Assembly: GCA_903842345.1 (NCBI GenBank)
Contig: CAIMLR010000004.1
Location: forward strand, 62,001 to 126,000
DNA length: 64,000 nucleotides
Direction of reading: 5' to 3'
Origin: an uncultured Myxococcales bacterium
GTDB taxonomy: Bacteria > Myxococcota_A > UBA9042
Below are positions 1 through 64,000 of this stretch, piece by piece (positions within the stretch are counted from its first letter, which is position 1; every line of letters starts with the position of its first letter). The notes under the pieces were generated by a model. It had not been told where the DNA came from. It worked only from the letters and a program-made list of their open reading frames with translations, and searched no databases. The position numbers and the translations under genes are program-made.

Positions 1-1
1 C

Positions 2-205
2 GCGGCCATGGAACTCGTGCGCGTCGATGGCGCGCGGCAACTGGCGGTCGTCATGGCGGCTGCGGGCCTCGCGTCCAACCTCGCCGCCCTGCGCGCGCTC
101 GCCGGCGAGGGCATCCAGCAAGGCCACATGCGCCTCCACGCCCGCAAGTCAGAAATCCTCGCTGCGGCGTCGGGCATCCTCCCCAGCCGCCCGACGCACG
201 CCTGA
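2..205 (+). CDS. mvaA: Hydroxymethylglutaryl-CoA reductase, class II (3' end only)
   Basis: Only the last 67 codons lie in the window; the frame is already open at base 2 and stops at 203-205, so the ATG at base 8 is not the start. The visible part matches the C-terminus of class II HMG-CoA reductases: GLASNLAALRAL followed by EGIQQGHMRLHAR, the segment that carries the histidine of the mobile C-terminal flap. The enzyme interconverts HMG-CoA and mevalonate, the committed step of the mevalonate route to isoprenoids. Its stop is 15 bases before ubiE, so the two are probably co-transcribed; the pairing makes sense because the menaquinone side chain is a polyprenyl. The identification rests on about 40 residues, so it is good but not certain. 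Confidence 0.75.
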   Translation, partial: AAMELVRVDGARQLAVVMAAAGLASNLAALRALAGEGIQQGHMRLHARKSEILAAASGILPSRPTHA

Positions 206-220
206 TCTGGACGGTTCATC

Positions 221-1003
221 ATGGCCCACAGCCCCTTGCCCTCTGACAGTCCCGTTGGCGCGCCGCTCTCGCAAGCCGCGGCAGGCGACGTGCTCGGCGG
301 CAGCGGTGCGATGTTTGACGGCATCGCCAAGCGCTACGATTTGCTCAACCGCGTCATGACGTTCGGCATCGACCAACGCTGGCGGCGGCGGGCGATCGCG
401 CTTCTGGAGCTGCCCAAAGGCGCGCACGTTCTGGATCTGGCGACCGGCACGGCGGATCTGGCGATCATGACGGCGCAACTGCACGGCGACGCGCGGGTCA
501 CGGCGCTCGATCCATCGCGCGGCATGCTCGCGGTCGGTGAGACAAAAGTTGCCGCCGCGGGGTTGAAGGATCGGGTGACCCTCGTGGTCGGCGACGCCCA
601 GCATTTGCCCTTTGCCGACGCGACGTTTGACGGCGTGACGATGAGCTACGGCATCCGCAACGTGCCCGACCGGCTGGCGGCGCTGCGGGAGATGACCCGC
701 GTGGTGCGCCCGGGCGGCCGCATCGTCATCCTGGAGGCCACGGAGCCGCCGGCGAATCTGCTGACCTGGGGCGCGCTGCTGCATATCCGCGTCGTGGTCC
801 CGCGGCTGGGCGCCTGGCTGTCGGGCGCGCCGGCGGAGTACCGTTATCTCCAGAAATCGATCGCAGGTTTTCCGTCCCCTGCGGCGTTTGCCGACCTGAT
901 GCGCGCGGCGGGCCAGGATGTCGTAGCCGTCGTGCCATTGCTGCTCGGCGTGTCGCACTTGTGGGTGGCGCGCGTGCCGCAGCAGTTGGGATCGCCAAGA
1001 TGA
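221..1003 (+). CDS. ubiE: Demethylmenaquinone C-methyltransferase UbiE/MenG
   Basis: SAM-dependent methyltransferase that adds the ring methyl group to demethylmenaquinone (or the analogous ubiquinone precursor), the last step of quinone synthesis. At 260 residues it has the normal length. FDGIAKRYDLLN (residues 32-43) and YGIRNVPD (143-150) are the two UbiE family signatures; LDLATGTADL (71-80) is the SAM-binding loop and the Asp of LDPSR (96-100) should hold the ribose. The first 30 residues contain no other Met, so the start at 221 is the only ATG before the signature. The stop overlaps the menF start as ATGA. Because the next three genes are menaquinone genes, menaquinone is the likely product rather than ubiquinone. 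Confidence 0.93.
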   Translation: MAHSPLPSDSPVGAPLSQAAAGDVLGGSGAMFDGIAKRYDLLNRVMTFGIDQRWRRRAIALLELPKGAHVLDLATGTADLAIMTAQLHGDARVTALDPSRGMLAVGETKVAAAGLKDRVTLVVGDAQHLPFADATFDGVTMSYGIRNVPDRLAALREMTRVVRPGGRIVILEATEPPANLLTWGALLHIRVVVPRLGAWLSGAPAEYRYLQKSIAGFPSPAAFADLMRAAGQDVVAVVPLLLGVSHLWVARVPQQLGSPR

Positions 1004-2325
1004 CCGCGCCGGGGCCGCGCGGCTGGCAGCCAGACGCGTTTGTCGACCACGTGATGGACGTGGTGGCCGAGCTCAACCGCCGTCACGATCGCCGGTTGGT
1101 GCTGCGCGCGTGCGTCGACCTGCCGGACGATTGGACAGCCGCCGACAGCGGAATCGTGCCGCGCGTCGCTTGGCGGCCGCCGCACGGACGGCAGTCGGAA
1201 GCGCTGGGGCTGGCGCGGCAGTGTCCGGTGACGGCGCTGCGCTGGCAGGATGACGCGCCCCATCCCGATGATCTTCAAGCGATGCAGGCGTGGATTGCCC
1301 AATATCAACTGCTGGCGGACGCGCTCCTGGCGTGCAGCTTTCCCGAGCAGCGCGGCGGCGAAATTGTGGTGCCGCTGCAGTTGTGGTTGCCGCGTCTGTG
1401 GGTGACGACGCTGCCCGATGGTCGGGTTGAAGTGAGTCTGGTGTTGCTGGGCGAGGATGACCCGGAGGCAGTGAGCGCGGAGCTGCGGGTGCTCCTCGCG
1501 GCGATCCAGCCGCATCAGCGCTCGGTCGCGCCGCTTCAGTTTGTCGACCGCACGGAGCCGCGGCACTTGGAAGCCGTTGGCCAACTGGTCGCGGCGATGC
1601 GCGCGGGCGAGGCGCACAAGGTGGTGTGGTCGCGGATGCGCGCGGTTCCTGGCACGTGGCTGCGCAGCACGCTCGCGGGGCGGATGCGCGCGGCCCGACC
1701 GGAGGCTTGGACGGTGGATGTACAGCTGGCCGACGGCCAGAACTTCCTGTGCGCAACGCCGGAGCTGTTGGTGGCGTGCGAGGGTGAGGAAATCGCGACG
1801 ATGGCGCTGGCGGGCACCGGCTCGCGCGCGCAGTTGACGGCGGAGGACGCCCGGCTCGGCGACGAGCATGGCCGCGTGCGGGATTTTGTGCTGCAGCGGC
1901 TCACGGCGCTGGGCGTTGAGGCGCCGAATCTGCAAACCGATATCGCCAACGCCGGGCCGCTGGCACACCGGCGCACGCAGATCCGCGGACGTCGCGGCGC
2001 CAACGTGGACGCGCTGACCGTCGCGCTGACACTGCACCCAACGCCTGCGCTGCTGGGGCTGCCGCGCAAGGAGGCCCTGGCGCTGCTCGCGGACAAGGAG
2101 CCGCCACGGGGTCTGTATGGCGGGTGCCTGGGGCGGCTGGCGTGTGACGGCTCCGGCACCGGTGAAGTCGTTGTGTTGCTGCGCGGCGTCATGGCGACGC
2201 CTGACGGCTGGCAGGCGCGCGCCGGTGCGGGCCTCGTGCCAGACAGCGTCCCGGCGGATGAGGTGGCTGAGATTGCCCAGAAGCTCGCCGCCATCGGCCA
2301 ATCGCTCGCCGCGGAGGCGCCATGA
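1000..2325 (+). CDS. menF: Isochorismate synthase MenF
   Basis: Chorismate-utilising enzyme that converts chorismate to isochorismate with Mg2+, the entry step of menaquinone synthesis. The start is placed at the ATG at 1000, which overlaps the ubiE stop as ATGA; a GTG at 961 in the same frame would overlap ubiE by 43 bases and is less likely. That gives 441 residues, normal for MenF. The catalytic domain fills the C-terminal half: K207 in AHKVVWSR aligns with the general base lysine, HPTPALLG begins near residue 346, E367 lies in KEPPRGLYGG, and RAGAGLVPDS near 406-415 is the usual Mg-binding end block. The N-terminal 170 residues are poorly conserved, as in the family. An anthranilate or salicylate synthase is excluded mainly by context. 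Confidence 0.9.
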   Translation: MTAPGPRGWQPDAFVDHVMDVVAELNRRHDRRLVLRACVDLPDDWTAADSGIVPRVAWRPPHGRQSEALGLARQCPVTALRWQDDAPHPDDLQAMQAWIAQYQLLADALLACSFPEQRGGEIVVPLQLWLPRLWVTTLPDGRVEVSLVLLGEDDPEAVSAELRVLLAAIQPHQRSVAPLQFVDRTEPRHLEAVGQLVAAMRAGEAHKVVWSRMRAVPGTWLRSTLAGRMRAARPEAWTVDVQLADGQNFLCATPELLVACEGEEIATMALAGTGSRAQLTAEDARLGDEHGRVRDFVLQRLTALGVEAPNLQTDIANAGPLAHRRTQIRGRRGANVDALTVALTLHPTPALLGLPRKEALALLADKEPPRGLYGGCLGRLACDGSGTGEVVVLLRGVMATPDGWQARAGAGLVPDSVPADEVAEIAQKLAAIGQSLAAEAP

Positions 2326-4004
2326 GCACGCAGGCGACGACCGTGCGCAACTTGCTGGCGACGCTCGTCGCGGCCGGCCTCAAGCACCTGGTGGTCTCTC
2401 CCGGTTCGCGGTCCACGCCGCTGGTGCAAGCCGCCGCCGAGCGTCCGGAACTGACCGTCCACGTGGTGCTCGACGAGCGCGCGGCCGGTTTCTTCGCCCT
2501 CGGGCTGGCGCGCGCGACCCACACGCTTGTCGGGACGCTGTGCACGTCCGGCAGTGCCGTTGCCCACGTTTTGCCCGCGGCCATTGAAGCGACGGAATCA
2601 GGCGACGCGCTTGTGGCGATCACCGCGGATCGGCCCGTGACCGTTCGCGGCCTCGGCGCGCCACAGGCGATCCTGCAGCCGGGGTTGCTCGCGCCCTACG
2701 CCGCGTATTTTGCTGAAATTGACGCGCAGGATCCCGACGTTGCCGCGCGCCTCCTCTCGCTCCAGCGCGCGCTGCAGGCGTTGTTGGCGCTCGGCGGTGT
2801 GGCCCACGTGAACGTTCCTCTGGCCCTGCCCTTGGCGCTCACCCCGGACGCGCCAGCGCTGCTGCCGCCGATCGGGAACGTCGTCATCGCGCCGCCGGGT
2901 GACCCGCTCCCGCCGCCGCAGCCTGGCGAACGCATCCTCCTGCTGGCGGGGCCGCTGCGGCTGCGCGCTGATCTGCCGGCGTTCCTCAACGCGCACTTGC
3001 CGCGCCACCAGGTCGCCGTGCTTGCGGAGCCGGCGTCGGGCCTCCGCGATCAACTCGCCAGTCTGCGCCACGCGGACGCGTTTCTGCGCGATGCGACCGT
3101 GCGCGCGGCTTTGCTGCCCGACCGCATCGTCCGGATCGGCGCGTGGCCGGTGTCCAAGGGTGCGCAGCTGCTGCTGGAGGACGCCAAGCGTCTGGGCATT
3201 CCCGTGGACGCGGTCCAACCTCGGCGCGTGTCCGATCCGCTGCGCCAGAATCGTGTGACGCTGACCGACGATGTGGCGACGGCGCTGCGCGATTGGCCGC
3301 TCGTCCAAAGCCAGCCCGAGACGCCTTGGGTCGCGCGGTGGCGGGCGATCGACGCGGCGATTCCGCAGCCGGCGGGACAATGGCATGAAGCGGCGGCAGT
3401 GGCGGCGCTGGCCAGCAGCTTGCCGCCCGACAGCACGCTCCTGCTGGGCAACAGTATGCCGGTGCGCGACTGGGACAGTTTCGCCACGCCCCTGCCGCAG
3501 GGTGTGGGCATCGAAGTCAGCCGCGGCGCGGCGGGAATTGACGGCGCGCTGGCGACGATCGCGGGGCTGGCAGTCGGCGGGCAGCGGCCGCTGACCGCGT
3601 ATCTGGGCGATTGCACGTTCCTGCACGACGTCGGCAGCCTGCAGGTCCTCGCGGGCCAGCAGCTGCGCCACGGCGGCGTGCGGATCTGCGTGGCCGACAA
3701 CGACGGCGGGGCGATTTTTGACTACCTTCCGGCGCGCGCTGCGATGCCAGAACCTCTCCACGTCGCGTGTTTCACCACGCCGCACGGCCTCGATCTGGCG
3801 GCGATCGCACGCGGTTTTGGCATCGAAGCCCAGCTCTGCGGGGACCTGGCGACCTGGCAGGCGCTACTGGCGCAACCCGTGCCCCCAAACAGCGTGCAGG
3901 TGTTGGTCGCTCGCTTTAACCGATCGGTCAGTGAAGCGTTGCACCGCGACTACTGGCGACAGGCCGCGACGGCGGCGCACGATGCGCTGGGAACGCAGCA
4001 ATGA
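2322..4004 (+). CDS. menD: SEPHCHC synthase MenD (thiamine diphosphate enzyme)
   Basis: Joins 2-oxoglutarate to isochorismate with release of CO2, giving 2-succinyl-5-enolpyruvyl-6-hydroxy-3-cyclohexene-1-carboxylate, the second step of menaquinone synthesis. It has 560 residues, close to the family norm. SPGSRSTPL (26-34) is the MenD isochorismate-binding signature and LDERAAGFFALGLAR (50-64) carries the glutamate that activates the cofactor. The ThDP and Mg motif is GDCTFLHD (from about residue 429) with ADNDGGAIF about 30 residues later. ATGA overlaps join it to menF (2322-2325) and to menH (4001-4004), so all four products are probably made by coupled translation. Confidence 0.95.
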   Translation: MSTQATTVRNLLATLVAAGLKHLVVSPGSRSTPLVQAAAERPELTVHVVLDERAAGFFALGLARATHTLVGTLCTSGSAVAHVLPAAIEATESGDALVAITADRPVTVRGLGAPQAILQPGLLAPYAAYFAEIDAQDPDVAARLLSLQRALQALLALGGVAHVNVPLALPLALTPDAPALLPPIGNVVIAPPGDPLPPPQPGERILLLAGPLRLRADLPAFLNAHLPRHQVAVLAEPASGLRDQLASLRHADAFLRDATVRAALLPDRIVRIGAWPVSKGAQLLLEDAKRLGIPVDAVQPRRVSDPLRQNRVTLTDDVATALRDWPLVQSQPETPWVARWRAIDAAIPQPAGQWHEAAAVAALASSLPPDSTLLLGNSMPVRDWDSFATPLPQGVGIEVSRGAAGIDGALATIAGLAVGGQRPLTAYLGDCTFLHDVGSLQVLAGQQLRHGGVRICVADNDGGAIFDYLPARAAMPEPLHVACFTTPHGLDLAAIARGFGIEAQLCGDLATWQALLAQPVPPNSVQVLVARFNRSVSEALHRDYWRQAATAAHDALGTQQ

Positions 4005-4810
4005 CGGCCGCCCCGGGCTTGTTGCCCATCCGCACTTCGGGTCCGACGGATGGCCGACCTGTCATTTTGCTCCATGGTTTCCTGGCCGATAGCCGGCAGT
4101 GGTACACGCTGACCCGCGCCGTCGACGCGCGGACGCGCCACCGGATTCGCTGGCTCCTGCCCGACCTGCCGGGGCATGGTCAGGCGGCCGACCTGTTTCC
4201 GGCGCAGCCCGGCTGGCACGACCTCACCCAGCTGCTGGCGGAGTCGCTCCGGCCGCATCTGTACCAGCCAGCCGTGCTCGGCGGCTATTCGATGGGCGGT
4301 CGCATCGCGGCGGCGCTGGCGGCCGCGGAATGGCTGGACCTTGCCGGATTGTGGTTGGAATCGGCGCATCCCCCGCTTTCCGAAGCGGCTGCGCTTGCCC
4401 GCCGCACGGAGGATGCCGAACGCGCCCAGCGGCTCGAAACCGCTGGCCTGCCGGCGTTTGTCAGCGCATGGGAAGCGCTCGCGCTTTTTGCCAGCCAGCA
4501 GGCTCTGCCGCCCGCCGTGCGCGATCGACAGCGGCGTTTGCGCCTGGGCCAGAATGCTGCTGGGCTCGCGCGGAATTTGCGCGGGTACGGCACCGGCACG
4601 ATGCCGCGCGACCTGCGACTCCACTTGCCGACCCGGCTTCTGGTCGGCGCGGGCGACACCAACCTCCTGCGGCGCTTGCCTGAGTGGCAGCCGCTCGTCG
4701 CGGACCTGGAGACGACCGTCGCGCCTGACGCCGGCCACGCTGTGCACTTGGAGCAACCTGCGTTCACGGCGGAGCACCTCGACGCGACGCTTGATCGGCA
4801 CTTTTCCTAG
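4001..4810 (+). CDS. menH: SHCHC synthase MenH, alpha/beta hydrolase fold
   Basis: Eliminates pyruvate from the MenD product to give 2-succinyl-6-hydroxy-2,4-cyclohexadiene-1-carboxylate. The 269 residues show the alpha/beta hydrolase core: oxyanion-hole segment LLHGFLADS near residues 24-32, nucleophile elbow GGYSMGG with Ser near 97, and the catalytic His in DAGHAVHLEQP near 246. It follows menD with an ATGA overlap, which is why MenH is preferred over a general hydrolase. It is the last gene of the cluster; menC, menE, menB and menA are not in the window. No clear terminator follows, and the next gene on the same strand starts 125 bases later. Confidence 0.88.
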   Translation: MTAAPGLLPIRTSGPTDGRPVILLHGFLADSRQWYTLTRAVDARTRHRIRWLLPDLPGHGQAADLFPAQPGWHDLTQLLAESLRPHLYQPAVLGGYSMGGRIAAALAAAEWLDLAGLWLESAHPPLSEAAALARRTEDAERAQRLETAGLPAFVSAWEALALFASQQALPPAVRDRQRRLRLGQNAAGLARNLRGYGTGTMPRDLRLHLPTRLLVGAGDTNLLRRLPEWQPLVADLETTVAPDAGHAVHLEQPAFTAEHLDATLDRHFS

Positions 4811-4935
4811 CCGTTCCAAGACGTTGCACGGAGACCGCGCCGCCGCCAAAAGCGCGTCCGCCCACCATGGCGGCGACGGCCGTTTTTGCCCATACTGAGG
4901 CTTGGATTTTTGCGCCTGACGCAACGGACGAGCCG

Positions 4936-7900
4936 GTGCCCCACGTCATTCCAGCCGCATCCTTGCTCCGCTGCGCGCGCCTTCGCGGCCTCACGCTGGT
5001 TTGGCTTGTGCTGCTGGTGGGGTGTGCGCCGCCGCCGTCGCCGCAGACGGGGTGTCGCCTGGACTCGGAGTGCGCAAGCGGTCGCTGCTTGAGCGGTGTG
5101 TGCACCAGCCTGGACGCTGACGACGGTGCCGACGCGACGGGCGATGCGGAGACAGCCGGCGATATGACCGACGCGACGGATGCAGCGGATGCGCCCGACG
5201 CGCATGACGGCATGGTCGATGCCCCCGACGCCGTTGAGACGACGGGCGACGTGGCAAGCGATGGTGGTCCAAAGTGCGCGAATGACCTCGAATGCACTGG
5301 CTTGCTGGGCGCGCTGGACCCGTGTCTGACGCCGCATTGCAGCGGCGGGACGTGCGTCGCCCTGCCGGTCGCCGATACCGCAACGTGCGCCACCGCGGCC
5401 GTTTGCCCAGAACCCGGCGTGTGCCACGGCGGCATCTGCAAGGCCGTTGGCAAGCCGTGCGACGACGGCGAACCGTGCACGAACGACACCTGCGGATGGC
5501 CCGGCGGTTGCCAACACACGGCCAAGCCCGACGGCGTCGGCGGCTGTGACGGCGATTCTCCGTGCACCGTCGGCGTCTGCACGGCGGGCGTGTGCAACCC
5601 GGGCGTCGTGGCCAGCGGCGCGTGCCGAATCGACGGCGCCTGCTACGAGGGCGGCTCCAGCCAACTGGGCAAACCGTGCGCGCGGTGCTTGCCGGAGAGT
5701 GCGACCTCGACGTGGACTTTGCTTGACGCCAGCCCATGCGACGACGGCAGCGCCTGCACCCACGACGACACGTGCGGCACCGGCGGAATGTGCTCGGGCG
5801 CAGCCGTGGCCTGCACCGACGACAATCCTTGCACGGACAACAGCTGCGACCCAAAGACCGGCTGCGTCGCGCTGCCCAATCAAGCGACGTGCGACGACGG
5901 CAATCCGTGTTCACTGACCGACGCGTGCAAAAGCGGCGGATGCGTGCCCGTGGCGTGGAACACGTGCGACGACGGCAACCCGTGCACGTCGGACGTGTGC
6001 GACGTCGCGCTTGGCTGCGTGCATGCGCCCGCGTCCGGACCTTGCCAATACGATGCGGATCCCTGCACGACGGATGAATGCGTGGGTGGCGCGTGTGTCG
6101 GCGTGCCACTGGCGTCCGTGTGCATCATCGGCGGCACGTGCGTGCCAGCTGGGACGAGCGCGGATGGCCAGCCGTGCCTGGTCTGCGATCCAGAGATTTT
6201 TGACGACGCGTGGACGCCGCTTGCGGGCAAGGACTGCGACGACGGCAACGCCTGCACTGCCGGCGACCTCTGCTACAACGGCGCGTGCATCGGCGCGGTG
6301 GGACTGTGCGATGACAAGAATCCGTGCACCAAGAACAACTGCACGCCGACGACCGGCTGCGTCTTTCTGCCCGCCAACGTGCCCTGCAACGACGGCAACG
6401 AGTGCACGAGCGGCGACGACTGCGCGACCGGCAAGTGCGTCGGCCTCGCGATGCCCGCCACCGCGTGCGACGACGGCAACCCGTGCACCGATGACAGCTG
6501 CTTGCCCGTCGCCGGTTGCGCCCACGCGCCCAACCTCGTCAGCTGCAATGACGGCAACCCTTGCACAGCCGGCGACTACTGCACCGCCGGCGTCTGCCAC
6601 GCCGCCCACGTAATCTGCGCATGCACCGTCGGCAGCGACTGCAACGACGCCAACCCGTGCACCGTCGACGGCTGCGGCCCTTTGGGCGAGTGCATCAACA
6701 CGCCGATCGCGGCGGGCGCCTGCAACGACGGCAACGCCTGCACGTCCGACGACCACTGCGCCAAAGGCTACTGCCTGGGCGTAACCATCGGATGCAACGA
6801 CAACGAACCGTGCTCACTGGATGGCTGCGTCCCTGCGACGGGCTGCGTCTTTTTGGCGCTGCAAGGCGTCACGTGCAGCGACGGCAACAACTGCACCACC
6901 GGCGACTTGTGCGTCAACGGCACCTGCACCGGCACACCCAAGAACTGCGATGACGGCAAACCGTGTACGGCGGACGCGTGCAAGTCCGGCATCGGCAAGT
7001 GCGAGCACGTCGCGCTGGCCGAGGGCACGACGTGCACGGCCGACGGCTCCTCGTGCACAATTGACGCCTGCCTCGCCGGCGAGTGCAGCCACAGCACCAT
7101 CGTCCCGGGCCTGTGCCGAATCGGCGGCGTGTGCCTGAACGCGGGTGTCGGACAACTGGGCCAACCGTGCCTCGGCTGCGTCCCAAGCGTCAGCCAAATC
7201 GCCTGGTCGGTGCTCAGCGGCGCGACGTGCAGCGACGGCAACGCGTGCACGCAGGACGACAGCTGCCTCGCGAGCGGGTCGTGCGTCGGCGTCGGCGTGA
7301 ACTGCGACGACGGCAACCCCTGCACGTTGGACGTGTGCAATCCATTGGCCAGCACCGGCGGCGGCAAAGATCCCTGCCTGTTCGCGCCCTCCGCAGCGAG
7401 CTGCGACGACGGCGACCCGTGCACGGACGCGGACGTGTGCCTCGCCGGCAAGTGCGCCGGGACCGCGATTGTCTGCGACGACGGCAACGCCTGCACCCTG
7501 GACGCGTGCGCCGCGTTCATCGGGTGCCAGACCGCGCCCGTCGCCGGTGGAACCCCATGTGCGGGCGACGGCTTGGCGTGCACGTTTGACGTCTGCGTGG
7601 GCGCTGCGTGCAGCCACCCCATCGCGCCCAGCACGTGCCTCATCGACGCGGCGTGCCGCAGTCCCGGCCAAGCCAAGAGCACGGATGCCTGCGCAACGTG
7701 CCAACCCGCGCTCAACGCCACAAGCTGGTCACCCGCCAGCGGCGCTGCGTGCGACGACGGCGACCCGTGCACAACCAGCGACCTCTGCACCAGCGGCCAG
7801 TGCGCGGGCAGCGGCAAAGCCACGTGTGACGACGGCGATGCGTGCACAGCGGACAACTGCACGAGCGACGTGGGGTGCCAACACGTCGGCCTCAGCGGCG

Positions 7901-9417
7901 CGCCCTGCGAGGACGGCAACCTCTGCACGGACGCGGACAGTTGCCTGAATGGCGTCTGCCAGGCGGGTACGCCGACGGTCTGCCAGCAACCGCAGGGCAG
8001 CCTGTGCGGCGTCAGCGCCTGCGTGCCGGCCACGGGCTGTCATTTCGTCAGCAAGTGCAATGCCTTGGAGGGCTGCTTCCAGAGCGTGTGCACCACGCTG
8101 GACGCCGCCGACCTGCCCGCGCCGGTCACCGTGCCGTTGGACAGCGCCGTTGCGCCACAGCCGCTGGCGCCTGCGCTTCTCTGGCAACCGGGGACGGCGG
8201 CTGACGAGGCGGGGTTGCCGCACCTGCGCCTCGCCGTGCAGACCCGCGGCTGCGCGCCGGCGGTTGGCCTCTATTCCGCCGTGGCCGTCGCGACGCTGCC
8301 CGCAAACCACCAGCCGCTGGCGTGGCAACTGGCGCCCTCGGTGCCGCCGCCCGGCGCTGCGGGGTGGTGCGCGTTGAATCCGCAGTTCCTCGCCCAGAAC
8401 GCCATCAACCCGTCTCTGCAGCTGGCGTGGACGGAAGGCGGCAACAGCGCGAGCGCATGCAACGTCGTCGCGACGGGCGGCGCTGTGCGGTTCGCGGCGG
8501 TGGCCAATGGCAGCGGCGCGCTGCAGGCGGGGCCGCTCGCGGCATGTCCGACGACAGCGGGCGGATTGTCACGGCCGGCGCTCAGTCTGACGGACGCAAG
8601 CGCGCCCGGTGGCTTGGCGGGCGTGCTCGCGCGGGCGACGCAAGATGGCCTACGCGTGTGGCAAGGCGGCGCGGCGGCGGCGTGGGGCGGCGCTGGTGCA
8701 GGCATCAAGCCAGGCGACGTGCCAGCGACAAGCGCGCAATTGCTGAGCGTGCGGCCGGTGCTGCTGACGCTGGACGCCATGGCGCCGGTCCTCGTGTCGC
8801 TCAGCCGGCATGATGGCGGCACGGAGCCCGTCTTTTCCGTCGATGTGACCGCGGTGACCGCCGATCCCGGCGCGACGCTCGCGACGTCAAGCAAGCTCGT
8901 CGGCGTCGACAACACATCCAGCGCCGTCATCTATCGCGGCGTTGACGCGGTCTGGGATCCCGACACCCAGCGCGTCGCCGTGCTGATTTCCGGGACGCTG
9001 CAGTACGCCGGTCAAGCGATGGGCTTCCTCGCGCTGGCCCGCACTGCGCTGGACGCGCCGCTGACCACGCCAACCATCCTCCGGCTCTTTGGCCAAGCGC
9101 CGGGCTCGAACGCGCCGCCGGTGCTGCACGCTTTCCGCCTCGCGGAAGTGCCTGGCAGCCCGGATTTCCTGCTGGCGTTTGGCGCGCCGGACGCCACGAC
9201 GCTGGAGCTCCTGCGGGTGCATCCGTTGAGCGATGCGCAGTTTACCGTGACGGCTGCCAAGATCCTGACGAGCGACTTTGTGACGCATGAGACCGGCGAC
9301 GCCATTCTGAGCTTTGGCGGTCTGTCAGAACTGGCGATCGCGCCTGATGGCGGCGCGCTGTCGCTTGTCTACGAGACGATCGGCGCCGTTCGCCTCATCA
9401 GTATGCCAATGCCGTGA
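4936..9417 (+). CDS. Giant cysteine-rich repeat lipoprotein, function unknown
   Basis: A GTG at 4936 is chosen because it places a normal lipoprotein signal peptide at the N-terminus (Arg residues, hydrophobic LTLVWLVLLVGC, lipobox Cys at about residue 31); the frame is open to an ATG at 4867, which would give an unusually long leader. The mature protein has an Asp/Ala-rich linker (about residues 60-105), then roughly 900 residues with about 25 copies of a C-DDGN-C-T-x-D-x-C module. A second module, C-x-I-x-G-x-C...PC-x-x-C-x-P...W, occurs four times between them. The last 430 residues have almost no cysteine and no recognised motif. The short repeat resembles the Dictyostelium-type (CTDC) cysteine repeats found in many myxobacterial surface proteins. 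It probably sits on the outer membrane with many disulfides. Function unknown; it may act in adhesion or binding. Confidence 0.8.
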   Translation: MPHVIPAASLLRCARLRGLTLVWLVLLVGCAPPPSPQTGCRLDSECASGRCLSGVCTSLDADDGADATGDAETAGDMTDATDAADAPDAHDGMVDAPDAVETTGDVASDGGPKCANDLECTGLLGALDPCLTPHCSGGTCVALPVADTATCATAAVCPEPGVCHGGICKAVGKPCDDGEPCTNDTCGWPGGCQHTAKPDGVGGCDGDSPCTVGVCTAGVCNPGVVASGACRIDGACYEGGSSQLGKPCARCLPESATSTWTLLDASPCDDGSACTHDDTCGTGGMCSGAAVACTDDNPCTDNSCDPKTGCVALPNQATCDDGNPCSLTDACKSGGCVPVAWNTCDDGNPCTSDVCDVALGCVHAPASGPCQYDADPCTTDECVGGACVGVPLASVCIIGGTCVPAGTSADGQPCLVCDPEIFDDAWTPLAGKDCDDGNACTAGDLCYNGACIGAVGLCDDKNPCTKNNCTPTTGCVFLPANVPCNDGNECTSGDDCATGKCVGLAMPATACDDGNPCTDDSCLPVAGCAHAPNLVSCNDGNPCTAGDYCTAGVCHAAHVICACTVGSDCNDANPCTVDGCGPLGECINTPIAAGACNDGNACTSDDHCAKGYCLGVTIGCNDNEPCSLDGCVPATGCVFLALQGVTCSDGNNCTTGDLCVNGTCTGTPKNCDDGKPCTADACKSGIGKCEHVALAEGTTCTADGSSCTIDACLAGECSHSTIVPGLCRIGGVCLNAGVGQLGQPCLGCVPSVSQIAWSVLSGATCSDGNACTQDDSCLASGSCVGVGVNCDDGNPCTLDVCNPLASTGGGKDPCLFAPSAASCDDGDPCTDADVCLAGKCAGTAIVCDDGNACTLDACAAFIGCQTAPVAGGTPCAGDGLACTFDVCVGAACSHPIAPSTCLIDAACRSPGQAKSTDACATCQPALNATSWSPASGAACDDGDPCTTSDLCTSGQCAGSGKATCDDGDACTADNCTSDVGCQHVGLSGAPCEDGNLCTDADSCLNGVCQAGTPTVCQQPQGSLCGVSACVPATGCHFVSKCNALEGCFQSVCTTLDAADLPAPVTVPLDSAVAPQPLAPALLWQPGTAADEAGLPHLRLAVQTRGCAPAVGLYSAVAVATLPANHQPLAWQLAPSVPPPGAAGWCALNPQFLAQNAINPSLQLAWTEGGNSASACNVVATGGAVRFAAVANGSGALQAGPLAACPTTAGGLSRPALSLTDASAPGGLAGVLARATQDGLRVWQGGAAAAWGGAGAGIKPGDVPATSAQLLSVRPVLLTLDAMAPVLVSLSRHDGGTEPVFSVDVTAVTADPGATLATSSKLVGVDNTSSAVIYRGVDAVWDPDTQRVAVLISGTLQYAGQAMGFLALARTALDAPLTTPTILRLFGQAPGSNAPPVLHAFRLAEVPGSPDFLLAFGAPDATTLELLRVHPLSDAQFTVTAAKILTSDFVTHETGDAILSFGGLSELAIAPDGGALSLVYETIGAVRLISMPMP

Positions 9418-9480
9418 CGGCGGTTGACTCCGGTGCCGCCGAAGTCGATCCTGCCGCGCGGTTCAATGGAGGAGCCAACC

Positions 9481-10674
9481 ATGTACGACAACGTCCGTCA
9501 GCGCCTGCAAACTACTTTGGATGAGATTGAGGCCGCCGGGCTCAGCAAGCCGGAGCGCGTGATCGTGACGCCGCAGGGCGCCGCGATCGCCGTCAAGAAC
9601 GGCAAGGAAGTGCTGAACTTCTGCGCCAACAACTACCTCGGGCTCGCCAATGACCCGCGCATCGTCGCCGCGGCGCACAAAGCGCTGGACGAACGCGGCT
9701 ATGGCCTTTCGTCGGTGCGCTTCATCTGCGGCACGCAGGACATCCACAAGCAGTTGGAAGCGGCGATTTCGCAGTTTTTTGGCACGGAGGACACGATTCT
9801 CTACGGGTCCTGCTTTGACGCGAACGGCGGCCTGTTCGAGACGCTGCTGGACGAAAACGACGCGATCATCTCCGATTCGCTCAACCACGCGTCCATTATC
9901 GACGGCATCCGGCTGTGCAAGGCGGAGCGGTTCCGCTACACGCACGGCGATCTGGACGAACTGGAGCGGCACCTCCAAGCGTCCCAGCACCTCCGGACGC
10001 GGATGATTGCGACCGACGGCGTTTTTTCCATGGACGGCGACCTCGCCGACCTGCCGCGGATCTGCGATCTGGCGGAGAAATACGACGCGATGGTCATGGT
10101 CGACGAGTCACACGCGACGGGCTTCATCGGCGCGACGGGGCGCGGCGTGCCGGAGCACCATGGCGTGCTGCAGCGGATCGACGTCATCACCTCGACCCTG
10201 GGCAAAGCGCTGGGCGGCGCGTCAGGCGGCTTTACGACGGGCAAGCGGGAGATCATCGCGCTGTTGCGGCAACGCTCGCGGCCGTACCTGTTCTCCAACA
10301 CGCTGGCGCCGGTGATTGCCCAGACCAGCATCCGCGCGCTGGATCTGATTGATTCTGCACATGATTTGCGCGCGCAGTTGACCGATAACACGCGGCACTT
10401 CCGCGAGGCGATGACCGCGGCGGGCTTTGCCATCCGGCCAGGCATCCATCCCATTGTGCCCGTCATGCTGGGCGACGCGCGGCTGGCGCAGAATTTCGCC
10501 CGGGAGTTGCTGGACGAGGGCGTGTACGTCATCGGCTTCTCCTTTCCGGTCGTGCCCAAGGGCGCGGCGCGCATCCGCGTGCAACTGTCGGCCGCGCATA
10601 GCCGCCCGCAGGTGGAGCAGGCGATTGCCGCGTTCATCCGCGTCGGCCAGCGGCTCGGCGTGATCCAGGCTTGA
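9481..10674 (+). CDS. kbl: Glycine C-acetyltransferase (2-amino-3-ketobutyrate CoA ligase)
   Basis: PLP enzyme of the alpha-oxoamine synthase family that cleaves 2-amino-3-ketobutyrate with CoA to glycine and acetyl-CoA, part of threonine breakdown. The start at 9481 is set by the strong site GGAGG just upstream and gives 397 residues, the family length; an in-frame ATG at 9424 is rejected. Motifs: [10 protein letters not shown] near residues 50-59, VDESHATGF in the middle, and [13 protein letters not shown] with the PLP lysine at K242. The usual partner, threonine dehydrogenase (tdh), is absent; instead a GNAT-like gene follows after 3 bases. Other alpha-oxoamine synthases (BioF, HemA, SPT) fit less well. 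Confidence 0.92.
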
Positions 10675-10677
10675 CCG

Positions 10678-11484
10678 ATGACGGCGGAGGATGCGATCGC
10701 GCTCGAGGAAGTGCCGCTGGCGGATCTCCGCGGGCAGCCCGCGCTGTGGCAGTCGTTCCTGGGCGTGCAGACGCCGTGGCTGGAAGCGGGCGTCACGCGC
10801 TGGCTGGACCTGGTGCGGCCTGAGGGCCCGTGGCCGGCGTTCGTCATGGGCGCGCTGCGACCTGGGCAGCCGCAGCGGCTCTTGGGTACGATTGTCGGCA
10901 TCTGGGCGCCGACGGCGGTGTCGCGCTTTGACGATTTGCTGGAGGGTCGTTGCCCAACGGGGCACGGCGGCAGCGATCGACCTGATGGCGGCGTGTGGCA
11001 TTTCATCGCGGCGACCGTCGGGCCGGAGGGCGAAGGGCTCAACCTCGGTCGGCGACTGGTTGGCGCGGCGCTGGACTGGCTCGTCGCGCACACGCCGCAC
11101 GCGGAGGCGCGGACGTTGTCGCCGGCGGTGGGTCTCCCGCGACTCCTGACGCTGCTGCCTGAGCAGGACGCCGTGCGCGAGGCGGTGCTGCATGTCGCCA
11201 ACGCCAAGGGCCAGCCAGCCCTGGAGATCCTGCGGCTGCATTTGGGCGCGGGCGCGACGCTCGACGCCATTTTGCCGGAGAGCCGCCGCGATGAAGTGCG
11301 CAGCGGTCGGGTCACGCTGCGATTTGCCTATGCGACCGATCCAGCGGCGCGTGACGCGCAAAAGGCGCGCTATCAGGCTTGGCTCGCGCGGCGGGCGGCG
11401 CAGATTGCCGCAGGCGCGGCGCGACCGCTGGGTGAGGCATGGCTTGTCGCCGATTCGGCCGATACCGACGTCGCGGCAGTCTGA
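10678..11484 (+). CDS. Uncharacterised protein, possibly GNAT acetyltransferase-like
   Basis: 268 residues, not confidently recognised. The stretch VWHFIAATVGPEGEGLNLGRRL (positions about 109-130, read as two parts: a hydrophobic strand then PEGEGLNLGRRL) looks like motif A of GNAT acetyltransferases, where the Q/R-x-x-G-x-G/A loop binds acetyl-CoA. The remainder is rich in Ala, Leu and Arg with no signal peptide or membrane segment, so it should be cytoplasmic. It starts 3 bases after kbl stops and is almost certainly in the same operon, which would fit an acyl-CoA linked role. It converges on the minus-strand gene at 11492 with only 7 bases between stops. Confidence 0.6.
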   Translation: MTAEDAIALEEVPLADLRGQPALWQSFLGVQTPWLEAGVTRWLDLVRPEGPWPAFVMGALRPGQPQRLLGTIVGIWAPTAVSRFDDLLEGRCPTGHGGSDRPDGGVWHFIAATVGPEGEGLNLGRRLVGAALDWLVAHTPHAEARTLSPAVGLPRLLTLLPEQDAVREAVLHVANAKGQPALEILRLHLGAGATLDAILPESRRDEVRSGRVTLRFAYATDPAARDAQKARYQAWLARRAAQIAAGAARPLGEAWLVADSADTDVAAV

Positions 11485-11491
11485 GTGCGCT

Positions 11492-11992
11492 TCACCGCAC
11501 CAGATCAATCATCGCCAAGGTCGCCGCACGCACGTCCCGCCCCAGTTCTTCATTGAGCGCGGTCTGCAGCTTGATGGCGATCGGCCCAGTCCCGCGCAAC
11601 AGACGATGCAGCTCCGGCACCGGAATCCGCACGAACGAGGAGACCATCACGGCCGTCGCCCGCGTCGCCGAGGGACTGCCGCTCAACACGCTGTCCAGGC
11701 CAACGCACTGACCGGCGTCCACTTCCCGCACGACAGGCCACGCGCCATCGGGAGCGCGCACGGTCTCCTCCACGCGGCCATTGAGCACCAGATACCACCA
11801 GCGCACGTCTTCGTCAGCGTCAAAAAGCTGGACATTGGCCGCGCAGCGCACGACTTCCGCCACCTCCGCCAACACCGCGCGCTCACGCGTCGCCATGTCG
11901 TCCAGAAGCGGCACGGTCTCCAGCAGGCGCAGAATCTCCCGCGGCTGGAGGCCAAGGCGCGCCATCGGGTCGTGAAGCGGTTGCGTGGACAC
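11492..11992 (-). CDS. Cyclic nucleotide-binding domain protein
   Basis: 166 residues that match one CRP/CNBD-type beta-roll: LLETVPLLDDM near the start, then a WWYLVLNGRVEE segment, an acidic-glycine turn (VDAGQCVGLDSVLSG) in place of the usual phosphate-binding cassette, and a C-terminal helix. There is no helix-turn-helix, so it is not a CRP-type regulator by itself. It lies 17 bases downstream of the cupin gene and ends the minus-strand run that begins with the minor pilin genes. In related bacteria such single-domain proteins often report cyclic-nucleotide levels to a partner; a link to pilus function is inference from position only. Confidence 0.7.
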   Translation of the reverse strand: MSTQPLHDPMARLGLQPREILRLLETVPLLDDMATRERAVLAEVAEVVRCAANVQLFDADEDVRWWYLVLNGRVEETVRAPDGAWPVVREVDAGQCVGLDSVLSGSPSATRATAVMVSSFVRIPVPELHRLLRGTGPIAIKLQTALNEELGRDVRAATLAMIDLVR

Positions 11993-12009
11993 CGTTGTTC
12001 GCCTCAGCC

Positions 12010-12357
12010 CTAGCTGTGCAGGTTCTCGACCCGGCCGGGGAAGGTCACAAACAGCACGCAGCCCTCGCGCGTCGTCGGCGCAGTCCGCGCGCCTGCGGGC
12101 ACATGGGCGTAGCTTCCGCGATGCAGCGCGGTCTCAGCAATCGTCAGTTCGCCATCCAGCACGAGGATATCCATGCCCTTGTGCACCAGGTTCTCCGGGT
12201 ATTCCGTTTCCGGGCACATGTGGATGAGCACCGCGCCGCTGTGCGTCTCGCCCTCGTAGCGCAGGGACTTGTAGGACACGCCCTTGGCCTGCGCGCAGGT
12301 CCACGGCAGCGCATCTGTGTCAAAGAGAACATCGGGTTGCGCGGCGTGCTGGGTCAT
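12010..12357 (-). CDS. Cupin-domain protein (ChrR-like)
   Basis: 115-residue single cupin. The two cupin blocks can be followed: GVSYKSLRYEGETHSGAV, then CPETEYPENLVHKGMDIL with one clear metal-ligand histidine, and GSYAHVPAGARTAPTTREGC as the second block. It resembles the ChrR-type cupins found in anti-sigma factors, but no zinc-finger anti-sigma domain is present. Some usual metal ligands appear to be replaced (ENLVH instead of HxH), so its metal site may be altered. The start codon overlaps the stop of the upstream lipoprotein gene as ATGA, so translation is coupled. Substrate unknown. Confidence 0.7.
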   Translation of the reverse strand: MTQHAAQPDVLFDTDALPWTCAQAKGVSYKSLRYEGETHSGAVLIHMCPETEYPENLVHKGMDILVLDGELTIAETALHRGSYAHVPAGARTAPTTREGCVLFVTFPGRVENLHS

Positions 12358-12854
12358 GGACGTCTCCGGGGCGAAGCAGAATTCGCCTTTGCAGTTTCAG
12401 TGGCTGGCCGCGGCGTGTCAACCGGATCGCCGGCCAGCAGCACCATTTCAACGCCTTGCGGTCGCCGATGCGCCAGCAGCAAGGGCGGCGTCGGCAGCGG
12501 TTGGGACGGTGCCACGTGCGCGGGCGGCGGCGTCAGGCCGGCGATGCGCACCTGCGTACCGCTCACCTGGGCGTGCGGATAGCGCGATTGGAAAAACTCG
12601 CCGACCCGCTGCCAGTCCAGCCCGGGCAGCCAACACGTCGTGACGCGCTGGCCAAGGCGGGCGGGCTGACAGGAACGCGGCACGCGCCAACCGTCAATCG
12701 GCAGCAGCGCCTCGCACAGGAGACCGCCGGAACACGCGTCGTCCACCCGAGCTTGAGGCACCGGCGCGACGACGGCGGGCTTGGGCGACGGCGGCGATTG
12801 ACACGCCGGCAGGAACAGCATCATCGAGACAGTGAACGGCACGAGCCTGAACAT
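12354..12854 (-). CDS. Small putative lipoprotein following pilY1
   Basis: Hypothetical protein of 166 residues from the ATG at 12854, which has GGGGAT just upstream; an ATG seven codons earlier has no visible ribosome site. The N-terminus is a lipoprotein signal (VSMMLFLPAC, Cys at about residue 18) followed by a Pro-rich linker. Two to four further cysteines and a domain around DWQRVGEFFQSRYPHAQV, which reads like a small alpha/beta fold, follow; the C-terminus is disordered and Pro/Arg rich. It begins 21 bases after pilY1 and ends inside the cupin start. Its place in the pilus operon suggests an envelope role in pilus assembly, but I do not recognise the family. Confidence 0.65.
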   Translation of the reverse strand: MFRLVPFTVSMMLFLPACQSPPSPKPAVVAPVPQARVDDACSGGLLCEALLPIDGWRVPRSCQPARLGQRVTTCWLPGLDWQRVGEFFQSRYPHAQVSGTQVRIAGLTPPPAHVAPSQPLPTPPLLLAHRRPQGVEMVLLAGDPVDTPRPATETAKANSASPRRRP

Positions 12855-12875
12855 GGCGATCCCCGCGCAGCGCAT

Positions 12876-15800
12876 TCAATCGAGCAACAAGTCCCACCCG
12901 GTGATGACCGCGGCGGTGCGCGGCTGCGGCGGCGTCGTGGCAATGGTGCCAACCGACGGGCTGCCGCTGCCCGAGGACTTGGGCGTTTGGTACGCCGATT
13001 GGACATTGCCGGCCACCGCGACGCTGAGCTCGTACTTGGGCGCGCTGGGGCCAAGCGCCGCGCCCTTGGCAAGCAAGCACTGCGGATTGTTGGGCGGACA
13101 GCCAGAAATGCACGACGGCTCCGGCTGCAGGTCAACCGGTGACGGCCGGTACGCGCCGACTTCCTGGAAATCCAGGTTGGCGGAGATGTTGTTGGGCGAC
13201 TGCGGGTTGATGAACGCGCCAATCGTATCCTGGATATCGGACACCGACTGGCGACGGTCATAGCGCACGCCCCACAGCCGCGCGATTCCCGTCTGGCAAA
13301 GGCCATCCTTGGACACGACGTACGACGCCCAATACGCGTAGTAGGCGAAGATCAGCGGCGGGCCGATGAAGCGCTCGCCCGCGTCCAGCACCTTCAGCCA
13401 GTTGACGGTCCCGACCGGCGGCTTGGCCGTCCCGTCATCGGCGAGCGTGTAGGCCTCCGTGAGCGAGACGACGACGTCGCGCGCGACCGAGCCGGTGTCC
13501 AAATCGCCATTGCCGCTGCCGATCACGACGGCCAAATTGCCATTTTGCATCATGCTCATGCTGGGCGGCGTGGTGATGGGCATGCGGGACGTGCTCGACA
13601 GGTCGAATTGCAGCGTGTTGGGGAGCGAGGGGCCGTTGTAGAGGTCAAAGAAGTACCGCATCGTCCAATCGTTGGGATTGGCTGCGGAGAGGTCCATGCG
13701 CCACACCATGCCTTTGGAGTCGCCGAGGATGCACCGCGTGGCGACCTGGCCCGCGGAGTTGTTGAAGCAGCCCGGCTCGGTCCAGAAGTTGCCCAACAGC
13801 GCCTTGTCGTTGATGGCAAACGGCGCGCCGGTCGTGATCAGGTCGTCCGTGAGGAACTTGCGCAGGATGTCGCCGTTCTGCAGGTCCAGAACGTAAACAC
13901 CGCGCTGGCCAGTGCCCTCGACGCCAAGGTTGCTGACCGTCGAATCCGCCGGCGCCTTGCCAAACGGCACGATCACAACCGCACGCTCCGCCGTCACGCC
14001 GGCCAGGTTCGTGTAGTAGAGGTTGGCGATGACCGGTCGCGCCGTGGACCGTCCCATCTCCGCAAACTTGCTGGACGCCAGGCACGCCGGGCCAAATTGC
14101 ATGCCAACCGTCACCGCGCCAAAACAGTGGCGATCCGGCGTGATTTCCCACATGACCTGCGGATCGTCCGGCGAAGTCACGTCCAGCGCCGTGTAGCCAG
14201 AACCCGCCTCGCCCGCGCCCGCGATCACGACTGCGCGCCAGTTGCCCGACGTCGTAGCCGCGGTGGCGCCCGACGAGATGTCGCGCGACAGCAGCACGTG
14301 CTGCGCGGTGATCGGCGCGTTGAGGTACGACGCGTCGGGCGACGTCACCAGCTTCATCTGCGCAACGCGCGAGAGGCTGAAGCGCGGCAGGAACGACCAC
14401 ATTTCGTCGCCGGCCAGCGACGCGTCCTGCGTCGTAATCGCCGGGTCCTCGTCCGTGCGAAACGCGTGCAGGAGGCCATCGTGCGTCGCGACGAACAGCA
14501 TCGTGGGCCGGAGCGCCGAGCCGGGCTGGTTCGCGGTCGTGTAGACGCCATTGGGCGGCACAACGGTCGTCGCGTAGGTGCGGAAGGACGGATCGCGAAT
14601 CGGCAGACGCGCGGCAGGTTCCAGCAGCGCGGGCTGGGCGCGGGACGGTGCGCCGAGCGGGTGATTCTGCCGGCAGGTGCCCAGGTCGCCGCGCAGCGTC
14701 GCCAGGACATCATCGCGGTACGCCAGCCGCTGCGCCGGGACGGACAAATCGAACACGCCTGACGTCGCACAGCTCGTATCCGTCTGCAACTGCAGGTGGG
14801 CAATCTGCCCCACGGTCGCAATGCCCAGGTCCAGCGGCGAGATGGTGAGCTTGTCCAGGTTGCGGCGCACGCCAAACGTGTGCGTGTACAGGCGGCGCGC
14901 GAGCGTGCGGGCGCGCAGGCGATCCTGATAGTTGATGATGGTGCAAGCCTGCGCGCGGTTGGGCTGGGCGTCCGACTTGCACGCCGCATCGCACTTGAAG
15001 ATCCGCTGCTCCACGATGCCGCGCGTGCGCAGCGGTTGGCTCAGGTCAAAAATGCTGATGGTCTGAAAGCTGTGCTGCACATCGTTGACGGCGCCGGTCG
15101 ACGTCGTGAACACCGGCCGCGTCAGGACCACGCCGTTCAGCGCCGCGGCATCGATGGCCGGCGCAAGGGCGGAGATGGCGTCATCGGGCGTGTTGACGAT
15201 GCGCGGGTACTGCGTGCCGCCCGCGGCCGCGACGTCGCTCAGAAACTGCCAGTCGGGTCCGGTCGGCGTGCTGCCCGCTGCATAGCCAATCGCAAACACA
15301 AAGACCTGAATGTTCCTGGCAAAAAGCGTCGCCGCCGCCTGCACCGCCGCGGCTCGGCCATCGCTCGTGCCGTTGTGCAAGTTGCCGCCGCCATCGGTCA
15401 GCAGCACGACGACCTTCTTGCGGCAGGACAGGTACGGGTCGCCGTACGTTGGATCCTGCACCGCCGTGTGGAAGTGCGGGTCCATGAACGTGCTCGGACC
15501 GATGTATGCGAGCAGGTCCATCAGCGCCGAGCCGGTCGGCGTCGGACCGTTGGGGCGAATCTGGCTGAGCGCGCTCTGGATGGCGGCGTAGGTCGCCGCG
15601 CGATCGGCCAAGGCGTCGGGACCGGTGATGGGCACGCTCACCGTGCCGTTCAGGTACGGATCCGCGAGCCCCATGTTGATGGTGCCCCAGATGGACGCGA
15701 GGTCGTCGGCGTAGCTGAAGCCGGAGGTGGCCGTCGTGCCTTTGTTCATCACGTTGTCGCCGGCGAGGAAGGCGAATTTGGCGTTCAGGCCAAAGACGTC

Positions 15801-16832
15801 CATCACGCCGTCCATGCCGCTGGGCACGGAAGCAAGCGAGCCATCCGCCTGCAGTCCGATCGCAACCGAATGCATCGTGGGCCCTTCAGCGGGGCATGGC
15901 ACACCGGTCGCGATCGTCAGCGAGGGGGAAGCCGAGGACAGCGGGCTCGTCGAGCTGGGCACGAATTGGACGTTGGTCTTGGGCCCGCCGGATACGTTGG
16001 TGCAGCTGTTGTCAAAAGTCAGGCCGACCGGGACAAGCGCGACCGATACAGCCGCCGCGCCGGTCTGCCGCATCCCTTCCAGGATCGTCGCGCCTTGCGC
16101 CGTGAGCGGCATGGACAGCGTCGTCGCCTGGAACGACGCGCCCGTCGATGGCAGCGTGAACGGCGCGGTCAACACCGTCTGCGAAGCCTGGGCGATGCCG
16201 CACAGGTCCACGCCAGCTTGGGGCGGATTGTACGGCGAGAGCACCAGCTGCACTTGCGTCGTCTGCACGTCCAGGTTCAGCAGATTGCCGGGAATGTCCA
16301 CGCTCGCGCCCGCCCAGAGGCTCGCTTGCGGCACTGCATTCAGGTCGAATTGCAGCCACATCGCCCGCAGCGTGTACGTTCCGCCGCTCCAGGTAGTCTG
16401 GAACGAGGCCGCAGGGTCGTCGGGGCCAGTCGCGCCGACCGGGAACGTACGCGACGCCATACCAGCCGACAGCATCGGCCGCGCGACGTAGGGCGTCGTG
16501 AGCGTCATCCCCAAGCCCGGAATGCACTGCGGCGTCCCCAGGAGCTGCGGCGGCGGATTGACCGCTTCAGGCGGCAGCGGCAGCGGCTGCAACTGGCATT
16601 GGAAATTGGCGAACGTGCCGCCGATGACCTCGCGCACGATGTTCCAGCGCGAGCGCTCGTCCGGCACGGCAGGATCCGCCGACTCACAGACCGGCAAGTT
16701 GTTGCTCCCGACCTTGTACTGCATCGACTGGGAGGTATCGACGACGAACAGCACTTCTGGCAGCGCGGTCGTCTGGGCAAACGCGCCGGGAATGGCGACG
16801 AAGGACACAAGAAGGAGAAGCAGCAGCCGCAT
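12876..16832 (-). CDS. pilY1: Type IV pilus tip/assembly protein PilY1
   Basis: 1318 residues, within the PilY1 range. A Sec signal peptide (VSFVAIPGAFAQ, cleaved near residue 20) leads into a von Willebrand A domain whose metal site starts VVDTSQSM (residues 31-38), the DxSxS MIDAS motif. The C-terminal half, from about RPTMLFVATHDGLLHAF near residue 775 to about 1200, is the PilY1 beta-propeller. PilY1 sits at the pilus tip with the minor pilins and acts in assembly, adhesion and surface sensing. Twelve bases separate it from pilX upstream, and it lies in the same order as in known fimU-pilVWXY1 operons. I did not find a clear DxDxDxxxD calcium loop by eye. Confidence 0.93.
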   Translation of the reverse strand: MRLLLLLLVSFVAIPGAFAQTTALPEVLFVVDTSQSMQYKVGSNNLPVCESADPAVPDERSRWNIVREVIGGTFANFQCQLQPLPLPPEAVNPPPQLLGTPQCIPGLGMTLTTPYVARPMLSAGMASRTFPVGATGPDDPAASFQTTWSGGTYTLRAMWLQFDLNAVPQASLWAGASVDIPGNLLNLDVQTTQVQLVLSPYNPPQAGVDLCGIAQASQTVLTAPFTLPSTGASFQATTLSMPLTAQGATILEGMRQTGAAAVSVALVPVGLTFDNSCTNVSGGPKTNVQFVPSSTSPLSSASPSLTIATGVPCPAEGPTMHSVAIGLQADGSLASVPSGMDGVMDVFGLNAKFAFLAGDNVMNKGTTATSGFSYADDLASIWGTINMGLADPYLNGTVSVPITGPDALADRAATYAAIQSALSQIRPNGPTPTGSALMDLLAYIGPSTFMDPHFHTAVQDPTYGDPYLSCRKKVVVLLTDGGGNLHNGTSDGRAAAVQAAATLFARNIQVFVFAIGYAAGSTPTGPDWQFLSDVAAAGGTQYPRIVNTPDDAISALAPAIDAAALNGVVLTRPVFTTSTGAVNDVQHSFQTISIFDLSQPLRTRGIVEQRIFKCDAACKSDAQPNRAQACTIINYQDRLRARTLARRLYTHTFGVRRNLDKLTISPLDLGIATVGQIAHLQLQTDTSCATSGVFDLSVPAQRLAYRDDVLATLRGDLGTCRQNHPLGAPSRAQPALLEPAARLPIRDPSFRTYATTVVPPNGVYTTANQPGSALRPTMLFVATHDGLLHAFRTDEDPAITTQDASLAGDEMWSFLPRFSLSRVAQMKLVTSPDASYLNAPITAQHVLLSRDISSGATAATTSGNWRAVVIAGAGEAGSGYTALDVTSPDDPQVMWEITPDRHCFGAVTVGMQFGPACLASSKFAEMGRSTARPVIANLYYTNLAGVTAERAVVIVPFGKAPADSTVSNLGVEGTGQRGVYVLDLQNGDILRKFLTDDLITTGAPFAINDKALLGNFWTEPGCFNNSAGQVATRCILGDSKGMVWRMDLSAANPNDWTMRYFFDLYNGPSLPNTLQFDLSSTSRMPITTPPSMSMMQNGNLAVVIGSGNGDLDTGSVARDVVVSLTEAYTLADDGTAKPPVGTVNWLKVLDAGERFIGPPLIFAYYAYWASYVVSKDGLCQTGIARLWGVRYDRRQSVSDIQDTIGAFINPQSPNNISANLDFQEVGAYRPSPVDLQPEPSCISGCPPNNPQCLLAKGAALGPSAPKYELSVAVAGNVQSAYQTPKSSGSGSPSVGTIATTPPQPRTAAVITGWDLLLD

Positions 16833-16844
16833 GAGACACCTCGC

Positions 16845-17423
16845 TCAGGGACCGCAGAGGACGGGGCCAACCGTCAAGTAGGTCTGGATCGCCTGCTGGC
16901 CCGATTGCTCGATTTGCAGCAGGGTGGTCGGCGTCGCTTGGCCAATCTGGGACGTCGTGACCATCTTGTAAGTCTTGAAACAGTAGCGCGCGGCGTCGTA
17001 ACCCGGCACGGCCGCGGACATGTCCGACTCCGAGACGAGCGTGGAGAAGCCAATCGGCGAAATCGCGGCGAATTCACGGCCAAACGAGCCGTCCGGCGCG
17101 GTCGTGTCAATGGTTGAAGCGCCGACGTCGGCCATCGTGAGGATGTTGTTGCGCGCCGCAACGTAGTCGCCAAAACCGAGCTGCATCTGCGACGCCAGCG
17201 CCACGGTGCCCATCGCGCCCGCTTCGCTCAGCCGCAGCGCCGCTTGGCTGATGCGCTGGGCGCCGCCTTCGCGAATGTCATTGGAAGTCCGCACAATCGC
17301 CGCGCTGCACAGCACGGTAACCAGCGACAGGAACACCAGCGTCGTCACCAAGATCATGCCGCGTTCGCGCAGGCGATGCTGCGGGTCGGGCACGGTTGGC
17401 GTCTGGGTCTGCGTCGTCACCAT
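16845..17423 (-). CDS. pilX: Minor pilin PilX-like
   Basis: 192 residues from the ATG at 17423, which has GTGAGG upstream and follows pilW by 8 bases; a longer frame to 17525 would overlap pilW and has no signal. After a short hydrophilic leader comes RERGMILVTTLVFLSLVTVL, the PilX N-terminal form of the type IV pilin helix, where the usual Glu at +5 is absent (T-T-L-V-F). This matches known PilX proteins. The rest is a soluble domain with SNDIREGGAQRISQAALRLSE, typical of the PilX helix. It should be processed by prepilin peptidase and built into the tip complex with PilV, PilW and PilY1. Confidence 0.82.
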   Translation of the reverse strand: MVTTQTQTPTVPDPQHRLRERGMILVTTLVFLSLVTVLCSAAIVRTSNDIREGGAQRISQAALRLSEAGAMGTVALASQMQLGFGDYVAARNNILTMADVGASTIDTTAPDGSFGREFAAISPIGFSTLVSESDMSAAVPGYDAARYCFKTYKMVTTSQIGQATPTTLLQIEQSGQQAIQTYLTVGPVLCGP

Positions 17424-17431
17424 CGTGGGCC

Positions 17432-18589
17432 TCACAGGTTGCGGGACATCATCGTCGGCATGGCGATGCGCCCCGCGAGCGTGATTGTCGGATAGATGCC
17501 GCGTTGGTCGTCGGCCACTTTCCAAGTCTCCAGCGGGGCAAAAAGCTGCGAACGCGGCCTGTGCACCAAGTTCTTGTCCGGCCAGCTCGACCGCACCGTC
17601 ACCTTGACCGTCATCGACCGCAGCGCCTCTGGCGTCGCGGCGCCTTGATAGCCCAGCACGCCGCCACCGCCCGCCAGCACCACGTCCGCCGCCGTCGGCA
17701 TGTACTTGATCTTCAGCGTCTGCGGCGTTGGATCGATGTCCAGCAGCATATCAAACACCCCGAGGTCGACGGCGTTTTCCGCCAAAATCGTCTGCGCCAC
17801 GATCGTCACGCCGTTCAGGTCCAGCCGCTCGCGCACCAACAGCGTGTTCTCCGGCTGGCCATCCGTGCGCCGCGGCGCGCCGGGACGGTTGTCGGTCACG
17901 ATGCGGTAGCGCACGAAGTTCTGCACATCGACGGTGTAGTTGGCGCCCATGCCCAGGTAGCCGCAGACCTGGCCGTTGCCTTGGCGCGGAATGGTGCCGA
18001 CGACGTTGAGCGTCTTGGCGCCAAAGTTGGTCGAGGCGATCGGGAAGTACATCATGGAGCCGTCCGCGCCGCCGAGCCGAACGTAGCGATCGGGGGAGAA
18101 GATGACGTTCCACGTCGCCTCCGTCGTCGGCAGCGTGCCGTCGTCGAGGAGACGCACTGTGGTGCCTTCAATCGCCGTCGTGTGCCAGCGCGTCTTGACG
18201 TCCAGGCTGCCAAACAGCTTGATCGACACCGGCTGGACAAATGGATCGAGCGCCACATCCATCGAATAGCTGTCATCCACGCTCAGTTGCAGCGCCCGCA
18301 GATCCAGCGCCGGCTTGGGACACACCAGCGGATCGACGCCGGAATTGGGCGTGCTGTTGGAACCGAGTGAGGTCAAATCCTGCCGCAGATGCTCCAGGGC
18401 GAAGCGCGCTTCGCGGTTCATGTCGATGAGGTCGTTCTGCTGGGACATCACCTCGGACTGCTTCACGAACATCTGGACGGACGCCATGAAGACGATAGTC
18501 GCCAGCGCCAGCGCCATCAGCAGTTCAATCAGGTTGAAGCCGCGCGAAAAGCCGAAGAACGGTCGCGAATTGTGGCGGTTATTGAACAT
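17432..18589 (-). CDS. pilW: Minor pilin PilW-like
   Basis: 385 residues. The class III signal is clear: SRGFNLIELLMALALAT at about residues 15-31, cleavage after the Gly, Phe at +1 and Glu at +5, followed by a 20-residue hydrophobic helix. MSQQNDLIDMNREARFALEHL continues the amphipathic N-terminal helix and is characteristic of PilW. The C-terminal globular part (residues 100-385) is longer than usual for minor pilins. It overlaps the end of pilV by 11 bases and precedes pilX by 8, so all are one transcript. Confidence 0.88.
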   Translation of the reverse strand: MFNNRHNSRPFFGFSRGFNLIELLMALALATIVFMASVQMFVKQSEVMSQQNDLIDMNREARFALEHLRQDLTSLGSNSTPNSGVDPLVCPKPALDLRALQLSVDDSYSMDVALDPFVQPVSIKLFGSLDVKTRWHTTAIEGTTVRLLDDGTLPTTEATWNVIFSPDRYVRLGGADGSMMYFPIASTNFGAKTLNVVGTIPRQGNGQVCGYLGMGANYTVDVQNFVRYRIVTDNRPGAPRRTDGQPENTLLVRERLDLNGVTIVAQTILAENAVDLGVFDMLLDIDPTPQTLKIKYMPTAADVVLAGGGGVLGYQGAATPEALRSMTVKVTVRSSWPDKNLVHRPRSQLFAPLETWKVADDQRGIYPTITLAGRIAMPTMMSRNL

Positions 18590-19163
18590 AGACGTTCTTC
18601 ATGACCATGGCCGGCAGGGTCATCGTGCCGACGTTGCCTACATCATCCGTCATCGTCACCGGGCAATCCTTGTACTTGTCGACGTTGAGCTGCGGGCGCT
18701 GCCACGCCACTTTCACGTCCGCGCGCGCCAGCGAATCCGTCACCCACGTCAGGCGCCAGAAGCCACAGTAACTGACGCCGCGCTCCGCCGGGATCTCAAA
18801 GCGGATGCCGCCGTCGTAAATCCAGTCCGCGCCCATGCGACCGACGCGCTTGTCGTCAGCTTGGTCCACGCCCGGCACGAGCTGCCAACCCGTCGTGGCG
18901 CCTTGCGCGAAGGCGGGCAGGCGGAACAGGTACCAGCCCACTTGCGGCGGCAGCACGTCCGTCCAGAACACCGCTTCCGCTTGGATTGTCGAGAGCACGT
19001 GCTCGGCGTACTGCTCCGCGGCGATCGCGTCCCGGCGCTCCTGATTGGCGTGCAGCGCGTAAATCGCCATGTTCAAGCTGGCGTAGAGGCCAATGAGCGC
19101 CACCGCGGCGCCAACCAGCAATTCCACCATCGAAAAGCCGCGCTGGTTGCGCAAGTGCGTCAT
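18579..19163 (-). CDS. pilV: Minor pilin PilV-like
   Basis: 194 residues with the prepilin signal NQRGFSMVELLVGAAVALIG (Gly/Phe cleavage, Glu at +5) at the N-terminus and a helix running through LNMAIYALHANQERRDAIAA. This is the normal architecture of PilV/FimT-family minor pilins. It starts inside the end of the upstream gene as an ATGA overlap (19160-19163) and overlaps pilW by 11 bases. PilV is assigned by position (second in the operon) and size; the globular domain is not distinctive. Confidence 0.8.
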   Translation of the reverse strand: MTHLRNQRGFSMVELLVGAAVALIGLYASLNMAIYALHANQERRDAIAAEQYAEHVLSTIQAEAVFWTDVLPPQVGWYLFRLPAFAQGATTGWQLVPGVDQADDKRVGRMGADWIYDGGIRFEIPAERGVSYCGFWRLTWVTDSLARADVKVAWQRPQLNVDKYKDCPVTMTDDVGNVGTMTLPAMVMKNVYVQ

Positions 19164-19801
19164 GGCAAGCCTCCCGCGCCGCTGCCAAAGAGATCTTCAA
19201 TCGGCCGTCCAACGACGATCCGCGCCGTGCCGTTGTAGCCGACCTGCACCTGCACCGGATTGCCCAGCACCGTCCCGCCTTCCACCCGCGCAAGCTCAAT
19301 CACCACGTCGCCCGCGCCGAGCGTGCTGCCGATCGGCGGCGAATACGGGAGCGACAAGTCCGCGCGCAGCACGCGGCCGTCGGGCTTGATGCACAGGTGC
19401 GCCGTGTTATTGGCCAGATCCAGCGGCGCAAACCGGCTGATCTGCACGGGGCTGAGGTTCTTGGGATTGGTCGGCTTGTAGTTGATCGACCGGACTTTTT
19501 GCCCACCGATCCAGCTTGCACAGCCGGTGCCGGTGCCCTGCCACACGTCAAAAGCCAGCGGCGCGTTGTTGGACGTCCCGCCCAGCGTGATCACGTACGC
19601 GCGCCGGTTGGCCTGCGCCTGCGTGCGGGCGTAGTCAACGGACTGAATCAAGTCGTCGGCAGCCGCGCGGACGTTGTAGCTCCGCCACAGCGACATCACG
19701 CCCGGAATCGCCAGCCCCGCGAGCACGCTCAGGATCGCCAAGCCGACAAGCAGCTCGAGGAGCGTCGTCCCGCGTTCTGGATGTCGGACCTGCGTGTTCA
19801 T
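19160..19801 (-). CDS. fimT: Minor pilin FimT/FimU (GspH-like)
   Basis: 213 residues from the ATG at 19801. A longer frame to 19945 crosses the predicted sigma-54 promoter at 19848-19864, so the short start is preferred. The prepilin signal is PERGTTLLELLVGLAILSVL (cleavage after Gly, Glu at +5), followed by VMSLWRSYNVRAAADDLIQS, the pattern of FimT/GspH pseudopilins in which ARTQAQANRR comes next. The protein would be the base of the minor-pilin complex. First gene of the operon. Confidence 0.85.
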   Translation of the reverse strand: MNTQVRHPERGTTLLELLVGLAILSVLAGLAIPGVMSLWRSYNVRAAADDLIQSVDYARTQAQANRRAYVITLGGTSNNAPLAFDVWQGTGTGCASWIGGQKVRSINYKPTNPKNLSPVQISRFAPLDLANNTAHLCIKPDGRVLRADLSLPYSPPIGSTLGAGDVVIELARVEGGTVLGNPVQVQVGYNGTARIVVGRPIEDLFGSGAGGLP

Positions 19802-19847
19802 GGATCCCGTCGCCGCGCGCCTGCGCGTCCCTGCAAGCACTGTACAG

Positions 19848-19864
19848 AGCAAGTGCCGTGCCAG
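19848..19864 (-). promoter_or_regulatory. Sigma-54 (RpoN) promoter of the minor-pilin operon
   Basis: On the minus strand the sequence CTGGCACGGCACTTGCT matches the -24/-12 consensus YTGGCACGNNNNTTGCW at every fixed position, with the correct 10-base spacing between the GG and GC. The -12 end lies about 47 bases before the fimT start at 19801, leaving a 5' leader of roughly 35 bases. The site needs an enhancer-binding activator; in many bacteria pilin genes are controlled by RpoN with PilR. No activator gene is in the window. Confidence 0.75.
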
Positions 19865-19978
19865 AATGCCCGTATTGACGTTCTGACGCAAATTCATGGG
19901 CTTGTCATGCCGGACGCAGCGGTGAATACCGCAATTTTTGCGCACTTACGCGGCACTTTGCGGACTTCCCGGCGCGGT

Positions 19979-21238
19979 TCAGTCACCCAGGTCCGCGATA
20001 ACTTCGCCTTGCCACAGCGCTTCCAGCGTCTCGCGCGGCCGCACGACCGCCCACTGCGCGCCGCTCACCAGCACTTCCGCGGGGCGCGGGCGGCTGTTGT
20101 AGTTCGACGCCATCGCCATGCCGTATGCGCCAGCGCCAAAGACGCCGAGCAGTTCGTCCTCCTGCACTTCCGGCAAGGGCCGATCCACCGCGAGGAAGTC
20201 GCCCGACTCGCACACAGGACCGACGACGTCCACCGTCCGCAGCGGCCGATTCGCGTGCGTCGCAACGGGCTCAATCGCGTGATAGGCGTCGTACAGCGCG
20301 GGCCGAATCAGGTCGTTCATCGCGGCGTCGACGATGACGAACTCCTTGTCATCATGCTGCTTCTTGCCGATGACGCGGGTCAGCAGCAAGCCGGCGTTGC
20401 CGACAATCACGCGCCCGGGCTCGACGATGACGTGCAGCCCCGTGCCGGCAACAAGCGACTTGACGGTCTGGCCCCAGAGTTCCGGACTGGCCGGCTTCTC
20501 GTCGTCGTACGGAATGCCCAGGCCGCCGCCCACGTCGATGTGCTCCAGCGAGATGCCGTCCGTGCGCAAATCCGCCACAAGTTCAAGGACCTTGGCGATC
20601 GCTTCGGCGAACGGCGCGACTTCCAGGATCTGCGAACCAATGTGGCAATCGACGCCCACGACGCGCATGTGGTCGCTCGCGGCGGCCTGAAAATAGAGCG
20701 CGCGGGCATCCGGCATCGCGATGCCGAACTTGGACTCGCGCAGCCCCGTGGCGATGTACTTGTGGGTCTTGGGGTCGACGTCCGGATTCACACGCAGGCT
20801 GATGGGCGCGCGCACGCCCAGGTTCCGCGCGACGCGTTCGATGCGCGCAAGCTCGCCCGCGGACTCGACGTTCAGGCAATGGACGCCCGCCGCCAACGCC
20901 GCGGCGATCTCGTCGTCGCGCTTGCCAACGCCGGAGAAGACCGCCTTGGTGGCATCCCCGCCCGCAGCCTGAACGCGCCGCAGCTCGCCGAGCGACACGA
21001 TGTCAAATCCCGAACCGAGGCGGCCCAGCAGCGACAAGACCGCCAGATTGGAGCACGCCTTGACGGCATAGCAAATCGTGTGCGGCACGCCTGCAAGCGC
21101 CTGATCCACCGCGTGAAAATGCCGCGTGATGGTCGCCTGGGAGTAGACGTAAGTCGGCGTGCCGACCGCGGTCGCGAGCTGCGCCAAGGAGACGTCTTCA
21201 GCGAACAGTTCGCCGTTCTTCCGATTGAAATGATTCAC
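19979..21238 (-). CDS. lysA: Diaminopimelate decarboxylase LysA
   Basis: PLP enzyme that decarboxylates meso-diaminopimelate to lysine, the last step of lysine synthesis. A GTG at 21238 gives 419 residues, the family length, with the N-terminus VNHFNRKNGELFAEDVSLA; the frame is open further upstream, but that part does not match the family. ICYAVKACSN carries the PLP lysine (about K60), HIGSQI lies near the middle, GGGLGIPYDDE and EPGRVIVGNAG bind the phosphate, and CESGDFLA supplies the cysteine and glutamate at the dimer-interface active site. It lies 29 bases downstream of the outer-membrane protein gene and is probably read with it. The other lysine-pathway gene seen here, dapB, is 42 kb away. 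Confidence 0.95.
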   Translation of the reverse strand: MNHFNRKNGELFAEDVSLAQLATAVGTPTYVYSQATITRHFHAVDQALAGVPHTICYAVKACSNLAVLSLLGRLGSGFDIVSLGELRRVQAAGGDATKAVFSGVGKRDDEIAAALAAGVHCLNVESAGELARIERVARNLGVRAPISLRVNPDVDPKTHKYIATGLRESKFGIAMPDARALYFQAAASDHMRVVGVDCHIGSQILEVAPFAEAIAKVLELVADLRTDGISLEHIDVGGGLGIPYDDEKPASPELWGQTVKSLVAGTGLHVIVEPGRVIVGNAGLLLTRVIGKKQHDDKEFVIVDAAMNDLIRPALYDAYHAIEPVATHANRPLRTVDVVGPVCESGDFLAVDRPLPEVQEDELLGVFGAGAYGMAMASNYNSRPRPAEVLVSGAQWAVVRPRETLEALWQGEVIADLGD

Positions 21239-21267
21239 GTGTTTTTGACCCGGGACAGCCGCGCTGT

Positions 21268-23241
21268 CTAGAACATCAAGGACATGTGGCCCATGATGCG
21301 CCACGCGTTCTCCGGCACGATGACCTTGACGCCGTTGACGCTCGTGGTGCTGTCGACCTGCGCGCCGTACCAGCCGTTCTTCAGGTTGAACGCGTCGCCG
21401 GTGATGGCGTAGGCGAACGAGACCTGCGCGAGAAAGAGGCCCTTCTGGCCGAGGAAGCCGCGCGCGTCGAATTCCCAACCGATGTCGGAGCCGCCGCCGG
21501 GAGTGCCGGCCGCGTTCATGGCGATCGCCTTCATGACGGAAACGTCGACGCCGAGCTGCTGCGGCGAGTAGAACGGATAGGCGTTGAGCGAGAACGTCGG
21601 CTTGAAGTACATCGCGTTGGTGACGGCGCCGATGATGTCGCGGAACAGCAGGTTGTCGACGCGGTAGTTCTTGTGGAACTTGAACGCCGTGATGCTGTTG
21701 TTGGCCTTGCCGTCAGCGGTGGACAGCGTGCAGGACGCGTCGCCGGCGACCGGGTAGACGCCAAAGCAGCCGGTGTCGTCGCCGCTGGCGAGGCCGGTTT
21801 CAAAGTACACGCCGATGCCTTCATTCTGGTACGCGGACTTGAGCGCGCCGCCGTACATGCTGATGTCGCGGACCTTGGCGGTGCTGCCGACGAGCGTGTT
21901 GGCGTCGTCAACGTGACCGGTCAGCATCGCCGCTTCCAGTTCAATGACGAGGCGGCGGGAAAACGCGATGCGCTTCTCAAAGCGGAGCCACAAGTCACCG
22001 GAAAACGCCGTGGCGCCGCGCGGCATGAGCTGGTTGGACTTGCCCTTGAGCGCGTCGTTCAACGTCAAGTCGGACGTTGAGGAGTTGCTGGCGAGGTCGT
22101 TGGTCTGCGAGCGGTACATCGCGTAGACGCCCCAGTCAAAGACCGACTCGTGGTTGTCGAGCAACGCGGCCTTGCGCGCGTCCACTTCCGTCGGCGTCAT
22201 CGGCTTGGAGAAAATGGAGATCGACGCCTGACGCACGTCGTCGGATTCTTCCATGTCGCGCGCCTGGCCGTCGGGGCGCGTCGTGTCGATGGCCGTCATG
22301 CCCTGCGACGCAAAGTCGTACGCCAGCGCGACGTAAGCCGGGCCGATCTTGGTGACAAACGCGATGCGATCCGCGTAGCTGGCAAAGTCAGCGTCGTAGC
22401 CGGCGCCTTCCCACGTCTGGCGCGGGCCGCCGTAGTATTCCGTCGGGCGACCGCCGTCCCAGCCATCGCCGCCGCCGCCGTTGGCAAAGATGCCAAGGCC
22501 CCAGTTGGACGCCTGCCGACCGACGCGCAGGACGCCGAGCATCGTCTTCCATTCGGCGTACGCTTCTTTGACCGCGATGACGCCGGGACGCATCGACGTG
22601 CTGAACGCGACGAGCGGGACGTCCGGACGCTGCAGCGCGCCGGCGTAGTCCGGATTGCTGCCCATCACGTAGTTGTCCATGATGTCGAACGTCGTGAAAA
22701 TGCGAATGGTGTCGCTCACGTGGATGGTCGGCGCGAAGCGGATGCGCATGTTGGCGCCCGCGAGGGTCGATTCCGCGGCGGCCTTGCCGACCTGCGCAGC
22801 GTATTGCGAGCCGGCGTTGTTGGACGGCCAGAGGGAGAGCGGCGGCAAGATGGCGCTCGTCGTGACGACCTTGTTGCTCTGCGTCGCGTTGACGGCGGCT
22901 TGGCCCAGATGGCCATTGCTGATCAGGTCCGGGCGAAAGCGGAAGTAGCCGTGGTAGTCGACGTACGGATAGGTCGGCGCAGGCGGCGCGGCCGGGACGT
23001 CCCACGTGGTACCGCTCGACGTCGTCGTGGCCGCCGGCGTGCCCGCGTCCATCTGGTCGAGCAGCGAACCCGTGGCGGGCGTCGTCGCAGCCGGAACCGC
23101 GACGGCAGCCGGCGCGTCATCGGCAAACGCCGCGGTGCCATACAGCAAGCCCGCAGCTGCGAGCGCAGCGCGCGCGGCGTACGCCCAGCGATTGGCGACG
23201 CCACAAGTTTCAGTTCGTTCGTTTGCGTGCAATGCTACCAC
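21268..23241 (-). CDS. Outer-membrane beta-barrel protein, myxobacterial family (TIGR04551-like)
   Basis: About 657 residues from the GTG at 23241, chosen because GGGGAGGG lies 5 bases upstream. The signal peptide (ARAALAAAGLLYGTAAFA) is followed by an Ala/Pro/Thr-rich stretch to about residue 85, then YPYVDYHGYFRFRPDLI and alternating strands rich in Tyr, Phe and Trp, ending in a terminal Phe (GHMSLMF), as expected of a barrel. Segments such as AYAEWKTMLGVLRVGRQA and WGLGIFANGGGG resemble the myxobacterial family known as TIGR04551; that family label is from memory and not checked. It has no plug domain, so it is not a TonB receptor. It is divergent from the cysteine desulfurase gene and shares an 80-base gap with it. 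Confidence 0.75.
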   Translation of the reverse strand: MVALHANERTETCGVANRWAYAARAALAAAGLLYGTAAFADDAPAAVAVPAATTPATGSLLDQMDAGTPAATTTSSGTTWDVPAAPPAPTYPYVDYHGYFRFRPDLISNGHLGQAAVNATQSNKVVTTSAILPPLSLWPSNNAGSQYAAQVGKAAAESTLAGANMRIRFAPTIHVSDTIRIFTTFDIMDNYVMGSNPDYAGALQRPDVPLVAFSTSMRPGVIAVKEAYAEWKTMLGVLRVGRQASNWGLGIFANGGGGDGWDGGRPTEYYGGPRQTWEGAGYDADFASYADRIAFVTKIGPAYVALAYDFASQGMTAIDTTRPDGQARDMEESDDVRQASISIFSKPMTPTEVDARKAALLDNHESVFDWGVYAMYRSQTNDLASNSSTSDLTLNDALKGKSNQLMPRGATAFSGDLWLRFEKRIAFSRRLVIELEAAMLTGHVDDANTLVGSTAKVRDISMYGGALKSAYQNEGIGVYFETGLASGDDTGCFGVYPVAGDASCTLSTADGKANNSITAFKFHKNYRVDNLLFRDIIGAVTNAMYFKPTFSLNAYPFYSPQQLGVDVSVMKAIAMNAAGTPGGGSDIGWEFDARGFLGQKGLFLAQVSFAYAITGDAFNLKNGWYGAQVDSTTSVNGVKVIVPENAWRIMGHMSLMF

Positions 23242-23246
23242 GGTTG

Positions 23247-23254
23247 CCCTCCCC
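23247..23254 (-). promoter_or_regulatory. Strong ribosome-binding site deciding a GTG start
   Basis: On the minus strand GGGGAGGG stands 5 bases before the GTG at 23241. It supports starting the outer-membrane protein there instead of at the open ATG at 23304, which lacks a comparable site and would put 21 unrelated residues ahead of the signal peptide. Confidence 0.6.
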
Positions 23255-23321
23255 GTTTTGGCCGGGGCGGCATTTGACGACGACTGGCCGTTCCCGTCAA
23301 CCAACCAAGGCGAAGTTGCAG

Positions 23322-24473
23322 ATGATTGACCTGGACGCCAACGCGACGACCCCGCTCAGCCCGCAAGCGCGCGCGGCGATCACTGCTGCGATGGCGCTGG
23401 AATTGGGCAACCCGTCGTCGTTGCACGCCCGCGGTCAGGCGGCGCGCGCGTTGTTGGAGCAGGCGCGCAAGGCGGTCCTGACGTCAGTGGGCGGCGCGGG
23501 CGGCAAGATCGTGTTCACGAGCGGTGCGACGGAGGCCAATGCCCTGGCGTGGCACGGCGTCCTGACTGCGCCCTGGACGCCCTTGCCGGTGCGCATCGTG
23601 ACGAGCGCCGTTGAGCATCCGTCGATCGGCGCGCTTGTGAAGGCGCTGCGGCTGCGCGGCGTGGAAATCGTGGAAGTGCCGGTCGACGCCGCGGGCCAGT
23701 TGGATGGCGCGGCCTACGCCGCGGCGCTCCAGCAACCGACGACGCTTGTCAGCCTGATGGCCGTGCAGAACGAGCTGGGCGGCATCTACCCGATCGCCGA
23801 TTTGGCCGCGCGCGCGCACGCCGTCGGCGCGGTTTTCCACTGCGACGCGACCCAGGCGCCGGGACGGGTTGCACTGGACCTGAACGCGCTGGGTGTCGAC
23901 CTCGCGAGCCTGTCAGCGCACAAGGCGGGCGGTCCGGCGGGAATTGGCGCGCTCTGGTTGCGTCGCGGGCAACGCCTGCAGCCGCTTGTCGCGGGGCATC
24001 AGGAAGACGGCCTGCGCGGCGGCACGGAGAACCTGCTCGGCGCGATCGGCATGGCGGCAGCCTTTGGGATGCTGCCGGAGCGGCTGGCGGCGATGCCGAG
24101 GCTCCGGCAACTGCGCGATCACCTGTGGCAAGGGTTGCAGGCCACGGGGCAGGTTGCGCGCAATGGCGACGTCCCGCCGCACCTGGAGACGGGCCACGTG
24201 CTGAACGTCGCGTGGGCGGGGGTTGACGGCGCGCGGCTGGTGCGGGCGCTGGATCTCGAGCACGTCTGCGTGTCCTCGGGCGCGGCTTGCGCGTCCGGCA
24301 CGCAGGAGCCTTCCCACGTGCTGCTGGCCTGCGGGCAGACGGCGATGCAAGCGCGCGGCGGGCTGCGTTTCTCCTTGGGCCCCCAGACGACGCTTGGGGA
24401 AATCGACCGGGTCATCCAACTCCTGCCGAGCCTCTTGCCACGCGTCCGCGGTCCGCATCTGCGCCAGTTGTGA
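23322..24473 (+). CDS. Cysteine desulfurase (IscS/NifS family)
   Basis: PLP enzyme that takes sulfur from cysteine and passes it on as a persulfide. The start at 23322 gives 383 residues beginning MIDLDANATTPLSP, the family start; the longer frame to 23223 runs into the divergent promoter region. The PLP lysine is K201 in LSAHKAGGPAG and the persulfide cysteine is C323 in SSGAACASGTQEPS, both in the expected spacing. mnmA lies 114 bases downstream, which points to a sulfur donor for tRNA thiolation, though the same enzyme may also serve Fe-S assembly (no iscU here). IscS and NifS cannot be told apart with certainty. Confidence 0.92.
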   Translation: MIDLDANATTPLSPQARAAITAAMALELGNPSSLHARGQAARALLEQARKAVLTSVGGAGGKIVFTSGATEANALAWHGVLTAPWTPLPVRIVTSAVEHPSIGALVKALRLRGVEIVEVPVDAAGQLDGAAYAAALQQPTTLVSLMAVQNELGGIYPIADLAARAHAVGAVFHCDATQAPGRVALDLNALGVDLASLSAHKAGGPAGIGALWLRRGQRLQPLVAGHQEDGLRGGTENLLGAIGMAAAFGMLPERLAAMPRLRQLRDHLWQGLQATGQVARNGDVPPHLETGHVLNVAWAGVDGARLVRALDLEHVCVSSGAACASGTQEPSHVLLACGQTAMQARGGLRFSLGPQTTLGEIDRVIQLLPSLLPRVRGPHLRQL

Positions 24474-24515
24474 CCGAATCGTTGCCGCGCACGCCAGCGT
24501 CGCGACGCGTTTGCG

Positions 24516-24543
24516 TTGCGTGAGCGGCGGGGTGTGGTACCCT
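24516..24543 (+). promoter_or_regulatory. Candidate promoter of mnmA-rnc
   Basis: TTGCGT at 24516-24521 and TACCCT at 24538-24543 are separated by 16 bases, and TGG directly before the -10 gives an extended TGn motif. Transcription would begin near 24550, before the mnmA start. The -10 hexamer is only three of six to consensus, but fits the GC-rich pattern seen at other genes here. Confidence 0.3.
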
Positions 24544-24587
24544 GCGGGAGACCGTTCATTCTTTGCCGCGGTCCTTTTTCCGTCCCC

Positions 24588-25838
24588 ATGCGGGCGACGT
24601 TCGCACTGATGACCCTTTGTGCCCTGCCCCAAACGCCGCGTCCTTGGACCGATCTGCTCGCAGAAGCGGGCGACACACGCGCGCCCGCTGAAGTCGTCGC
24701 TGAGATGCGCGCCGTGATGCGCTTGCCGGTTGGCGCCCGCGTCGCCGTGGCCATGTCCGGTGGTGTCGATTCCAGCGCCGTCGCCGCGCTCCTCGTTGAA
24801 GCTGGCTATGAAGTCTTTGGCTTGACCGCGCGCTTGTACGACGTCGATCCCGCGATGATCGGCCGCGCCGGCACCTGCTGCGCACCGGAAGACGCCCGCG
24901 ATGCCCGCTCCGTGGCCTGGTCCCTCGGCATTCGCCATTACACGCTCGATGAACGCGAAGTCTTTGCCCGTGCGGTCATCGATCGCTTCGTCGCCGACTA
25001 CGATCGCGGGGACACGCCCAATCCGTGTGTCGAATGCAACCGCACGCTCAAGTTTGAAGTGCTGGTGCAGGAAGCGCGCGCGCTCGGCGCCCAGGCGCTG
25101 GCGACCGGTCACTACGCGTGCCTCGATCTGGACGCCGACGGCCAGCCGGAGCTGCGGCGCGGCGCCGATCCGCAGAAGGATCAGTCGTATTTCCTCCATC
25201 CGTTGACCGCCGATGTCGGCGCTTTTGTGCGCTTTCCGCTCGGTTCCTGGCACAAGACGCAGGTCCGGGGCCACGCGGCGCGCTTGGGCGTTCCAACTGC
25301 CGAAAAGCGCGAGTCGATGGACGTCTGCTTCGTCGCTGCGAGCACGCCGCGCGACTTCGTCGCTGGCCAACGCGGCGCACGGCCTGGCGCCATCGTCGAT
25401 CTTGCCGGCACTCAGCTGGGACGTCACGCCGGCATCGCCGGGTTCGCGGTCGGCCAACGTCACGGGCTTGGCCTGCCGCCGCAAAAGCCGGAGGCTTCGC
25501 CGCTTTTCGTTGTCGACAAGCGCCCCGACGGCACGATCGTCGTGGGGCCGCATGAAGCGCTGCGGGCGACGCGGGTGCAACTGCGCAATCTGTCGTGGAT
25601 CGGCGCGCCGCCAGCGGTGGGAACGGAATTGGGCCTGCAAGTGCGCCATCGTGGCAAGCCCGTGGCGGCGCGCATTCAGGAATCGGCGGACGGCGTGGTG
25701 ACGTTGACCGTGCTGGGCGAACTGTTTGCCGCAGGTCGCGGCCAGAGCGGCGTACTTTATGACGGCGATCGCGTCCTCGGTGGCGGCATCATCGCCGCTG
25801 CCACACAAGTCAGCGGCGAAACTGAGGCGGTAGCATGA
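24588..25838 (+). CDS. mnmA: tRNA 2-thiouridylase MnmA
   Basis: ATP-dependent enzyme that puts sulfur on uridine 34 of tRNA-Lys, -Glu and -Gln. 416 residues from the ATG at 24588; the ATG at 24609 would give 409 and cannot be excluded. The PP-loop SGGVDSS is at residues 57-63. The two catalytic cysteines are C147 in NPCVECN and C247 in MDVCFVA. GHYACLDLD and KDQSYFLH are the usual tRNA-binding motifs. The cysteine desulfurase upstream is the natural sulfur source, and the tRNA-Lys(TTT) and tRNA-Glu(TTC) genes 1.3 kb downstream encode two of its substrates. Its stop overlaps the rnc start as ATGA. Confidence 0.95.
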   Translation: MRATFALMTLCALPQTPRPWTDLLAEAGDTRAPAEVVAEMRAVMRLPVGARVAVAMSGGVDSSAVAALLVEAGYEVFGLTARLYDVDPAMIGRAGTCCAPEDARDARSVAWSLGIRHYTLDEREVFARAVIDRFVADYDRGDTPNPCVECNRTLKFEVLVQEARALGAQALATGHYACLDLDADGQPELRRGADPQKDQSYFLHPLTADVGAFVRFPLGSWHKTQVRGHAARLGVPTAEKRESMDVCFVAASTPRDFVAGQRGARPGAIVDLAGTQLGRHAGIAGFAVGQRHGLGLPPQKPEASPLFVVDKRPDGTIVVGPHEALRATRVQLRNLSWIGAPPAVGTELGLQVRHRGKPVAARIQESADGVVTLTVLGELFAAGRGQSGVLYDGDRVLGGGIIAAATQVSGETEAVA

Positions 25839-26650
25839 ACGACGACCGGACGATGACGCATCGCGAGCGCCGGCTCTCCCGCCCGGCCATCGCGATCCAC
25901 GACTATCTGGCGGGCATCGGCGCGCTGGCGCCCCGCTTGGGCCACGGTTTTTCGGACACGGACTTGCTTGTGACTGCGGTGACGCATCCTTCCTGGCGCA
26001 ATGAAAATGCCCCGGGCGGCGAGGACAACCAGCGGCTTGAGTTCCTCGGTGACGCTGTGCTGGGTCTGACGATCACGCAGGAACTGGTGCAGCGGCTGCC
26101 CGAGCGCAAGGAAGGCGAGCTGACGGTGATGAAGTCCCAGCTTGTGCGCGAGTCGAGTTTGGCGGTCATCGCCGAGCGGCTGGGCGTGGGCTTGGCGCTG
26201 AAACTGGGACGCGGCGAGGACCAAACCGGCGGACGCCACCGGCCGTCGGTGCTCGCAGACGCGATGGAAGCGCTGATCGGGGCGGTCTTCCTGGATGGCG
26301 GCTACGACGCGGCGCGCGAAGTTGTGATGCGGCTGTTCGGCGAAGCGATCGAGCTGATGATCGAACAGTTGCAGCAGACTGACAGCCTGGATCCAGGCGC
26401 GCTCTCGGCCAATACGGCGAATTGGAAGACGGCTGTGCAGGAGCTGCTGCAGCGCGCCGGCCTGCATCCCCCGATCTACACGCTGGAAGGCGAGGAAGGC
26501 CCCGTGCACCTGCGCAAGTTCCGCGTGGCGGCGGTTGCGCGCCTGGGCGAGACGCTGCTGACCGCGCACGGCGAGGGCGGCAGCAAAAAGATCGCCGAGC
26601 ACGACGCTGCGGCTGAGCTGTACCGGCAATTGCACGAGCGGATTACCTAG
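25835..26650 (+). CDS. rnc: Ribonuclease III
   Basis: Double-strand-specific endoribonuclease that processes ribosomal RNA and structured mRNAs. 271 residues, slightly long because of an N-terminal extension (about 20 residues). The signature NQRLEFLGDAVLGL holds E69 and D73, and DAMEALIGAVFLDGGY holds D142 and E145, the four metal ligands. The double-stranded RNA-binding domain covers about residues 193-267: WKTAVQELLQRAG to GGSKKIAEHDAAAE. It overlaps mnmA by 4 bases (ATGA). Confidence 0.95.
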   Translation: MNDDRTMTHRERRLSRPAIAIHDYLAGIGALAPRLGHGFSDTDLLVTAVTHPSWRNENAPGGEDNQRLEFLGDAVLGLTITQELVQRLPERKEGELTVMKSQLVRESSLAVIAERLGVGLALKLGRGEDQTGGRHRPSVLADAMEALIGAVFLDGGYDAAREVVMRLFGEAIELMIEQLQQTDSLDPGALSANTANWKTAVQELLQRAGLHPPIYTLEGEEGPVHLRKFRVAAVARLGETLLTAHGEGGSKKIAEHDAAAELYRQLHERIT

Positions 26651-26665
26651 CGCTGACAGCCGGTT

Positions 26666-26675
26666 GTGTTATGAT
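26666..26675 (+). promoter_or_regulatory. Extended -10 promoter of tatA
   Basis: The sequence TGTTATGAT (26667-26675) is an extended -10: TG, one base, then TATGAT (five of six to consensus). There is no good -35 at the correct distance, which is acceptable for extended -10 promoters. It lies about 128 bases before the tatA start at 26803 and just after the rnc stop. Confidence 0.4.
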
Positions 26676-26802
26676 GAAGGCACGGGTGTGTGGGCCGACA
26701 GCCGGTCCCCATGTCCGCAACGCCGGTAGAGGATTCATGTTCGGCATCGTTTCTACAGGAATCACGCTAACAGAGCGCGGGACGCTCGGCTTGGAGCACG
26801 CC

Positions 26803-27009
26803 ATGTTGGGCACCACAGAACTGCTTGTTATCTTTGGCATCATCGTCGTCATGTTCGGCGCCACCAAGCTGCCGCAGCTCGGCAAGGGCATGGGCGAGGC
26901 CATTGGCAACTTCAAGAAAGCCCAGCGCGACGCTGAGCGCGAGATCTCCCAGAGCGGCGAGATCGATGCAACGCCGAAGCTCGATCGCGACCAGGAACAC
27001 AAGTCCTGA
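26803..27009 (+). CDS. tatA: Sec-independent translocase subunit TatA
   Basis: 68-residue TatA/E-family protein. The start at 26803 has GGAG 7-10 bases upstream; the open frame from 26671 has no such site. The N-terminus MLGTTELLVIFGIIVVMFGATKLPQLGKGMG is classic: a single membrane helix (about residues 3-20), the hinge FGATKLPQLGKG with the family-specific Lys-Leu-Pro, then an amphipathic helix (about 24-42) and an acidic tail. TatA forms the pore for folded proteins with twin-arginine signals. tatB and tatC are not next to it. The short leader and solitary position are usual in this group. Confidence 0.92.
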   Translation: MLGTTELLVIFGIIVVMFGATKLPQLGKGMGEAIGNFKKAQRDAEREISQSGEIDATPKLDRDQEHKS

Positions 27010-27042
27010 GCCAAGGACTGCGAACTCTTCGGCCGCGGCTGC

Positions 27043-27071
27043 TTGACCGGAAGGCGCAATGTCTCTAGACT
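27043..27071 (+). promoter_or_regulatory. Promoter of the tRNA-Lys / tRNA-Glu pair
   Basis: TTGACC (27043-27048, five of six) and TAGACT (27066-27071, four of six) are separated by exactly 17 bases. Transcription would start near 27078, about 65 bases before tRNA-Lys. The gap has no other clear signal and tatA ends at 27009. Confidence 0.55.
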
Positions 27072-27143
27072 CCGCCGGCCGTTCGCCGAGCGCGAGCGGC
27101 GCGAGTCCAAGTCGGTGCCACAAGCAGCCGCTTGCGTCGCAGC

Positions 27144-27216
27144 GAGCCGGTAGCTCAGCCGGTAGAGCAGCAGACTTTTAATCTGTTGGTCGAGGGTTCG
27201 AACCCCTCCCGGCTCA
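27144..27216 (+). tRNA. tRNA-Lys (anticodon TTT)
   Basis: Complete cloverleaf: acceptor arms GAGCCGG and CCGGCTC, D arm from 27153, anticodon stem GCAGA/TCTGT with loop CTTTTAA carrying TTT, and T arm GAGGG...TTCGAAC...CCCTC. The discriminator is A at 27216. The next bases are CCG, so the CCA tail must be added after transcription. Confidence 0.97.
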
Positions 27217-27250
27217 CCGTTCCAAAGTTATTGTTTCTGTTCGTCCCGAC

Positions 27251-27327
27251 GACCCCATCGTCTAACCAGGTTAGGACACCGGCCTTTCACGCCGTTAACG
27301 CGGGTTCAAATCCCGCTGGGGTCACCA
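27251..27327 (+). tRNA. tRNA-Glu (anticodon TTC)
   Basis: Cloverleaf with acceptor arms GACCCCA and TGGGGTC, anticodon stem CGGCC/... with loop bearing TTC, and T arm GCGGG...TTCAAAT...CCCGC. The mature body is 27251-27324; an encoded CCA follows at 27325-27327. It lies 34 bases after tRNA-Lys and is followed by a terminator. Confidence 0.97.
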
Positions 27328-27345
27328 AAACCAAGCAAGTAAGCC

Positions 27346-27384
27346 AACACGGTCCAGGTTCGCCTGGGCCGTGTTCGCGTTTTT
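27346..27384 (+). terminator. Rho-independent terminator after tRNA-Glu
   Basis: AACACGG-TCCAGG and CCTGGG-CCGTGTT pair perfectly (one G-T), closed by a TTCG tetraloop, and the stem is followed by CGCG and a run of five T (27380-27384). This is the only clean intrinsic terminator with a T tract that I found in the window. Confidence 0.85.
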
Positions 27385-27453
27385 GCCCGCACCGCCGAAG
27401 CAGAGCTGCTGACAGCTCCCGCTCCTGTCGAGGATGTGGCGCATGAAGGGGCG

Positions 27454-27605
27454 GCGAAGCGACATCGCGCTCGTCCCAAGCGGCCAGCGAAGCGACGGCG
27501 CGTCCTTGCCCAGCGGCTAGCGAAGCGACAGCCCTGAATCCCCAGCGGCCAGCGAAGCGACGACGCGTCCTTTCCCAGCGGCTCGCGAAGCGACAGCCGT
27601 GAATC
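27454..27605. repeat. 33-bp tandem repeat array, copy 1 (convergent gap)
   Basis: The core GCGAAGCGAC occurs at 27454, 27487, 27520, 27552 and 27585, steps of 33, 33, 32 and 33 bases. Units alternate between CGGCGCGTCCTTGCCCAGCG and CAGCCCTGAATCCCCAGCG versions, so the real period may be two units. It lies in the 439-base gap between tRNA-Glu and slyD, both of which end here. No gene is visible; open frames across it are frame artefacts. A related array with the same period and words is at 49286-49700. Confidence 0.8.
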
Positions 27606-27639
27606 CCCGACCGGCCATCCCTCATCCGCGAATCCACCA

Positions 27640-27764
27640 GTCGCGCACAGCAGCTCGAGCCGAGACGCGAGCGCGCCCGCAGCAGGCCGACCGAGCGTAC
27701 TCCCGTACGCGACCGAGGCCTGCGAGGACGTAAGCCGCGTGTCGGCCGAGCTGCGAAGCGCGAC
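27640..27764. repeat. 125-nt quasi-palindrome next to the slyD stop
   Basis: Read along one strand, the arms pair in nested order: GTCGCGC with GCGCGAC, CAGCTCG with CGAGCTG, GCCGAGACGCG with CGCGTGTCGGC (one mismatch), GCAGGCC with GGCCTGC, and GCGTAC with GTACGC round a TCCC loop. Short internal loops separate the helices. It ends 2 bases from the slyD stop (27767). It could be a bidirectional terminator, a structured RNA, or a degenerate mobile element; the sequence does not decide. Confidence 0.7.
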
Positions 27765-27766
27765 GA

Positions 27767-28267
27767 CTAGTGGTGGTGGTGGCCGCCTGGCCCGTGGACG
27801 TGCCCGTGCTTCAGCTCTTCCTTCGTCGCCTCGCGAATCGCGCCAACCGTGATGCGGAAACGCAGCGTCTCGCTCGCGAGCGGGTGATTGCGGTCGAGCA
27901 CGACTTCATCGCCACGCACGCCGGCAATGAACGCCATGGACGACTCGCCCGACTCGTCTTCCAGCTCGAGCGGGAGGCCGATCTCGATCTCGAAGTCTTC
28001 CGGCAGCGCATCGCGCGGCACTACAACGATCTTGTCTTCGTCGCGCACGCCGTAGCCGTCTTCCGGGCTGACCGCGATCTCGCGTGTGTCGCCCGTGGTG
28101 AGGCCGATCAGCTGCGTCTCCAGACCGGGCACGACGTTCTCAAAGCCGACGAGGAAGCAGAATTCGCCGTCAGAAGAGCTGTCGATGACCTCGTCATCCG
28201 CGAGGCGCAGCTCATAATCCAGCGTGACAACAGTGTTTTTGGCAATTTTCAGATTCTCTTGAGTCAT
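27767..28267 (-). CDS. slyD: FKBP-type peptidyl-prolyl isomerase SlyD
   Basis: 166 residues. The FKBP domain opens with NTVVTLDYELRLAD and has GFENVVPGLETQLIG near residues 41-55, interrupted by the insert-in-flap domain (PEDGYGVRDEDKIVVVPRDA to about residue 130), then DRNHPLASETLRFRITVGAI. The C-terminus HGHVHGPGGHHHH is a short His-rich tail like the metal-binding tail of SlyD. The protein is a chaperone-like prolyl isomerase of the cytoplasm that can also deliver nickel. The ribosome site GGGGAA lies before the ATG at 28267. Confidence 0.93.
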   Translation of the reverse strand: MTQENLKIAKNTVVTLDYELRLADDEVIDSSSDGEFCFLVGFENVVPGLETQLIGLTTGDTREIAVSPEDGYGVRDEDKIVVVPRDALPEDFEIEIGLPLELEDESGESSMAFIAGVRGDEVVLDRNHPLASETLRFRITVGAIREATKEELKHGHVHGPGGHHHH

Positions 28268-28325
28268 GGTCGTTCCCCGTTTGAAAAGCGGCTCGCCGGC
28301 GCATCGGCATGACGCGCGGCGGCGA

Positions 28326-28354
28326 AGCCTACACGCGGTTTGCGGGCCTGACTA
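28326..28354 (-). promoter_or_regulatory. Candidate promoter of slyD
   Basis: Minus strand: TAGTCA (28349-28354), 17 bases, TAGGCT (28326-28331). The predicted start is near 28319, giving a 50-base leader. The -35 overlaps the last codons of the amidohydrolase gene. Confidence 0.35.
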
Positions 28355-30865
28355 CTTCTGAAAGTCGCTGGCGGCGCGCGGAATCAGCTTGTCGTTGCCA
28401 AACGAGTAGAACACAAGACCGCGAATCCACTGGAATGCATCGCCGACCGCCGGTCGCGCCATGTCGGTCGCCCAGGTGATGAGTTCGTCGTCAATGCGGA
28501 AATCACCGGTCACCAGCAGCTCGCCAAAATCCTGCGTCGGCTTGGCCGGATCGGCGTCCGCGTTCTGCTGCGTCACGGTCACCGGGCCCACTTGCACCAG
28601 CAGCGCGCGGTACGCCGGCGACAGCGCGTTGTCGGTCAGCGCCGTCACATCGACCATCAGCGGCACCGCCAGCGCAATGCCGCCCGCGTTTTGCAGCGTC
28701 GTGTTCTGGAGGATGCGCCGCCCGTTCAGATCAGCCACCACGCCCGTCGCCGTCAGCTGTTGGCCCAGCTTGGGCAGCGCCTGCGCAGTCGCCATCTGCA
28801 TCTCGATGCCGCCGTACAGGATCGCCGGAACCTGCTGCGCCCACACGCGCGGCGGCACGGCGCCCTTGGCGGCTTTCGTCGCCGTCACCGTGAGCACGTT
28901 GGTCTTGACCTGCTGGCCCGCAATGCCGTTACCGAGGTTCTGGTTGATCGCGGTCACGTCCGCCGGCAGCACTGGGCACGGCGAAGCGCCCGGGTTGGCC
29001 AGCGTCGGGCACGGATCGCACACGTCGCCCTTGCCGTCCGCGTCCGTGTCCTTCTGATCGGCGTTCGCCAGGTTCGGGCAATTGTCCGCCGCGTTGGCCA
29101 GTCCATCGCCGTCCAGGTCGTCCGGCCCGGGCTTGGGGCACACGGTCGCGTTGGCCACGATCGGGCACACGTCGCAGGCATCGCCCTGTTTGTCGGTGTC
29201 GATGTCGCTCTGGTCGGGATTCCACACGTTGGGGCAGTTGTCCGCCGCGTTGGCCAGGCCATCGCCATCGCTGTCGCCCGCGCTTGGCTCCGCGCCCGTC
29301 ACGTCGCAGTTGATAAGCGCATCGGCCTCCGCGCCGCACTTGAACAGCGGCCACAGGTTGTAGCCGTAGGTGTAGCCCGCCGCGGGCTTGTCCGCCGCCA
29401 GCGCCGCCGCCAGCGTGGTCTGGAGCACGGTCTGGATGTCCGTCCAGCTCTGGATGCCCTTGTCGAGCGTCGCGTCCTTGATGCAGATCGACTTCTTCTG
29501 GCCGCACGCATCAAACGCATCGCATCCGGTCGGCTGCAGCGCGGACACCAGCGCTTCGTCACCGTACACCGGCTTGCCGCCGATCAGCACGAGTTTCACG
29601 TTTTCCGGCCGCGCGGCGATCACGGACGTTGCCGGCTTGCTGCGATCGCCCGAGAACACGGAGATGTCCGCGAGATAGCCCGTGGCCAAGCGGCCGATGT
29701 CCGCGCCCGCACCGAGGGCCTTGGCCGCCTCCGTCGTGACCATGTGCAGGAGCATGTCGTCCGTCAGCATGCCGCCCCAGCGCTTGTCGCTCAGCTTCTT
29801 GGCGCACTTCATTTCGTCCAGCTGGTTCATCGAGCCCGACGGCGTCCAGTCCGGGCCAAGCGCGACGGTCATGCCGAGATTCAGCGCGGTCGGAATTCGC
29901 GTCGTGTCGCCGTAGAGATCCAGGTTGGACTGCGGCGACCAAATCAGCTTCACGCCGACCTGATGCGCATCGGCAAGTTCCGCGCCGCCCAAGCCCGTCG
30001 CGTGAATGAGCGCGACGCCCGGGAGCGCGAGGCCCTTGTCGACAAGCGTGTACCACTCCGCCTTGGAGCCCGCGTCGACGCCTTCGCCGAGGTGCAGGAT
30101 CAGGCCCGCCGAGGTGCCGTTCTTCAGGCCCGCCGCCCAAGCTGCCGCGTCCGCCGCCGCCGTGCCGCCGATCTTGGTGACCTGCGTGTCGATCATGTAG
30201 CCGGTCAGGCCGCTCGCGCCGTGCGTGTCGTCCAAGTCGCGGACCATGCCTTTGGCGCAGAGCGGCACCGACGAAGTCACACCCTGGATCGACGTCGTGC
30301 CGGCAACGATTTCACGCAATTCCGTCCACTTGACCACTTCGCACTTGGCTTTGGTGAACGTCGTCTGCTGGGAGACCTTGAACGCCTTGTAGCTGGCGTC
30401 GCCCTGCCACTGGTAGCGATCGCCGTACTTCTTGGTGTGCTGCCAGCGCGGCAAGTGGTTGTACGTGCCATGGTCGTGCGGATTGATCAGGCCCGGCGTG
30501 ATGATGCCGTCCGTGCACAAGACGGTGGCCTTGTCGGCGTCCGGCGTGCTGCTGCAGTCGGCGCCCACGCAGAGAATCTTGCCGGTCTTGGCGGAGAGGA
30601 ACACTTCACCGTCGTTGAGGGTGACGTCGCCGGTCCAGACCGTGCCGCGGAGGCGGATGAGCGTCGGATCGCCGGAGACGGGGATGCAGTTGCCGACGTT
30701 CGTTGTCGTGTCGCTGCTCAAGCCGTCTCCGCCAGCGCCGTCGTCGGTCACGCCGACGTCAGAGGAAGCCGCGTCGGGCGCCGCGCACGCCGCGAGGCTG
30801 CACAGGGCGAGGAGCCACCATCGGGACAGGAGCCGGGACATCGAGACACCAGTATTTGCGCGCAT
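28352..30865 (-). CDS. Amidohydrolase lipoprotein with thrombospondin type 3 repeats
   Basis: 837 residues from the ATG at 30865, where CCTCC on the plus strand gives GGAGG 5 bases upstream. Lipoprotein signal with lipobox LAAC (Cys about 27), then an Asp-rich linker. Residues about 70-480 form a metal-dependent amidohydrolase: DGIITPGLINPHDHGTYNH carries the HxH-like motif (HDH), LIHATGL and DWTPSGS contain further ligands, and LATGYLADISVFSGDRS is the usual C-terminal strand of the family (AtzB / deaminase type). Next come two thrombospondin type 3 units (DSDGDGLANAADNCPN and DLDGDGLANAADNCPN), calcium-binding loops, and a C-terminal domain of unknown type. Substrate unknown. A surface-anchored amidohydrolase with calcium repeats is unusual. 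Confidence 0.85.
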   Translation of the reverse strand: MRANTGVSMSRLLSRWWLLALCSLAACAAPDAASSDVGVTDDGAGGDGLSSDTTTNVGNCIPVSGDPTLIRLRGTVWTGDVTLNDGEVFLSAKTGKILCVGADCSSTPDADKATVLCTDGIITPGLINPHDHGTYNHLPRWQHTKKYGDRYQWQGDASYKAFKVSQQTTFTKAKCEVVKWTELREIVAGTTSIQGVTSSVPLCAKGMVRDLDDTHGASGLTGYMIDTQVTKIGGTAAADAAAWAAGLKNGTSAGLILHLGEGVDAGSKAEWYTLVDKGLALPGVALIHATGLGGAELADAHQVGVKLIWSPQSNLDLYGDTTRIPTALNLGMTVALGPDWTPSGSMNQLDEMKCAKKLSDKRWGGMLTDDMLLHMVTTEAAKALGAGADIGRLATGYLADISVFSGDRSKPATSVIAARPENVKLVLIGGKPVYGDEALVSALQPTGCDAFDACGQKKSICIKDATLDKGIQSWTDIQTVLQTTLAAALAADKPAAGYTYGYNLWPLFKCGAEADALINCDVTGAEPSAGDSDGDGLANAADNCPNVWNPDQSDIDTDKQGDACDVCPIVANATVCPKPGPDDLDGDGLANAADNCPNLANADQKDTDADGKGDVCDPCPTLANPGASPCPVLPADVTAINQNLGNGIAGQQVKTNVLTVTATKAAKGAVPPRVWAQQVPAILYGGIEMQMATAQALPKLGQQLTATGVVADLNGRRILQNTTLQNAGGIALAVPLMVDVTALTDNALSPAYRALLVQVGPVTVTQQNADADPAKPTQDFGELLVTGDFRIDDELITWATDMARPAVGDAFQWIRGLVFYSFGNDKLIPRAASDFQK

Positions 30866-30870
30866 TCAAG

Positions 30871-30875
30871 CCTCC
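30871..30875 (-). promoter_or_regulatory. Ribosome-binding site deciding the 30865 start
   Basis: GGAGG on the minus strand lies 5 bases before the ATG at 30865. The alternative ATG at 30841 has no visible site, so the 27-residue signal peptide version is preferred. Confidence 0.55.
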
Positions 30876-30919
30876 AGGCGCGGCATCCTAGCACATCTAC
30901 CGCGCTTCCCGTCGAATCC

Positions 30920-30948
30920 GTGACAACTTCAACGGCTATTGCTACACT
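30920..30948 (+). promoter_or_regulatory. Promoter of the Kazal-type lipoprotein gene
   Basis: GTGACA (30920-30925, five of six) and TACACT (30943-30948, four of six) with 17-base spacing. It would start transcription near 30955, leaving about 120 bases of leader before 31075. On the other strand a TAGGAT -10 (30885-30890) may serve the amidohydrolase gene. Confidence 0.5.
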
Positions 30949-31074
30949 TGCCGAAGATTCGGCGCATCCGGCTTAGGGGAAGTCGGTTGTTAGCCGTCGC
31001 CGCGCTGCCCAAATGGCAGACTCGCCCCCGAACGCGCCGTCGAAACTGACTGAACTTGTATGCGAGGCCACATC

Positions 31075-32511
31075 ATGAACGCTCGAATTTTGCTTAGCTT
31101 TCGCGTCTCGACGCTCTGTCGATTTCTGGCGGTAGGCAGCCTTGTGGCCAGCTTCGGCTTGGTCGGCTGCGGCACCAAGACGACGGCGACCGACGACACG
31201 ACCGTCACCGAACAGGACGGATCCACGGACGATCTGGGCACTTCTGACGCTGACCGCGACGGCGACGACGCGACTGACACGACCGATCACGCGGACACCA
31301 CCGACCTGGCCGACGGCCATGGCGACGCGGATGCCTCGACCGACCAGGGCGATGCCCCGGACGCGATCGACGCGGGCTCAGACGTGGCCGTTGACGTGGA
31401 CACGAGCAAGCCGGACATTCCGATCCCGCCGATCTGCCCCGAGGCCAAAGGCAGCTGCGCGCTTTGCACGCTATGCCCGGCGTTCCCGGTCTGCACGCTC
31501 AAGGAAGTCGGCAAGCCCGATCTCAAGACTTACCCGAACGATTGCGCGGCCATGTGCGCGCTGAACGCCATCAACTGGCCGAGCGAAGTGGGCACCCAGC
31601 TGTGGGCTTCCGAATGCCCCGCCTGCCCGCTCTGCACGCCGACTGACATGAAGACCGCGTCGCCGTACTGCGTGACGCTGAATTCCGGCGCCAAAGTCAC
31701 GGTTGAGCATCAGTGCGAAATCGGCTGCCTCCCCGACGCCAAGATGCAGGCGGACGGCAAGACGCCGGTCGCGAGCAAGGGCGCCTGCAAGGCCAAGTGC
31801 ACCGACCCGGTCGCGAGCGGCGGCGCTGGCTGCAAGGTCAAGGGCCAGCCGATCTGCGCGCAGCAGGACAACAGCACCTACACCAACCAGTGCCAGATGG
31901 AGAACTGCGACATCGCCGGCTGCTACCCTGACGGCGCGACGGCCAAGACCGCGGCGTGCGCGCCCGGCTCGATGACCAAGGAATGCGACGGCGCGTGCTA
32001 CGACGCCAAGAAGACGCCGAGCTGCCCGGCCACGTGCTCGCCGGTGTGCGGCATCTCCAAGAAGAAGCTGCTGAACGGCCAGACCCTGACGATTGGCACG
32101 AGCTTCCGTTCGGCGTGCATCGCGGCCGCTGAAGGCGCGACGGTCGGCGACTGCGCCGGCATCAGCAACTCCAGCGCGGACGCGTGCGCGGGCGGCGTGC
32201 TGTACACGGCCAAGGGCTGCTGCGAGAACGTCGACTACGGCATCATCCACCCGGTCTGCGCGTCGCAGACGGTGACCGGCAAGCCCGACCAGTACGTCAC
32301 GTTCCAGAACCAGGGCGAATACGACTGCCTGACCGCGGGCAGCGCCACGTGGACCTTCCAGTACGCGTCGGCGTGCGTCGGCAACTGCAGCGGCAACTAC
32401 CAGCCGGTGTGCGGCGCGGACGGCTTCACGTACCAGAACGCCTGCCAGGCGGACTACTACAATCCGCCCGCGGGCACGTTCACGTACACCAACGGCCCCT
32501 GCACGCCGTAA
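31075..32511 (+). CDS. Cysteine-rich lipoprotein with a Kazal-type domain
   Basis: 478 residues from the ATG at 31075 (GAGG 7 bases upstream; the ATG at 31060 lacks one). Lipoprotein signal ends VASFGLVGC; then an Asp/Thr-rich linker (about residues 35-125) and three or more cysteine-rich blocks. The last block, CSGNYQPVCGADGFTYQNAC, is a clear Kazal serine-protease-inhibitor signature (PVCG-x-DG-x-TY-x-N-x-C); earlier blocks (CSPVCGISKKKLLNG, QPICAQQDNSTYTNQC) look like degenerate copies. The protein probably protects against or competes with proteases at the cell surface, but no protease target is known. Cysteine spacing differs from the giant repeat lipoproteins. Confidence 0.8.
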   Translation: MNARILLSFRVSTLCRFLAVGSLVASFGLVGCGTKTTATDDTTVTEQDGSTDDLGTSDADRDGDDATDTTDHADTTDLADGHGDADASTDQGDAPDAIDAGSDVAVDVDTSKPDIPIPPICPEAKGSCALCTLCPAFPVCTLKEVGKPDLKTYPNDCAAMCALNAINWPSEVGTQLWASECPACPLCTPTDMKTASPYCVTLNSGAKVTVEHQCEIGCLPDAKMQADGKTPVASKGACKAKCTDPVASGGAGCKVKGQPICAQQDNSTYTNQCQMENCDIAGCYPDGATAKTAACAPGSMTKECDGACYDAKKTPSCPATCSPVCGISKKKLLNGQTLTIGTSFRSACIAAAEGATVGDCAGISNSSADACAGGVLYTAKGCCENVDYGIIHPVCASQTVTGKPDQYVTFQNQGEYDCLTAGSATWTFQYASACVGNCSGNYQPVCGADGFTYQNACQADYYNPPAGTFTYTNGPCTP

Positions 32512-32520
32512 GCATTTGAT

Positions 32521-33174
32521 TCAGCGCGGACGTTGCGGCGGCTCGGACTTCATCGCCGCCGCAACGGCCTCGCGCAGTTCCTGCTCCGGCCGCCGCAGAA
32601 ATGCCCACGGCTGTTGAGCCAACCACCGCAAAGCCGCCGTGCGCTGATATAGCTGGGCCATGCCCGGATGCGCCCCTTTGAGCCACTGGCGCACGCTGCC
32701 ATAGCGCGCCACGAGGTCCGCGACGTCCGCTGGCCACGCCGATCGCGCCTCGCGCGCGAGCCGACCTGAGAGCCCCGGCGCCGCGCCTTTGGTGCCCACC
32801 GCGAGCGTCAACGGCCCGGCATCCTCTTGGGCCATCAGGTAGACGCTGCACGCATCGGGCACGTCTGCGGCATTGCACAGCAAGTGTCGGGCTTCGCAGG
32901 CGGCGAATACTTCGATGTCGACGCGGTCGCGGCCGGTCGCCGTCAGGCAAAACCACACGTCATCCAGATCCTGCGGAACGAATTCCCGCTGCGCGATGGC
33001 CAACCGTCCTTGCGCCGCCAGGGCGCGGATCTCCGGGAGCACATCCGGCGCCACCACGGTGACAACCGCGCGCGACGCCAACAACCGCTCAATCTTGCCC
33101 AGCGCGACGGGACCCGCGCCCACGACGAGCACCCGCCGACCTTGCAGGAGAAGGCCAACCGCCAGCGGCGTCAT
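32521..33174 (-). CDS. Precorrin-2 dehydrogenase / siroheme ferrochelatase-like
   Basis: 217 residues from the ATG at 33174; this start overlaps the cobA stop as ATGA, so the longer open frame is rejected. It matches the N-terminal domain of CysG, as in Met8 and SirC: GRRVLVVGAGPVALGKIERLL is the NAD-binding Rossmann loop, followed by VAPDVLPEI, and SGRLAREAR marks the end of the dehydrogenase core. It oxidises precorrin-2 to sirohydrochlorin; iron insertion may be done here or elsewhere. Together with cobA it makes siroheme. The C-terminal 60 residues are less conserved. Confidence 0.85.
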   Translation of the reverse strand: MTPLAVGLLLQGRRVLVVGAGPVALGKIERLLASRAVVTVVAPDVLPEIRALAAQGRLAIAQREFVPQDLDDVWFCLTATGRDRVDIEVFAACEARHLLCNAADVPDACSVYLMAQEDAGPLTLAVGTKGAAPGLSGRLAREARSAWPADVADLVARYGSVRQWLKGAHPGMAQLYQRTAALRWLAQQPWAFLRRPEQELREAVAAAMKSEPPQRPR

Positions 33175-33938
33175 GACCGTTCCTGCGGCAACTGCCCGCG
33201 CAGCGCCACGACGTTGCCAATCACCGCCACTGCCGGTGCGCTCAGCGTATGGACGGCGATGGCTGATTCGCACGCCGCCAGCGTCGATTGCCACGCGCGC
33301 GCTTGCGGCCACGAAGCGTGCATGATGAAGGCGATCGGCAGGTCTCCCGGATAGCCGAGCGTGCGCAGCTGCGGCAGCCAATGCGGCAGCGTGTGGACGC
33401 CCATGAGGATGACGAGCGTGCGGCGCGGCTCAAACGGCGGAATCGCCGGCAGTTGGCCTTCGTGCTGCGGATGCGCGGAGACGACGCAGAAAGAATCGGC
33501 AACCCCTCGATGCGTCAAGGGAATCCCAGCCAGGAGCGGCGCCGCCAGCGACGACGACACACCAGGCACGACTTCACACGGCACGCCCGCTGCCGCCAGC
33601 GCGAGCGCCTCTTCACTGCCTCGACCCAGCACATAGGGATCGCCGCCCTTGAGCCGCACCACCGCGTTGCCTTGGCGCGCCAGATCGATCAGCAGCGCGT
33701 GGATGCCCTGTTGGCCCAAGCCATGATCTCCGCTACGTTTTCCCGCGTCGATGCAGCGAGCCGGCAAGTCGGCGTACAGCTCCGGCAGCACAAGGCTATC
33801 GTGGACGACGACGTCAGCGCTTTGCAGCAGCCGCAGGGCGCGCAAGGTCAGGAGATCGGGCGCGCCTGGCCCGGCACCGACCAGATAGACGGTGCCCGGA
33901 CGGGCGAGGCGATGCGATGGCGGCAAGGTCGGCTGCAT
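33171..33938 (-). CDS. cobA: Uroporphyrinogen-III C-methyltransferase
   Basis: 255 residues with all SUMT motifs: VYLVGAGPGAPDLLTLRAL near the start, DSLVLPELYADLP, RLKGGDPYVLGRGSEE in the middle, and GVSSSLAAPLLAGIPLTHRG. It transfers two methyl groups from SAM to uroporphyrinogen III, giving precorrin-2, the branch point to siroheme and cobalamin. Its stop is overlapped by the next gene (ATGA). A candidate promoter ends only about ten bases before the start, so the transcript may be nearly leaderless; there is no strong ribosome site. Confidence 0.94.
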   Translation of the reverse strand: MQPTLPPSHRLARPGTVYLVGAGPGAPDLLTLRALRLLQSADVVVHDSLVLPELYADLPARCIDAGKRSGDHGLGQQGIHALLIDLARQGNAVVRLKGGDPYVLGRGSEEALALAAAGVPCEVVPGVSSSLAAPLLAGIPLTHRGVADSFCVVSAHPQHEGQLPAIPPFEPRRTLVILMGVHTLPHWLPQLRTLGYPGDLPIAFIMHASWPQARAWQSTLAACESAIAVHTLSAPAVAVIGNVVALRGQLPQERS

Positions 33939-33947
33939 GGGCGGCGG

Positions 33948-33976
33948 AGGCTAGCACGCGGGCTGCGGCGCGTCAG
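33948..33976 (-). promoter_or_regulatory. Candidate promoter of cobA
   Basis: CTGACG (33971-33976) and TAGCCT (33948-33953) on the minus strand, 17-base spacing. The expected start is near 33941, three bases from the cobA ATG. Confidence 0.35.
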
Positions 33977-34024
33977 CCAGATGCCGGCAACCGCGCAAAA
34001 AGTGGCGCATCCGCAGCGCGGGGC

Positions 34025-34030
34025 TACGCT
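34025..34030 (+). promoter_or_regulatory. -10 element of the mlaE-like gene
   Basis: TACGCT directly upstream of the permease gene. The same hexamer occurs before the DUF2169 and metzincin genes. The -35 region (GTGGCG) is weak. A start near 34036 would require translation from 34047 or 34053, or a leaderless message from 34035. Confidence 0.3.
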
Positions 34031-34046
34031 GACAATGGGGTTCCCG

Positions 34047-34859
34047 ATGACGATGGCACAAACCGCAAATCCGCCGTACGTGTTGACGCGCCTGCTCAAG
34101 CCGTTTGAGACGCTGGGCGCGATCACGCTGTTCACGATTTCCGCGCTGGGCAAGACCGTGCGGCGGCCGTTTCGCATCGCGCTCATGACGCAGATTCTGG
34201 AATTTGTCGGCGTTGGCTCGCTGGGCATCGTGCTGCTGACCGGGGTGTTCACCGGCGCGGTTTTTGCCATCCAGACGGCCGTTGCCTTTGAACTCTTCAA
34301 CGCCAAGACGCTGATCGGCGGCACAGTCGCAATCTCGCTTGTCCGCGAGTTGGCACCGTCGCTCACCGCGCTGATGGTCGCCGGACGGGTCGGATCGGCC
34401 ATGACGACCGAGCTCGGCACCATGCGCGTGACCGAGCAAATCGACGCGCTGGAGACGATGGCCGTCGATCCCATCCACTACCTCGTGACGCCGCGCATTC
34501 TCGCTTGCACGTTGATGGTGCCGCTCCTGGCCATGTGCTTCAACGCCATCGGGCTGCTCGGCGCGTACGTCGCGGCGACGCAGGTGCTCGGCATCGACCG
34601 CGGCGAGTTCTTCAGCCGAATCTGGCTGTGGATTTCGCCACACGACATCGCTTGCACGCTGGTCAAAGGCACGTTCTTCGGCTTGGTCATCGGCGCCGTC
34701 AGCTGCTACCGCGGCTTCCACGCGTCGGGCGGCAGTCGCGGCGTGGGCTTGGCCACGACCGGCACCGTCGTCACCGCGTCCGCGGCGGTGCTCATCATGG
34801 ACTACGTGATCACGTCCGTCTGGCTCGTCGTCTTCCCGAGCCAAGGCGGATTGCAGTAG
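34047..34859 (+). CDS. mlaE: MlaE-type phospholipid ABC transporter permease
   Basis: 270 residues from 34047 (ATGs at 34035 and 34053 are alternatives). It has the MlaE/YrbE profile: LLKPFETLGAITLFTISAL near the start, about five hydrophobic segments, RELAPSLTALMVAGRVGSAM as the coupling helix, and VTEQIDALETMAVDP as the family signature. MlaE permeases move phospholipids between the membranes to keep the outer leaflet asymmetric. No ATPase (MlaF) or MCE protein (MlaD) gene is adjacent, so the partners must be elsewhere. Its stop overlaps the end of the convergent protease gene by 50 bases. Confidence 0.9.
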   Translation: MTMAQTANPPYVLTRLLKPFETLGAITLFTISALGKTVRRPFRIALMTQILEFVGVGSLGIVLLTGVFTGAVFAIQTAVAFELFNAKTLIGGTVAISLVRELAPSLTALMVAGRVGSAMTTELGTMRVTEQIDALETMAVDPIHYLVTPRILACTLMVPLLAMCFNAIGLLGAYVAATQVLGIDRGEFFSRIWLWISPHDIACTLVKGTFFGLVIGAVSCYRGFHASGGSRGVGLATTGTVVTASAAVLIMDYVITSVWLVVFPSQGGLQ

Positions 34860-35799
34860 CGGCGCCAGCGAGCAGGACCAGGCTCCAGGCGGAATTCGCG
34901 TGCGGGCTGGCTTGGCACGCGGGCGGAACGACGGTCTGCTCCGGTCCCGTGCCGGTCGCGTCGCCCGTCGCGTCGGCGGCATTGAGCTTGGCATTCTCGG
35001 CACACGTCGCGGTGGGCAGGAAGGGCTTGGTGGCCGCGCCGGTGCACGTGGTCCGGTAGATCGTGCAAATGCCCAGGATGTCATCGTCCGCCAATTGGCA
35101 TTTGTAGGTGTCAGTCGGCACGGCGGATGCCGCCATCGTCGCCTTGGTCACCAGCGAGTGGTTCATACCGAGCACGTGGCCCATCTCATGGGTCAGCGGC
35201 AGGCACAGCGGATACGCCGACGGCTGGCTGGCGCAATCGTTGGCGCAAAACGCAAACTTGGTGCCGTCCGCGTTGGGGACCACGTTGAAGAGGATGTCGG
35301 CGTCGATAATCTCGCCCGTCGCGTTGTTCGTGGTGACGACGGTGTGGGCGAGGTCGTACTGGCTCCACGGCCAGTCCTTCTTCTGCTCAATGCCCACAAC
35401 AAAATTGCCATTTGGTTTGACGGTCTTGCACGAGCCATCGGCGTTGGTTTCCCCGCACGGCAGGCCCCATGGCGTATGCGCGGCGATGCCGCCATCGGCG
35501 ATTGTCACGCCCAGCGGGTTGGTGCCGCATACTTTGGGCGCACAGCCCGCGCCGCCGGAGTCGGCGCACAAGTCGCACTCCACTGTGTTCCACGTCTGCA
35601 GTGCGCCGACCAGCGCCGCGTGCACGTCCGCGGCGGCCACTGCACCAAGGCCAGCGGAATCGGCCGTCATCGTCAGCGCCACCGCTTTCGGGTCTGGCGT
35701 GTACCAGCGATCCATGCAGCCGGTACCCACGGTTGCCGCCACCCACGCGTGCGCGGAAACGGCGGGCAACATCAGCAACAACGACAACAACGCGCGCAT
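34810..35799 (-). CDS. Metzincin (matrixin-like) metalloprotease with MYXO-CTERM tail
   Basis: 329 residues from the ATG at 35799 (GGAGG five bases upstream; the much longer open frame to 37137 is not coding). Signal peptide MRALLSLLLMLPAVSAHA. The zinc site is LTHEMGHVLGMNHS, a full HExxHxxGxxH metzincin motif, within a catalytic domain of about 230 residues. Many cysteines suggest disulfides. The C-terminus CQASPHANSAWSLVLLAGAA then a GRRRARR cluster is a MYXO-CTERM-like sorting signal, which in myxobacteria directs proteins to the cell surface after cleavage. No propeptide cysteine switch was recognised. It converges on mlaE and overlaps it by 50 bases. Confidence 0.88.
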   Translation of the reverse strand: MRALLSLLLMLPAVSAHAWVAATVGTGCMDRWYTPDPKAVALTMTADSAGLGAVAAADVHAALVGALQTWNTVECDLCADSGGAGCAPKVCGTNPLGVTIADGGIAAHTPWGLPCGETNADGSCKTVKPNGNFVVGIEQKKDWPWSQYDLAHTVVTTNNATGEIIDADILFNVVPNADGTKFAFCANDCASQPSAYPLCLPLTHEMGHVLGMNHSLVTKATMAASAVPTDTYKCQLADDDILGICTIYRTTCTGAATKPFLPTATCAENAKLNAADATGDATGTGPEQTVVPPACQASPHANSAWSLVLLAGAATAIRLGSGRRRARRT

Positions 35800-35815
35800 C
35801 CGCACCTCCATCCGC

Positions 35816-35844
35816 AGCGTAGCAAACCGGTCGGGGCGCGTCAC
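35816..35844 (-). promoter_or_regulatory. Promoter of the metalloprotease gene
   Basis: Minus strand: GTGACG (35839-35844), 17 bases, TACGCT (35816-35821). The start site is expected near 35809, ten bases before the ATG at 35799, with GGAGG between. Confidence 0.4.
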
Positions 35845-36290
35845 GACGGATCGATCGGTGGCTTTGGCTTCATGCCGCGGGCTTCCATGTACGCGCGCTT
35901 GAGCGCCTGGACGTCCTCTTCGCCGTCGTGCAAATGGCCGTCCCGTTCCGCCCACACCCAGGCGCAGCGCGAATACGGAAAGGCGAAACACGGACCGACG
36001 ATGCACGCGGTGACGATCGCGGCGATGACGGTGACGAGCGTCGATGCGCCGCTCAGGAGCAGCGAGATGGTCTGGATGCCGCACACGGCGAGTGACAGGC
36101 CGTAGCTGGCGTACATGGCGCCGAGGAAATAGCCGTTGCCTTTGTCGAACTGGTAGTTGCAGTGCGGGCAACGGGCGTTCATGTGAACCGGCGAGCGGAA
36201 CATCGCGCCGATGCGGCAGTTGGGGCAGCGCAAGAGCGCGAGCGCGCGGAGCTTGGCGGGAAGCGGGACGGGGGCGATGGCGTTGGGCAA
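35841..36290 (-). CDS. DUF983 family membrane protein
   Basis: 149 residues. Two zinc-knuckle pairs near the N-terminus, LRCPNCRIGAMF and NARCPHCNYQFD, are the DUF983 signature, followed by two hydrophobic segments (about residues 54-98) and a charged C-terminal tail. The family is widespread but of unknown function; it is often found near cytochrome oxidase genes in other bacteria, which is not the case here. Its gene precedes the metzincin and is divergent from a cysteine-rich lipoprotein gene. Confidence 0.85.
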   Translation of the reverse strand: MPNAIAPVPLPAKLRALALLRCPNCRIGAMFRSPVHMNARCPHCNYQFDKGNGYFLGAMYASYGLSLAVCGIQTISLLLSGASTLVTVIAAIVTACIVGPCFAFPYSRCAWVWAERDGHLHDGEEDVQALKRAYMEARGMKPKPPIDPS

Positions 36291-36382
36291 GGGGCACCTG
36301 CGATGGAGCCGTCAGGATGCCGGAAGCCGCCGCGCGCAACAAGCGATTTGCTGGAAAACCGCCGTTGTGGCACCTTGCCGGC

Positions 36383-37336
36383 ATGAAGAACCGCGCCCTG
36401 CTCCTGTCCTTCTGCTTTGGTCTCCTCGCGTGCAGCCCGACGCCAACGGCGGCGGTTGAAGACCCGCTTGTGGAAGACGACGCCGCCAGCACCGACGGCG
36501 ATGCGACCGGGGACAGCGGCACCGGCTCGGACGTCGCCACCTGCATGTCCGCCGGCTGCCCGTGCACCGCCAACAGCGACTGCACCTCCAAGCTGTGCGC
36601 CATCAAGGGCGGCGTCCAGGTCTGCGTGTCGTGCGTCGCGACCAACGGCGGCGTGGAGAAATGCGACGGCCTGGACAACAACTGCAACGGCCTGACTGAC
36701 GAAAGCACCTGCCCCGGCGACGGCCACTGTCTCCTCGGGTTCTGCGACGGCACGACGAACAAGTGCCACATGGAGCCCGCGCCCGACCAGAGCTCCTGTG
36801 ACGACGGCAACGCCTGCACCATCGCCGACAAGTGCGCGACCGGCGCGTGCGCGGGCTCGCTGGCATCCTGCGACGATGGCAACCCGTGCACCAGCGAGGA
36901 CTGCGCGCCGGCCGTTGGCTGCCAATTCCTCGCAGTCGACGCGACGTGCACGGACAACGACGCATGCACGATCGCGGACGCGTGCGCGGGGACCACGTGC
37001 GTCGGCATCAGCAAGGACTGCACGGATGGCAACCCGTGCACAACCGACACCTGCGGCGGCGGCGTTTGCCTCTCGCAAGCCAACACGGCCGCGTGCGACG
37101 ACGGCGACGGCTGCACCAGCGGGGATGCGTGCGCCAATCAGGTCTGCGCCGGCATCGCAGGCTGCCAGGATGGCGACCCGTGTACGCTCGACGCGTGCGA
37201 CGCCGACAAGAAAACGTGCATGCACACGCCCAGGACCGGCTGGCAAACGCCCCTGTGCACCGGCTGCGCGCCTGGATTCAAGGGCCCAGACTGCGACGCG
37301 TGCACGGACGCCAGCAAGACCTGGCCGGACTGCTGA
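36383..37336 (+). CDS. Cysteine-rich lipoprotein with MopE-like metal-binding motif
   Basis: 317 residues. Lipoprotein signal SFCFGLLAC (Cys about 17), Asp-rich linker (residues about 30-50), then CTSKLCAI, and EKCDGLDNNCNGLTDE, the metal-binding motif first seen in the copper protein MopE. Six copies of the C-DDG-x-x-C-T module follow, so it belongs to the same broad family as the proteins at 4936 and 43411. The final part CTGCAPGFKGPDCDAC is EGF-like. The start is the first ATG in frame that yields a signal peptide; no clear ribosome site. Possibly a metal- or matrix-binding surface protein. Confidence 0.8.
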   Translation: MKNRALLLSFCFGLLACSPTPTAAVEDPLVEDDAASTDGDATGDSGTGSDVATCMSAGCPCTANSDCTSKLCAIKGGVQVCVSCVATNGGVEKCDGLDNNCNGLTDESTCPGDGHCLLGFCDGTTNKCHMEPAPDQSSCDDGNACTIADKCATGACAGSLASCDDGNPCTSEDCAPAVGCQFLAVDATCTDNDACTIADACAGTTCVGISKDCTDGNPCTTDTCGGGVCLSQANTAACDDGDGCTSGDACANQVCAGIAGCQDGDPCTLDACDADKKTCMHTPRTGWQTPLCTGCAPGFKGPDCDACTDASKTWPDC

Positions 37337-37341
37337 GGATC

Positions 37342-38097
37342 ATGACAGCTTACAGCCTCTTCATTCACTCGACCGGCACGACGCGCGCGCTGTGGGCCAG
37401 CGTCCCGCCCGCGGTGTATGCCGGTACGACGCCGCTGTTTCCCGCCAATCTGGGCTACGCGCCGCTGCCGCCCGTGCCGCGCGGTGTGGCGGTGACGGCC
37501 GACGACGATGCCCGCCATTTGGCCCAGCAAATCCCGGCGGATGCGACATCGGTGCGGATTTTTGGCCATTCCTACGGCGGGCTGGTGGCGATGAAGTTGG
37601 CGCGGCTGGTGACGGTGCCGGTGGAATCGCTGTTCCTGCTCGAGCCGGTGTTGTTTGGCGCGCTCGGCGCGGTGATCGACCGCCATCCGGATGCGGCGCC
37701 GGAGGTTCAGTTCTTCCACGACAGCCCGATCTTCCTCAACGACGCGGTCGGCGGTACGGCGCCATGGCTGGAGCTGTTCATCGACTACTGGAATCGCCCG
37801 GGAAGCTGGGCGCGGATGCCGGCGGAGATGCAGGCGGCGCAGCTGGCGGTGGGCTGGAAAATGTACCAGGAGGTGCGGTCGGTCTCGTTGGACCCGACGC
37901 CGTTTGCCGCGTGGCGCCTGCCAATGCCGCTGACCCTCGCGTATGGCGAAAAAACGACAGCGTCGGCCAAGGCGATGATCGCGGAATTGGCGGCGGCGAA
38001 TCCGCATGCGCGGCAGCTGCTGCTGCCAGGCGTCAACCACATGGCGATCGCGGTGAAGCCAGGCGTTGTGTGGACGGCGATGACGGCGGCGGACTGA
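37342..38097 (+). CDS. Alpha/beta hydrolase
   Basis: 251 residues. Nucleophile elbow GHSYGGLVAMK puts the Ser near residue 76, and GVNHMAIAVKPG gives the likely His near 235. There is no signal peptide, so it is cytoplasmic. The start at 37342 has GAGG upstream and follows the preceding lipoprotein stop by 5 bases, so they may be co-transcribed. Substrate unknown; it could be an esterase, epoxide hydrolase or lactonase. Confidence 0.8.
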   Translation: MTAYSLFIHSTGTTRALWASVPPAVYAGTTPLFPANLGYAPLPPVPRGVAVTADDDARHLAQQIPADATSVRIFGHSYGGLVAMKLARLVTVPVESLFLLEPVLFGALGAVIDRHPDAAPEVQFFHDSPIFLNDAVGGTAPWLELFIDYWNRPGSWARMPAEMQAAQLAVGWKMYQEVRSVSLDPTPFAAWRLPMPLTLAYGEKTTASAKAMIAELAAANPHARQLLLPGVNHMAIAVKPGVVWTAMTAAD

Positions 38098-38176
38098 CCG
38101 CGGGCGGCGGGCGCCAAGCATCCTACCTTGACGGGGCTGGCGTTCGCGCACCGCAGTCGCCGGCAAGGAGTTTGCC

Positions 38177-38584
38177 ATGCGTCCGTTCCTCATTGTCTTG
38201 CTCGCCAGCCTTCTGGGCAGTTGCACCGCCAAGACGCAAAGCACGCCGGGACCGCACAGCGGCGTTGCCTACGCCGCCAGCACGCCCACCATCCGTTTCT
38301 CAGGCCGCTGCATGATCCAGACGAGCACCGGCACCGCGCTGATTTGTCAGGACTTCTGGAACCGTCCCGGCAGCGAGTTGGAGGGCGCCGAGCGCACCCA
38401 GTGCCTCGTCTCCGGGTCCGGTTGGGCCAATGAGCCGTGCGCCGTCGCCAACCGCTTTGGCGGCTGCAAGTCCAAGACGGATGAAAACGGCGCGTACGTC
38501 ATCCAGTGGTTCTACGTCGAAGAGATCGCCCGCGCGGCGCGGGACGCCTGCGAGCGCGAAGGCCAAAGCCAGTGGGTCGAGTGA
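38177..38584 (+). CDS. Small putative lipoprotein
   Basis: 135 residues. AAGGAG lies seven bases before the ATG. Signal peptide and lipobox LLASLLGSC (Cys about 16), a short Ser/Pro linker, and a compact domain with five cysteines (CMIQ, CQDF, CLVS, PCAVA, GGCKS, RDACE). No known family. It is the only small lipoprotein here without an Asp-rich linker. Confidence 0.7.
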   Translation: MRPFLIVLLASLLGSCTAKTQSTPGPHSGVAYAASTPTIRFSGRCMIQTSTGTALICQDFWNRPGSELEGAERTQCLVSGSGWANEPCAVANRFGGCKSKTDENGAYVIQWFYVEEIARAARDACEREGQSQWVE

Positions 38585-38600
38585 CGGGCGGGCAGCGACC

Positions 38601-39872
38601 TCAGGTCGTGCCAAACCGCTTGCCGGCATCTTCTTCCAGCGCCGCGCGGTGATCCGGATGCGCGATGTCGATCAAGGCGCGCGCCCGCTGCCGCAAATTC
38701 CGCCCAAACAGGTTGGCCACGCCGTATTCCGTCACGATCCAATGCACGTGGGCGCGCGTCGTCACCACGCCGGCGCCTGGCTTGAGCATGTTGACGATGC
38801 GCGACTGGCCGTTTTTCGTCGTCGAGGGCAGCGCGATGATGGGCTTGCCGCCTTCTGACAGGCTCGCGCCGCGGATGAAGTCCATCTGCCCGCCGACGCC
38901 GGAGAAGAGCCGCGTGCCGATGCTGTCCGCGCACACTTGCCCCGTCAGGTCGACTTCAATGGCGCTGTTGATCGCGGAGACCCGCGGATTGCGGCGAATC
39001 ACCTCGACGTCGTTGACGTAGGCGATGTCCAGCATCGCGACCAACGGATTGTCGTCGACGAAGTCGTACAGCTTTTGCGTGCCCATGGCGAAACCCGCGA
39101 CGATCTTGCCGGGGTGGACGCGCTTGAATTCGCCGGTGATGGCACCGCGTTCAACGAGATCCACGAGGCCGTCTGAGAACATCTCCGTGTGCACGCCCAG
39201 GTGCCGGTGATCGCCAAGCGCGGCCAGCACTGCGTCGGGAATCGCGCCGATCCCCATCTGCAGCGTCGCACCATCTTCAATCAGATTGGCAACCTGGCGG
39301 CCAATCGCCTTCTCGATCGGTCCGAGCTTGGGCTGCGACACTTGCGGAAGCGGCTCGTCGACAAGCACCGCGGAATGGATCCGCGACACGTGCAGCAGGC
39401 CATCGCCGTGGGTGCGCGGCATCCGCGGGTTGATCTGGGCAATCACATGCGTCGCGTGCTGCACCGCGGCAATCACCACGTCGATCGACACGCCCAGCGA
39501 ACACCAGCCGTGGCGATCGGGCGGCGAAACGTGGATGAGCGCGACATCCAGCGGCAGCACGCCCTTGCGGAAGAGACTCGGCACTTCTGAAAGAAACACA
39601 GGCAGGTAGTCGGCGCGACCGTCGTTGACCGCCTCGCGCACAAGCCCGCCGACGAAGAGCGCGTTGACGCGAAAACTCTCCTCCATGCCCGGCGCTGCGT
39701 AAGGCGCGCGGCCTTCCGTGTGCAGTTGCACGATTTCCACGCCGCGCAGCTCGGGCGCACGCGCGGTGAGCGCATCCACGAGCGCGAGCGGCGTTGCGCA
39801 AGCCCCCTGAATGAACACGCGTTGGTGCGATTGGACGATCTTGAGGGCTTCGGCGGCGGTTACTGTGTGCAT
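38601..39872 (-). CDS. Acetyl-CoA hydrolase / 4-hydroxybutyrate CoA-transferase family
   Basis: 423 residues from the ATG at 39872, with GGAG upstream; the longer open frame to 40016 overlaps the divergent promoter. Family marks: FIQGACATPLALVDAL at the N-terminus, GIGAIPDAVLAAL in the middle, HTEMFSDGLVDLVERGAI with the CoA-thioester glutamate region, and FSGVGGQMDFIRGA and TEYGVANLFGR at the C-terminus. Enzymes of this type move CoA between carboxylates or hydrolyse acetyl-CoA; the sequence alone does not tell which. It is divergent from the ATP-grasp operon. Confidence 0.9.
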   Translation of the reverse strand: MHTVTAAEALKIVQSHQRVFIQGACATPLALVDALTARAPELRGVEIVQLHTEGRAPYAAPGMEESFRVNALFVGGLVREAVNDGRADYLPVFLSEVPSLFRKGVLPLDVALIHVSPPDRHGWCSLGVSIDVVIAAVQHATHVIAQINPRMPRTHGDGLLHVSRIHSAVLVDEPLPQVSQPKLGPIEKAIGRQVANLIEDGATLQMGIGAIPDAVLAALGDHRHLGVHTEMFSDGLVDLVERGAITGEFKRVHPGKIVAGFAMGTQKLYDFVDDNPLVAMLDIAYVNDVEVIRRNPRVSAINSAIEVDLTGQVCADSIGTRLFSGVGGQMDFIRGASLSEGGKPIIALPSTTKNGQSRIVNMLKPGAGVVTTRAHVHWIVTEYGVANLFGRNLRQRARALIDIAHPDHRAALEEDAGKRFGTT

Positions 39873-39909
39873 CGGTTCTCCATCCTTTCCAGCGCCTGAA
39901 TGCATCGAC

Positions 39910-39937
39910 TGGACAGATTGCGCAAGCCCTTTAGACT
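39910..39937 (+). promoter_or_regulatory. Promoter of the ATP-grasp operon
   Basis: TGGACA (39910-39915, five of six) and TAGACT (39932-39937, four of six), 16-base spacing. The start would be near 39944, with about 20 bases of leader and GGAGG before the ATG at 39966. The same TAGACT and following CCG are found in the tRNA promoter at 27066. Confidence 0.5.
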
Positions 39938-39965
39938 CCGTCTTGGTGGACCTTGGAGGCCCTGT

Positions 39966-41309
39966 ATGGCGAAGAGCAGCGGAATTTCTGGCAGCGGCAG
40001 CACGCAGACCCGGCAAATTGGCCTTTCACTTGGCGCGGATATCTGCTGGGCCGCGGCGTATGAGGACATTCTCAAACGCCTGGATCTGGCGATCCCCCTG
40101 GGCAAGGACGAGATTCGCTTTGAAGTTTCGCGCGTTACCATCGAGCCTTTCGACCTCAAACAGCCCGTGCGCTACGACCTGGTCGTCGATCGCCTGACGC
40201 ACTGGATGCACACGAGCCGCGAGTGGATCAAGAAGGCCGTCATCATGGACGGGCTGTACGTGCTGAACAATCCGTGGTCGCTGCAGTCGATGGAGAAACA
40301 CACGACGTATGCGGCGATGATGAAGCTCGGTCTGCCGGTGCCGGAGACGTGGCTGATTCCGCCCAAGCAGTACGCGCCGGACCTTGTCGACGCGCCGGTG
40401 ACACTGGGTCGCTATGCCAAGTTGTTTGATCTGGGCAAGGTCGGCGCGGAGTTGGGCTACCCGATGTTCATGAAGCCGTACGACGGCGGCGCATGGGTCG
40501 GCGTTTCGCGCATTGACGACGAGGCGGGGTTGCGCGCGGCGTATGAGAAGTCCGGCCAGCGCGTGATGCACCTGCAAAAAGCCGTGTCGCCGTTTGACCT
40601 GTTCGTGCGCGCCATCGGCATTGGCCCGCAGGTGCACATCGCCAAGTACAACCCGGACGCGCCGATCCACGCGCGGTATGAAGTGGCGTTCAACTTCGTG
40701 GACAACGAGGAATACCAGCTGCTGACGGACATGTGCCTGACCATCAACGCGTTTTTTGGCTGGGAATTCAACTCGTGCGAGTCGCTGCGCAAAGACGGCG
40801 TGTTCTACCCGATCGACTTTGCCAACGCGTGCCCGGACTTTCAGGTCACGTCGCTCCACTATCACTTTCCGTTCATGGTCAAGAACATGCTGCGGTGGTC
40901 GATCTACTGCGCGGCGACCAAGCGCCCGATGCGCCAGAACCTCGACTGGCAGCCGTTCTTTGACATCGCCAAGAAGGACCTGCCGTATCGCGAGCGCATG
41001 CGCGCGTATGGGGCGATCGCCCGCGAGCGCATGGAAGCCGACCGCTTTGAGGAATTCTGCGCGAAGCACCTTGGCCACCTGGATGAGGTCGTGCTGGACT
41101 ATTTTGGCACGCCGCGCGCCAAGGAAGTCGTCGAGCAGAAAGTGAAAGCGCTGTATCCGGCCCATGAAGTCGAGCGGTTTACCGACCACTTCTACGGCCT
41201 TGTGCAATTCTGGCGCAAGACGGAGACCGAGCGGCTGGCGGCCAAGCGCGCCTGGGCCGATCCGGGGCGGCAGGAGACCAAGAAGATCAAGCTGGTCCGC
41301 AACCCGTAG
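39966..41309 (+). CDS. ATP-grasp protein (RimK-like)
   Basis: 447 residues from the ATG at 39966, preceded by GGAGG. A preATP-grasp region (about residues 15-105) is followed by an ATP-grasp core: NPWSLQSMEKHTTYAAMMKL and LGLPVPETW are typical of the RimK/glutathione synthetase group, MFMKPYDGGAWVGV gives the ATP-binding lysine, and VFYPIDFANACPDF near residue 290 looks like the metal-binding motif (D-x-N). A further 120-residue C-terminal region is unlike other ATP-grasps. It is cytoplasmic and probably ligates a carboxylate to an amine. First gene of a three-gene operon. Substrates unknown. Confidence 0.85.
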   Translation: MAKSSGISGSGSTQTRQIGLSLGADICWAAAYEDILKRLDLAIPLGKDEIRFEVSRVTIEPFDLKQPVRYDLVVDRLTHWMHTSREWIKKAVIMDGLYVLNNPWSLQSMEKHTTYAAMMKLGLPVPETWLIPPKQYAPDLVDAPVTLGRYAKLFDLGKVGAELGYPMFMKPYDGGAWVGVSRIDDEAGLRAAYEKSGQRVMHLQKAVSPFDLFVRAIGIGPQVHIAKYNPDAPIHARYEVAFNFVDNEEYQLLTDMCLTINAFFGWEFNSCESLRKDGVFYPIDFANACPDFQVTSLHYHFPFMVKNMLRWSIYCAATKRPMRQNLDWQPFFDIAKKDLPYRERMRAYGAIARERMEADRFEEFCAKHLGHLDEVVLDYFGTPRAKEVVEQKVKALYPAHEVERFTDHFYGLVQFWRKTETERLAAKRAWADPGRQETKKIKLVRNP

Positions 41310-41339
41310 CCGCAACAGCGCACCCCGACAGGAGCCCGC

Positions 41340-42077
41340 ATGAAGATCAATGCCCGTTGGTACTCGCAACGGTTGCGGCAGGACATGCAGGTGGTGCGCT
41401 GGGGCGTCATCGGCCAGCCGGTGCTGCTGTTTCCGACGGCAGGCGGCGATGCCGAAGAATGCGAGCGCTTCCTGATGCTCAAAGTGCTGGACCCGCTGAT
41501 CTCAGCGGGGCGCATCAAGGTCTACGCGTGCGACAGCGTGGGCGGCCGGGCACTCGTGGACAGCAAGCGCCCGCCGGCGCAGAAGGCCGCGATCCAGCGG
41601 CAATTCCTGCAGTTTGTGCGGCATGAAATGGTGCCCGCCATCTACGCCGATTGCGGTGGCCAGGAGCTGCCGATCTGGGCGGCGGGCGCGTCGATCGGGG
41701 CGTACAACTCGGTCGCGGCGGTCACGTCGTTTCCGGACGTGTTCACGCGCGCCATCGCCATGAGCGGCACGTACGACCTCAAGCGCTTCATGGACGGCTT
41801 GCACAACGAGGACGTCCACGCGATTTCCCCGCTGCTGTACCTGCGCTATCTGGATCCGAACGGCGATCACCTCGCGCAGCTGCGCAAGACGTTCATCCTG
41901 ATGCCGACGGGCGAGGGCAAATGGGAGGACCCGGCGGAGTCGTGGAAGGTCGCGAATCTGCTGGGTAAGCTGGGCGTGCCCAATCGCGTCGACCTCTGGG
42001 GCAAATCATACGACCACGACTGGGTCACTTGGCGCGACATGCTGCCCAAGTACCTGGATGAATGGACCCGGGAGTAG
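41340..42077 (+). CDS. Esterase-like alpha/beta hydrolase between two ATP-grasps
   Basis: 245 residues with AGGAG before the ATG. It is most like the putative-esterase (PF00756) group: WGVIGQPVLLFPTAGGDAEE near the start, WAAGASIGAYNSVA with nucleophile Ser near residue 119, and YDHDWVTWRDMLPKYL with the likely His near 224. No signal peptide. It lies 30 bases after the first ATP-grasp and 3 bases before the second, so the three are surely one operon. It may release or transfer an ester or amide in the same pathway. Confidence 0.82.
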   Translation: MKINARWYSQRLRQDMQVVRWGVIGQPVLLFPTAGGDAEECERFLMLKVLDPLISAGRIKVYACDSVGGRALVDSKRPPAQKAAIQRQFLQFVRHEMVPAIYADCGGQELPIWAAGASIGAYNSVAAVTSFPDVFTRAIAMSGTYDLKRFMDGLHNEDVHAISPLLYLRYLDPNGDHLAQLRKTFILMPTGEGKWEDPAESWKVANLLGKLGVPNRVDLWGKSYDHDWVTWRDMLPKYLDEWTRE

Positions 42078-42080
42078 CGC

Positions 42081-43298
42081 ATGCACGTCGTTTTCGTCGC
42101 GCCGTATTTCATGGACACCACGATGCGGTTCATCCGCGCGGTGGCCGAACTGCCCGGCGTTCAGCTGGGCCTCGTCACGCAGGAGCCCAAGGACAAGGTG
42201 CCGGCGGATCTGCGCCAGACGCTGGCCGGGTACGCGCAGGTCGACGACGCGCTCTCCCCGAGCCACATCCGCCAGGGCGTGGAGCTGCTGACCTTGAAGC
42301 TCGGCAAGCCGCACCGGCTGCTGGGTACGCTGGAGCACATCCAGGTGCAGCTCGCGGAAGTACGCGAGATGCTGCATATTCCGGGACTGAAATCCGAGCA
42401 CGCCCACAATTTTCGCGACAAAGCGCGCATGAAAGACGCCCTGCGCGCCGCTGGACTGCCGTGCGCGCGCCATCGGGAGATTTTGCAGCCGCAGGATGCC
42501 CGCGATTTTGCCGCGCAAATCGGTTTTCCGCTGGTCATCAAGCCGCGTGAAGGCGTGGGCGCGGCGGTGACTTTCCGCGTCGACAGCGAGGATGAGCTGG
42601 AAGAAGCGCTGCGGACGATTCGGCCATCGCCGGAGCACGCGGCGGTTGCGGAGGAGTTCATCACGGGCGACGAGCATTCGTTTGAAGTCGTGTCCGTCCA
42701 TGGCAAGCCGGTGTGGCATTCCCTGACGCGCTACGATCCGCCGCCGCTGGATGTGCTGCGCAACCCATGGATTCAATGGACGGTCCTGCTGCCGCGCGAA
42801 ATTGACTCGCCGGAGTGGGACGCGGTGCGCGCGGTGGGCTTCAAGGCGCTGAAGACGCTCGGCATGGCGACCGGAATCAGCCACATGGAGTGGTTCCGCC
42901 GCAAGGATGGCACGGTTGCCATCAGCGAGATTGCCGCGCGGCCGCCCGGCGCGCAGATCATGACGCTCAACTCCTTTGCCCATGACACCGACATGTACAA
43001 GGCCTGGGCGCGGCTCGTGGTTTTTGACAAGTTCGCGCCGCTGGAGCGCAAGTTTGCCGCCGGCGCGGCGTTTTTCCGCGGTCAAGGGGAAGGCCGCGTC
43101 AAGCGGGTCCATGGGCTGGAGCGGGCGCAGCGCGATCTGGGGCATTTGATCGTGGAAGCGCACCTCCCGCAGATCGGCCAGCCCAAGGCCAGCGGCTACG
43201 AGGGTGAAGGCTACGCGGTTCTCCGGCACCCCGAGACGCGCGTGGTTGAGAACGCCCTGAAGCACCTGATTTCGACGGTGCGCGTCGAACTCGGGTAG
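42081..43298 (+). CDS. ATP-grasp protein (carboxylase/purine-type)
   Basis: 405 residues. N-terminal MHVVFVAPYFMDTTMRFIRA is a preATP-grasp fold; then HNFRDKARMKDALRAAGLPC, GFPLVIKPREGVGAAVTFRV with the ATP-binding lysine, AVAEEFITGDEHSFEVV, and the metal-binding SEIAARPPGAQIM near residue 290. It resembles biotin-carboxylase or PurK/PurT-type ATP-grasps and not the RimK type of its neighbour, so the two ligases are not recent duplicates. GGAG is seen 8 bases upstream. The C-terminal 90 residues have no known match. Substrates unknown. Confidence 0.85.
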   Translation: MHVVFVAPYFMDTTMRFIRAVAELPGVQLGLVTQEPKDKVPADLRQTLAGYAQVDDALSPSHIRQGVELLTLKLGKPHRLLGTLEHIQVQLAEVREMLHIPGLKSEHAHNFRDKARMKDALRAAGLPCARHREILQPQDARDFAAQIGFPLVIKPREGVGAAVTFRVDSEDELEEALRTIRPSPEHAAVAEEFITGDEHSFEVVSVHGKPVWHSLTRYDPPPLDVLRNPWIQWTVLLPREIDSPEWDAVRAVGFKALKTLGMATGISHMEWFRRKDGTVAISEIAARPPGAQIMTLNSFAHDTDMYKAWARLVVFDKFAPLERKFAAGAAFFRGQGEGRVKRVHGLERAQRDLGHLIVEAHLPQIGQPKASGYEGEGYAVLRHPETRVVENALKHLISTVRVELG

Positions 43299-43349
43299 CC
43301 CGATTGGGGCCTCCACGCCCCGGGCGTACGACCTTCGCGGCCCCTCGCC

Positions 43350-43378
43350 TTGCCCCATTCGTGCGACCCGCCTAGGAT
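43350..43378 (+). promoter_or_regulatory. Candidate promoter of the second giant lipoprotein gene
   Basis: TTGCCC (43350-43355) and TAGGAT (43373-43378), 17-base spacing, about 33 bases before the ATG at 43411. Both hexamers are four of six. The -10 matches the one in front of the amidohydrolase gene. Confidence 0.35.
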
Positions 43379-43410
43379 CGGCACCGTTCAACCCAAGCGG
43401 ACGTGCGTTC

Positions 43411-46400
43411 ATGAAGGCTCCAATCTCCAAGCTCCTCGGCGTGTTCCTCAGCGTGTGGCTCCTCAGCGCGTGCGGCAACAGCGCCACGACCGGCGATGGC
43501 AGCGGCCTGACCGACAACGACGCGCTGGGCGGCGACACGCTCGTCTTCAACCCGGACGCGAGTGACGCCATCGGCGGCAAAGACGCCCAGGGCTGCACGA
43601 TCGACTCGGACTGCGCCGGCTTGACCGTCACCGCATGCCAGAAAGCCGCATGCGGCCCGCAAGGCACGTGCATCGCGCAGAACCTCGCGAGCGGCACCGC
43701 GTGCGACGACAAGAACGGCTGCACCACCGCTGACCAGTGTACCGCCGGCACGTGTCACGGCGTCCTCAAGAGCTGCAACGACCAGAATCCGTGCACCGCG
43801 GACAGCTGCGATCCGGCGAGCGGCCAGTGCGCGTATGCGCCGATCGCCGCCAAGTGCGACGACGGCGACCTGTGCACCCAGAACGACGCGTGCACCGACG
43901 GCAAATGCACCGGCACGCCCAATGCCAGCTGCGACTGCAAGACGGACGCCGATTGCGCCAAGACCGACGACGCGGACCTGTGCAACGGCGTCCACACCTG
44001 CCAGTCCGGCCAGTGCCTGACCAAGCCCGGCTCCGCCGTGACGTGCGACCCGAGCAAAGCCAAGCCGTGCGAGGTCATCGCGTGCGACCCGACCGACGGC
44101 ACCTGCAAGGGCAGCCCCGCGGCGGAAGCCAGCCAGTGCGACGACGGCGACAAGTGCACCAAAGCCGACCAGTGCGCGGGCGGCGCCTGCAAGGGCGCGA
44201 CGGTTGTCTGCGACGACAATCAGGTCTGCACCGACGACAGCTGTGACAAGCTCAAGGGCTGCGCCAACACGCCCAACGCGGCGAAGTGCGACGACGGCGA
44301 CCTCTGCACCAATGGCGACGTGTGCGCCGCGGGCGTGTGCGCGGGCACGGCCAATCCGAATTGCAGCAAGTGCGCCACGGACGCCGACTGCGCCAAGTTT
44401 GAAGACGGCAACCTGTGCAACGGCACGCTGGCGTGCACCGGCGGCGCGTGCATCGTCAAGGACACCACGGTCGTGACGTGCGTGGCCGACGCCAATCCGT
44501 GCAAGACCAACGCGTGCGTCCCGGCGACGGGAAAGTGCGAGACCAACGCAGCGCTCGACGGCAGCGCGTGCGACGACGGCGACGCGTGCACGACCGGCGA
44601 CAAGTGCGCGGCGGGCGCGTGCGTCACGACGACGGCCAAGAAATGCGCGGACACCAATCCGTGCACCAACGACAGCTGCGACAAGCTCAAAGGCTGCGTA
44701 TTTGCCGCCGCGGACGGCGCCACGTGCGACGACGGCGATCCGTGCACCGGCACTGACAAATGCGTCGCCGACAAGTGCCAGGGCACCGCGACCGGCGCGT
44801 GCGCCAAATGCACGACTGACGTGGATTGCGCGGCGTACGACGACAAGGACTTGTGCAACGGCACGCTGAGCTGCAACGGCGGTTCGTGCTCGGTCAACGT
44901 GGCGACCGTCGTTGTGTGCGACACGTTTGGCCTCTCCCCGTGCGTCAAGAACGCCTGCACGCCGGACACCGGCAAGTGCGTGAAGAGCAACCTGGGCAAC
45001 GGCTCCGCGTGCGACGACTCCAACGCGTGCACGGAGAAGGACTACTGCTCGACCGGCGTGTGCAAGGGCAAGCCCGTGTACTGCGACGACGGCTCGTTCT
45101 GCACCGACGACTCGTGCAACCCCGACACGGGCTGCCAGCACGTCTTCAACAGCAACCCGTGCGACGACGGCAACAGCTGCACCTTGAGCGACACCTGCAA
45201 ATCGGGCAGCTGCGCCGGCACGCCGGTGGAGACGTGTTCGTGCGTCGCGTCGTCTGACTGCAAAGTCTACGAGGACGGCGACCTGTGCAACGGCACGCTG
45301 GTCTGCGCGGGCGCCAAGTGCGTCGTGGACCCCAAGACGGTCGTGACGTGCAGCGCAAGCACGGATGTGTGCACCGCCAACACGTGCAACAGCAAGTCCG
45401 GACTGTGCGCGCTCGTACCCGTGGCCGACGGCAAGGTCTGCGACGACAAGAGCGCCTGCACCTCGGGCGAAACCTGCGCCGCGGGCAAATGCCAGGGCGG
45501 CGCGGCTGTGCCATGCGACGACAAGAACGCGTGCACGGACGACACGTGCAACCCCGACTTTGGCTGCACCTTCAAGGCCAACGCCGCGACGTGCGACGAC
45601 GGCGATGCGTGCACGACCGGCGACGCCTGCGCCAACAGCGCCTGCCAGCCCGGCAAGACCAACATCTGCCCCAACGCCTGCGCGCCGGCATTCACGCTCG
45701 GCTGCGGCGCCGCGGACGCGTGGGGCAACGCCAAGAGCGGCAGCACCAACGTCGTCACCGACTATCCGTGCAACCCGACCGACGCCGGCAAATACACCGG
45801 TCCAGAGTTCGCGTACCTCTACACCGCGCCGTTTGACGGCAAGGTCACCGCAACGCTGAGCAATGAGACCGCGGAGACCGACGTCTTCATCCTCGCCCAG
45901 GGCGGCTCCGGCTGCGACGCCAAGCAATGCCTGACGTTTGACTACGCCAGCGCGACGGCGACCGTGAAAGCCGGGCAGACGTACTACATCGTCGTCGATG
46001 GCTACAACGGCGCAACCGGCACGTACACGCTCAACGTCACATGCACGCCCGCCGTGGAGACCAGCTGCGCCGACGGCATCGACGAGGACGGCGACGGCCA
46101 GACCGATTGCGCGGACACCGACTGCGCCGCCAACGCCGCGTGCATCGCGCCCGCCTGCAAGGCCGCATTCACACTGACGTGCGGTGCCGTCGACTCGTGG
46201 GCCACCACGTCCTACGGCACGACGAACGTCATCAGCGCCTATCAGGGCTGCGGCAACAGCTACGCCTATCCCGCGCCGGAATACGCGTACACGTTCACGT
46301 CGACCGTCACCGGCAAAGTCACCGTCACGCTGACGAACAAGACCGCGGAGACGGACATCATCGTGCTGAGCGACGACGTGGGCGTCTGCAGCAGCTCCAA

Positions 46401-47016
46401 GTGCATGGCGTTTGACGGCGGCACGGGCGCAGTCTCCTTTGACGCGGTCACCGGCACGACCTACTACTTCGTCATCGACGGCTACAACGGCGCGACGGGC
46501 AGCTACACCATCAGCGTCGCGTGCCCGCAGGCGACCGCGGAAATCTGCACCGGCGGCAAGGACGAGGACGGCGACGGCGCGACCGACTGCGAGGACAGCG
46601 ACTGCTTTGGCAAGTCCGCCGATTGCCAACCCGCGTGCACGCCGGACACGGTCGAACTCGCCAAGCTGACGTGCGCGGCGGACAAGGACTCGTTCCAGAA
46701 CAACGGCGCGGGGTCGACGAACGCCATCAGCAAATACAGCTGCTCGCCGACAAGCGTCTACAGCGGCAACGAGTACGCGTACACCTACGTCGCCACCGCC
46801 GACACCAGCGTGACCGTCACACTCGCCAACGAGACCGCGGACACGGACATCCTGGTCCTGCAGGACAGCGGCCTCGGCTGCAACCCCGCGAGCTGCATCG
46901 CCACCGGCATGAGCAACGCGCAGTTCAACGCCAAGAAGGGCACGACGTACTACATCGTCATCGACGGCTACAACGGCGCCAACGGCAACTACGACCTCGC
47001 GTTCACCTGCCAGTAG
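43411..47016 (+). CDS. Giant cysteine-rich lipoprotein with three PPC-like domains
   Basis: 1201 residues. Lipoprotein signal VFLSVWLLSAC (Cys near 21), then an Asp/Gly-rich linker. Residues about 60-760 contain about 15 short C-DDG-x-x-C-T modules and four longer modules of the form CATDADCAKFEDGNLCNGTL to TVVTC. The C-terminal 440 residues hold three domains of about 120 residues that look alike: an FTLTCGA opening, NETAETD or NKTAETD in the middle, and TYYIVVDGYNGATGTYTL at the end, like bacterial pre-peptidase C-terminal (PPC) domains, joined by DGIDEDGDGQTDC and DEDGDGATDC linkers. It is probably a large surface protein; adhesion is an inference. It differs from the protein at 4936 in lacking the C-x-I-x-G-x-C module. 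Confidence 0.82.
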   Translation: MKAPISKLLGVFLSVWLLSACGNSATTGDGSGLTDNDALGGDTLVFNPDASDAIGGKDAQGCTIDSDCAGLTVTACQKAACGPQGTCIAQNLASGTACDDKNGCTTADQCTAGTCHGVLKSCNDQNPCTADSCDPASGQCAYAPIAAKCDDGDLCTQNDACTDGKCTGTPNASCDCKTDADCAKTDDADLCNGVHTCQSGQCLTKPGSAVTCDPSKAKPCEVIACDPTDGTCKGSPAAEASQCDDGDKCTKADQCAGGACKGATVVCDDNQVCTDDSCDKLKGCANTPNAAKCDDGDLCTNGDVCAAGVCAGTANPNCSKCATDADCAKFEDGNLCNGTLACTGGACIVKDTTVVTCVADANPCKTNACVPATGKCETNAALDGSACDDGDACTTGDKCAAGACVTTTAKKCADTNPCTNDSCDKLKGCVFAAADGATCDDGDPCTGTDKCVADKCQGTATGACAKCTTDVDCAAYDDKDLCNGTLSCNGGSCSVNVATVVVCDTFGLSPCVKNACTPDTGKCVKSNLGNGSACDDSNACTEKDYCSTGVCKGKPVYCDDGSFCTDDSCNPDTGCQHVFNSNPCDDGNSCTLSDTCKSGSCAGTPVETCSCVASSDCKVYEDGDLCNGTLVCAGAKCVVDPKTVVTCSASTDVCTANTCNSKSGLCALVPVADGKVCDDKSACTSGETCAAGKCQGGAAVPCDDKNACTDDTCNPDFGCTFKANAATCDDGDACTTGDACANSACQPGKTNICPNACAPAFTLGCGAADAWGNAKSGSTNVVTDYPCNPTDAGKYTGPEFAYLYTAPFDGKVTATLSNETAETDVFILAQGGSGCDAKQCLTFDYASATATVKAGQTYYIVVDGYNGATGTYTLNVTCTPAVETSCADGIDEDGDGQTDCADTDCAANAACIAPACKAAFTLTCGAVDSWATTSYGTTNVISAYQGCGNSYAYPAPEYAYTFTSTVTGKVTVTLTNKTAETDIIVLSDDVGVCSSSKCMAFDGGTGAVSFDAVTGTTYYFVIDGYNGATGSYTISVACPQATAEICTGGKDEDGDGATDCEDSDCFGKSADCQPACTPDTVELAKLTCAADKDSFQNNGAGSTNAISKYSCSPTSVYSGNEYAYTYVATADTSVTVTLANETADTDILVLQDSGLGCNPASCIATGMSNAQFNAKKGTTYYIVIDGYNGANGNYDLAFTCQ

Positions 47017-47042
47017 GCACTGCGCCGATCTCCAGCTACGCT
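47014..47042 (+). promoter_or_regulatory. Promoter of the DUF2169 gene
   Basis: TAGGCA (47014-47019) and TACGCT (47037-47042), 17-base spacing, directly after the lipoprotein stop. GGAGG and the GTG at 47059 follow 10-20 bases downstream. Confidence 0.35.
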
Positions 47043-47058
47043 CAACGCCGGAGGCCTC

Positions 47059-49269
47059 GTGGCGCAACTCAGCAGCGGCTACCAACTTATCGTCCTGCCT
47101 GCGGAGTTGGCGAGCGGCCAGTTGGCGTTGACGATGGTGGTGCGGCGGACGTACCGCGTCGGCCTGGAAAGCACGCTGCTGGAGCCGCTGGCCGACGCGG
47201 ATCAACCGCCGCCGCTGCCTGAAGACAAGTACGACGGCGGTGACGCGACGACCGTGCCGCCGACGCTGGAGACCGATCTGGTGCCGGAGAAGGCGCGCGT
47301 GGACATCCTCGTGCTGGGCAAGGCGTATGCGCCGGGCGGCAAGCCGCTGCCGGAGTTTGAGTGCGCGGTCCAGGTGGGGCGCAAGCGCGAGACGTTGCGG
47401 ATCCTGGGACCGCGGCGCGCGGTGTGGCAGCCGCTGCGCAAGCACGACGGCAAGATGACGCCGCAGCCGCCGCGGTTCACGGAGCCGGAGCCGGTGCAGG
47501 AGGTGCCGCTGTCCCTGACGCTGGCGTATGGCGGCTGGAGCTGGCTGGTGCCGGACGATGAGACGCTGCGGATCCAGCGGGAGGTCGCCAAGGTGATGGC
47601 CGAGGAGGCGGCGGCGGAAGCGGCGGCCAAACCCCATGCGCCGGCGAAGCCCGCGGGCAAGACGGACGACGTGGCGGTCCAGGCGCCAGCGACGACGGCG
47701 GAGGCAGCGGAGAAGCTGCGGCGCGGCGATGGCTCAGAGGGCTATGACGCCGATGGCGTGCGGCTGTGGAATGCCGCGGCGTCCAACGACGGAACGGCGG
47801 TGCTGACGGTCGACGAGTTTGAGCGGCAGGATCTGGCAGCGCAGGCGCGCGCGCTGCGGACGACGGACGAACCGGCCAGGCAACAGCGGGCGCTGCGGCA
47901 GAACGCGGCGGGCGAGTGGATCGAGGTTGACGACGGCGCGGCGATCCTGACCGACGAAGCGCTGGCGGCGATGCGCGCGGAGGGGGCGCGGAATGCGCCG
48001 CCGGTCGCGGAGACGCGCGCGGACGCGGAGGTCGTTGTGAACAGCGACGGCACCAAGGTGCTTGCGGCGATGGCCGACGACGACGCGGACTGGGATGCGT
48101 CCCTCCGGACCGGCATCGCGGCAGACGACGCGAAGACCGCGGGCGCGCGCAAGAAAGCCGATGAAGCGCGGCGCAAGGCGGAAGATGCGGCGCTCGCGGA
48201 ATTTCCCCGCCTGCCCTGCCCGACCAACCCGTTTGGCATCGGCTTCTGCATTTCCAACCATCCCAAGGTGCTGGAGCGCACGCAGTTGCCGCAGATTGAA
48301 CATCCGCTGACGCCGCTGACGCCCGCCGATTTTGTCCGCGATTACCAACGCCTGGATGCGGTGCCGATGCCCGCGGGCTTTGCCGTGCTGCCGCGCCACG
48401 CGCGCCCGCGGATCGACCTGGCGGGACCACTGCCGTCGGATCTGGGCGACTGGCAGGCGGAACAGGACGCGCAGAAGCAGAAAGTGGACCTCAGCACGCG
48501 CGCGGGCGTCCAGACGCTGCGGGCGATGGAAGCGCGCACCAAGCCGCACCCGATGCAGCCGGGCTACTACAACTGCGCGCTGCCGGCGATGCAGATGCAG
48601 GAAGTGCGCGGGGACGAGGAAGTGCTGCTGGAGAACCTGACGAAGAGCGGTCGGCTGTTCTTCAAGCTGCCGGCGCGCGCGCCGATCGCAGAGCTGGACC
48701 GCGGGCGCGGCGTGGAGCGCAGGGATCTGCGGCTGGACACGGTCGTCATCGACGCGGAGAAGGCCGAGGTGGCGCTGGTGTGGCGGGCGCAGTTCAAATT
48801 CGCGACGTGGGAAGAGCTGGAAACGTACCCGCACCTCGTCGGACACGTGCTGGATTGGGACCTGGAAGATCGCCGCAAGCGCGACGAGGCAGATGCCGCC
48901 CGCAAAGCCCGCAGCGACGGCACGCAGGTGCTGGACCTGAACGCCATGCCGCCGGAAACGCCGACGTTCCCGACAGCGGCGCGAGCGGAGCCAGAACGCG
49001 CGCCAGACGGAGCACTGGAACTGCCGAAGATGGGGTCCTACCTGCAAGCCGCGGACGACGGATGGGCAGAGCGCGCCGACGAAGCGGCGGCAGAATCAGC
49101 TGAACGACGCAAGAAAGAGCAGGCGGACCTGGCCTGGCGCGCGCAGAAGGCCGACGCGTTCCAGAACCTGGCGGCAGAAGAAGCAGCCGAGAACGCGCGA
49201 CGCGGCGAGATTGCCGCGGCGGTTGCGGCAGGCAAGCCGGTGCCCCCCAAGGGCGGCGGCAAGAAGTAA
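47059..49269 (+). CDS. DUF2169 domain protein
   Basis: 736 residues from the GTG at 47059, which has GGAGG six bases upstream. Residues about 20-170 carry the DUF2169 pattern: LTMVVRRTYRV, ETDLVPEKARVDILVLGKAY, and the APGG and RRAVW blocks. In other bacteria DUF2169 proteins sit in type VI secretion clusters and are effector-loading adaptors; no type VI gene is present here. The rest, about residues 190-736, is rich in Ala, Arg, Glu and Asp with stretches of predicted coiled coil, and has an unusual block PCPTNPFGIGFCISN in the middle. No signal peptide. Role unknown. Confidence 0.78.
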   Translation: MAQLSSGYQLIVLPAELASGQLALTMVVRRTYRVGLESTLLEPLADADQPPPLPEDKYDGGDATTVPPTLETDLVPEKARVDILVLGKAYAPGGKPLPEFECAVQVGRKRETLRILGPRRAVWQPLRKHDGKMTPQPPRFTEPEPVQEVPLSLTLAYGGWSWLVPDDETLRIQREVAKVMAEEAAAEAAAKPHAPAKPAGKTDDVAVQAPATTAEAAEKLRRGDGSEGYDADGVRLWNAAASNDGTAVLTVDEFERQDLAAQARALRTTDEPARQQRALRQNAAGEWIEVDDGAAILTDEALAAMRAEGARNAPPVAETRADAEVVVNSDGTKVLAAMADDDADWDASLRTGIAADDAKTAGARKKADEARRKAEDAALAEFPRLPCPTNPFGIGFCISNHPKVLERTQLPQIEHPLTPLTPADFVRDYQRLDAVPMPAGFAVLPRHARPRIDLAGPLPSDLGDWQAEQDAQKQKVDLSTRAGVQTLRAMEARTKPHPMQPGYYNCALPAMQMQEVRGDEEVLLENLTKSGRLFFKLPARAPIAELDRGRGVERRDLRLDTVVIDAEKAEVALVWRAQFKFATWEELETYPHLVGHVLDWDLEDRRKRDEADAARKARSDGTQVLDLNAMPPETPTFPTAARAEPERAPDGALELPKMGSYLQAADDGWAERADEAAAESAERRKKEQADLAWRAQKADAFQNLAAEEAAENARRGEIAAAVAAGKPVPPKGGGKK

Positions 49270-49285
49270 GGCGGGGACGCGTCCC

Positions 49286-49700
49286 CAGCGATGCGCGGAA
49301 GCGCAGAGCCTCCCATTCCCCAGCGACCCGCGATGCCCCCAACGCCGCGCCCCCAGCGATGCGCGAAGCGCAGAGCCGTTGAATCCCCAGCGATGCGCGA
49401 ATGCACCCGCCCCGCTTCCCGAGCGATGCGCGGAAGCGCAGAGCCGCTCATTTCCCACCGTCCGGCGATTTCCCCGCCCCGCATCCCCAGCGATGCGCGA
49501 ATGCACCCGCCCCGCTTCCCGAGCGATGCGCGGAAGCGCAGAGCCGCTCATTTCCCACCGTCCGGCGATTTCCCCGCCCCGCATCCCCAGCGATGCGCGG
49601 AAGCGCAGAGCCGCTCATTTCCCACCGTCCGGCGATTTCCCCGCCCCGCGTCCCCAGCGATGCGCGGAAGCGCTGAGCCGCTCATTCCCGAGCAAGCGCG
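49286..49700. repeat. 33-bp tandem repeat array, copy 2 (convergent gap)
   Basis: The 694-base gap between the DUF2169 and MFS genes holds no gene. The word (C/G)AGCGATGCGCG occurs at 49286, 49354, 49388, 49421, 49488, 49521, 49588 and 49655, and a degenerate CAGCGACCCGCG at 49321; spacings are 33-35 or 67, i.e. one or two units, so about 13 units in all. Between the words come CCGTTGAATCCCC and TCATTTCCCACCGTCCGGCGA. The array shares its period and the words GACGCGTCC, TGAATCCCCAGCG and GCGAAGCG with the array at 27454-27605. It has no spacers and is not CRISPR. Confidence 0.85.
49401..49600. repeat. 100-bp perfect tandem duplication
   Basis: Bases 49401-49500 and 49501-49600 are identical except for the last base (A versus G). 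The 100-bp unit equals three 33-bp subunits, so it is a higher-order repeat in the larger array and a recent duplication. Confidence 0.92.
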
Positions 49701-49899
49701 AAGCGCAAGCTAGTCTTCTCAAAAACGCCCTTCCCAAGCGAGCACCCCGCGCGTGAGCGCGTCGGGTAAGCGCAGCTCCCCACGCCCAGCCGTGCCACCC
49801 ACCCGGCGCGAAGCGGGGCCGAGCACTGCGCGCAGCGCAAGCGCAGGCCACCCACCGCCCAGCCGACCTCCCCACCAACCGCCCGGCCAGGAAGAGAGC

Positions 49900-49926
49900 G
49901 CGAGAGAAACCTGCGGTTTCTCTCGC
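49900..49926. terminator. Perfect 12-bp hairpin at the end of the MFS gap
   Basis: GCGAGAGAAACC and GGTTTCTCTCGC are perfect inverted repeats round a TGC loop. It lies 38 bases before the MFS stop at 49964 (reading the minus strand), and a second hairpin (CCGGCGC / GCGCCGG, 49929-49949) sits between. No T tract; it may be a bidirectional terminator or an mRNA 3' stabiliser. Confidence 0.45.
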
Positions 49927-49963
49927 ATCCGGCGCGCCTGCGGCGCCGGCCCCGCAGCCCCCA

Positions 49964-51193
49964 CTAACCCCTGCGCCGGACACCCAACCAAACCACCACC
50001 CCCGGCACCAGCCAGACCGCCAGCGACCCCAGCACGAACGCGTGACTCCGCACTTCCACCCCGCGGCCAATCAGCGGGCTCGCGGCGATGTACGCCACCG
50101 ACTGCGCCGACGCCAACAGCCCGGCCGTGGCCGAAACAGACGCGGAAGGCACGCGCGCCAGCGTGTCGGCCGTGAAGAGGGCAAAGAGCGCGCCGCCACC
50201 GGCCATTGCCACGCCGGTCAGGAACACCGCCACACCCGGCGCGTCGCCCAGTGGCACCGCCGCGCACGTGAGCGCGAGCGCCAGCGCGACAACGCCCGGC
50301 AACAGCGGCACCGGCGGCTGGGATGGCGGCGCATGGCGGGCGCGGCGGGCTTGCCACGCGCCAAAACCAATCGAGCCGATGTCGTACAACACCGGCGGCA
50401 GCCACAACAGACCGCCCAACGCCTGCTGGGGCAGATGGAACGTCGCGACGAGATACTTGGGTGACCAGTTGAGCGCGTAGGACATCATCGGCGCGACGGC
50501 GAGGGTGGCAAAGACGCCGCGCAACACCGCGGGCTGGCGGATCAGCGCGCGCAGGGGCAGCGCGGGCGCGGGCGTGGCTTCCTGCGGCGGATGGTCGAGC
50601 ACAGCGCGGGCGGCCGGCGTCCGCGTCGCCCACAGCCACAACGGAAGCCACGCCAGACCGACCGCCGCGACGCCGAGGAAGGCAAAGCGAAAACCAAAGC
50701 GATGCTCCAGCGCCGCGGCAACGGGTGGCACGACCATCGCGCCCAGCGACGAACCGACGTAGAGCACGCCAAAGCCGCGCGGCCGATCCTGGGGCGACAA
50801 GGCGCGGTGCACCGTCTGCGAAGCGCCCGGGAAGGACGGCGCCTCCGCCATGCCCAGCAGCACCCGCAGGCCCAGAAGCGCCCACAGGCCCGCGCCAGGC
50901 CCGGGCAGGAACACGTGCGCGGCAGCGATTGTCGACCAGAGCAGCACGGCGATCGGCAGGCCGCGGCGCGCACCCACGCGATCCAACCAACGTCCCGCGA
51001 GCGGCGCACCGACCAGATACGCCAGCGAAAATGCTGAGAGCAGCCAACCGTACGCGGTTTCAGAGATCTGCAGTTCGCGTGTGACCGTCGGCGACAGCAC
51101 GGCCAGCGCCTGGCGATCGGCGTAGGAGACGGCCATCGTCAGCGTCGCGCAGATCGCGAGCAGCCACGATTGGGGGCGGGTCAGGGGCGGCAT
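49964..51193 (-). CDS. Major facilitator superfamily transporter
   Basis: 409 residues with twelve predicted membrane segments. SYADRQALAVLSP near the start and GRWLDRVGARRGLPIAV between segments 2 and 3 (the loop signature G-x-x-x-D-R-x-G-R-R), plus RPRGFGVLYVGSSLGAMV, match the anion/sugar-acid (ACS) type MFS permeases. They import organic anions or sugar acids with protons; the substrate is unknown. It lies 15 bases downstream of the DUF2330 gene and may share its transcript, though the products look unrelated. Confidence 0.88.
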   Translation of the reverse strand: MPPLTRPQSWLLAICATLTMAVSYADRQALAVLSPTVTRELQISETAYGWLLSAFSLAYLVGAPLAGRWLDRVGARRGLPIAVLLWSTIAAAHVFLPGPGAGLWALLGLRVLLGMAEAPSFPGASQTVHRALSPQDRPRGFGVLYVGSSLGAMVVPPVAAALEHRFGFRFAFLGVAAVGLAWLPLWLWATRTPAARAVLDHPPQEATPAPALPLRALIRQPAVLRGVFATLAVAPMMSYALNWSPKYLVATFHLPQQALGGLLWLPPVLYDIGSIGFGAWQARRARHAPPSQPPVPLLPGVVALALALTCAAVPLGDAPGVAVFLTGVAMAGGGALFALFTADTLARVPSASVSATAGLLASAQSVAYIAASPLIGRGVEVRSHAFVLGSLAVWLVPGVVVWLGVRRRG

Positions 51194-51208
51194 GAGAGCG
51201 GCGCGGGG

Positions 51209-53098
51209 CTAGGCGAAGCGGCGGCGGAGCACCAGCGCGAACGCCAGCACGAGGCCCACGAGACCGCTGATGCCGCCAACCGGCGTGGCCTGGCAGCTTG
51301 TCGACGTCGTTGTGGCGCCAGCGGCAGTGCCCGGATTGGCCGTCACATCACCGCCAAGCGAACCGGCATCCGTGCCGCCCGTGACCTGCGCCACGACCTT
51401 ATACGGATCCCAATCCACCTGCGGCAGCGACTTCTTGAAGTCGTCCGTCAGCGACGGCGTCCCGAGCTTGGCGTTGTTCAGCTCCGCATCCACAAGGTCC
51501 GCGGTGCCCAGCGGCTGGATGTCATACGGCGCGCCGCTCTCGTCCAGGACCTGCACTTCCTTCGCCGGCTGACCGCCCGCCGCCACGATCGGCAGCGAGC
51601 TGTTGGTCGGACTCGTCGCGCTGCCCGGGTAGTAGCAGTTCTGGTAGTCCGGCTTCGGCACGTCCACCGTCAGCTTGTGACCATCCGCGAACGTCAATTG
51701 CACCTTGCTCGCCGTCGTCATCGTGCCTTCGCAAATCGGCAGCGCGACCGCGGTGTGCATCCGATCCACGGTCGGAAGGTCGCCGTTGTAGGCAAAAATC
51801 GGGTCCTTGGTCATCTCTTCCGGGGACATCGTCGTGTACAGCCGCGTCAGGTAGCGACCATCCGCGTAGAACTGCGCCTGCACATCCTTCATCGGCTTGA
51901 CGACCGACGCTTCCAGCTCCGCGGCAAACGCCTTGGCGTCAAACGGCTGCTTCTTGACCGCGGCGACGTACGCATCGCACGGCGCGTAGTTGCCGCCGTT
52001 CTGGATGCAGTTGTAGAACTCAGAGTCCGCCACAGCCTTGAACGCATCCGGCTTGGGAATGTACTTCTTGAAGAGATTCCGCACCGTCGTCGTGCCCGCG
52101 AAGCCTTGGCTCAGCATCGCCTGCATGAACGTCGTCGCGTCGGTCATCGTCGCCAGCTTGGCCGTGTTCCAGCCCGGATTGGCAAACGCGACGTTGGCGG
52201 TCTTCAGCGCGCTCGTCGGCTGCGCGTATTCCGTCGTGAACGCGTGGCCGGAGCCCTGATCGACCGCCTTGGACACGACCGTCTTGTAGTTGTTGCCGTA
52301 CTGCAGCCAATCGACCACGGCTTCATTGACGATGACATGCAGGAAGTTCTTGGGAATCGCACGCTTGGCCGCCAGCACCCACGCCACGATGGGCATGTCC
52401 GGCTGGGACGCAATCTGCGTGAGGCGAATCGGCAGGCACGGACCCGGCTCGGCGATCTTCACGACGATCGGCACCAGATCGCCCGCGCCCTTGTCTTTTT
52501 GCAGGCGCAGCGCCAAAAACACGTTGCCCTGCTTGGCGTATGCGTCCAGGAGCGACTCCGTCGCCGCGGGCTGCACGTACTGGTTGGCGTTCAGCCAATC
52601 GCGGACGTCCTTGCCGGTCGCGCCTTGAATCACGACTGCCGCGTACGGACCGACATTCTCCTGCAGGAGCACGGTCACGCCATTGCCGCCAGTGCCACCG
52701 GGCGTACCGCCGCCGCCGCTCGCGTCTTCCGCATAGCAGCCGCCGTTCAGGTAGCAGTTCTGCGGCGCGTTCGGGTCCAGCTTGTACTGGAAGATCGGCG
52801 ACGTCGCCTGCTCGAGGATCGTGAAGATCGAGTCCGAGCCGACGTTCAGGTACGTACCGTCGGCATTTTGCGCCGGCGCCTTGGCCAGCGGCAGAACCCA
52901 CGAGAATTGGTCGTCATTGCCGGTGTAGCTGATCTGGATGTGCAGCGTCACCGCGGCGTCATCGACCACGTACAGGATGCGCTCAGCGCTCTGATCAACC
53001 GGCTGCTGGAAGCAGAAAAAACCGCCGCACGCCCAAGCGGGCATGGCGACAAACAGCGCAATCAGGGTCAGGCAGGCGGTCACGAGGCGACGAATCAT
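51209..53098 (-). CDS. DUF2330 protein with MYXO-CTERM-like tail
   Basis: 629 residues from the ATG at 53098, with GGAG six bases upstream; an ATG ten codons earlier is rejected. Signal peptide IALFVAMPAWA, then ACGGFFCFQQPVDQSAERI, the DUF2330 opening with two cysteines. About residues 40-260 form the conserved domain (YVVDDAAVTLHIQISY, FSWVLPLAKAP). The C-terminus TSCQATPVGGISGLVGLVLA followed by LRRRFA is a MYXO-CTERM-like tail: the Cys, the helix and the Arg cluster. The opening CQATP is very similar to the CQASP in the metzincin tail. Probably surface exposed. Function unknown. Confidence 0.85.
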   Translation of the reverse strand: MIRRLVTACLTLIALFVAMPAWACGGFFCFQQPVDQSAERILYVVDDAAVTLHIQISYTGNDDQFSWVLPLAKAPAQNADGTYLNVGSDSIFTILEQATSPIFQYKLDPNAPQNCYLNGGCYAEDASGGGGTPGGTGGNGVTVLLQENVGPYAAVVIQGATGKDVRDWLNANQYVQPAATESLLDAYAKQGNVFLALRLQKDKGAGDLVPIVVKIAEPGPCLPIRLTQIASQPDMPIVAWVLAAKRAIPKNFLHVIVNEAVVDWLQYGNNYKTVVSKAVDQGSGHAFTTEYAQPTSALKTANVAFANPGWNTAKLATMTDATTFMQAMLSQGFAGTTTVRNLFKKYIPKPDAFKAVADSEFYNCIQNGGNYAPCDAYVAAVKKQPFDAKAFAAELEASVVKPMKDVQAQFYADGRYLTRLYTTMSPEEMTKDPIFAYNGDLPTVDRMHTAVALPICEGTMTTASKVQLTFADGHKLTVDVPKPDYQNCYYPGSATSPTNSSLPIVAAGGQPAKEVQVLDESGAPYDIQPLGTADLVDAELNNAKLGTPSLTDDFKKSLPQVDWDPYKVVAQVTGGTDAGSLGGDVTANPGTAAGATTTSTSCQATPVGGISGLVGLVLAFALVLRRRFA

Positions 53099-53126
53099 GA
53101 GGTACTCCAATAGGCAAGCCGCGAGC

Positions 53127-53154
53127 AATGTAGCATTTTTCGCCAGCTTGTGAA
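53127..53154 (-). promoter_or_regulatory. Promoter of the DUF2330 gene
   Basis: Minus strand: TTCACA (53149-53154, five of six), 16 bases, TACATT (53127-53132, four of six). The start is near 53120, about 20 bases before the ATG at 53098. Confidence 0.4.
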
Positions 53155-53162
53155 GGGTGAGG

Positions 53163-54170
53163 CTACTGCGCCCCGTGATCGTCGCAATGGCCGTCGTGCG
53201 GATGGTGCAAATGGCCGTCGACGAGGTAGTCGAAATGGTCGCCGTGGGTCACGGATTCATGGCCGCAATCCGGACCGTGCTCATGGGCTTGGTGCTCCAG
53301 CAAGGCGTGGGCGCGATGCGCCTGCCACGCCTGGGCGCGGTCACCCAACACGCGCGCCACCCGCACGACCGCGACCAACAGCGCGGCGACGAGCGTCTGC
53401 GCCGCGCCCACCGGCAGGGACGCCGCAAACGCCAGCCAGTAGCCGCCGAGCCCCGACGCCGCGCCAAACAGGGCCGAAAGCACCAGCGCTTGCTGCGGAT
53501 TTTGCGCCAAGTCCAGCGCGGCGAGCGCCGGCAGGACCATGAACGCAAACACGGGCAGCGCGCCGAGCAACCGCGTCGACACGGAGACCGCCGTTGCGAG
53601 CGAGAGGACGAGCACAAAATCGAGGAACCGGACCGGCAGCCGCTGTACGCGCGCGCCGTCGCGGTCGAGCGAAACGTGCAGCAGGCCGCGATGCAGCCAC
53701 ACTTGCACCAACCCGAGCACGAGCGCGAGCCACGCGATGATCCGGAAGTCCTCGGGAAGGACGGCGACGCCGGAGCCAAACAACAGCGATTCAATATCCT
53801 GCAATTCCTGGACAATCTTGGTGCCGATCGCCAGCGTGCCCGCGGCGCCGACGAGGTAGATCGCGCCGAGGAGGCCATCTCGGCGGCTGGAACGCACGGG
53901 AATTCCCGCCAATGCGGTCGCGAGCAACGTGCCGCCCAGCGCGCCGAGCGTCGGCGTCGCGAGCCATGGCGGCGCGCCTTGCACTTGCGCCCAGAACGCG
54001 GCGGCGACACCCAGGCTCGCGGCCTGAGAGAGCGCGGCGGAGAGGAACACCATGCGCCGGATGAGCACGTAGACGCCGAGCGCGCCGAGGATGGCGCCCG
54101 CGAACGTGCCGGCAAGCGCGGCGTCGCGGAAGAGTTCCCAGGAGGCCCAGAAGCTTGTCGTGTCAGTCAT
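53163..54170 (-). CDS. znuB: Zinc/metal ABC permease (ZnuB-like) with His-rich tail
   Basis: 335 residues from the ATG at 54170, which has GGAGG five bases upstream and overlaps the ATPase stop by 8 bases. The membrane part has eight or nine helices and the ZnuB marks GALGVYVLIRRMVFLSAALS and FMVLPALAALDL. The last 55 residues are very rich in His and Asp (HALLEHQAHEHGPDCGHES, then HLHHPHDGHCDDHG), which is not usual in permeases. It moves metal ions across the inner membrane with the ATPase and the binding protein. The assignment to zinc rather than manganese rests on context. Confidence 0.87.
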   Translation of the reverse strand: MTDTTSFWASWELFRDAALAGTFAGAILGALGVYVLIRRMVFLSAALSQAASLGVAAAFWAQVQGAPPWLATPTLGALGGTLLATALAGIPVRSSRRDGLLGAIYLVGAAGTLAIGTKIVQELQDIESLLFGSGVAVLPEDFRIIAWLALVLGLVQVWLHRGLLHVSLDRDGARVQRLPVRFLDFVLVLSLATAVSVSTRLLGALPVFAFMVLPALAALDLAQNPQQALVLSALFGAASGLGGYWLAFAASLPVGAAQTLVAALLVAVVRVARVLGDRAQAWQAHRAHALLEHQAHEHGPDCGHESVTHGDHFDYLVDGHLHHPHDGHCDDHGAQ

Positions 54171-54879
54171 GGCGGCCTCCGCGGTCCAGGACTTGACCGT
54201 AGCGCTCCAGGAACGCCGGGTGCCGCAACACGGTCTCGCGTTCGCCGACGAGCGCCAACTGCTCGTCCTTGTCCAGCAGCAGAAAGTGCGTCGCGTAGCG
54301 CGCCAGCAGCGCCAGGTGGTGGCTGATGACGACCACGCCCAGGCGGCGCTCCGCCCGCAGCCGCTCCAGCACCGCGAAGATGCCCGCCTCCGCGTGCACA
54401 TCCATCGCCGACGTCGGCTCGTCCAGCACCAGCAGCGTCGGCTCACCCGCGAGCGCCTGGGCCAGCAGCGCCCGCTGTTTCTGGCCTTCCGATAGCCGCT
54501 GCCACTGCGTCCGCGCCAGCGCCGTCACGTCGGTATCGCGCATCGCCGCCTCGACCGCCGGATTGCGCCGCGCCGCCAGCGGGTCCAGCACGCGCCACCC
54601 GCGCTCCACTCCCATCCGCACCAGGTCAATGACGCGCTGCGGCACGGCTGAATCGATCTCACTGCGCTGCGGCACGTAGCCAATCGCGCCCGGACCTCGG
54701 CTGATCGTCCCCGCCACCGGATGCTGCAGCCCCAGGATCGTCCGCAGGAATGTGGACTTGCCCGCGCCGTTTGGCCCGATGACCGCCCAAAGTTGCCCCG
54801 GCGCCACGCGCAGCGTCATCCGCGGCAGGATCGCGCGTCCCTGATAGCCCACCGCCAACTCGTCAATCTGCAACAACAT
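54163..54879 (-). CDS. znuC: Zinc/metal ABC transporter ATPase (ZnuC-like)
   Basis: 238 residues with a Walker A motif GPNGAGKST (residues 35-43), the signature LSEGQKQRALLAQAL, a Walker B LLVLDEPTSAMD, and the H-loop VVISHH. It belongs to the metal-chelate ATPases. Twelve bases separate it from the binding protein gene and it overlaps the permease gene by 8 bases, so the three form an operon. Confidence 0.93.
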   Translation of the reverse strand: MLLQIDELAVGYQGRAILPRMTLRVAPGQLWAVIGPNGAGKSTFLRTILGLQHPVAGTISRGPGAIGYVPQRSEIDSAVPQRVIDLVRMGVERGWRVLDPLAARRNPAVEAAMRDTDVTALARTQWQRLSEGQKQRALLAQALAGEPTLLVLDEPTSAMDVHAEAGIFAVLERLRAERRLGVVVISHHLALLARYATHFLLLDKDEQLALVGERETVLRHPAFLERYGQVLDRGGRHD

Positions 54880-54891
54880 CGCGTGTCGCTC

Positions 54892-55791
54892 CTAGGGCTG
54901 CAGCCCGGTGTAGAGCGCCTGCGCGAGCGCCTTGACGTGATCGGGATACGACTCCGCCGGAAACCGCGCGCCGCCTGGCAGCACGACGAGCTTGGCGTGG
55001 CCGATGGCGCCCAGCGTCTTGCCCGTATTCTGCGGGTAGAACTCCTCCTGCGCGATCGCCGGCACCGCGGCGGCCTTCATCTGCTGCAGGACTTCCGCCA
55101 CGTGCTGCGGGTTGGGCGCGATGCCCGGACGCGGCTCCAGCGTCGCGACCTGATGCAGCCCGAGCCAATCGACGAGGTAGAGGAGCGAATCGTGGTAGGC
55201 GACGATCGTGCGGCGCGCGGGCGGCAGTTGGGCAAATCGCGCGCTCTCCGCTTTGGCCAGCGCCTCCAACTTCTGCGCCAGTGCGGCGGCATTCTGCTGA
55301 AACGTCGCCGCGTGCGGGGCATCCAGTTTGGCGAGCGCATTGCCCACTGCGACGGCGATCCGCGCGCCCGCCCGCGGATCCACGAGAAAATGCGGGTTCC
55401 CGCCGGGATGCACGTCGCCCATCGCGCGGTCAATCGGCCCTTTGGGGACGCCCAGCAGCCGCACCGACTGCGACGCGTCGACGTAGCCCGCCGTGCCCTT
55501 CTGGATCCGCGCGTTGCGGGCCTGCTGCAGGAGCGGCGGCAGCCAGCCAATCTCCAACTCCAGCCCGTTGACCAGCAGCAGATCCGCGTGGTTGAGCGTG
55601 ACGATCAGGCTCGGCTTGGCGTCCGCGTAGTGCGGATCCTGCCGCGGCGAAGTCAGCGCCTCGACCTGCACCAGCGGCCCGCCGACGTCCCGGGCAATCG
55701 CCGCGAGCGACGGCAGCGTCGCGACGACCTGCAACGGCGCCGCGTACGCCGGCAGCGCCAACAACATCAGGAGAAAGCTCAGCTTCTTCAT
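54892..55791 (-). CDS. znuA: Metal-binding protein of the ABC uptake system (ZnuA-like)
   Basis: 299 residues, with signal peptide MKKLSFLLMLLALPAYA. Cluster A-I binding protein: SPRQDPHYADAKPSLI and HADLLLVNGLELE near residues 48-80, DVHPGGNPHFLVDP (third ligand), AYHDSLLYLVDWLGL and QEEFYPQNTGKTL supply the expected ligands. The His-rich loop found in most ZnuA proteins is absent, which is noteworthy because His-rich segments appear in the permease tail and in the small protein at 57152. It may bind zinc or manganese. Confidence 0.88.
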   Translation of the reverse strand: MKKLSFLLMLLALPAYAAPLQVVATLPSLAAIARDVGGPLVQVEALTSPRQDPHYADAKPSLIVTLNHADLLLVNGLELEIGWLPPLLQQARNARIQKGTAGYVDASQSVRLLGVPKGPIDRAMGDVHPGGNPHFLVDPRAGARIAVAVGNALAKLDAPHAATFQQNAAALAQKLEALAKAESARFAQLPPARRTIVAYHDSLLYLVDWLGLHQVATLEPRPGIAPNPQHVAEVLQQMKAAAVPAIAQEEFYPQNTGKTLGAIGHAKLVVLPGGARFPAESYPDHVKALAQALYTGLQP

Positions 55792-55800
55792 GGCAAATTC

Positions 55801-57039
55801 CTAGTAGCTGTGCGCGCCATGGGCGCCAATCACGGTTTCAAGCGCCAGCATCCCGGCAAAGATAGGGTCCGCGCTCCACGCGGGCACGTCGACGGAGCCT
55901 TGCAGCCGCAGGCGGGCGAAGTGACTGGGAAAATACGTGATCTGCGCGCTGTATTTCTGGCGGTGCCCGGTCCAGAGCGGATCCAGCGGGTCGTCCTGTA
56001 CGCCCGAGCCCTGCTCTTCCCGAACGCCGATCTCCCAGCGCGGATTCAGTTCGGCCACAAGCTGCGCGTAGCCCGCCCAGTCGCTCAGCTGCTGACCCAG
56101 CCACGTGCGCTGCCGAATCAGCGCCTCTGCCTGCAGTGAAATCGCCAGTCGATCCGGATTGGCGACGGGCCGCCAGCGGACGTAGAGGTCGGTGCCATAG
56201 AGCTGCGTGGAATCCGTCGCGGCGTTCGGTCCGGTGCCCTGCTGCGTGGACAGGCCCCAGTAGAGGCTCCAATCGTCGCTCAGGGCGAAAAACTGGCGGA
56301 CGTTGGTCGTCCACACAAGGTCAGCCGGCGAGCGCACGAGCTTGCCGCCCGGCGCGACAAAACTGCGGCCAGTGTCTGGATCCGGATGACTCGCCGCCGC
56401 ACGCACTTCCAGGAACCACGGCAGCGGCGCCAGCCACGCCAGCTCCGTCCCCAGGCCGCGGCTGCCATCGGGGCCCAGCATCTTGGTCAGGGCAAACGGC
56501 GCGTCGACAAAATGCCAAGCGTGCGGGTGCGTCGGGTTCAGCCGGCCAAACGGGTTCAGGAACTTGCCGGCGCGCAGTTGCAGGTTGCCCGGGAGCGCGG
56601 TCGACTGCGCGAACGCCTCTTCCAGCTCCACGCCGTCCTTGCCCCAGACGATGTTGGCCTGCATGGAAAGGTACGGATCGACGTTGCTCTCCAGATGCAG
56701 TTCCAGCTGCTGCAGGTTGAAACCGCTGCGCGTTGGATCGTGGCCGCCGGCTTGGAGATTGTCGCGATCGCTGAACCACGCCGCGGCACCGTCAAAAATC
56801 AGCGACATCTGCGGCATCAAGGGCGAATCGGCGGCGAGCGCGACGTCCTCGACAGCCGCCGTTGCGTCAGCGGCGAGGGCGGCTTCCAACGCCGCGCGAT
56901 CCGCATCGACGGCCGTGGCGGCATCCGGTTCCGCAACGGCGGGTGGTTCAAATGCGCGCACGGGGGCCGCAAGGAGCGCAAGCAGCGCGATCGGAGCGAG
57001 GACCCAGATGGCGCGGGTGGGAGGCAAGAAGGACACCAT
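55801..57039 (-). CDS. Outer-membrane channel of the zinc uptake operon
   Basis: 412 residues from the ATG at 57039 (GGAG eight bases upstream; the frame is open to 57117). Signal peptide LAPIALLALLAAPVRA, an Ala/Asp-rich segment to about residue 72, then a beta-barrel with many aromatic residues: LSMQANIVWGKDGVELEEAF, GKFLNPFGRLNPTHPHAWHF, and ending ETVIGAHGAHSY. It looks like the myxobacterial zinc-regulated outer-membrane protein; proteins of this kind have been annotated as TonB-dependent receptors, but no plug domain or TonB box is visible. It ends 9 bases before znuA and probably brings the ion through the outer membrane. Confidence 0.78.
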   Translation of the reverse strand: MVSFLPPTRAIWVLAPIALLALLAAPVRAFEPPAVAEPDAATAVDADRAALEAALAADATAAVEDVALAADSPLMPQMSLIFDGAAAWFSDRDNLQAGGHDPTRSGFNLQQLELHLESNVDPYLSMQANIVWGKDGVELEEAFAQSTALPGNLQLRAGKFLNPFGRLNPTHPHAWHFVDAPFALTKMLGPDGSRGLGTELAWLAPLPWFLEVRAAASHPDPDTGRSFVAPGGKLVRSPADLVWTTNVRQFFALSDDWSLYWGLSTQQGTGPNAATDSTQLYGTDLYVRWRPVANPDRLAISLQAEALIRQRTWLGQQLSDWAGYAQLVAELNPRWEIGVREEQGSGVQDDPLDPLWTGHRQKYSAQITYFPSHFARLRLQGSVDVPAWSADPIFAGMLALETVIGAHGAHSY

Positions 57040-57151
57040 GGGCAGTACTCCGCGCATTCCAGTGGGGAATGCGCTTGAGCCGGAGCGCGCGCAGAAGGTG
57101 CACGCGCGGCCGGTCAAACCTGAACGTCGACGAAAGACGTGGACGAGGCGT

Positions 57152-57562
57152 TCAGGTCGGAGGCGAAGTCTTGGGCGCTGTGCGCCACGTCACGGCCGGT
57201 CCGCGGGCGCGCGGCGGGGCAAACCGCGCCGGAACGGACACGACCACGGTCGTCAGCTCGTGCACGTGGACAGGCGGCTGGCGGGTCGTCACACGGTCGC
57301 GAAACGCCGTGGGCGCGCTGCAGTGGTCATGACCCTCCGCCGCGTCCTGACCGTGCCAGTTGGCCTGCGCCGAGCCATCGGCATGCGCCGCGCCAGCGTG
57401 GACGTGCATCCAATCGCCGTGCTCGGGGCACTGCGCGTGTTCAACGAGCGCAAAGTGGGCAAAGCCGGCCAGGTGCGTGAGCGCCAGCAACGCCACGACG
57501 CACGCCATCCCAATTCGGGAGAGCCGCCATGAAGTCAGTAGGTTGACAGCACCGTCGCTCAT
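57152..57562 (-). CDS. Small His-rich membrane protein upstream of the zinc channel
   Basis: 136 residues from the ATG at 57562. One hydrophobic segment (GMACVVALLALTHLAGFAHFALVE, about residues 18-41) is followed by a His/Asp/Cys-rich stretch, HAQCPEHGDWMHVHAGAAH to HGQDAAEGHDHC, and a Pro-rich C-terminus with HVHELTTVVV. The histidines (about 12 in 60 residues) suggest metal binding outside the membrane. It is the first gene of the metal uptake run, 112 bases before the channel gene. Family not recognised. It may be a zinc chaperone or sensor. Confidence 0.6.
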   Translation of the reverse strand: MSDGAVNLLTSWRLSRIGMACVVALLALTHLAGFAHFALVEHAQCPEHGDWMHVHAGAAHADGSAQANWHGQDAAEGHDHCSAPTAFRDRVTTRQPPVHVHELTTVVVSVPARFAPPRARGPAVTWRTAPKTSPPT

Positions 57563-57725
57563 GCGTGTCCGCGCCGGGCTCTGGTTCCCGGCGAGAACCA
57601 GTGTCGCGGGTCCGGTCTCAATCCGCAAGCAGCCACGCAGCGGCCGCGCTTGACGGCCCCCTGCCTTCGCCGGACACTGAGCCGGCTCCCCCCTGCCTTG
57701 CCGACGCGTGCGGCCTGGAAACGCC

Positions 57726-58523
57726 ATGAAGCGGATGCACTTGGTTGAGTTCGAGGACCTGCCGTGGGTGCCTGCCGTGATGCGGGATGGCGCGCGCGAC
57801 GTGCTGGACGTGCTGTTCGCACGCGTGCACTTCTACCGACCGCTGGCGCCCAAGCTCATGGCATGGATGGACGCAACCGGAGAGACGCGGCTGCTCGATC
57901 TGTGTTCTGGCAGCGGCGGTGGCGCGCTGGCGATCCATCGACTGTTTGTGAAAGCGGGACGACGGGACGTTGCGGTCGAGCTGACGGACCTGTATCCCAA
58001 CGCCGCCGTGTGCGACCGCGTCTCGCGGCTGGCCAATCCGCACCTGCAGTACCGGCGCGAACCGCTGGACGCCCGCCATGCGCCACCGGACCTGCCGGGC
58101 GTCCGCACGCTGTTCAGCTCCCTGCACCACTTCCAGCCAGCGCAGATCCGGGAGCTGCTGGGAAGCGCGGTGGCGGCGCGAGCGCCGATCGCCGTCTTTG
58201 ACGTCGCCGCCTCGCCGGTCCTGCGCAAACTGCCGGCGTTCCTGGCGCCGTTTGTCGCGGTTCCCAATCTTGTCCTGCAGTTCCTGATGTGCCTGCTGTT
58301 GACGCCGCTGGTCCGGCCAGTGCGGCTGTCCCGCCTCGCGTGGACGTACGTGCTGCCCGCGATTGCGCTGCTGTACGCGTGGGACGCGACGGTGTCCGCG
58401 CTGCGGGCGTATACGCCCGAGGAAGTCCTGGCGCTGGCGCAAGCCGTGCCGGGTGCAGGTGGCTATGTCTGGGAAAGCGGGCGGCTGGGCAAGGCGCTGT
58501 TCCTCCTGGGGCGGCCGCGTTAG
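57726..58523 (+). CDS. SAM-dependent methyltransferase-like protein with membrane segments
   Basis: 265 residues from the ATG at 57726. LLDLCSGSGGGALAIH (residues about 57-72) is a class I methyltransferase glycine loop, and VELTDLYPNA supplies the acidic residue. A region near 170-215 (VPNLVLQFLMCLLLTPLV, then WTYVLPAIALLYAWDATV) has two clear hydrophobic segments, so the protein is probably membrane attached. The substrate is unknown and a lipid or quinone is possible. It is divergent from the zinc operon across a 163-base gap. Confidence 0.75.
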   Translation: MKRMHLVEFEDLPWVPAVMRDGARDVLDVLFARVHFYRPLAPKLMAWMDATGETRLLDLCSGSGGGALAIHRLFVKAGRRDVAVELTDLYPNAAVCDRVSRLANPHLQYRREPLDARHAPPDLPGVRTLFSSLHHFQPAQIRELLGSAVAARAPIAVFDVAASPVLRKLPAFLAPFVAVPNLVLQFLMCLLLTPLVRPVRLSRLAWTYVLPAIALLYAWDATVSALRAYTPEEVLALAQAVPGAGGYVWESGRLGKALFLLGRPR

Positions 58524-58594
58524 CCGCGGCGATGGCGGCGTCTGCTGCGCCGACCTACCGTGAGGATGCGCGGGCGGCGCGATGGGGGGCTGCG

Positions 58595-58984
58595 ATGGTC
58601 AGGCAATGGACAGCAGGGTGGGCGGTGATCGGCGGCCTCGCCGCGTGCGGAAACACTGAGTCGGCGGCGAGTGCGGATGCGGGCGCGGACGTCGTGGTCG
58701 ATGTGGCGACCGACGCCGCCGATGCAACCGATGCGCCTGACAGCCTGGACGCGGACGACGTCGCTCCGACCGCGTGCCAGCCCTACTGTGGCGCCATCGG
58801 CACCAAGAGCGAAGCCTGGTTCGGCGGCTGCACGCACGCGGCGCTGACCGACCCGGCAACAGGCTTCCCGATGTGGGACCTGTGCACCAAGTGCGTCGCG
58901 GTGTGCAAGCTGGACGGCAGCAAGAGCGAGGGATGGTACTCCAGTTGCACCGACAAGCTCATCCAATGGAACAACTGCATGTGA
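58595..58984 (+). CDS. Small cysteine-rich lipoprotein with an internal duplication
   Basis: 129 residues; the start is chosen from the signal (WAVIGGLAAC, Cys near 17). An Asp/Ala-rich linker is followed by a 60-residue cysteine-rich domain containing two related segments, TKSEAWFGGCTH and SKSEGWYSSCTD, each preceded by a C-x-x-x-C pair. Its gene is 71 bases after the methyltransferase stop. Family not recognised. Confidence 0.65.
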   Translation: MVRQWTAGWAVIGGLAACGNTESAASADAGADVVVDVATDAADATDAPDSLDADDVAPTACQPYCGAIGTKSEAWFGGCTHAALTDPATGFPMWDLCTKCVAVCKLDGSKSEGWYSSCTDKLIQWNNCM

Positions 58985-59516
58985 GCGCGTGCAAGCAGCG
59001 GCGCGCGCGCTCCCAGTTCGCGGTTTCGGCGCGGCGTTCGCTCGCAACTACTTGAATCTACGCGTTGCGGCTGACTCCGGCGCGGTCCCAACGCTGCGGC
59101 GCGGAGTCGCGGGCGACGCAGTTCGCGGCGCACCCGAAGCAAGTCGACCGCAGGCGGCGCCGCATGGATGCAGCCCGGAACGCAGCAATTGCCTGGCAAT
59201 TTCCAGCAAATAAGCCACTATAATCAGGATATTGCACAGAAATATTCAAAGCAAATACGATCAAAACGGCCGACTCGCTTGCGACGACGACCCGGAGCGC
59301 TGAATCTAACAAAACGGCTCAACATACAATTCTTCATTTTCACTTCGCTTCGACTCGCAATCACCCGTGATTCATGCTGAATTCCGGATCGATCGCCGAA
59401 CAATTCGCCGACGATCCTCAAGCAATCCTGAGCCGCACGATCGTTTTGTCTGGAACGGCTGCGACATTATCGGTAAACTGGCGCCAACCCGCGCCCCGTG
59501 CGCAACAGGAGTATGA
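58985..59516 (+). other. 532-base AT-richer gap with promoter-like sequences
   Basis: No gene is visible here. From about 59210 to 59515 the DNA is clearly richer in A and T than the rest of the window. It contains a perfect TATAAT (59219-59224) without a good -35, and TTGCAC (59232-59237) with TACGAT (59256-59261) at 18-base spacing. Either could give the long 5' leader of the lipoprotein at 59517. Small open frames here look like noise. Confidence 0.45.
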
Positions 59517-60914
59517 GTGAAATATACCATCATCATCATGGCGCTAGCGCTAACTGCCTGCGGTACAACCGCCAATAATTCCGCCGTTGAATTGCATGAC
59601 GACGCCTTCACCTCCTCAACAGATGGGAGCACCTCTCAGGACGCCGGCAAGGATGCTGACGCGTCGGCCGATTCAGCCCAAGCGGACGCCACCCTTGGCA
59701 CCGCGGAACCAGATGCCGCCAACCCGGGCAAGGACGCCGGGGCGGAGCCCACACCCGATGCGGCTGCCCCGGGAACGGACGGCCAGATCGCCGCTGACGC
59801 GCAGGGTGGCGCGGATGCCCAGGTCGCCGCAGATGCCCAAGGCGCCGACACCGCCGCGGCGGATGCTGTTGCGGTAGCGCCGGATGCTGGCCCGACGGAT
59901 GCGGGCTCGACCGCGCCGGATACCGCCACGCAGCCCAAGACTTGCTCGGTCGCCCTGGACTGCCCAGGCGCCACGGACCTGTGTGTGAGTGGCAGTTGCG
60001 TTGCGGCCATCGCATGCACGGCCAACAAGGCCTGCACGACCGCTGGCTTGGTGTGCGACAAGGTTGCGGGCCATTGCGTGCAGTGCGTCACCGCCGCAAA
60101 CTGCGCGAGCGGCAACGTCTGCCAGAGCGGCCAGTGCGCGACGCCGCCCCTGGTGTGCGCCTCCTCCGCGGATTGTGTTGTGGGCAAAGTGTGCGACTTG
60201 AACTCCGGCGCTTGCGTCCAGTGCGTCCAGAACACGGATTGCGCGACGGGCGAGGTCTGCACCGCGGCCGCGTGCGTGGCCGCTCCGTTGCCGACTCCAA
60301 CGCCGACGCCAACGCCGACGCCGGCGCCAACTCCCGCGCCGACGCCGAGCGCGTCGACGATTCCCCTGTCGGCGGCCTCCTGGGTGACCGAGTACGATGG
60401 CTACGGCTCCGTGACGTACGACGCGGCGAACGGCATCTACCTGTCGCCAATGGTGTCGACTCAGCCTTCTGAGACCCACGCGGCGCTGACGCTGGCGGCG
60501 ATTGCGCCGATGAAGGATTTCCATCTGGTGATCACGGCGTCAACGGACCAACAACTGCGCACCGGCTCGACGCCGAACACGTGGGAGACGTTTTGGATTT
60601 TCTTCAACTATCAGCCGACGGCGACCGGCAAGAACACCAACTACTTCACGCTCAAGACCAACGGCGTGGAGTTGGGCACGGCGACTGATTTGCTCGGCCA
60701 GACGTTCCTGGATACCGGGTCGAGCACCGCCACGGCGGTGGGCGCGTCCAACACGTTCGACATCGTCAAGGTCGGCACGCACGTGAAAGTCATGATCAAC
60801 GGAACGACGGTGGTCGACTACACCGGTACGCTATTCGACGTGGCGGGCTCCATCGGGCTGTACACGGAGGACGCGCGGGTCCACGTCACGTCGGTGAGCG
60901 TGTCAGGCGTCTAA
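59517..60914 (+). CDS. Lipoprotein with cysteine-rich part, Pro-Thr linker and ConA-like domain
   Basis: 465 residues from the GTG at 59517 (AGGAG upstream). Lipoprotein signal IIIMALALTAC (Cys near 15), then a long Asp/Ala/Gly-rich linker to about residue 138. A cysteine-rich part (SVALDCPGATDLCVSGSC and CVTAANCASGNVCQSGQC and CVQNTDCATGEVC), a PTPTPTPTPAPTPAPTP linker, and a C-terminal domain of about 190 residues (SAASWVTEYDGYGSVTYD to FDVAGSIGLYTEDARVHVTS) that reads like a concanavalin-type sandwich, as in glycan-binding or family 16-like proteins. This layout suggests a surface lectin or enzyme. Identification of the last domain is by pattern only. Confidence 0.75.
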   Translation: MKYTIIIMALALTACGTTANNSAVELHDDAFTSSTDGSTSQDAGKDADASADSAQADATLGTAEPDAANPGKDAGAEPTPDAAAPGTDGQIAADAQGGADAQVAADAQGADTAAADAVAVAPDAGPTDAGSTAPDTATQPKTCSVALDCPGATDLCVSGSCVAAIACTANKACTTAGLVCDKVAGHCVQCVTAANCASGNVCQSGQCATPPLVCASSADCVVGKVCDLNSGACVQCVQNTDCATGEVCTAAACVAAPLPTPTPTPTPTPAPTPAPTPSASTIPLSAASWVTEYDGYGSVTYDAANGIYLSPMVSTQPSETHAALTLAAIAPMKDFHLVITASTDQQLRTGSTPNTWETFWIFFNYQPTATGKNTNYFTLKTNGVELGTATDLLGQTFLDTGSSTATAVGASNTFDIVKVGTHVKVMINGTTVVDYTGTLFDVAGSIGLYTEDARVHVTSVSVSGV

Positions 60915-60933
60915 GTGTGCGTGTAGCTGCGGC

Positions 60934-60969
60934 GGCGGCGTGGGGGACATGCAGTCCTTCCACGCCGCC
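60934..60969. terminator. Hairpin between convergent lipoprotein and aceE genes
   Basis: GGCGGCGTGG (60934-60943) and CCACGCCGCC (60960-60969) are perfect inverted repeats, with an inner GGAC/GTCC pair round ATGCA. It sits in the 65-base gap where two genes end, so it may stop both transcripts. There is no T tract. Confidence 0.5.
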
Positions 60970-60979
60970 TGCTCGCCAT

Positions 60980-63589
60980 TCACTCCGCCAGGCGCCAAAG
61001 CACCGTCTGCACCACGGCCTCCGCGTCCACCTCGAAATGGCGACGCAGCGCCTCGCGAGTATCGCTCAGGCCAAAACCATCCGTTCCCAGCGACGTCAGC
61101 CGCCCCGCGAGCCACGGCGCCAGTTGGTCGGGGACCGCGCGCATCCAGTCCGACGCCGCGATGATCGGCCCTGCCGTCTGTCCCAACTGCTGCACCACGA
61201 AGGGCACTTCCGCCTGCTTTCCGGTCTTCTGCCCCTGCCGGTTGCGGGCATCCACCGCCAGCGCGTCGCGCCGCATTTCGCCATAGCTCGTGGCAATCCA
61301 CACATCCGCCGCGACGTTGTGCTCGGCCGCCAGCGTCGCCTGCGCCGCCAGCACGCCCGCCAGGATCGACCCCGAACCGAGCAACTGCACCCGCTTCTGC
61401 CCGGGCTTCACGTCCGCCGCGCGGTACAGGTACAAGCCGCGCTTGACGCCCTCGGTCACCCCCTCGGGCATCTTCGGCATCACGTATGCTTCGTTCTGCA
61501 GCGTCAGGTAGTACAGCACGTTCTCGCCCGCCAGCATCCGCCGCAGGCCGTCGCGGATGAGGATCGCCGCCTCGTAGGCGAACGTCGGCTCGTACGCCAC
61601 CACCGACGGATTTGTCGACGCGATGAGCAGTGAATGGCCGTCTTCGTGCTGCAGTCCCTCGCCGTTTAGCGTCGTGCGCCCCGCCGTGCAGCCGAGGAGG
61701 AAGCCGCGCGCGTTCATGTCCGCCGCCTGCCAGATCTGGTCGCCGACGCGCTGGAAGCCGAACATCGAATAGTAGAGGTAGAACGGAATCATGGGCTCGC
61801 CGTGCGTCGAATGACTGGTCGCCGCGGCGATGAAGCTGGCCATCGAGCCCGCTTCCGTGATGCCCTCCTGCAGGATCTGGCCGTCCTTGGCCTCGCGGTA
61901 CGCCATCAGGTACTCGGCGTCCACCGGCGTGTAGAGCTGCCCCACCGATGAGTAGATGCCAAACGGCTTGAACATCGCCTCCATGCCGAACGTGCGCGCT
62001 TCATCGCAGACGATCGGCACGATCCGCTTACCCAACTCCTTGTCGCGCATCAGGTTCTGCAGCACACCGACCGAGGCCACCGTCGTCGATACTTCCGCCG
62101 TTCCGCTGCCTTCGTAGAACCGCGACCACGCGCTATCCCCCGGCACCTGGACTTGCACTTTCGCTTCAGCGCGCTGCGGAATCGGCCCGCCCAGCGCCGC
62201 GCGCCGCTCGCGCACGTACGCGACCTCCGGACTCTCCGCGCCCGGGTGATAGAACGGCGCATCGTCCAGCTGCGCGTCGTCGATCGGCAGTTGCAGCGCC
62301 GTCCGGAAGGCCTTCAGCTCCTCCAGCGCGAACTTCTTGTGCTGGTGCGTGGCGTTGCGCGCCTCGATGCCTTCGCCCAGACTGTAGCCCTTCACCGTCT
62401 TGGCCAGAATCACCGTCGGCTTGCCCGTCATCGCCGTCGCCGCATGGAACGCCGAGTAGACCTTCAGCGGATCGTGGCCGCCGCGGTGGAATCGCTTGAA
62501 TTCACGGTCATTCAAGTTGGCCGCCAGCTCGCGCAGGCCCGGATACTTGCCAAAGAAGTCTTCGCGCACCCAAGCCGGGTCGCTCGTCACGTACTTCTGG
62601 TACTGACCGTCAACGATCTCATTCATCCGCTGCCGGAGGATGCCGTGCGTGTCCCGCGCCAGCATTTCATCCCAACCGCTGCCCCAAATGACCTTGATGA
62701 CGTTCCAGCCCGCGCCGTGGAACGTCGTCTCCAGTTCCTGGATAATCTTGCCGTTGCCCCGCACCGGACCGTCCAGCCGTTGCAGGTTGCAGTTGACCAC
62801 GAAAGTCAGGTTGTCCAAGCCTTCCCGCGCCGCGAGCGACAGCGCGCCCAGCGTCTCCGGCTCATCGGACTCGCCATCGCCGGTAAAGCACCAAACGCGT
62901 GACTGGGACGTGTCCTTGATGCCGCGGGCGTGCAGGTAGCGGTTGAAGCGCGCCTGGTAGATGGCCGCCATCGGCCCCAGGCCCATCGAAACCGTTGAAA
63001 ACTGCCAGAAATCCGGCATCAAGTGCGGGTGCGGATAGGACGAGAGGCCGCGCGCGCCCGACGGCAGGGGCAGCGCCTCGCGACGGAAATGCTCGAGCTG
63101 CTCGGCGGTCAGCCGCCCTTCCAGGAACGCGCGGGAGTAGATGCCCGGCGCGGAGTGCCCCTGGATGTAGACCTGATCGCCGCCTTCTGGCCGCGTGGGC
63201 GAGCGGAAAAACCAGTTGAAGCCGACTTCATAGAGCATGGCCGCGGACGCGTAGCTCGACAGGTGACCGCCAATGCCCGGGAACTGCTGATTGGCGCGGT
63301 GCACCATCACCGCCGCGTTCCAGCGCACAATGCGGCGAATCCGCTGTTCCATCGCCAGATCACCGGGATAGGCCGGCTGCTTGTCGACCGGAATCGTGTT
63401 GACGTACGGCGATTGCACGAGGAACGGCAGCGCGATGCCCTCCACCTGCAGCGATTCGTGCAATTGCCGCAGCAGAAAGTGCGCGCGCTCCGGACCCGCG
63501 GCTTCCACCACGGCTTGCAGGGAATCGATCCACTCGCGCGTCTCGAGGGCGTCGGTGTCGTGGGCAAAAGGCGAGCGAAGGTCGGTCAT
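60980..63589 (-). CDS. aceE: Pyruvate dehydrogenase E1 component, homodimeric
   Basis: 869 residues from the ATG at 63589, which matches the family start (about TDALETREWIDSLQAVVEAA); the frame open to 63658 crosses the promoter. ThDP-dependent E1 of the pyruvate dehydrogenase complex that decarboxylates pyruvate and reductively acetylates the lipoyl group of E2. GHLSSYASAAMLYEVGFNWF and HPHLMPDFWQFSTVSMGLGP are AceE motifs, GDGESDEPETLGAL with NCNLQRLDGPVRGN (from about residue 235) is the ThDP and Mg motif, and YAFHAATAMTGKPTVILAKT-type segments follow. No aceF or lpd gene is next to it. Confidence 0.95.
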   Translation of the reverse strand: MTDLRSPFAHDTDALETREWIDSLQAVVEAAGPERAHFLLRQLHESLQVEGIALPFLVQSPYVNTIPVDKQPAYPGDLAMEQRIRRIVRWNAAVMVHRANQQFPGIGGHLSSYASAAMLYEVGFNWFFRSPTRPEGGDQVYIQGHSAPGIYSRAFLEGRLTAEQLEHFRREALPLPSGARGLSSYPHPHLMPDFWQFSTVSMGLGPMAAIYQARFNRYLHARGIKDTSQSRVWCFTGDGESDEPETLGALSLAAREGLDNLTFVVNCNLQRLDGPVRGNGKIIQELETTFHGAGWNVIKVIWGSGWDEMLARDTHGILRQRMNEIVDGQYQKYVTSDPAWVREDFFGKYPGLRELAANLNDREFKRFHRGGHDPLKVYSAFHAATAMTGKPTVILAKTVKGYSLGEGIEARNATHQHKKFALEELKAFRTALQLPIDDAQLDDAPFYHPGAESPEVAYVRERRAALGGPIPQRAEAKVQVQVPGDSAWSRFYEGSGTAEVSTTVASVGVLQNLMRDKELGKRIVPIVCDEARTFGMEAMFKPFGIYSSVGQLYTPVDAEYLMAYREAKDGQILQEGITEAGSMASFIAAATSHSTHGEPMIPFYLYYSMFGFQRVGDQIWQAADMNARGFLLGCTAGRTTLNGEGLQHEDGHSLLIASTNPSVVAYEPTFAYEAAILIRDGLRRMLAGENVLYYLTLQNEAYVMPKMPEGVTEGVKRGLYLYRAADVKPGQKRVQLLGSGSILAGVLAAQATLAAEHNVAADVWIATSYGEMRRDALAVDARNRQGQKTGKQAEVPFVVQQLGQTAGPIIAASDWMRAVPDQLAPWLAGRLTSLGTDGFGLSDTREALRRHFEVDAEAVVQTVLWRLAE

Positions 63590-63628
63590 GAAGACGTCCA
63601 GAAACGGCGCAAAAAGCCGCAGCGGCAA

Positions 63629-63658
63629 AGTGTAGGGGTAGACCGGCGAGTCGGCCAA
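63629..63658 (-). promoter_or_regulatory. Candidate promoter of aceE
   Basis: Minus strand: TTGGCC (63653-63658), 18 bases, TACACT (63629-63634). The start is near 63622, leaving about 33 bases before the ATG. The TACACT is the same as in the promoter at 30943. Confidence 0.4.
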
Positions 63659-63679
63659 GAATGGCCACGCAAGTGTAGA

Positions 63680-64000
63680 TTAGCGCAGGAGATCTGCCAT
63701 GCCGTAGCGACCGGCTGGCTGGCTGGCGAGCCAATGTGCCGCCCGCAGCGCGCCCTGGGCAAAGACGCGGCGATCGCGGGCGTCGTGCTTCAGCGTCAGG
63801 CGCTCAGAGCCCCAGCCAAAATGCACTTCATGCTCGCCGACGATGTCCGCGAGGCGCACGGCGTGAAAGCCGATTTCCCCCTGCGGCCGTTCGCCGACCT
63901 GCCCGACGCGACCGTCCCGCCGCACGTTGGACAGATCCTGGCCACGCGCAGCGGCCACGGCATACCCGAGCGACAGCGCCGTGCCCGACGGCGCATCGCG
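63680..64000 (-). CDS. dapB: 4-hydroxy-tetrahydrodipicolinate reductase (C-terminal part)
   Basis: The 5' end lies beyond the window; the visible part is 107 codons long with a TAA stop at 63680. The first readable residues, DAPSGTALSLGYAV, are the DapB signature (K-D-A/x-P-S-G-T-A) at the substrate-binding end, followed by RRDGRVGQVGERPQGEIGFH and HARDRRVFAQGALRAAHWL to GRYGMADLL, the usual C-terminus. The enzyme reduces dihydrodipicolinate with NAD(P)H in lysine and peptidoglycan synthesis. Same strand as aceE, which begins 90 bases after it. Confidence 0.93.
   Translation of the reverse strand, partial: RDAPSGTALSLGYAVAAARGQDLSNVRRDGRVGQVGERPQGEIGFHAVRLADIVGEHEVHFGWGSERLTLKHDARDRRVFAQGALRAAHWLASQPAGRYGMADLLR

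Follow-up and report, generated by a model that had tools for sequence, protein, structure and literature searches.

Three ATP-grasp, hydrolase and ATP-grasp genes of a Myxococcota bacterium belong to a larger conserved ligase-esterase-peptidase set with a possible link to alpha-glucan

The three-gene locus and its surroundings

The window, by which we mean the whole stretch of 64,000 nucleotides analysed here, comes from a Myxococcota assembly of 5.85 Mb. Three intact and coordinated ORFs on the + strand, separated by intergenic gaps of 30 and 3 bases, were confirmed at the positions given in the first-pass annotation. The first (39966..41309, +) starts with the ATG at 39966 and specifies an ATP-grasp ligase of 447 aa (AG1), assigned from its sequence, profiles, a structural model and an alignment. 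A profile and an alignment identify the second product (41340..42077, +; 245 aa) as a cytoplasmic-type alpha/beta hydrolase (EST; PF00756) with the motif GASIGAY, as had been reported. The third (42081..43298, +; 405 aa) is an ATP-grasp ligase (AG2w) which profiles, structure-sequence matches and a tree place nearest to the L-amino acid ligases (dipeptide ligases). Ribosome-binding sites are found for AG1 (GGAGG; 39955..39959, +) and EST (AGGAG; 41330..41334, +). The start of a longer, 469-aa reading of AG1 falls upstream of the promoter-like sequence.

The sequence proposed as promoter by the first-pass annotation, TGGACA-16-TAGACT (39910..39937, +), is present, within a block that hardly differs between congeners, the flanking sequence being more variable; taken by itself the pattern is at chance level, one being found against 0.7 expected from shuffles. 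The orthologues of the three gene products are 86-92% identical among four congeners, and the order AG1-EST-AG2w is kept across most of the family, which excludes a chance set of ORFs.

A CoA-transferase gene (PF02550/PF13336; 38601..39872, -) lies divergently to AG1 and had been suggested to supply or remove acyl groups. Outside the genus, the neighbourhood comparison places it beside AG1 in just one sister genus, and we therefore reject it as a member of the system. Directly 3′ of the trio (43411-47016, +) is the gene for a Cys-rich protein of 1201 aa containing a PPC domain and repeats of the CDDGDACT type (Dicty_CTDC), followed by that for a DUF2169 protein (47059-49269, +). Congeners and one sister genus likewise have the DUF2169 gene downstream of the trio. 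Just past this gene in the window is a tandem repeat array (49278-49750) with nested periods of 33, 67, 100 and 167 bases, in which the 100-base unit is identical across 2.2 copies. On the other side, a Matrixin-type metalloprotease gene (Peptidase_M10; 34810-36030, -) adjoins one for an MlaE permease.

Distribution and co-inheritance of the larger set

The trio had been described as a three-gene system; it is half of a larger conserved one, comprising AG1, three AG2 paralogues (AG2a, AG2b and AG2w), EST, a second esterase-like protein (ESTL) and an S51 peptidase, often with a glycogen synthase paralogue (GlgA2) and sometimes with GCS2. Two AG2 ligases, the peptidase and ESTL had thus been missed, as had the GlgA2 and GCS2 that many genomes additionally carry. 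Two samples of neighbourhoods were compared, one of 56 Myxococcota AG1 loci and one of 80 loci from a genome-wide scan with at least 582 relatives. ESTL, S51, EST and the three AG2 paralogues recur in both, whereas GlgA, GCS2 and FGase are encountered less frequently.

The first-pass annotation had named as refuting condition that the genes be rarely adjacent in other genomes. On the contrary, AG1 and EST were adjacent in 37 of the 42 Myxococcota genomes with a close EST; across phyla the pair is adjacent on the same strand in 44 of the 80 loci (median gap -4), so that the conserved neighbourhood holds. Same-strand adjacency was also recorded for ESTL-AG1 (56/80), S51-ESTL (27/80; gap -4), GlgA-AG2a (13/80; gap 1) and AG2w-AG2b (11/80). 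Sixty-five loci have a clear phylum label, taken from record titles, and among these ESTL is present in 56, EST in 51, S51 in 48, AG2 in 46 and GlgA in 23. Clusters are found in Myxococcota, Acidobacteriota, Planctomycetota, Gemmatimonadota and Pseudomonadota; the sets of Actinomycetota are sparser.

The long form of AG1 occurs in 56 of 189 Myxococcota genomes. S51 is found in 57 of the 189, namely in all 56 AG1 genomes and one other (Fisher 1e-47), and ESTL in 56, of which 55 are AG1 genomes (1.5e-45); these values ignore phylogeny and serve as a guide only. Relatives of AG2 and EST are present in all 56 AG1 genomes, but also elsewhere. In 32 of 55 genomes AG1 and ESTL share a contig and are no more than 20 kb apart; in the other 23, the window's genome among them, they are not so placed, and some of these cases may reflect contig breaks. 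Since the two are not neighbours in these 23, the set is co-inherited beyond linkage.

The other half of the set in the window's genome is on another contig (C28), with ESTL (L170:10052-11188, -) overlapping S51 (about L170:11185-12120, -) by ATGA, and with AG2a (L170:12232-13455) and AG2b (L170:13465-14682) on the + strand. The genome search also located a second AG2w (L171:8775-9998, +).

A GCS2 ligase joins the cluster in some loci; GCS2-CBS was rejected as a core member because it is absent from the window's genome and present in many genomes without AG1. The small "families" F9, N1 and N4 were set aside as antisense-looking ORFs overlapping S51 or EST positions. PADLOC defence profiles gave no match for AG1, EST, AG2w or ESTL. 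The comparisons establish membership of the system, co-inheritance, operons, intact active sites and the enzyme classes of the gene products.

The gene products

AG1 passes no Pfam or NCBIfam cut-off in profile searches, and against the curated D-Ala-D-Ala ligase and RimK families it scores 18.5 bits where 24 are required (Pfam), 23.7 against 262 and 22.5 against 143.4. The AlphaFold2 model is confident (pLDDT 91.3). Foldseek matches it to D-Ala-D-Ala/VanA ligases and to ArgX/LysX (E about 1e-10), over what we take, from the model, to be residues 13 to 320 or thereabouts. AG1 shares with these enzymes the fold and the catalytic K, E, D and N, and differs from them in its identity of 12-18%, in falling far below every NCBIfam cut-off and in a helical C-terminal region (329-431) without counterpart there. 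K170, E272, D284 and N287 are invariant in 76 aligned sequences, a distant subfamily included; the fold, the conserved Lys and the metal-binding acidic and Asn residues place AG1 in the ATP-grasp superfamily.

The two ligases of the trio had been called non-homologous. Both are ATP-grasp proteins, although their subfamilies are distant and can be aligned only in the vicinity of a single ATP-grasp motif. Their C-terminal regions had further been thought to differ from known families, which is correct for AG1, where profile and fold comparisons found no known counterpart for residues 329-431, but seemingly not for AG2w, whose C-terminal region appears to resemble L-amino acid ligases. The main family (71 of 76 rows) has kept the AG1 region, which the short distant subfamily lacks. 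The genes of that subfamily (L069, L070 and L085, from other Myxococcota; about 30% identity) lie near those for a subtilase and a GATase-like protein outside all Pfam families, joined in some cases by an EST-like hydrolase; this ligase-hydrolase-protease set is related to the present one but distinct from it.

AG2w is nearest to the L-amino acid ligases TabS (4wd3; E 6e-12 across residues 52-308), BL00235 (3vot; 92-349) and BacD, while the LAL_C2 profile is weak (14.9 bits against a cut-off of 29.4). The ATP-grasp architecture is common to AG2 and these ligases over most of the length. The similarity is remote, and the AG2 proteins form three separate clades found with other members of the system: in a tree of 105 AG2 proteins, a single branch (SH-aLRT 99-100) sets off each of AG2a, AG2b and AG2w from the rest, and all three clades span several phyla. 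AG2 proteins also match the ATP-grasp part of cyanophycin synthetase.

EST passes PF00756 (34.5 bits; gathering 22), and S118 of GASIGAY and H226 are invariant in the alignment. ESTL is a Fes/CE1-like esterase in which an N-domain, nearer to Enterochelin_N than to CBM48, precedes PF00756. It matches both CE1 esterases with CBM48 and enterochelin esterase, and shares domain order and the conserved S and H with Fes and the ferulic acid esterases 6rzn and 7b5v; it differs from them in its ties, which are to ligases and glycogen genes rather than xylan or siderophore loci. The S51 protein, of the family of cyanophycinase and peptidase E, has a conserved WSAGAM motif; comparison with the structure database found no close solved relative.

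About a quarter of the loci hold a dedicated glycogen synthase, GlgA2. Across five phyla, the GlgA proteins of these loci group in a single clade (98/99) that excludes the canonical GlgA sampled, the latter being only 10 rows that include E. coli GlgA and second copies from some of the same genomes. GlgA2 from other genomes passes the subfamily cut-off of TIGR02095 (536.6 against 328.45), and its catalytic residues K15, H161 and E377 are invariant in 20 sequences; it is a second copy in several genomes and operonic with AG2a. Of the 80 loci, 6 contain GlgC, 5 GlgP and 3 GlgB, where a rough estimate gives about 0.4 as expected. Eighteen of the 56 AG1 Myxococcota genomes carry GlgA2, as opposed to 3 of the 133 others (G037, G090 and G165), in which the paralogue exists apart from the ligase system. 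It is absent from the window's genome and its family, and the GlgA of this genome is canonical (40% identity). Because 38 of the 56 AG1 genomes, the window's included, are without GlgA2, and three GlgA2 genomes are without AG1, the glucan link may be physiological or indirect rather than chemical.

Possible product of the system

As a set the genes match, provisionally, no known system that we found, the enzyme classes themselves being known; no description of the set turned up in the open literature that was searched. The first-pass annotation likewise recognised no named pathway. Its suggestion of an amide or peptide product remains the natural reading, the relatives of AG2 being dipeptide ligases and the fold of AG1 being like those of Ddl/VanA and ArgX/LysX. 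ATP-grasp enzymes can alternatively be kinases or form thioesters.

From enzyme classes and gene context we tentatively put forward, while regarding it as somewhat doubtful, a cytoplasmic multi-enzyme system in which the ligases make a peptide-like moiety that is ester-linked to, or turned over with, alpha-glucan. The ATP-grasp ligases would assemble this short moiety from amino acids, or from other amino or carboxylic acids, each bond having a ligase of its own. The moiety would be ester-linked to an alpha-1,4-glucan, or be carried along and turned over with it; the glucan itself would be the product of GlgA2 or, in genomes that lack GlgA2, such as the window's, of ordinary GlgA. ESTL, with its CE1-type domain and Enterochelin_N/CBM48-like N-domain, and EST might make or break the ester, their role as esterases, rather than transferases or amidases, being putative; the S51 peptidase might cut the peptide or isopeptide bond, so that the moiety is transferred or freed and the store is loaded and unloaded. 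The presence in the set, in many lineages, of a dedicated glycogen synthase and of a CE1/CBM48-like esterase is the reason for supposing that the product meets alpha-glucan metabolism. The main weakness of this proposal is the lack of GlgA2 in two thirds of the AG1-bearing Myxococcota; the greater closeness of the ESTL N-domain to Enterochelin_N than to CBM48 also speaks against it.

The main competing explanation is a free small peptide or amide metabolite (a nitrogen store, osmolyte or redox compound, following a cyanophycin-like logic) that the ligases would produce and that S51 and the esterases would break down, with glycogen genes adjoining only as storage or starvation functions. The matches of AG2 to L-amino acid ligases and to cyanophycin synthetase, the S51 family, the GCS2 ligase of some loci and the lack of GlgA2 in the window's genome are all consistent with it, but the dedicated operonic GlgA2 clade and two esterases, one of them Enterochelin_N/CBM48-like, are left unexplained, and we consider it possible though on the unlikely side. 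The cyanophycin synthetase/cyanophycinase pair does share the logic of an ATP-grasp ligase and an S51 peptidase with the present loci; these differ in that no CphA-like gene was noticed, the ligases are four separate ones and S51 is without a close solved relative.

It is improbable that AG1 (RimK/LysX-like) and AG2 modify a protein, or a carrier protein, with amino acids that S51 and the esterases later remove. ArgX/LysX, which act on the LysW carrier, are among the top Foldseek matches of AG1, yet the 80 loci contain no conserved short ORF for a precursor, as expected of a RiPP or graspetide system, or for a LysW-type carrier, none recurring in more than three loci and the best one being antisense. 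A secreted natural product or siderophore, to which the match of ESTL to enterochelin esterase might point, appears very improbable: the neighbourhood comparison found no conserved transporter, NRPS or receptor in the clusters, EST and ESTL have no signal-like N-terminus when inspected by eye, and a search for viral or plasmid carriage found none. That ordinary unrelated enzymes, each of a class common by itself, are neighbours by chance is refuted by the co-occurrence and by the cross-phylum operons, and hardly deserves credence.

Returning to the glucan-linked moiety, its fullest form would be an undescribed, widespread pathway in which four ATP-grasp ligases, together with a dedicated glycogen synthase, a pair of esterases and a peptidase, provide bacterial alpha-glucan with a peptide-like group as decoration or primer, giving a combined carbon-nitrogen store or a covalently tagged glycogen; this we hold to be rather unlikely in its entirety. 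Seven gene families are kept together in at least five phyla and, in part, in a sixth, whether they are linked or not; this is strong evidence of an undescribed pathway, the putative carriers of which are soil and water bacteria. The four ligases would be a source of new peptide-bond-forming enzymes and, should the glucan link prove chemical, the glycogen of these lineages would have to be regarded as a modified polymer.
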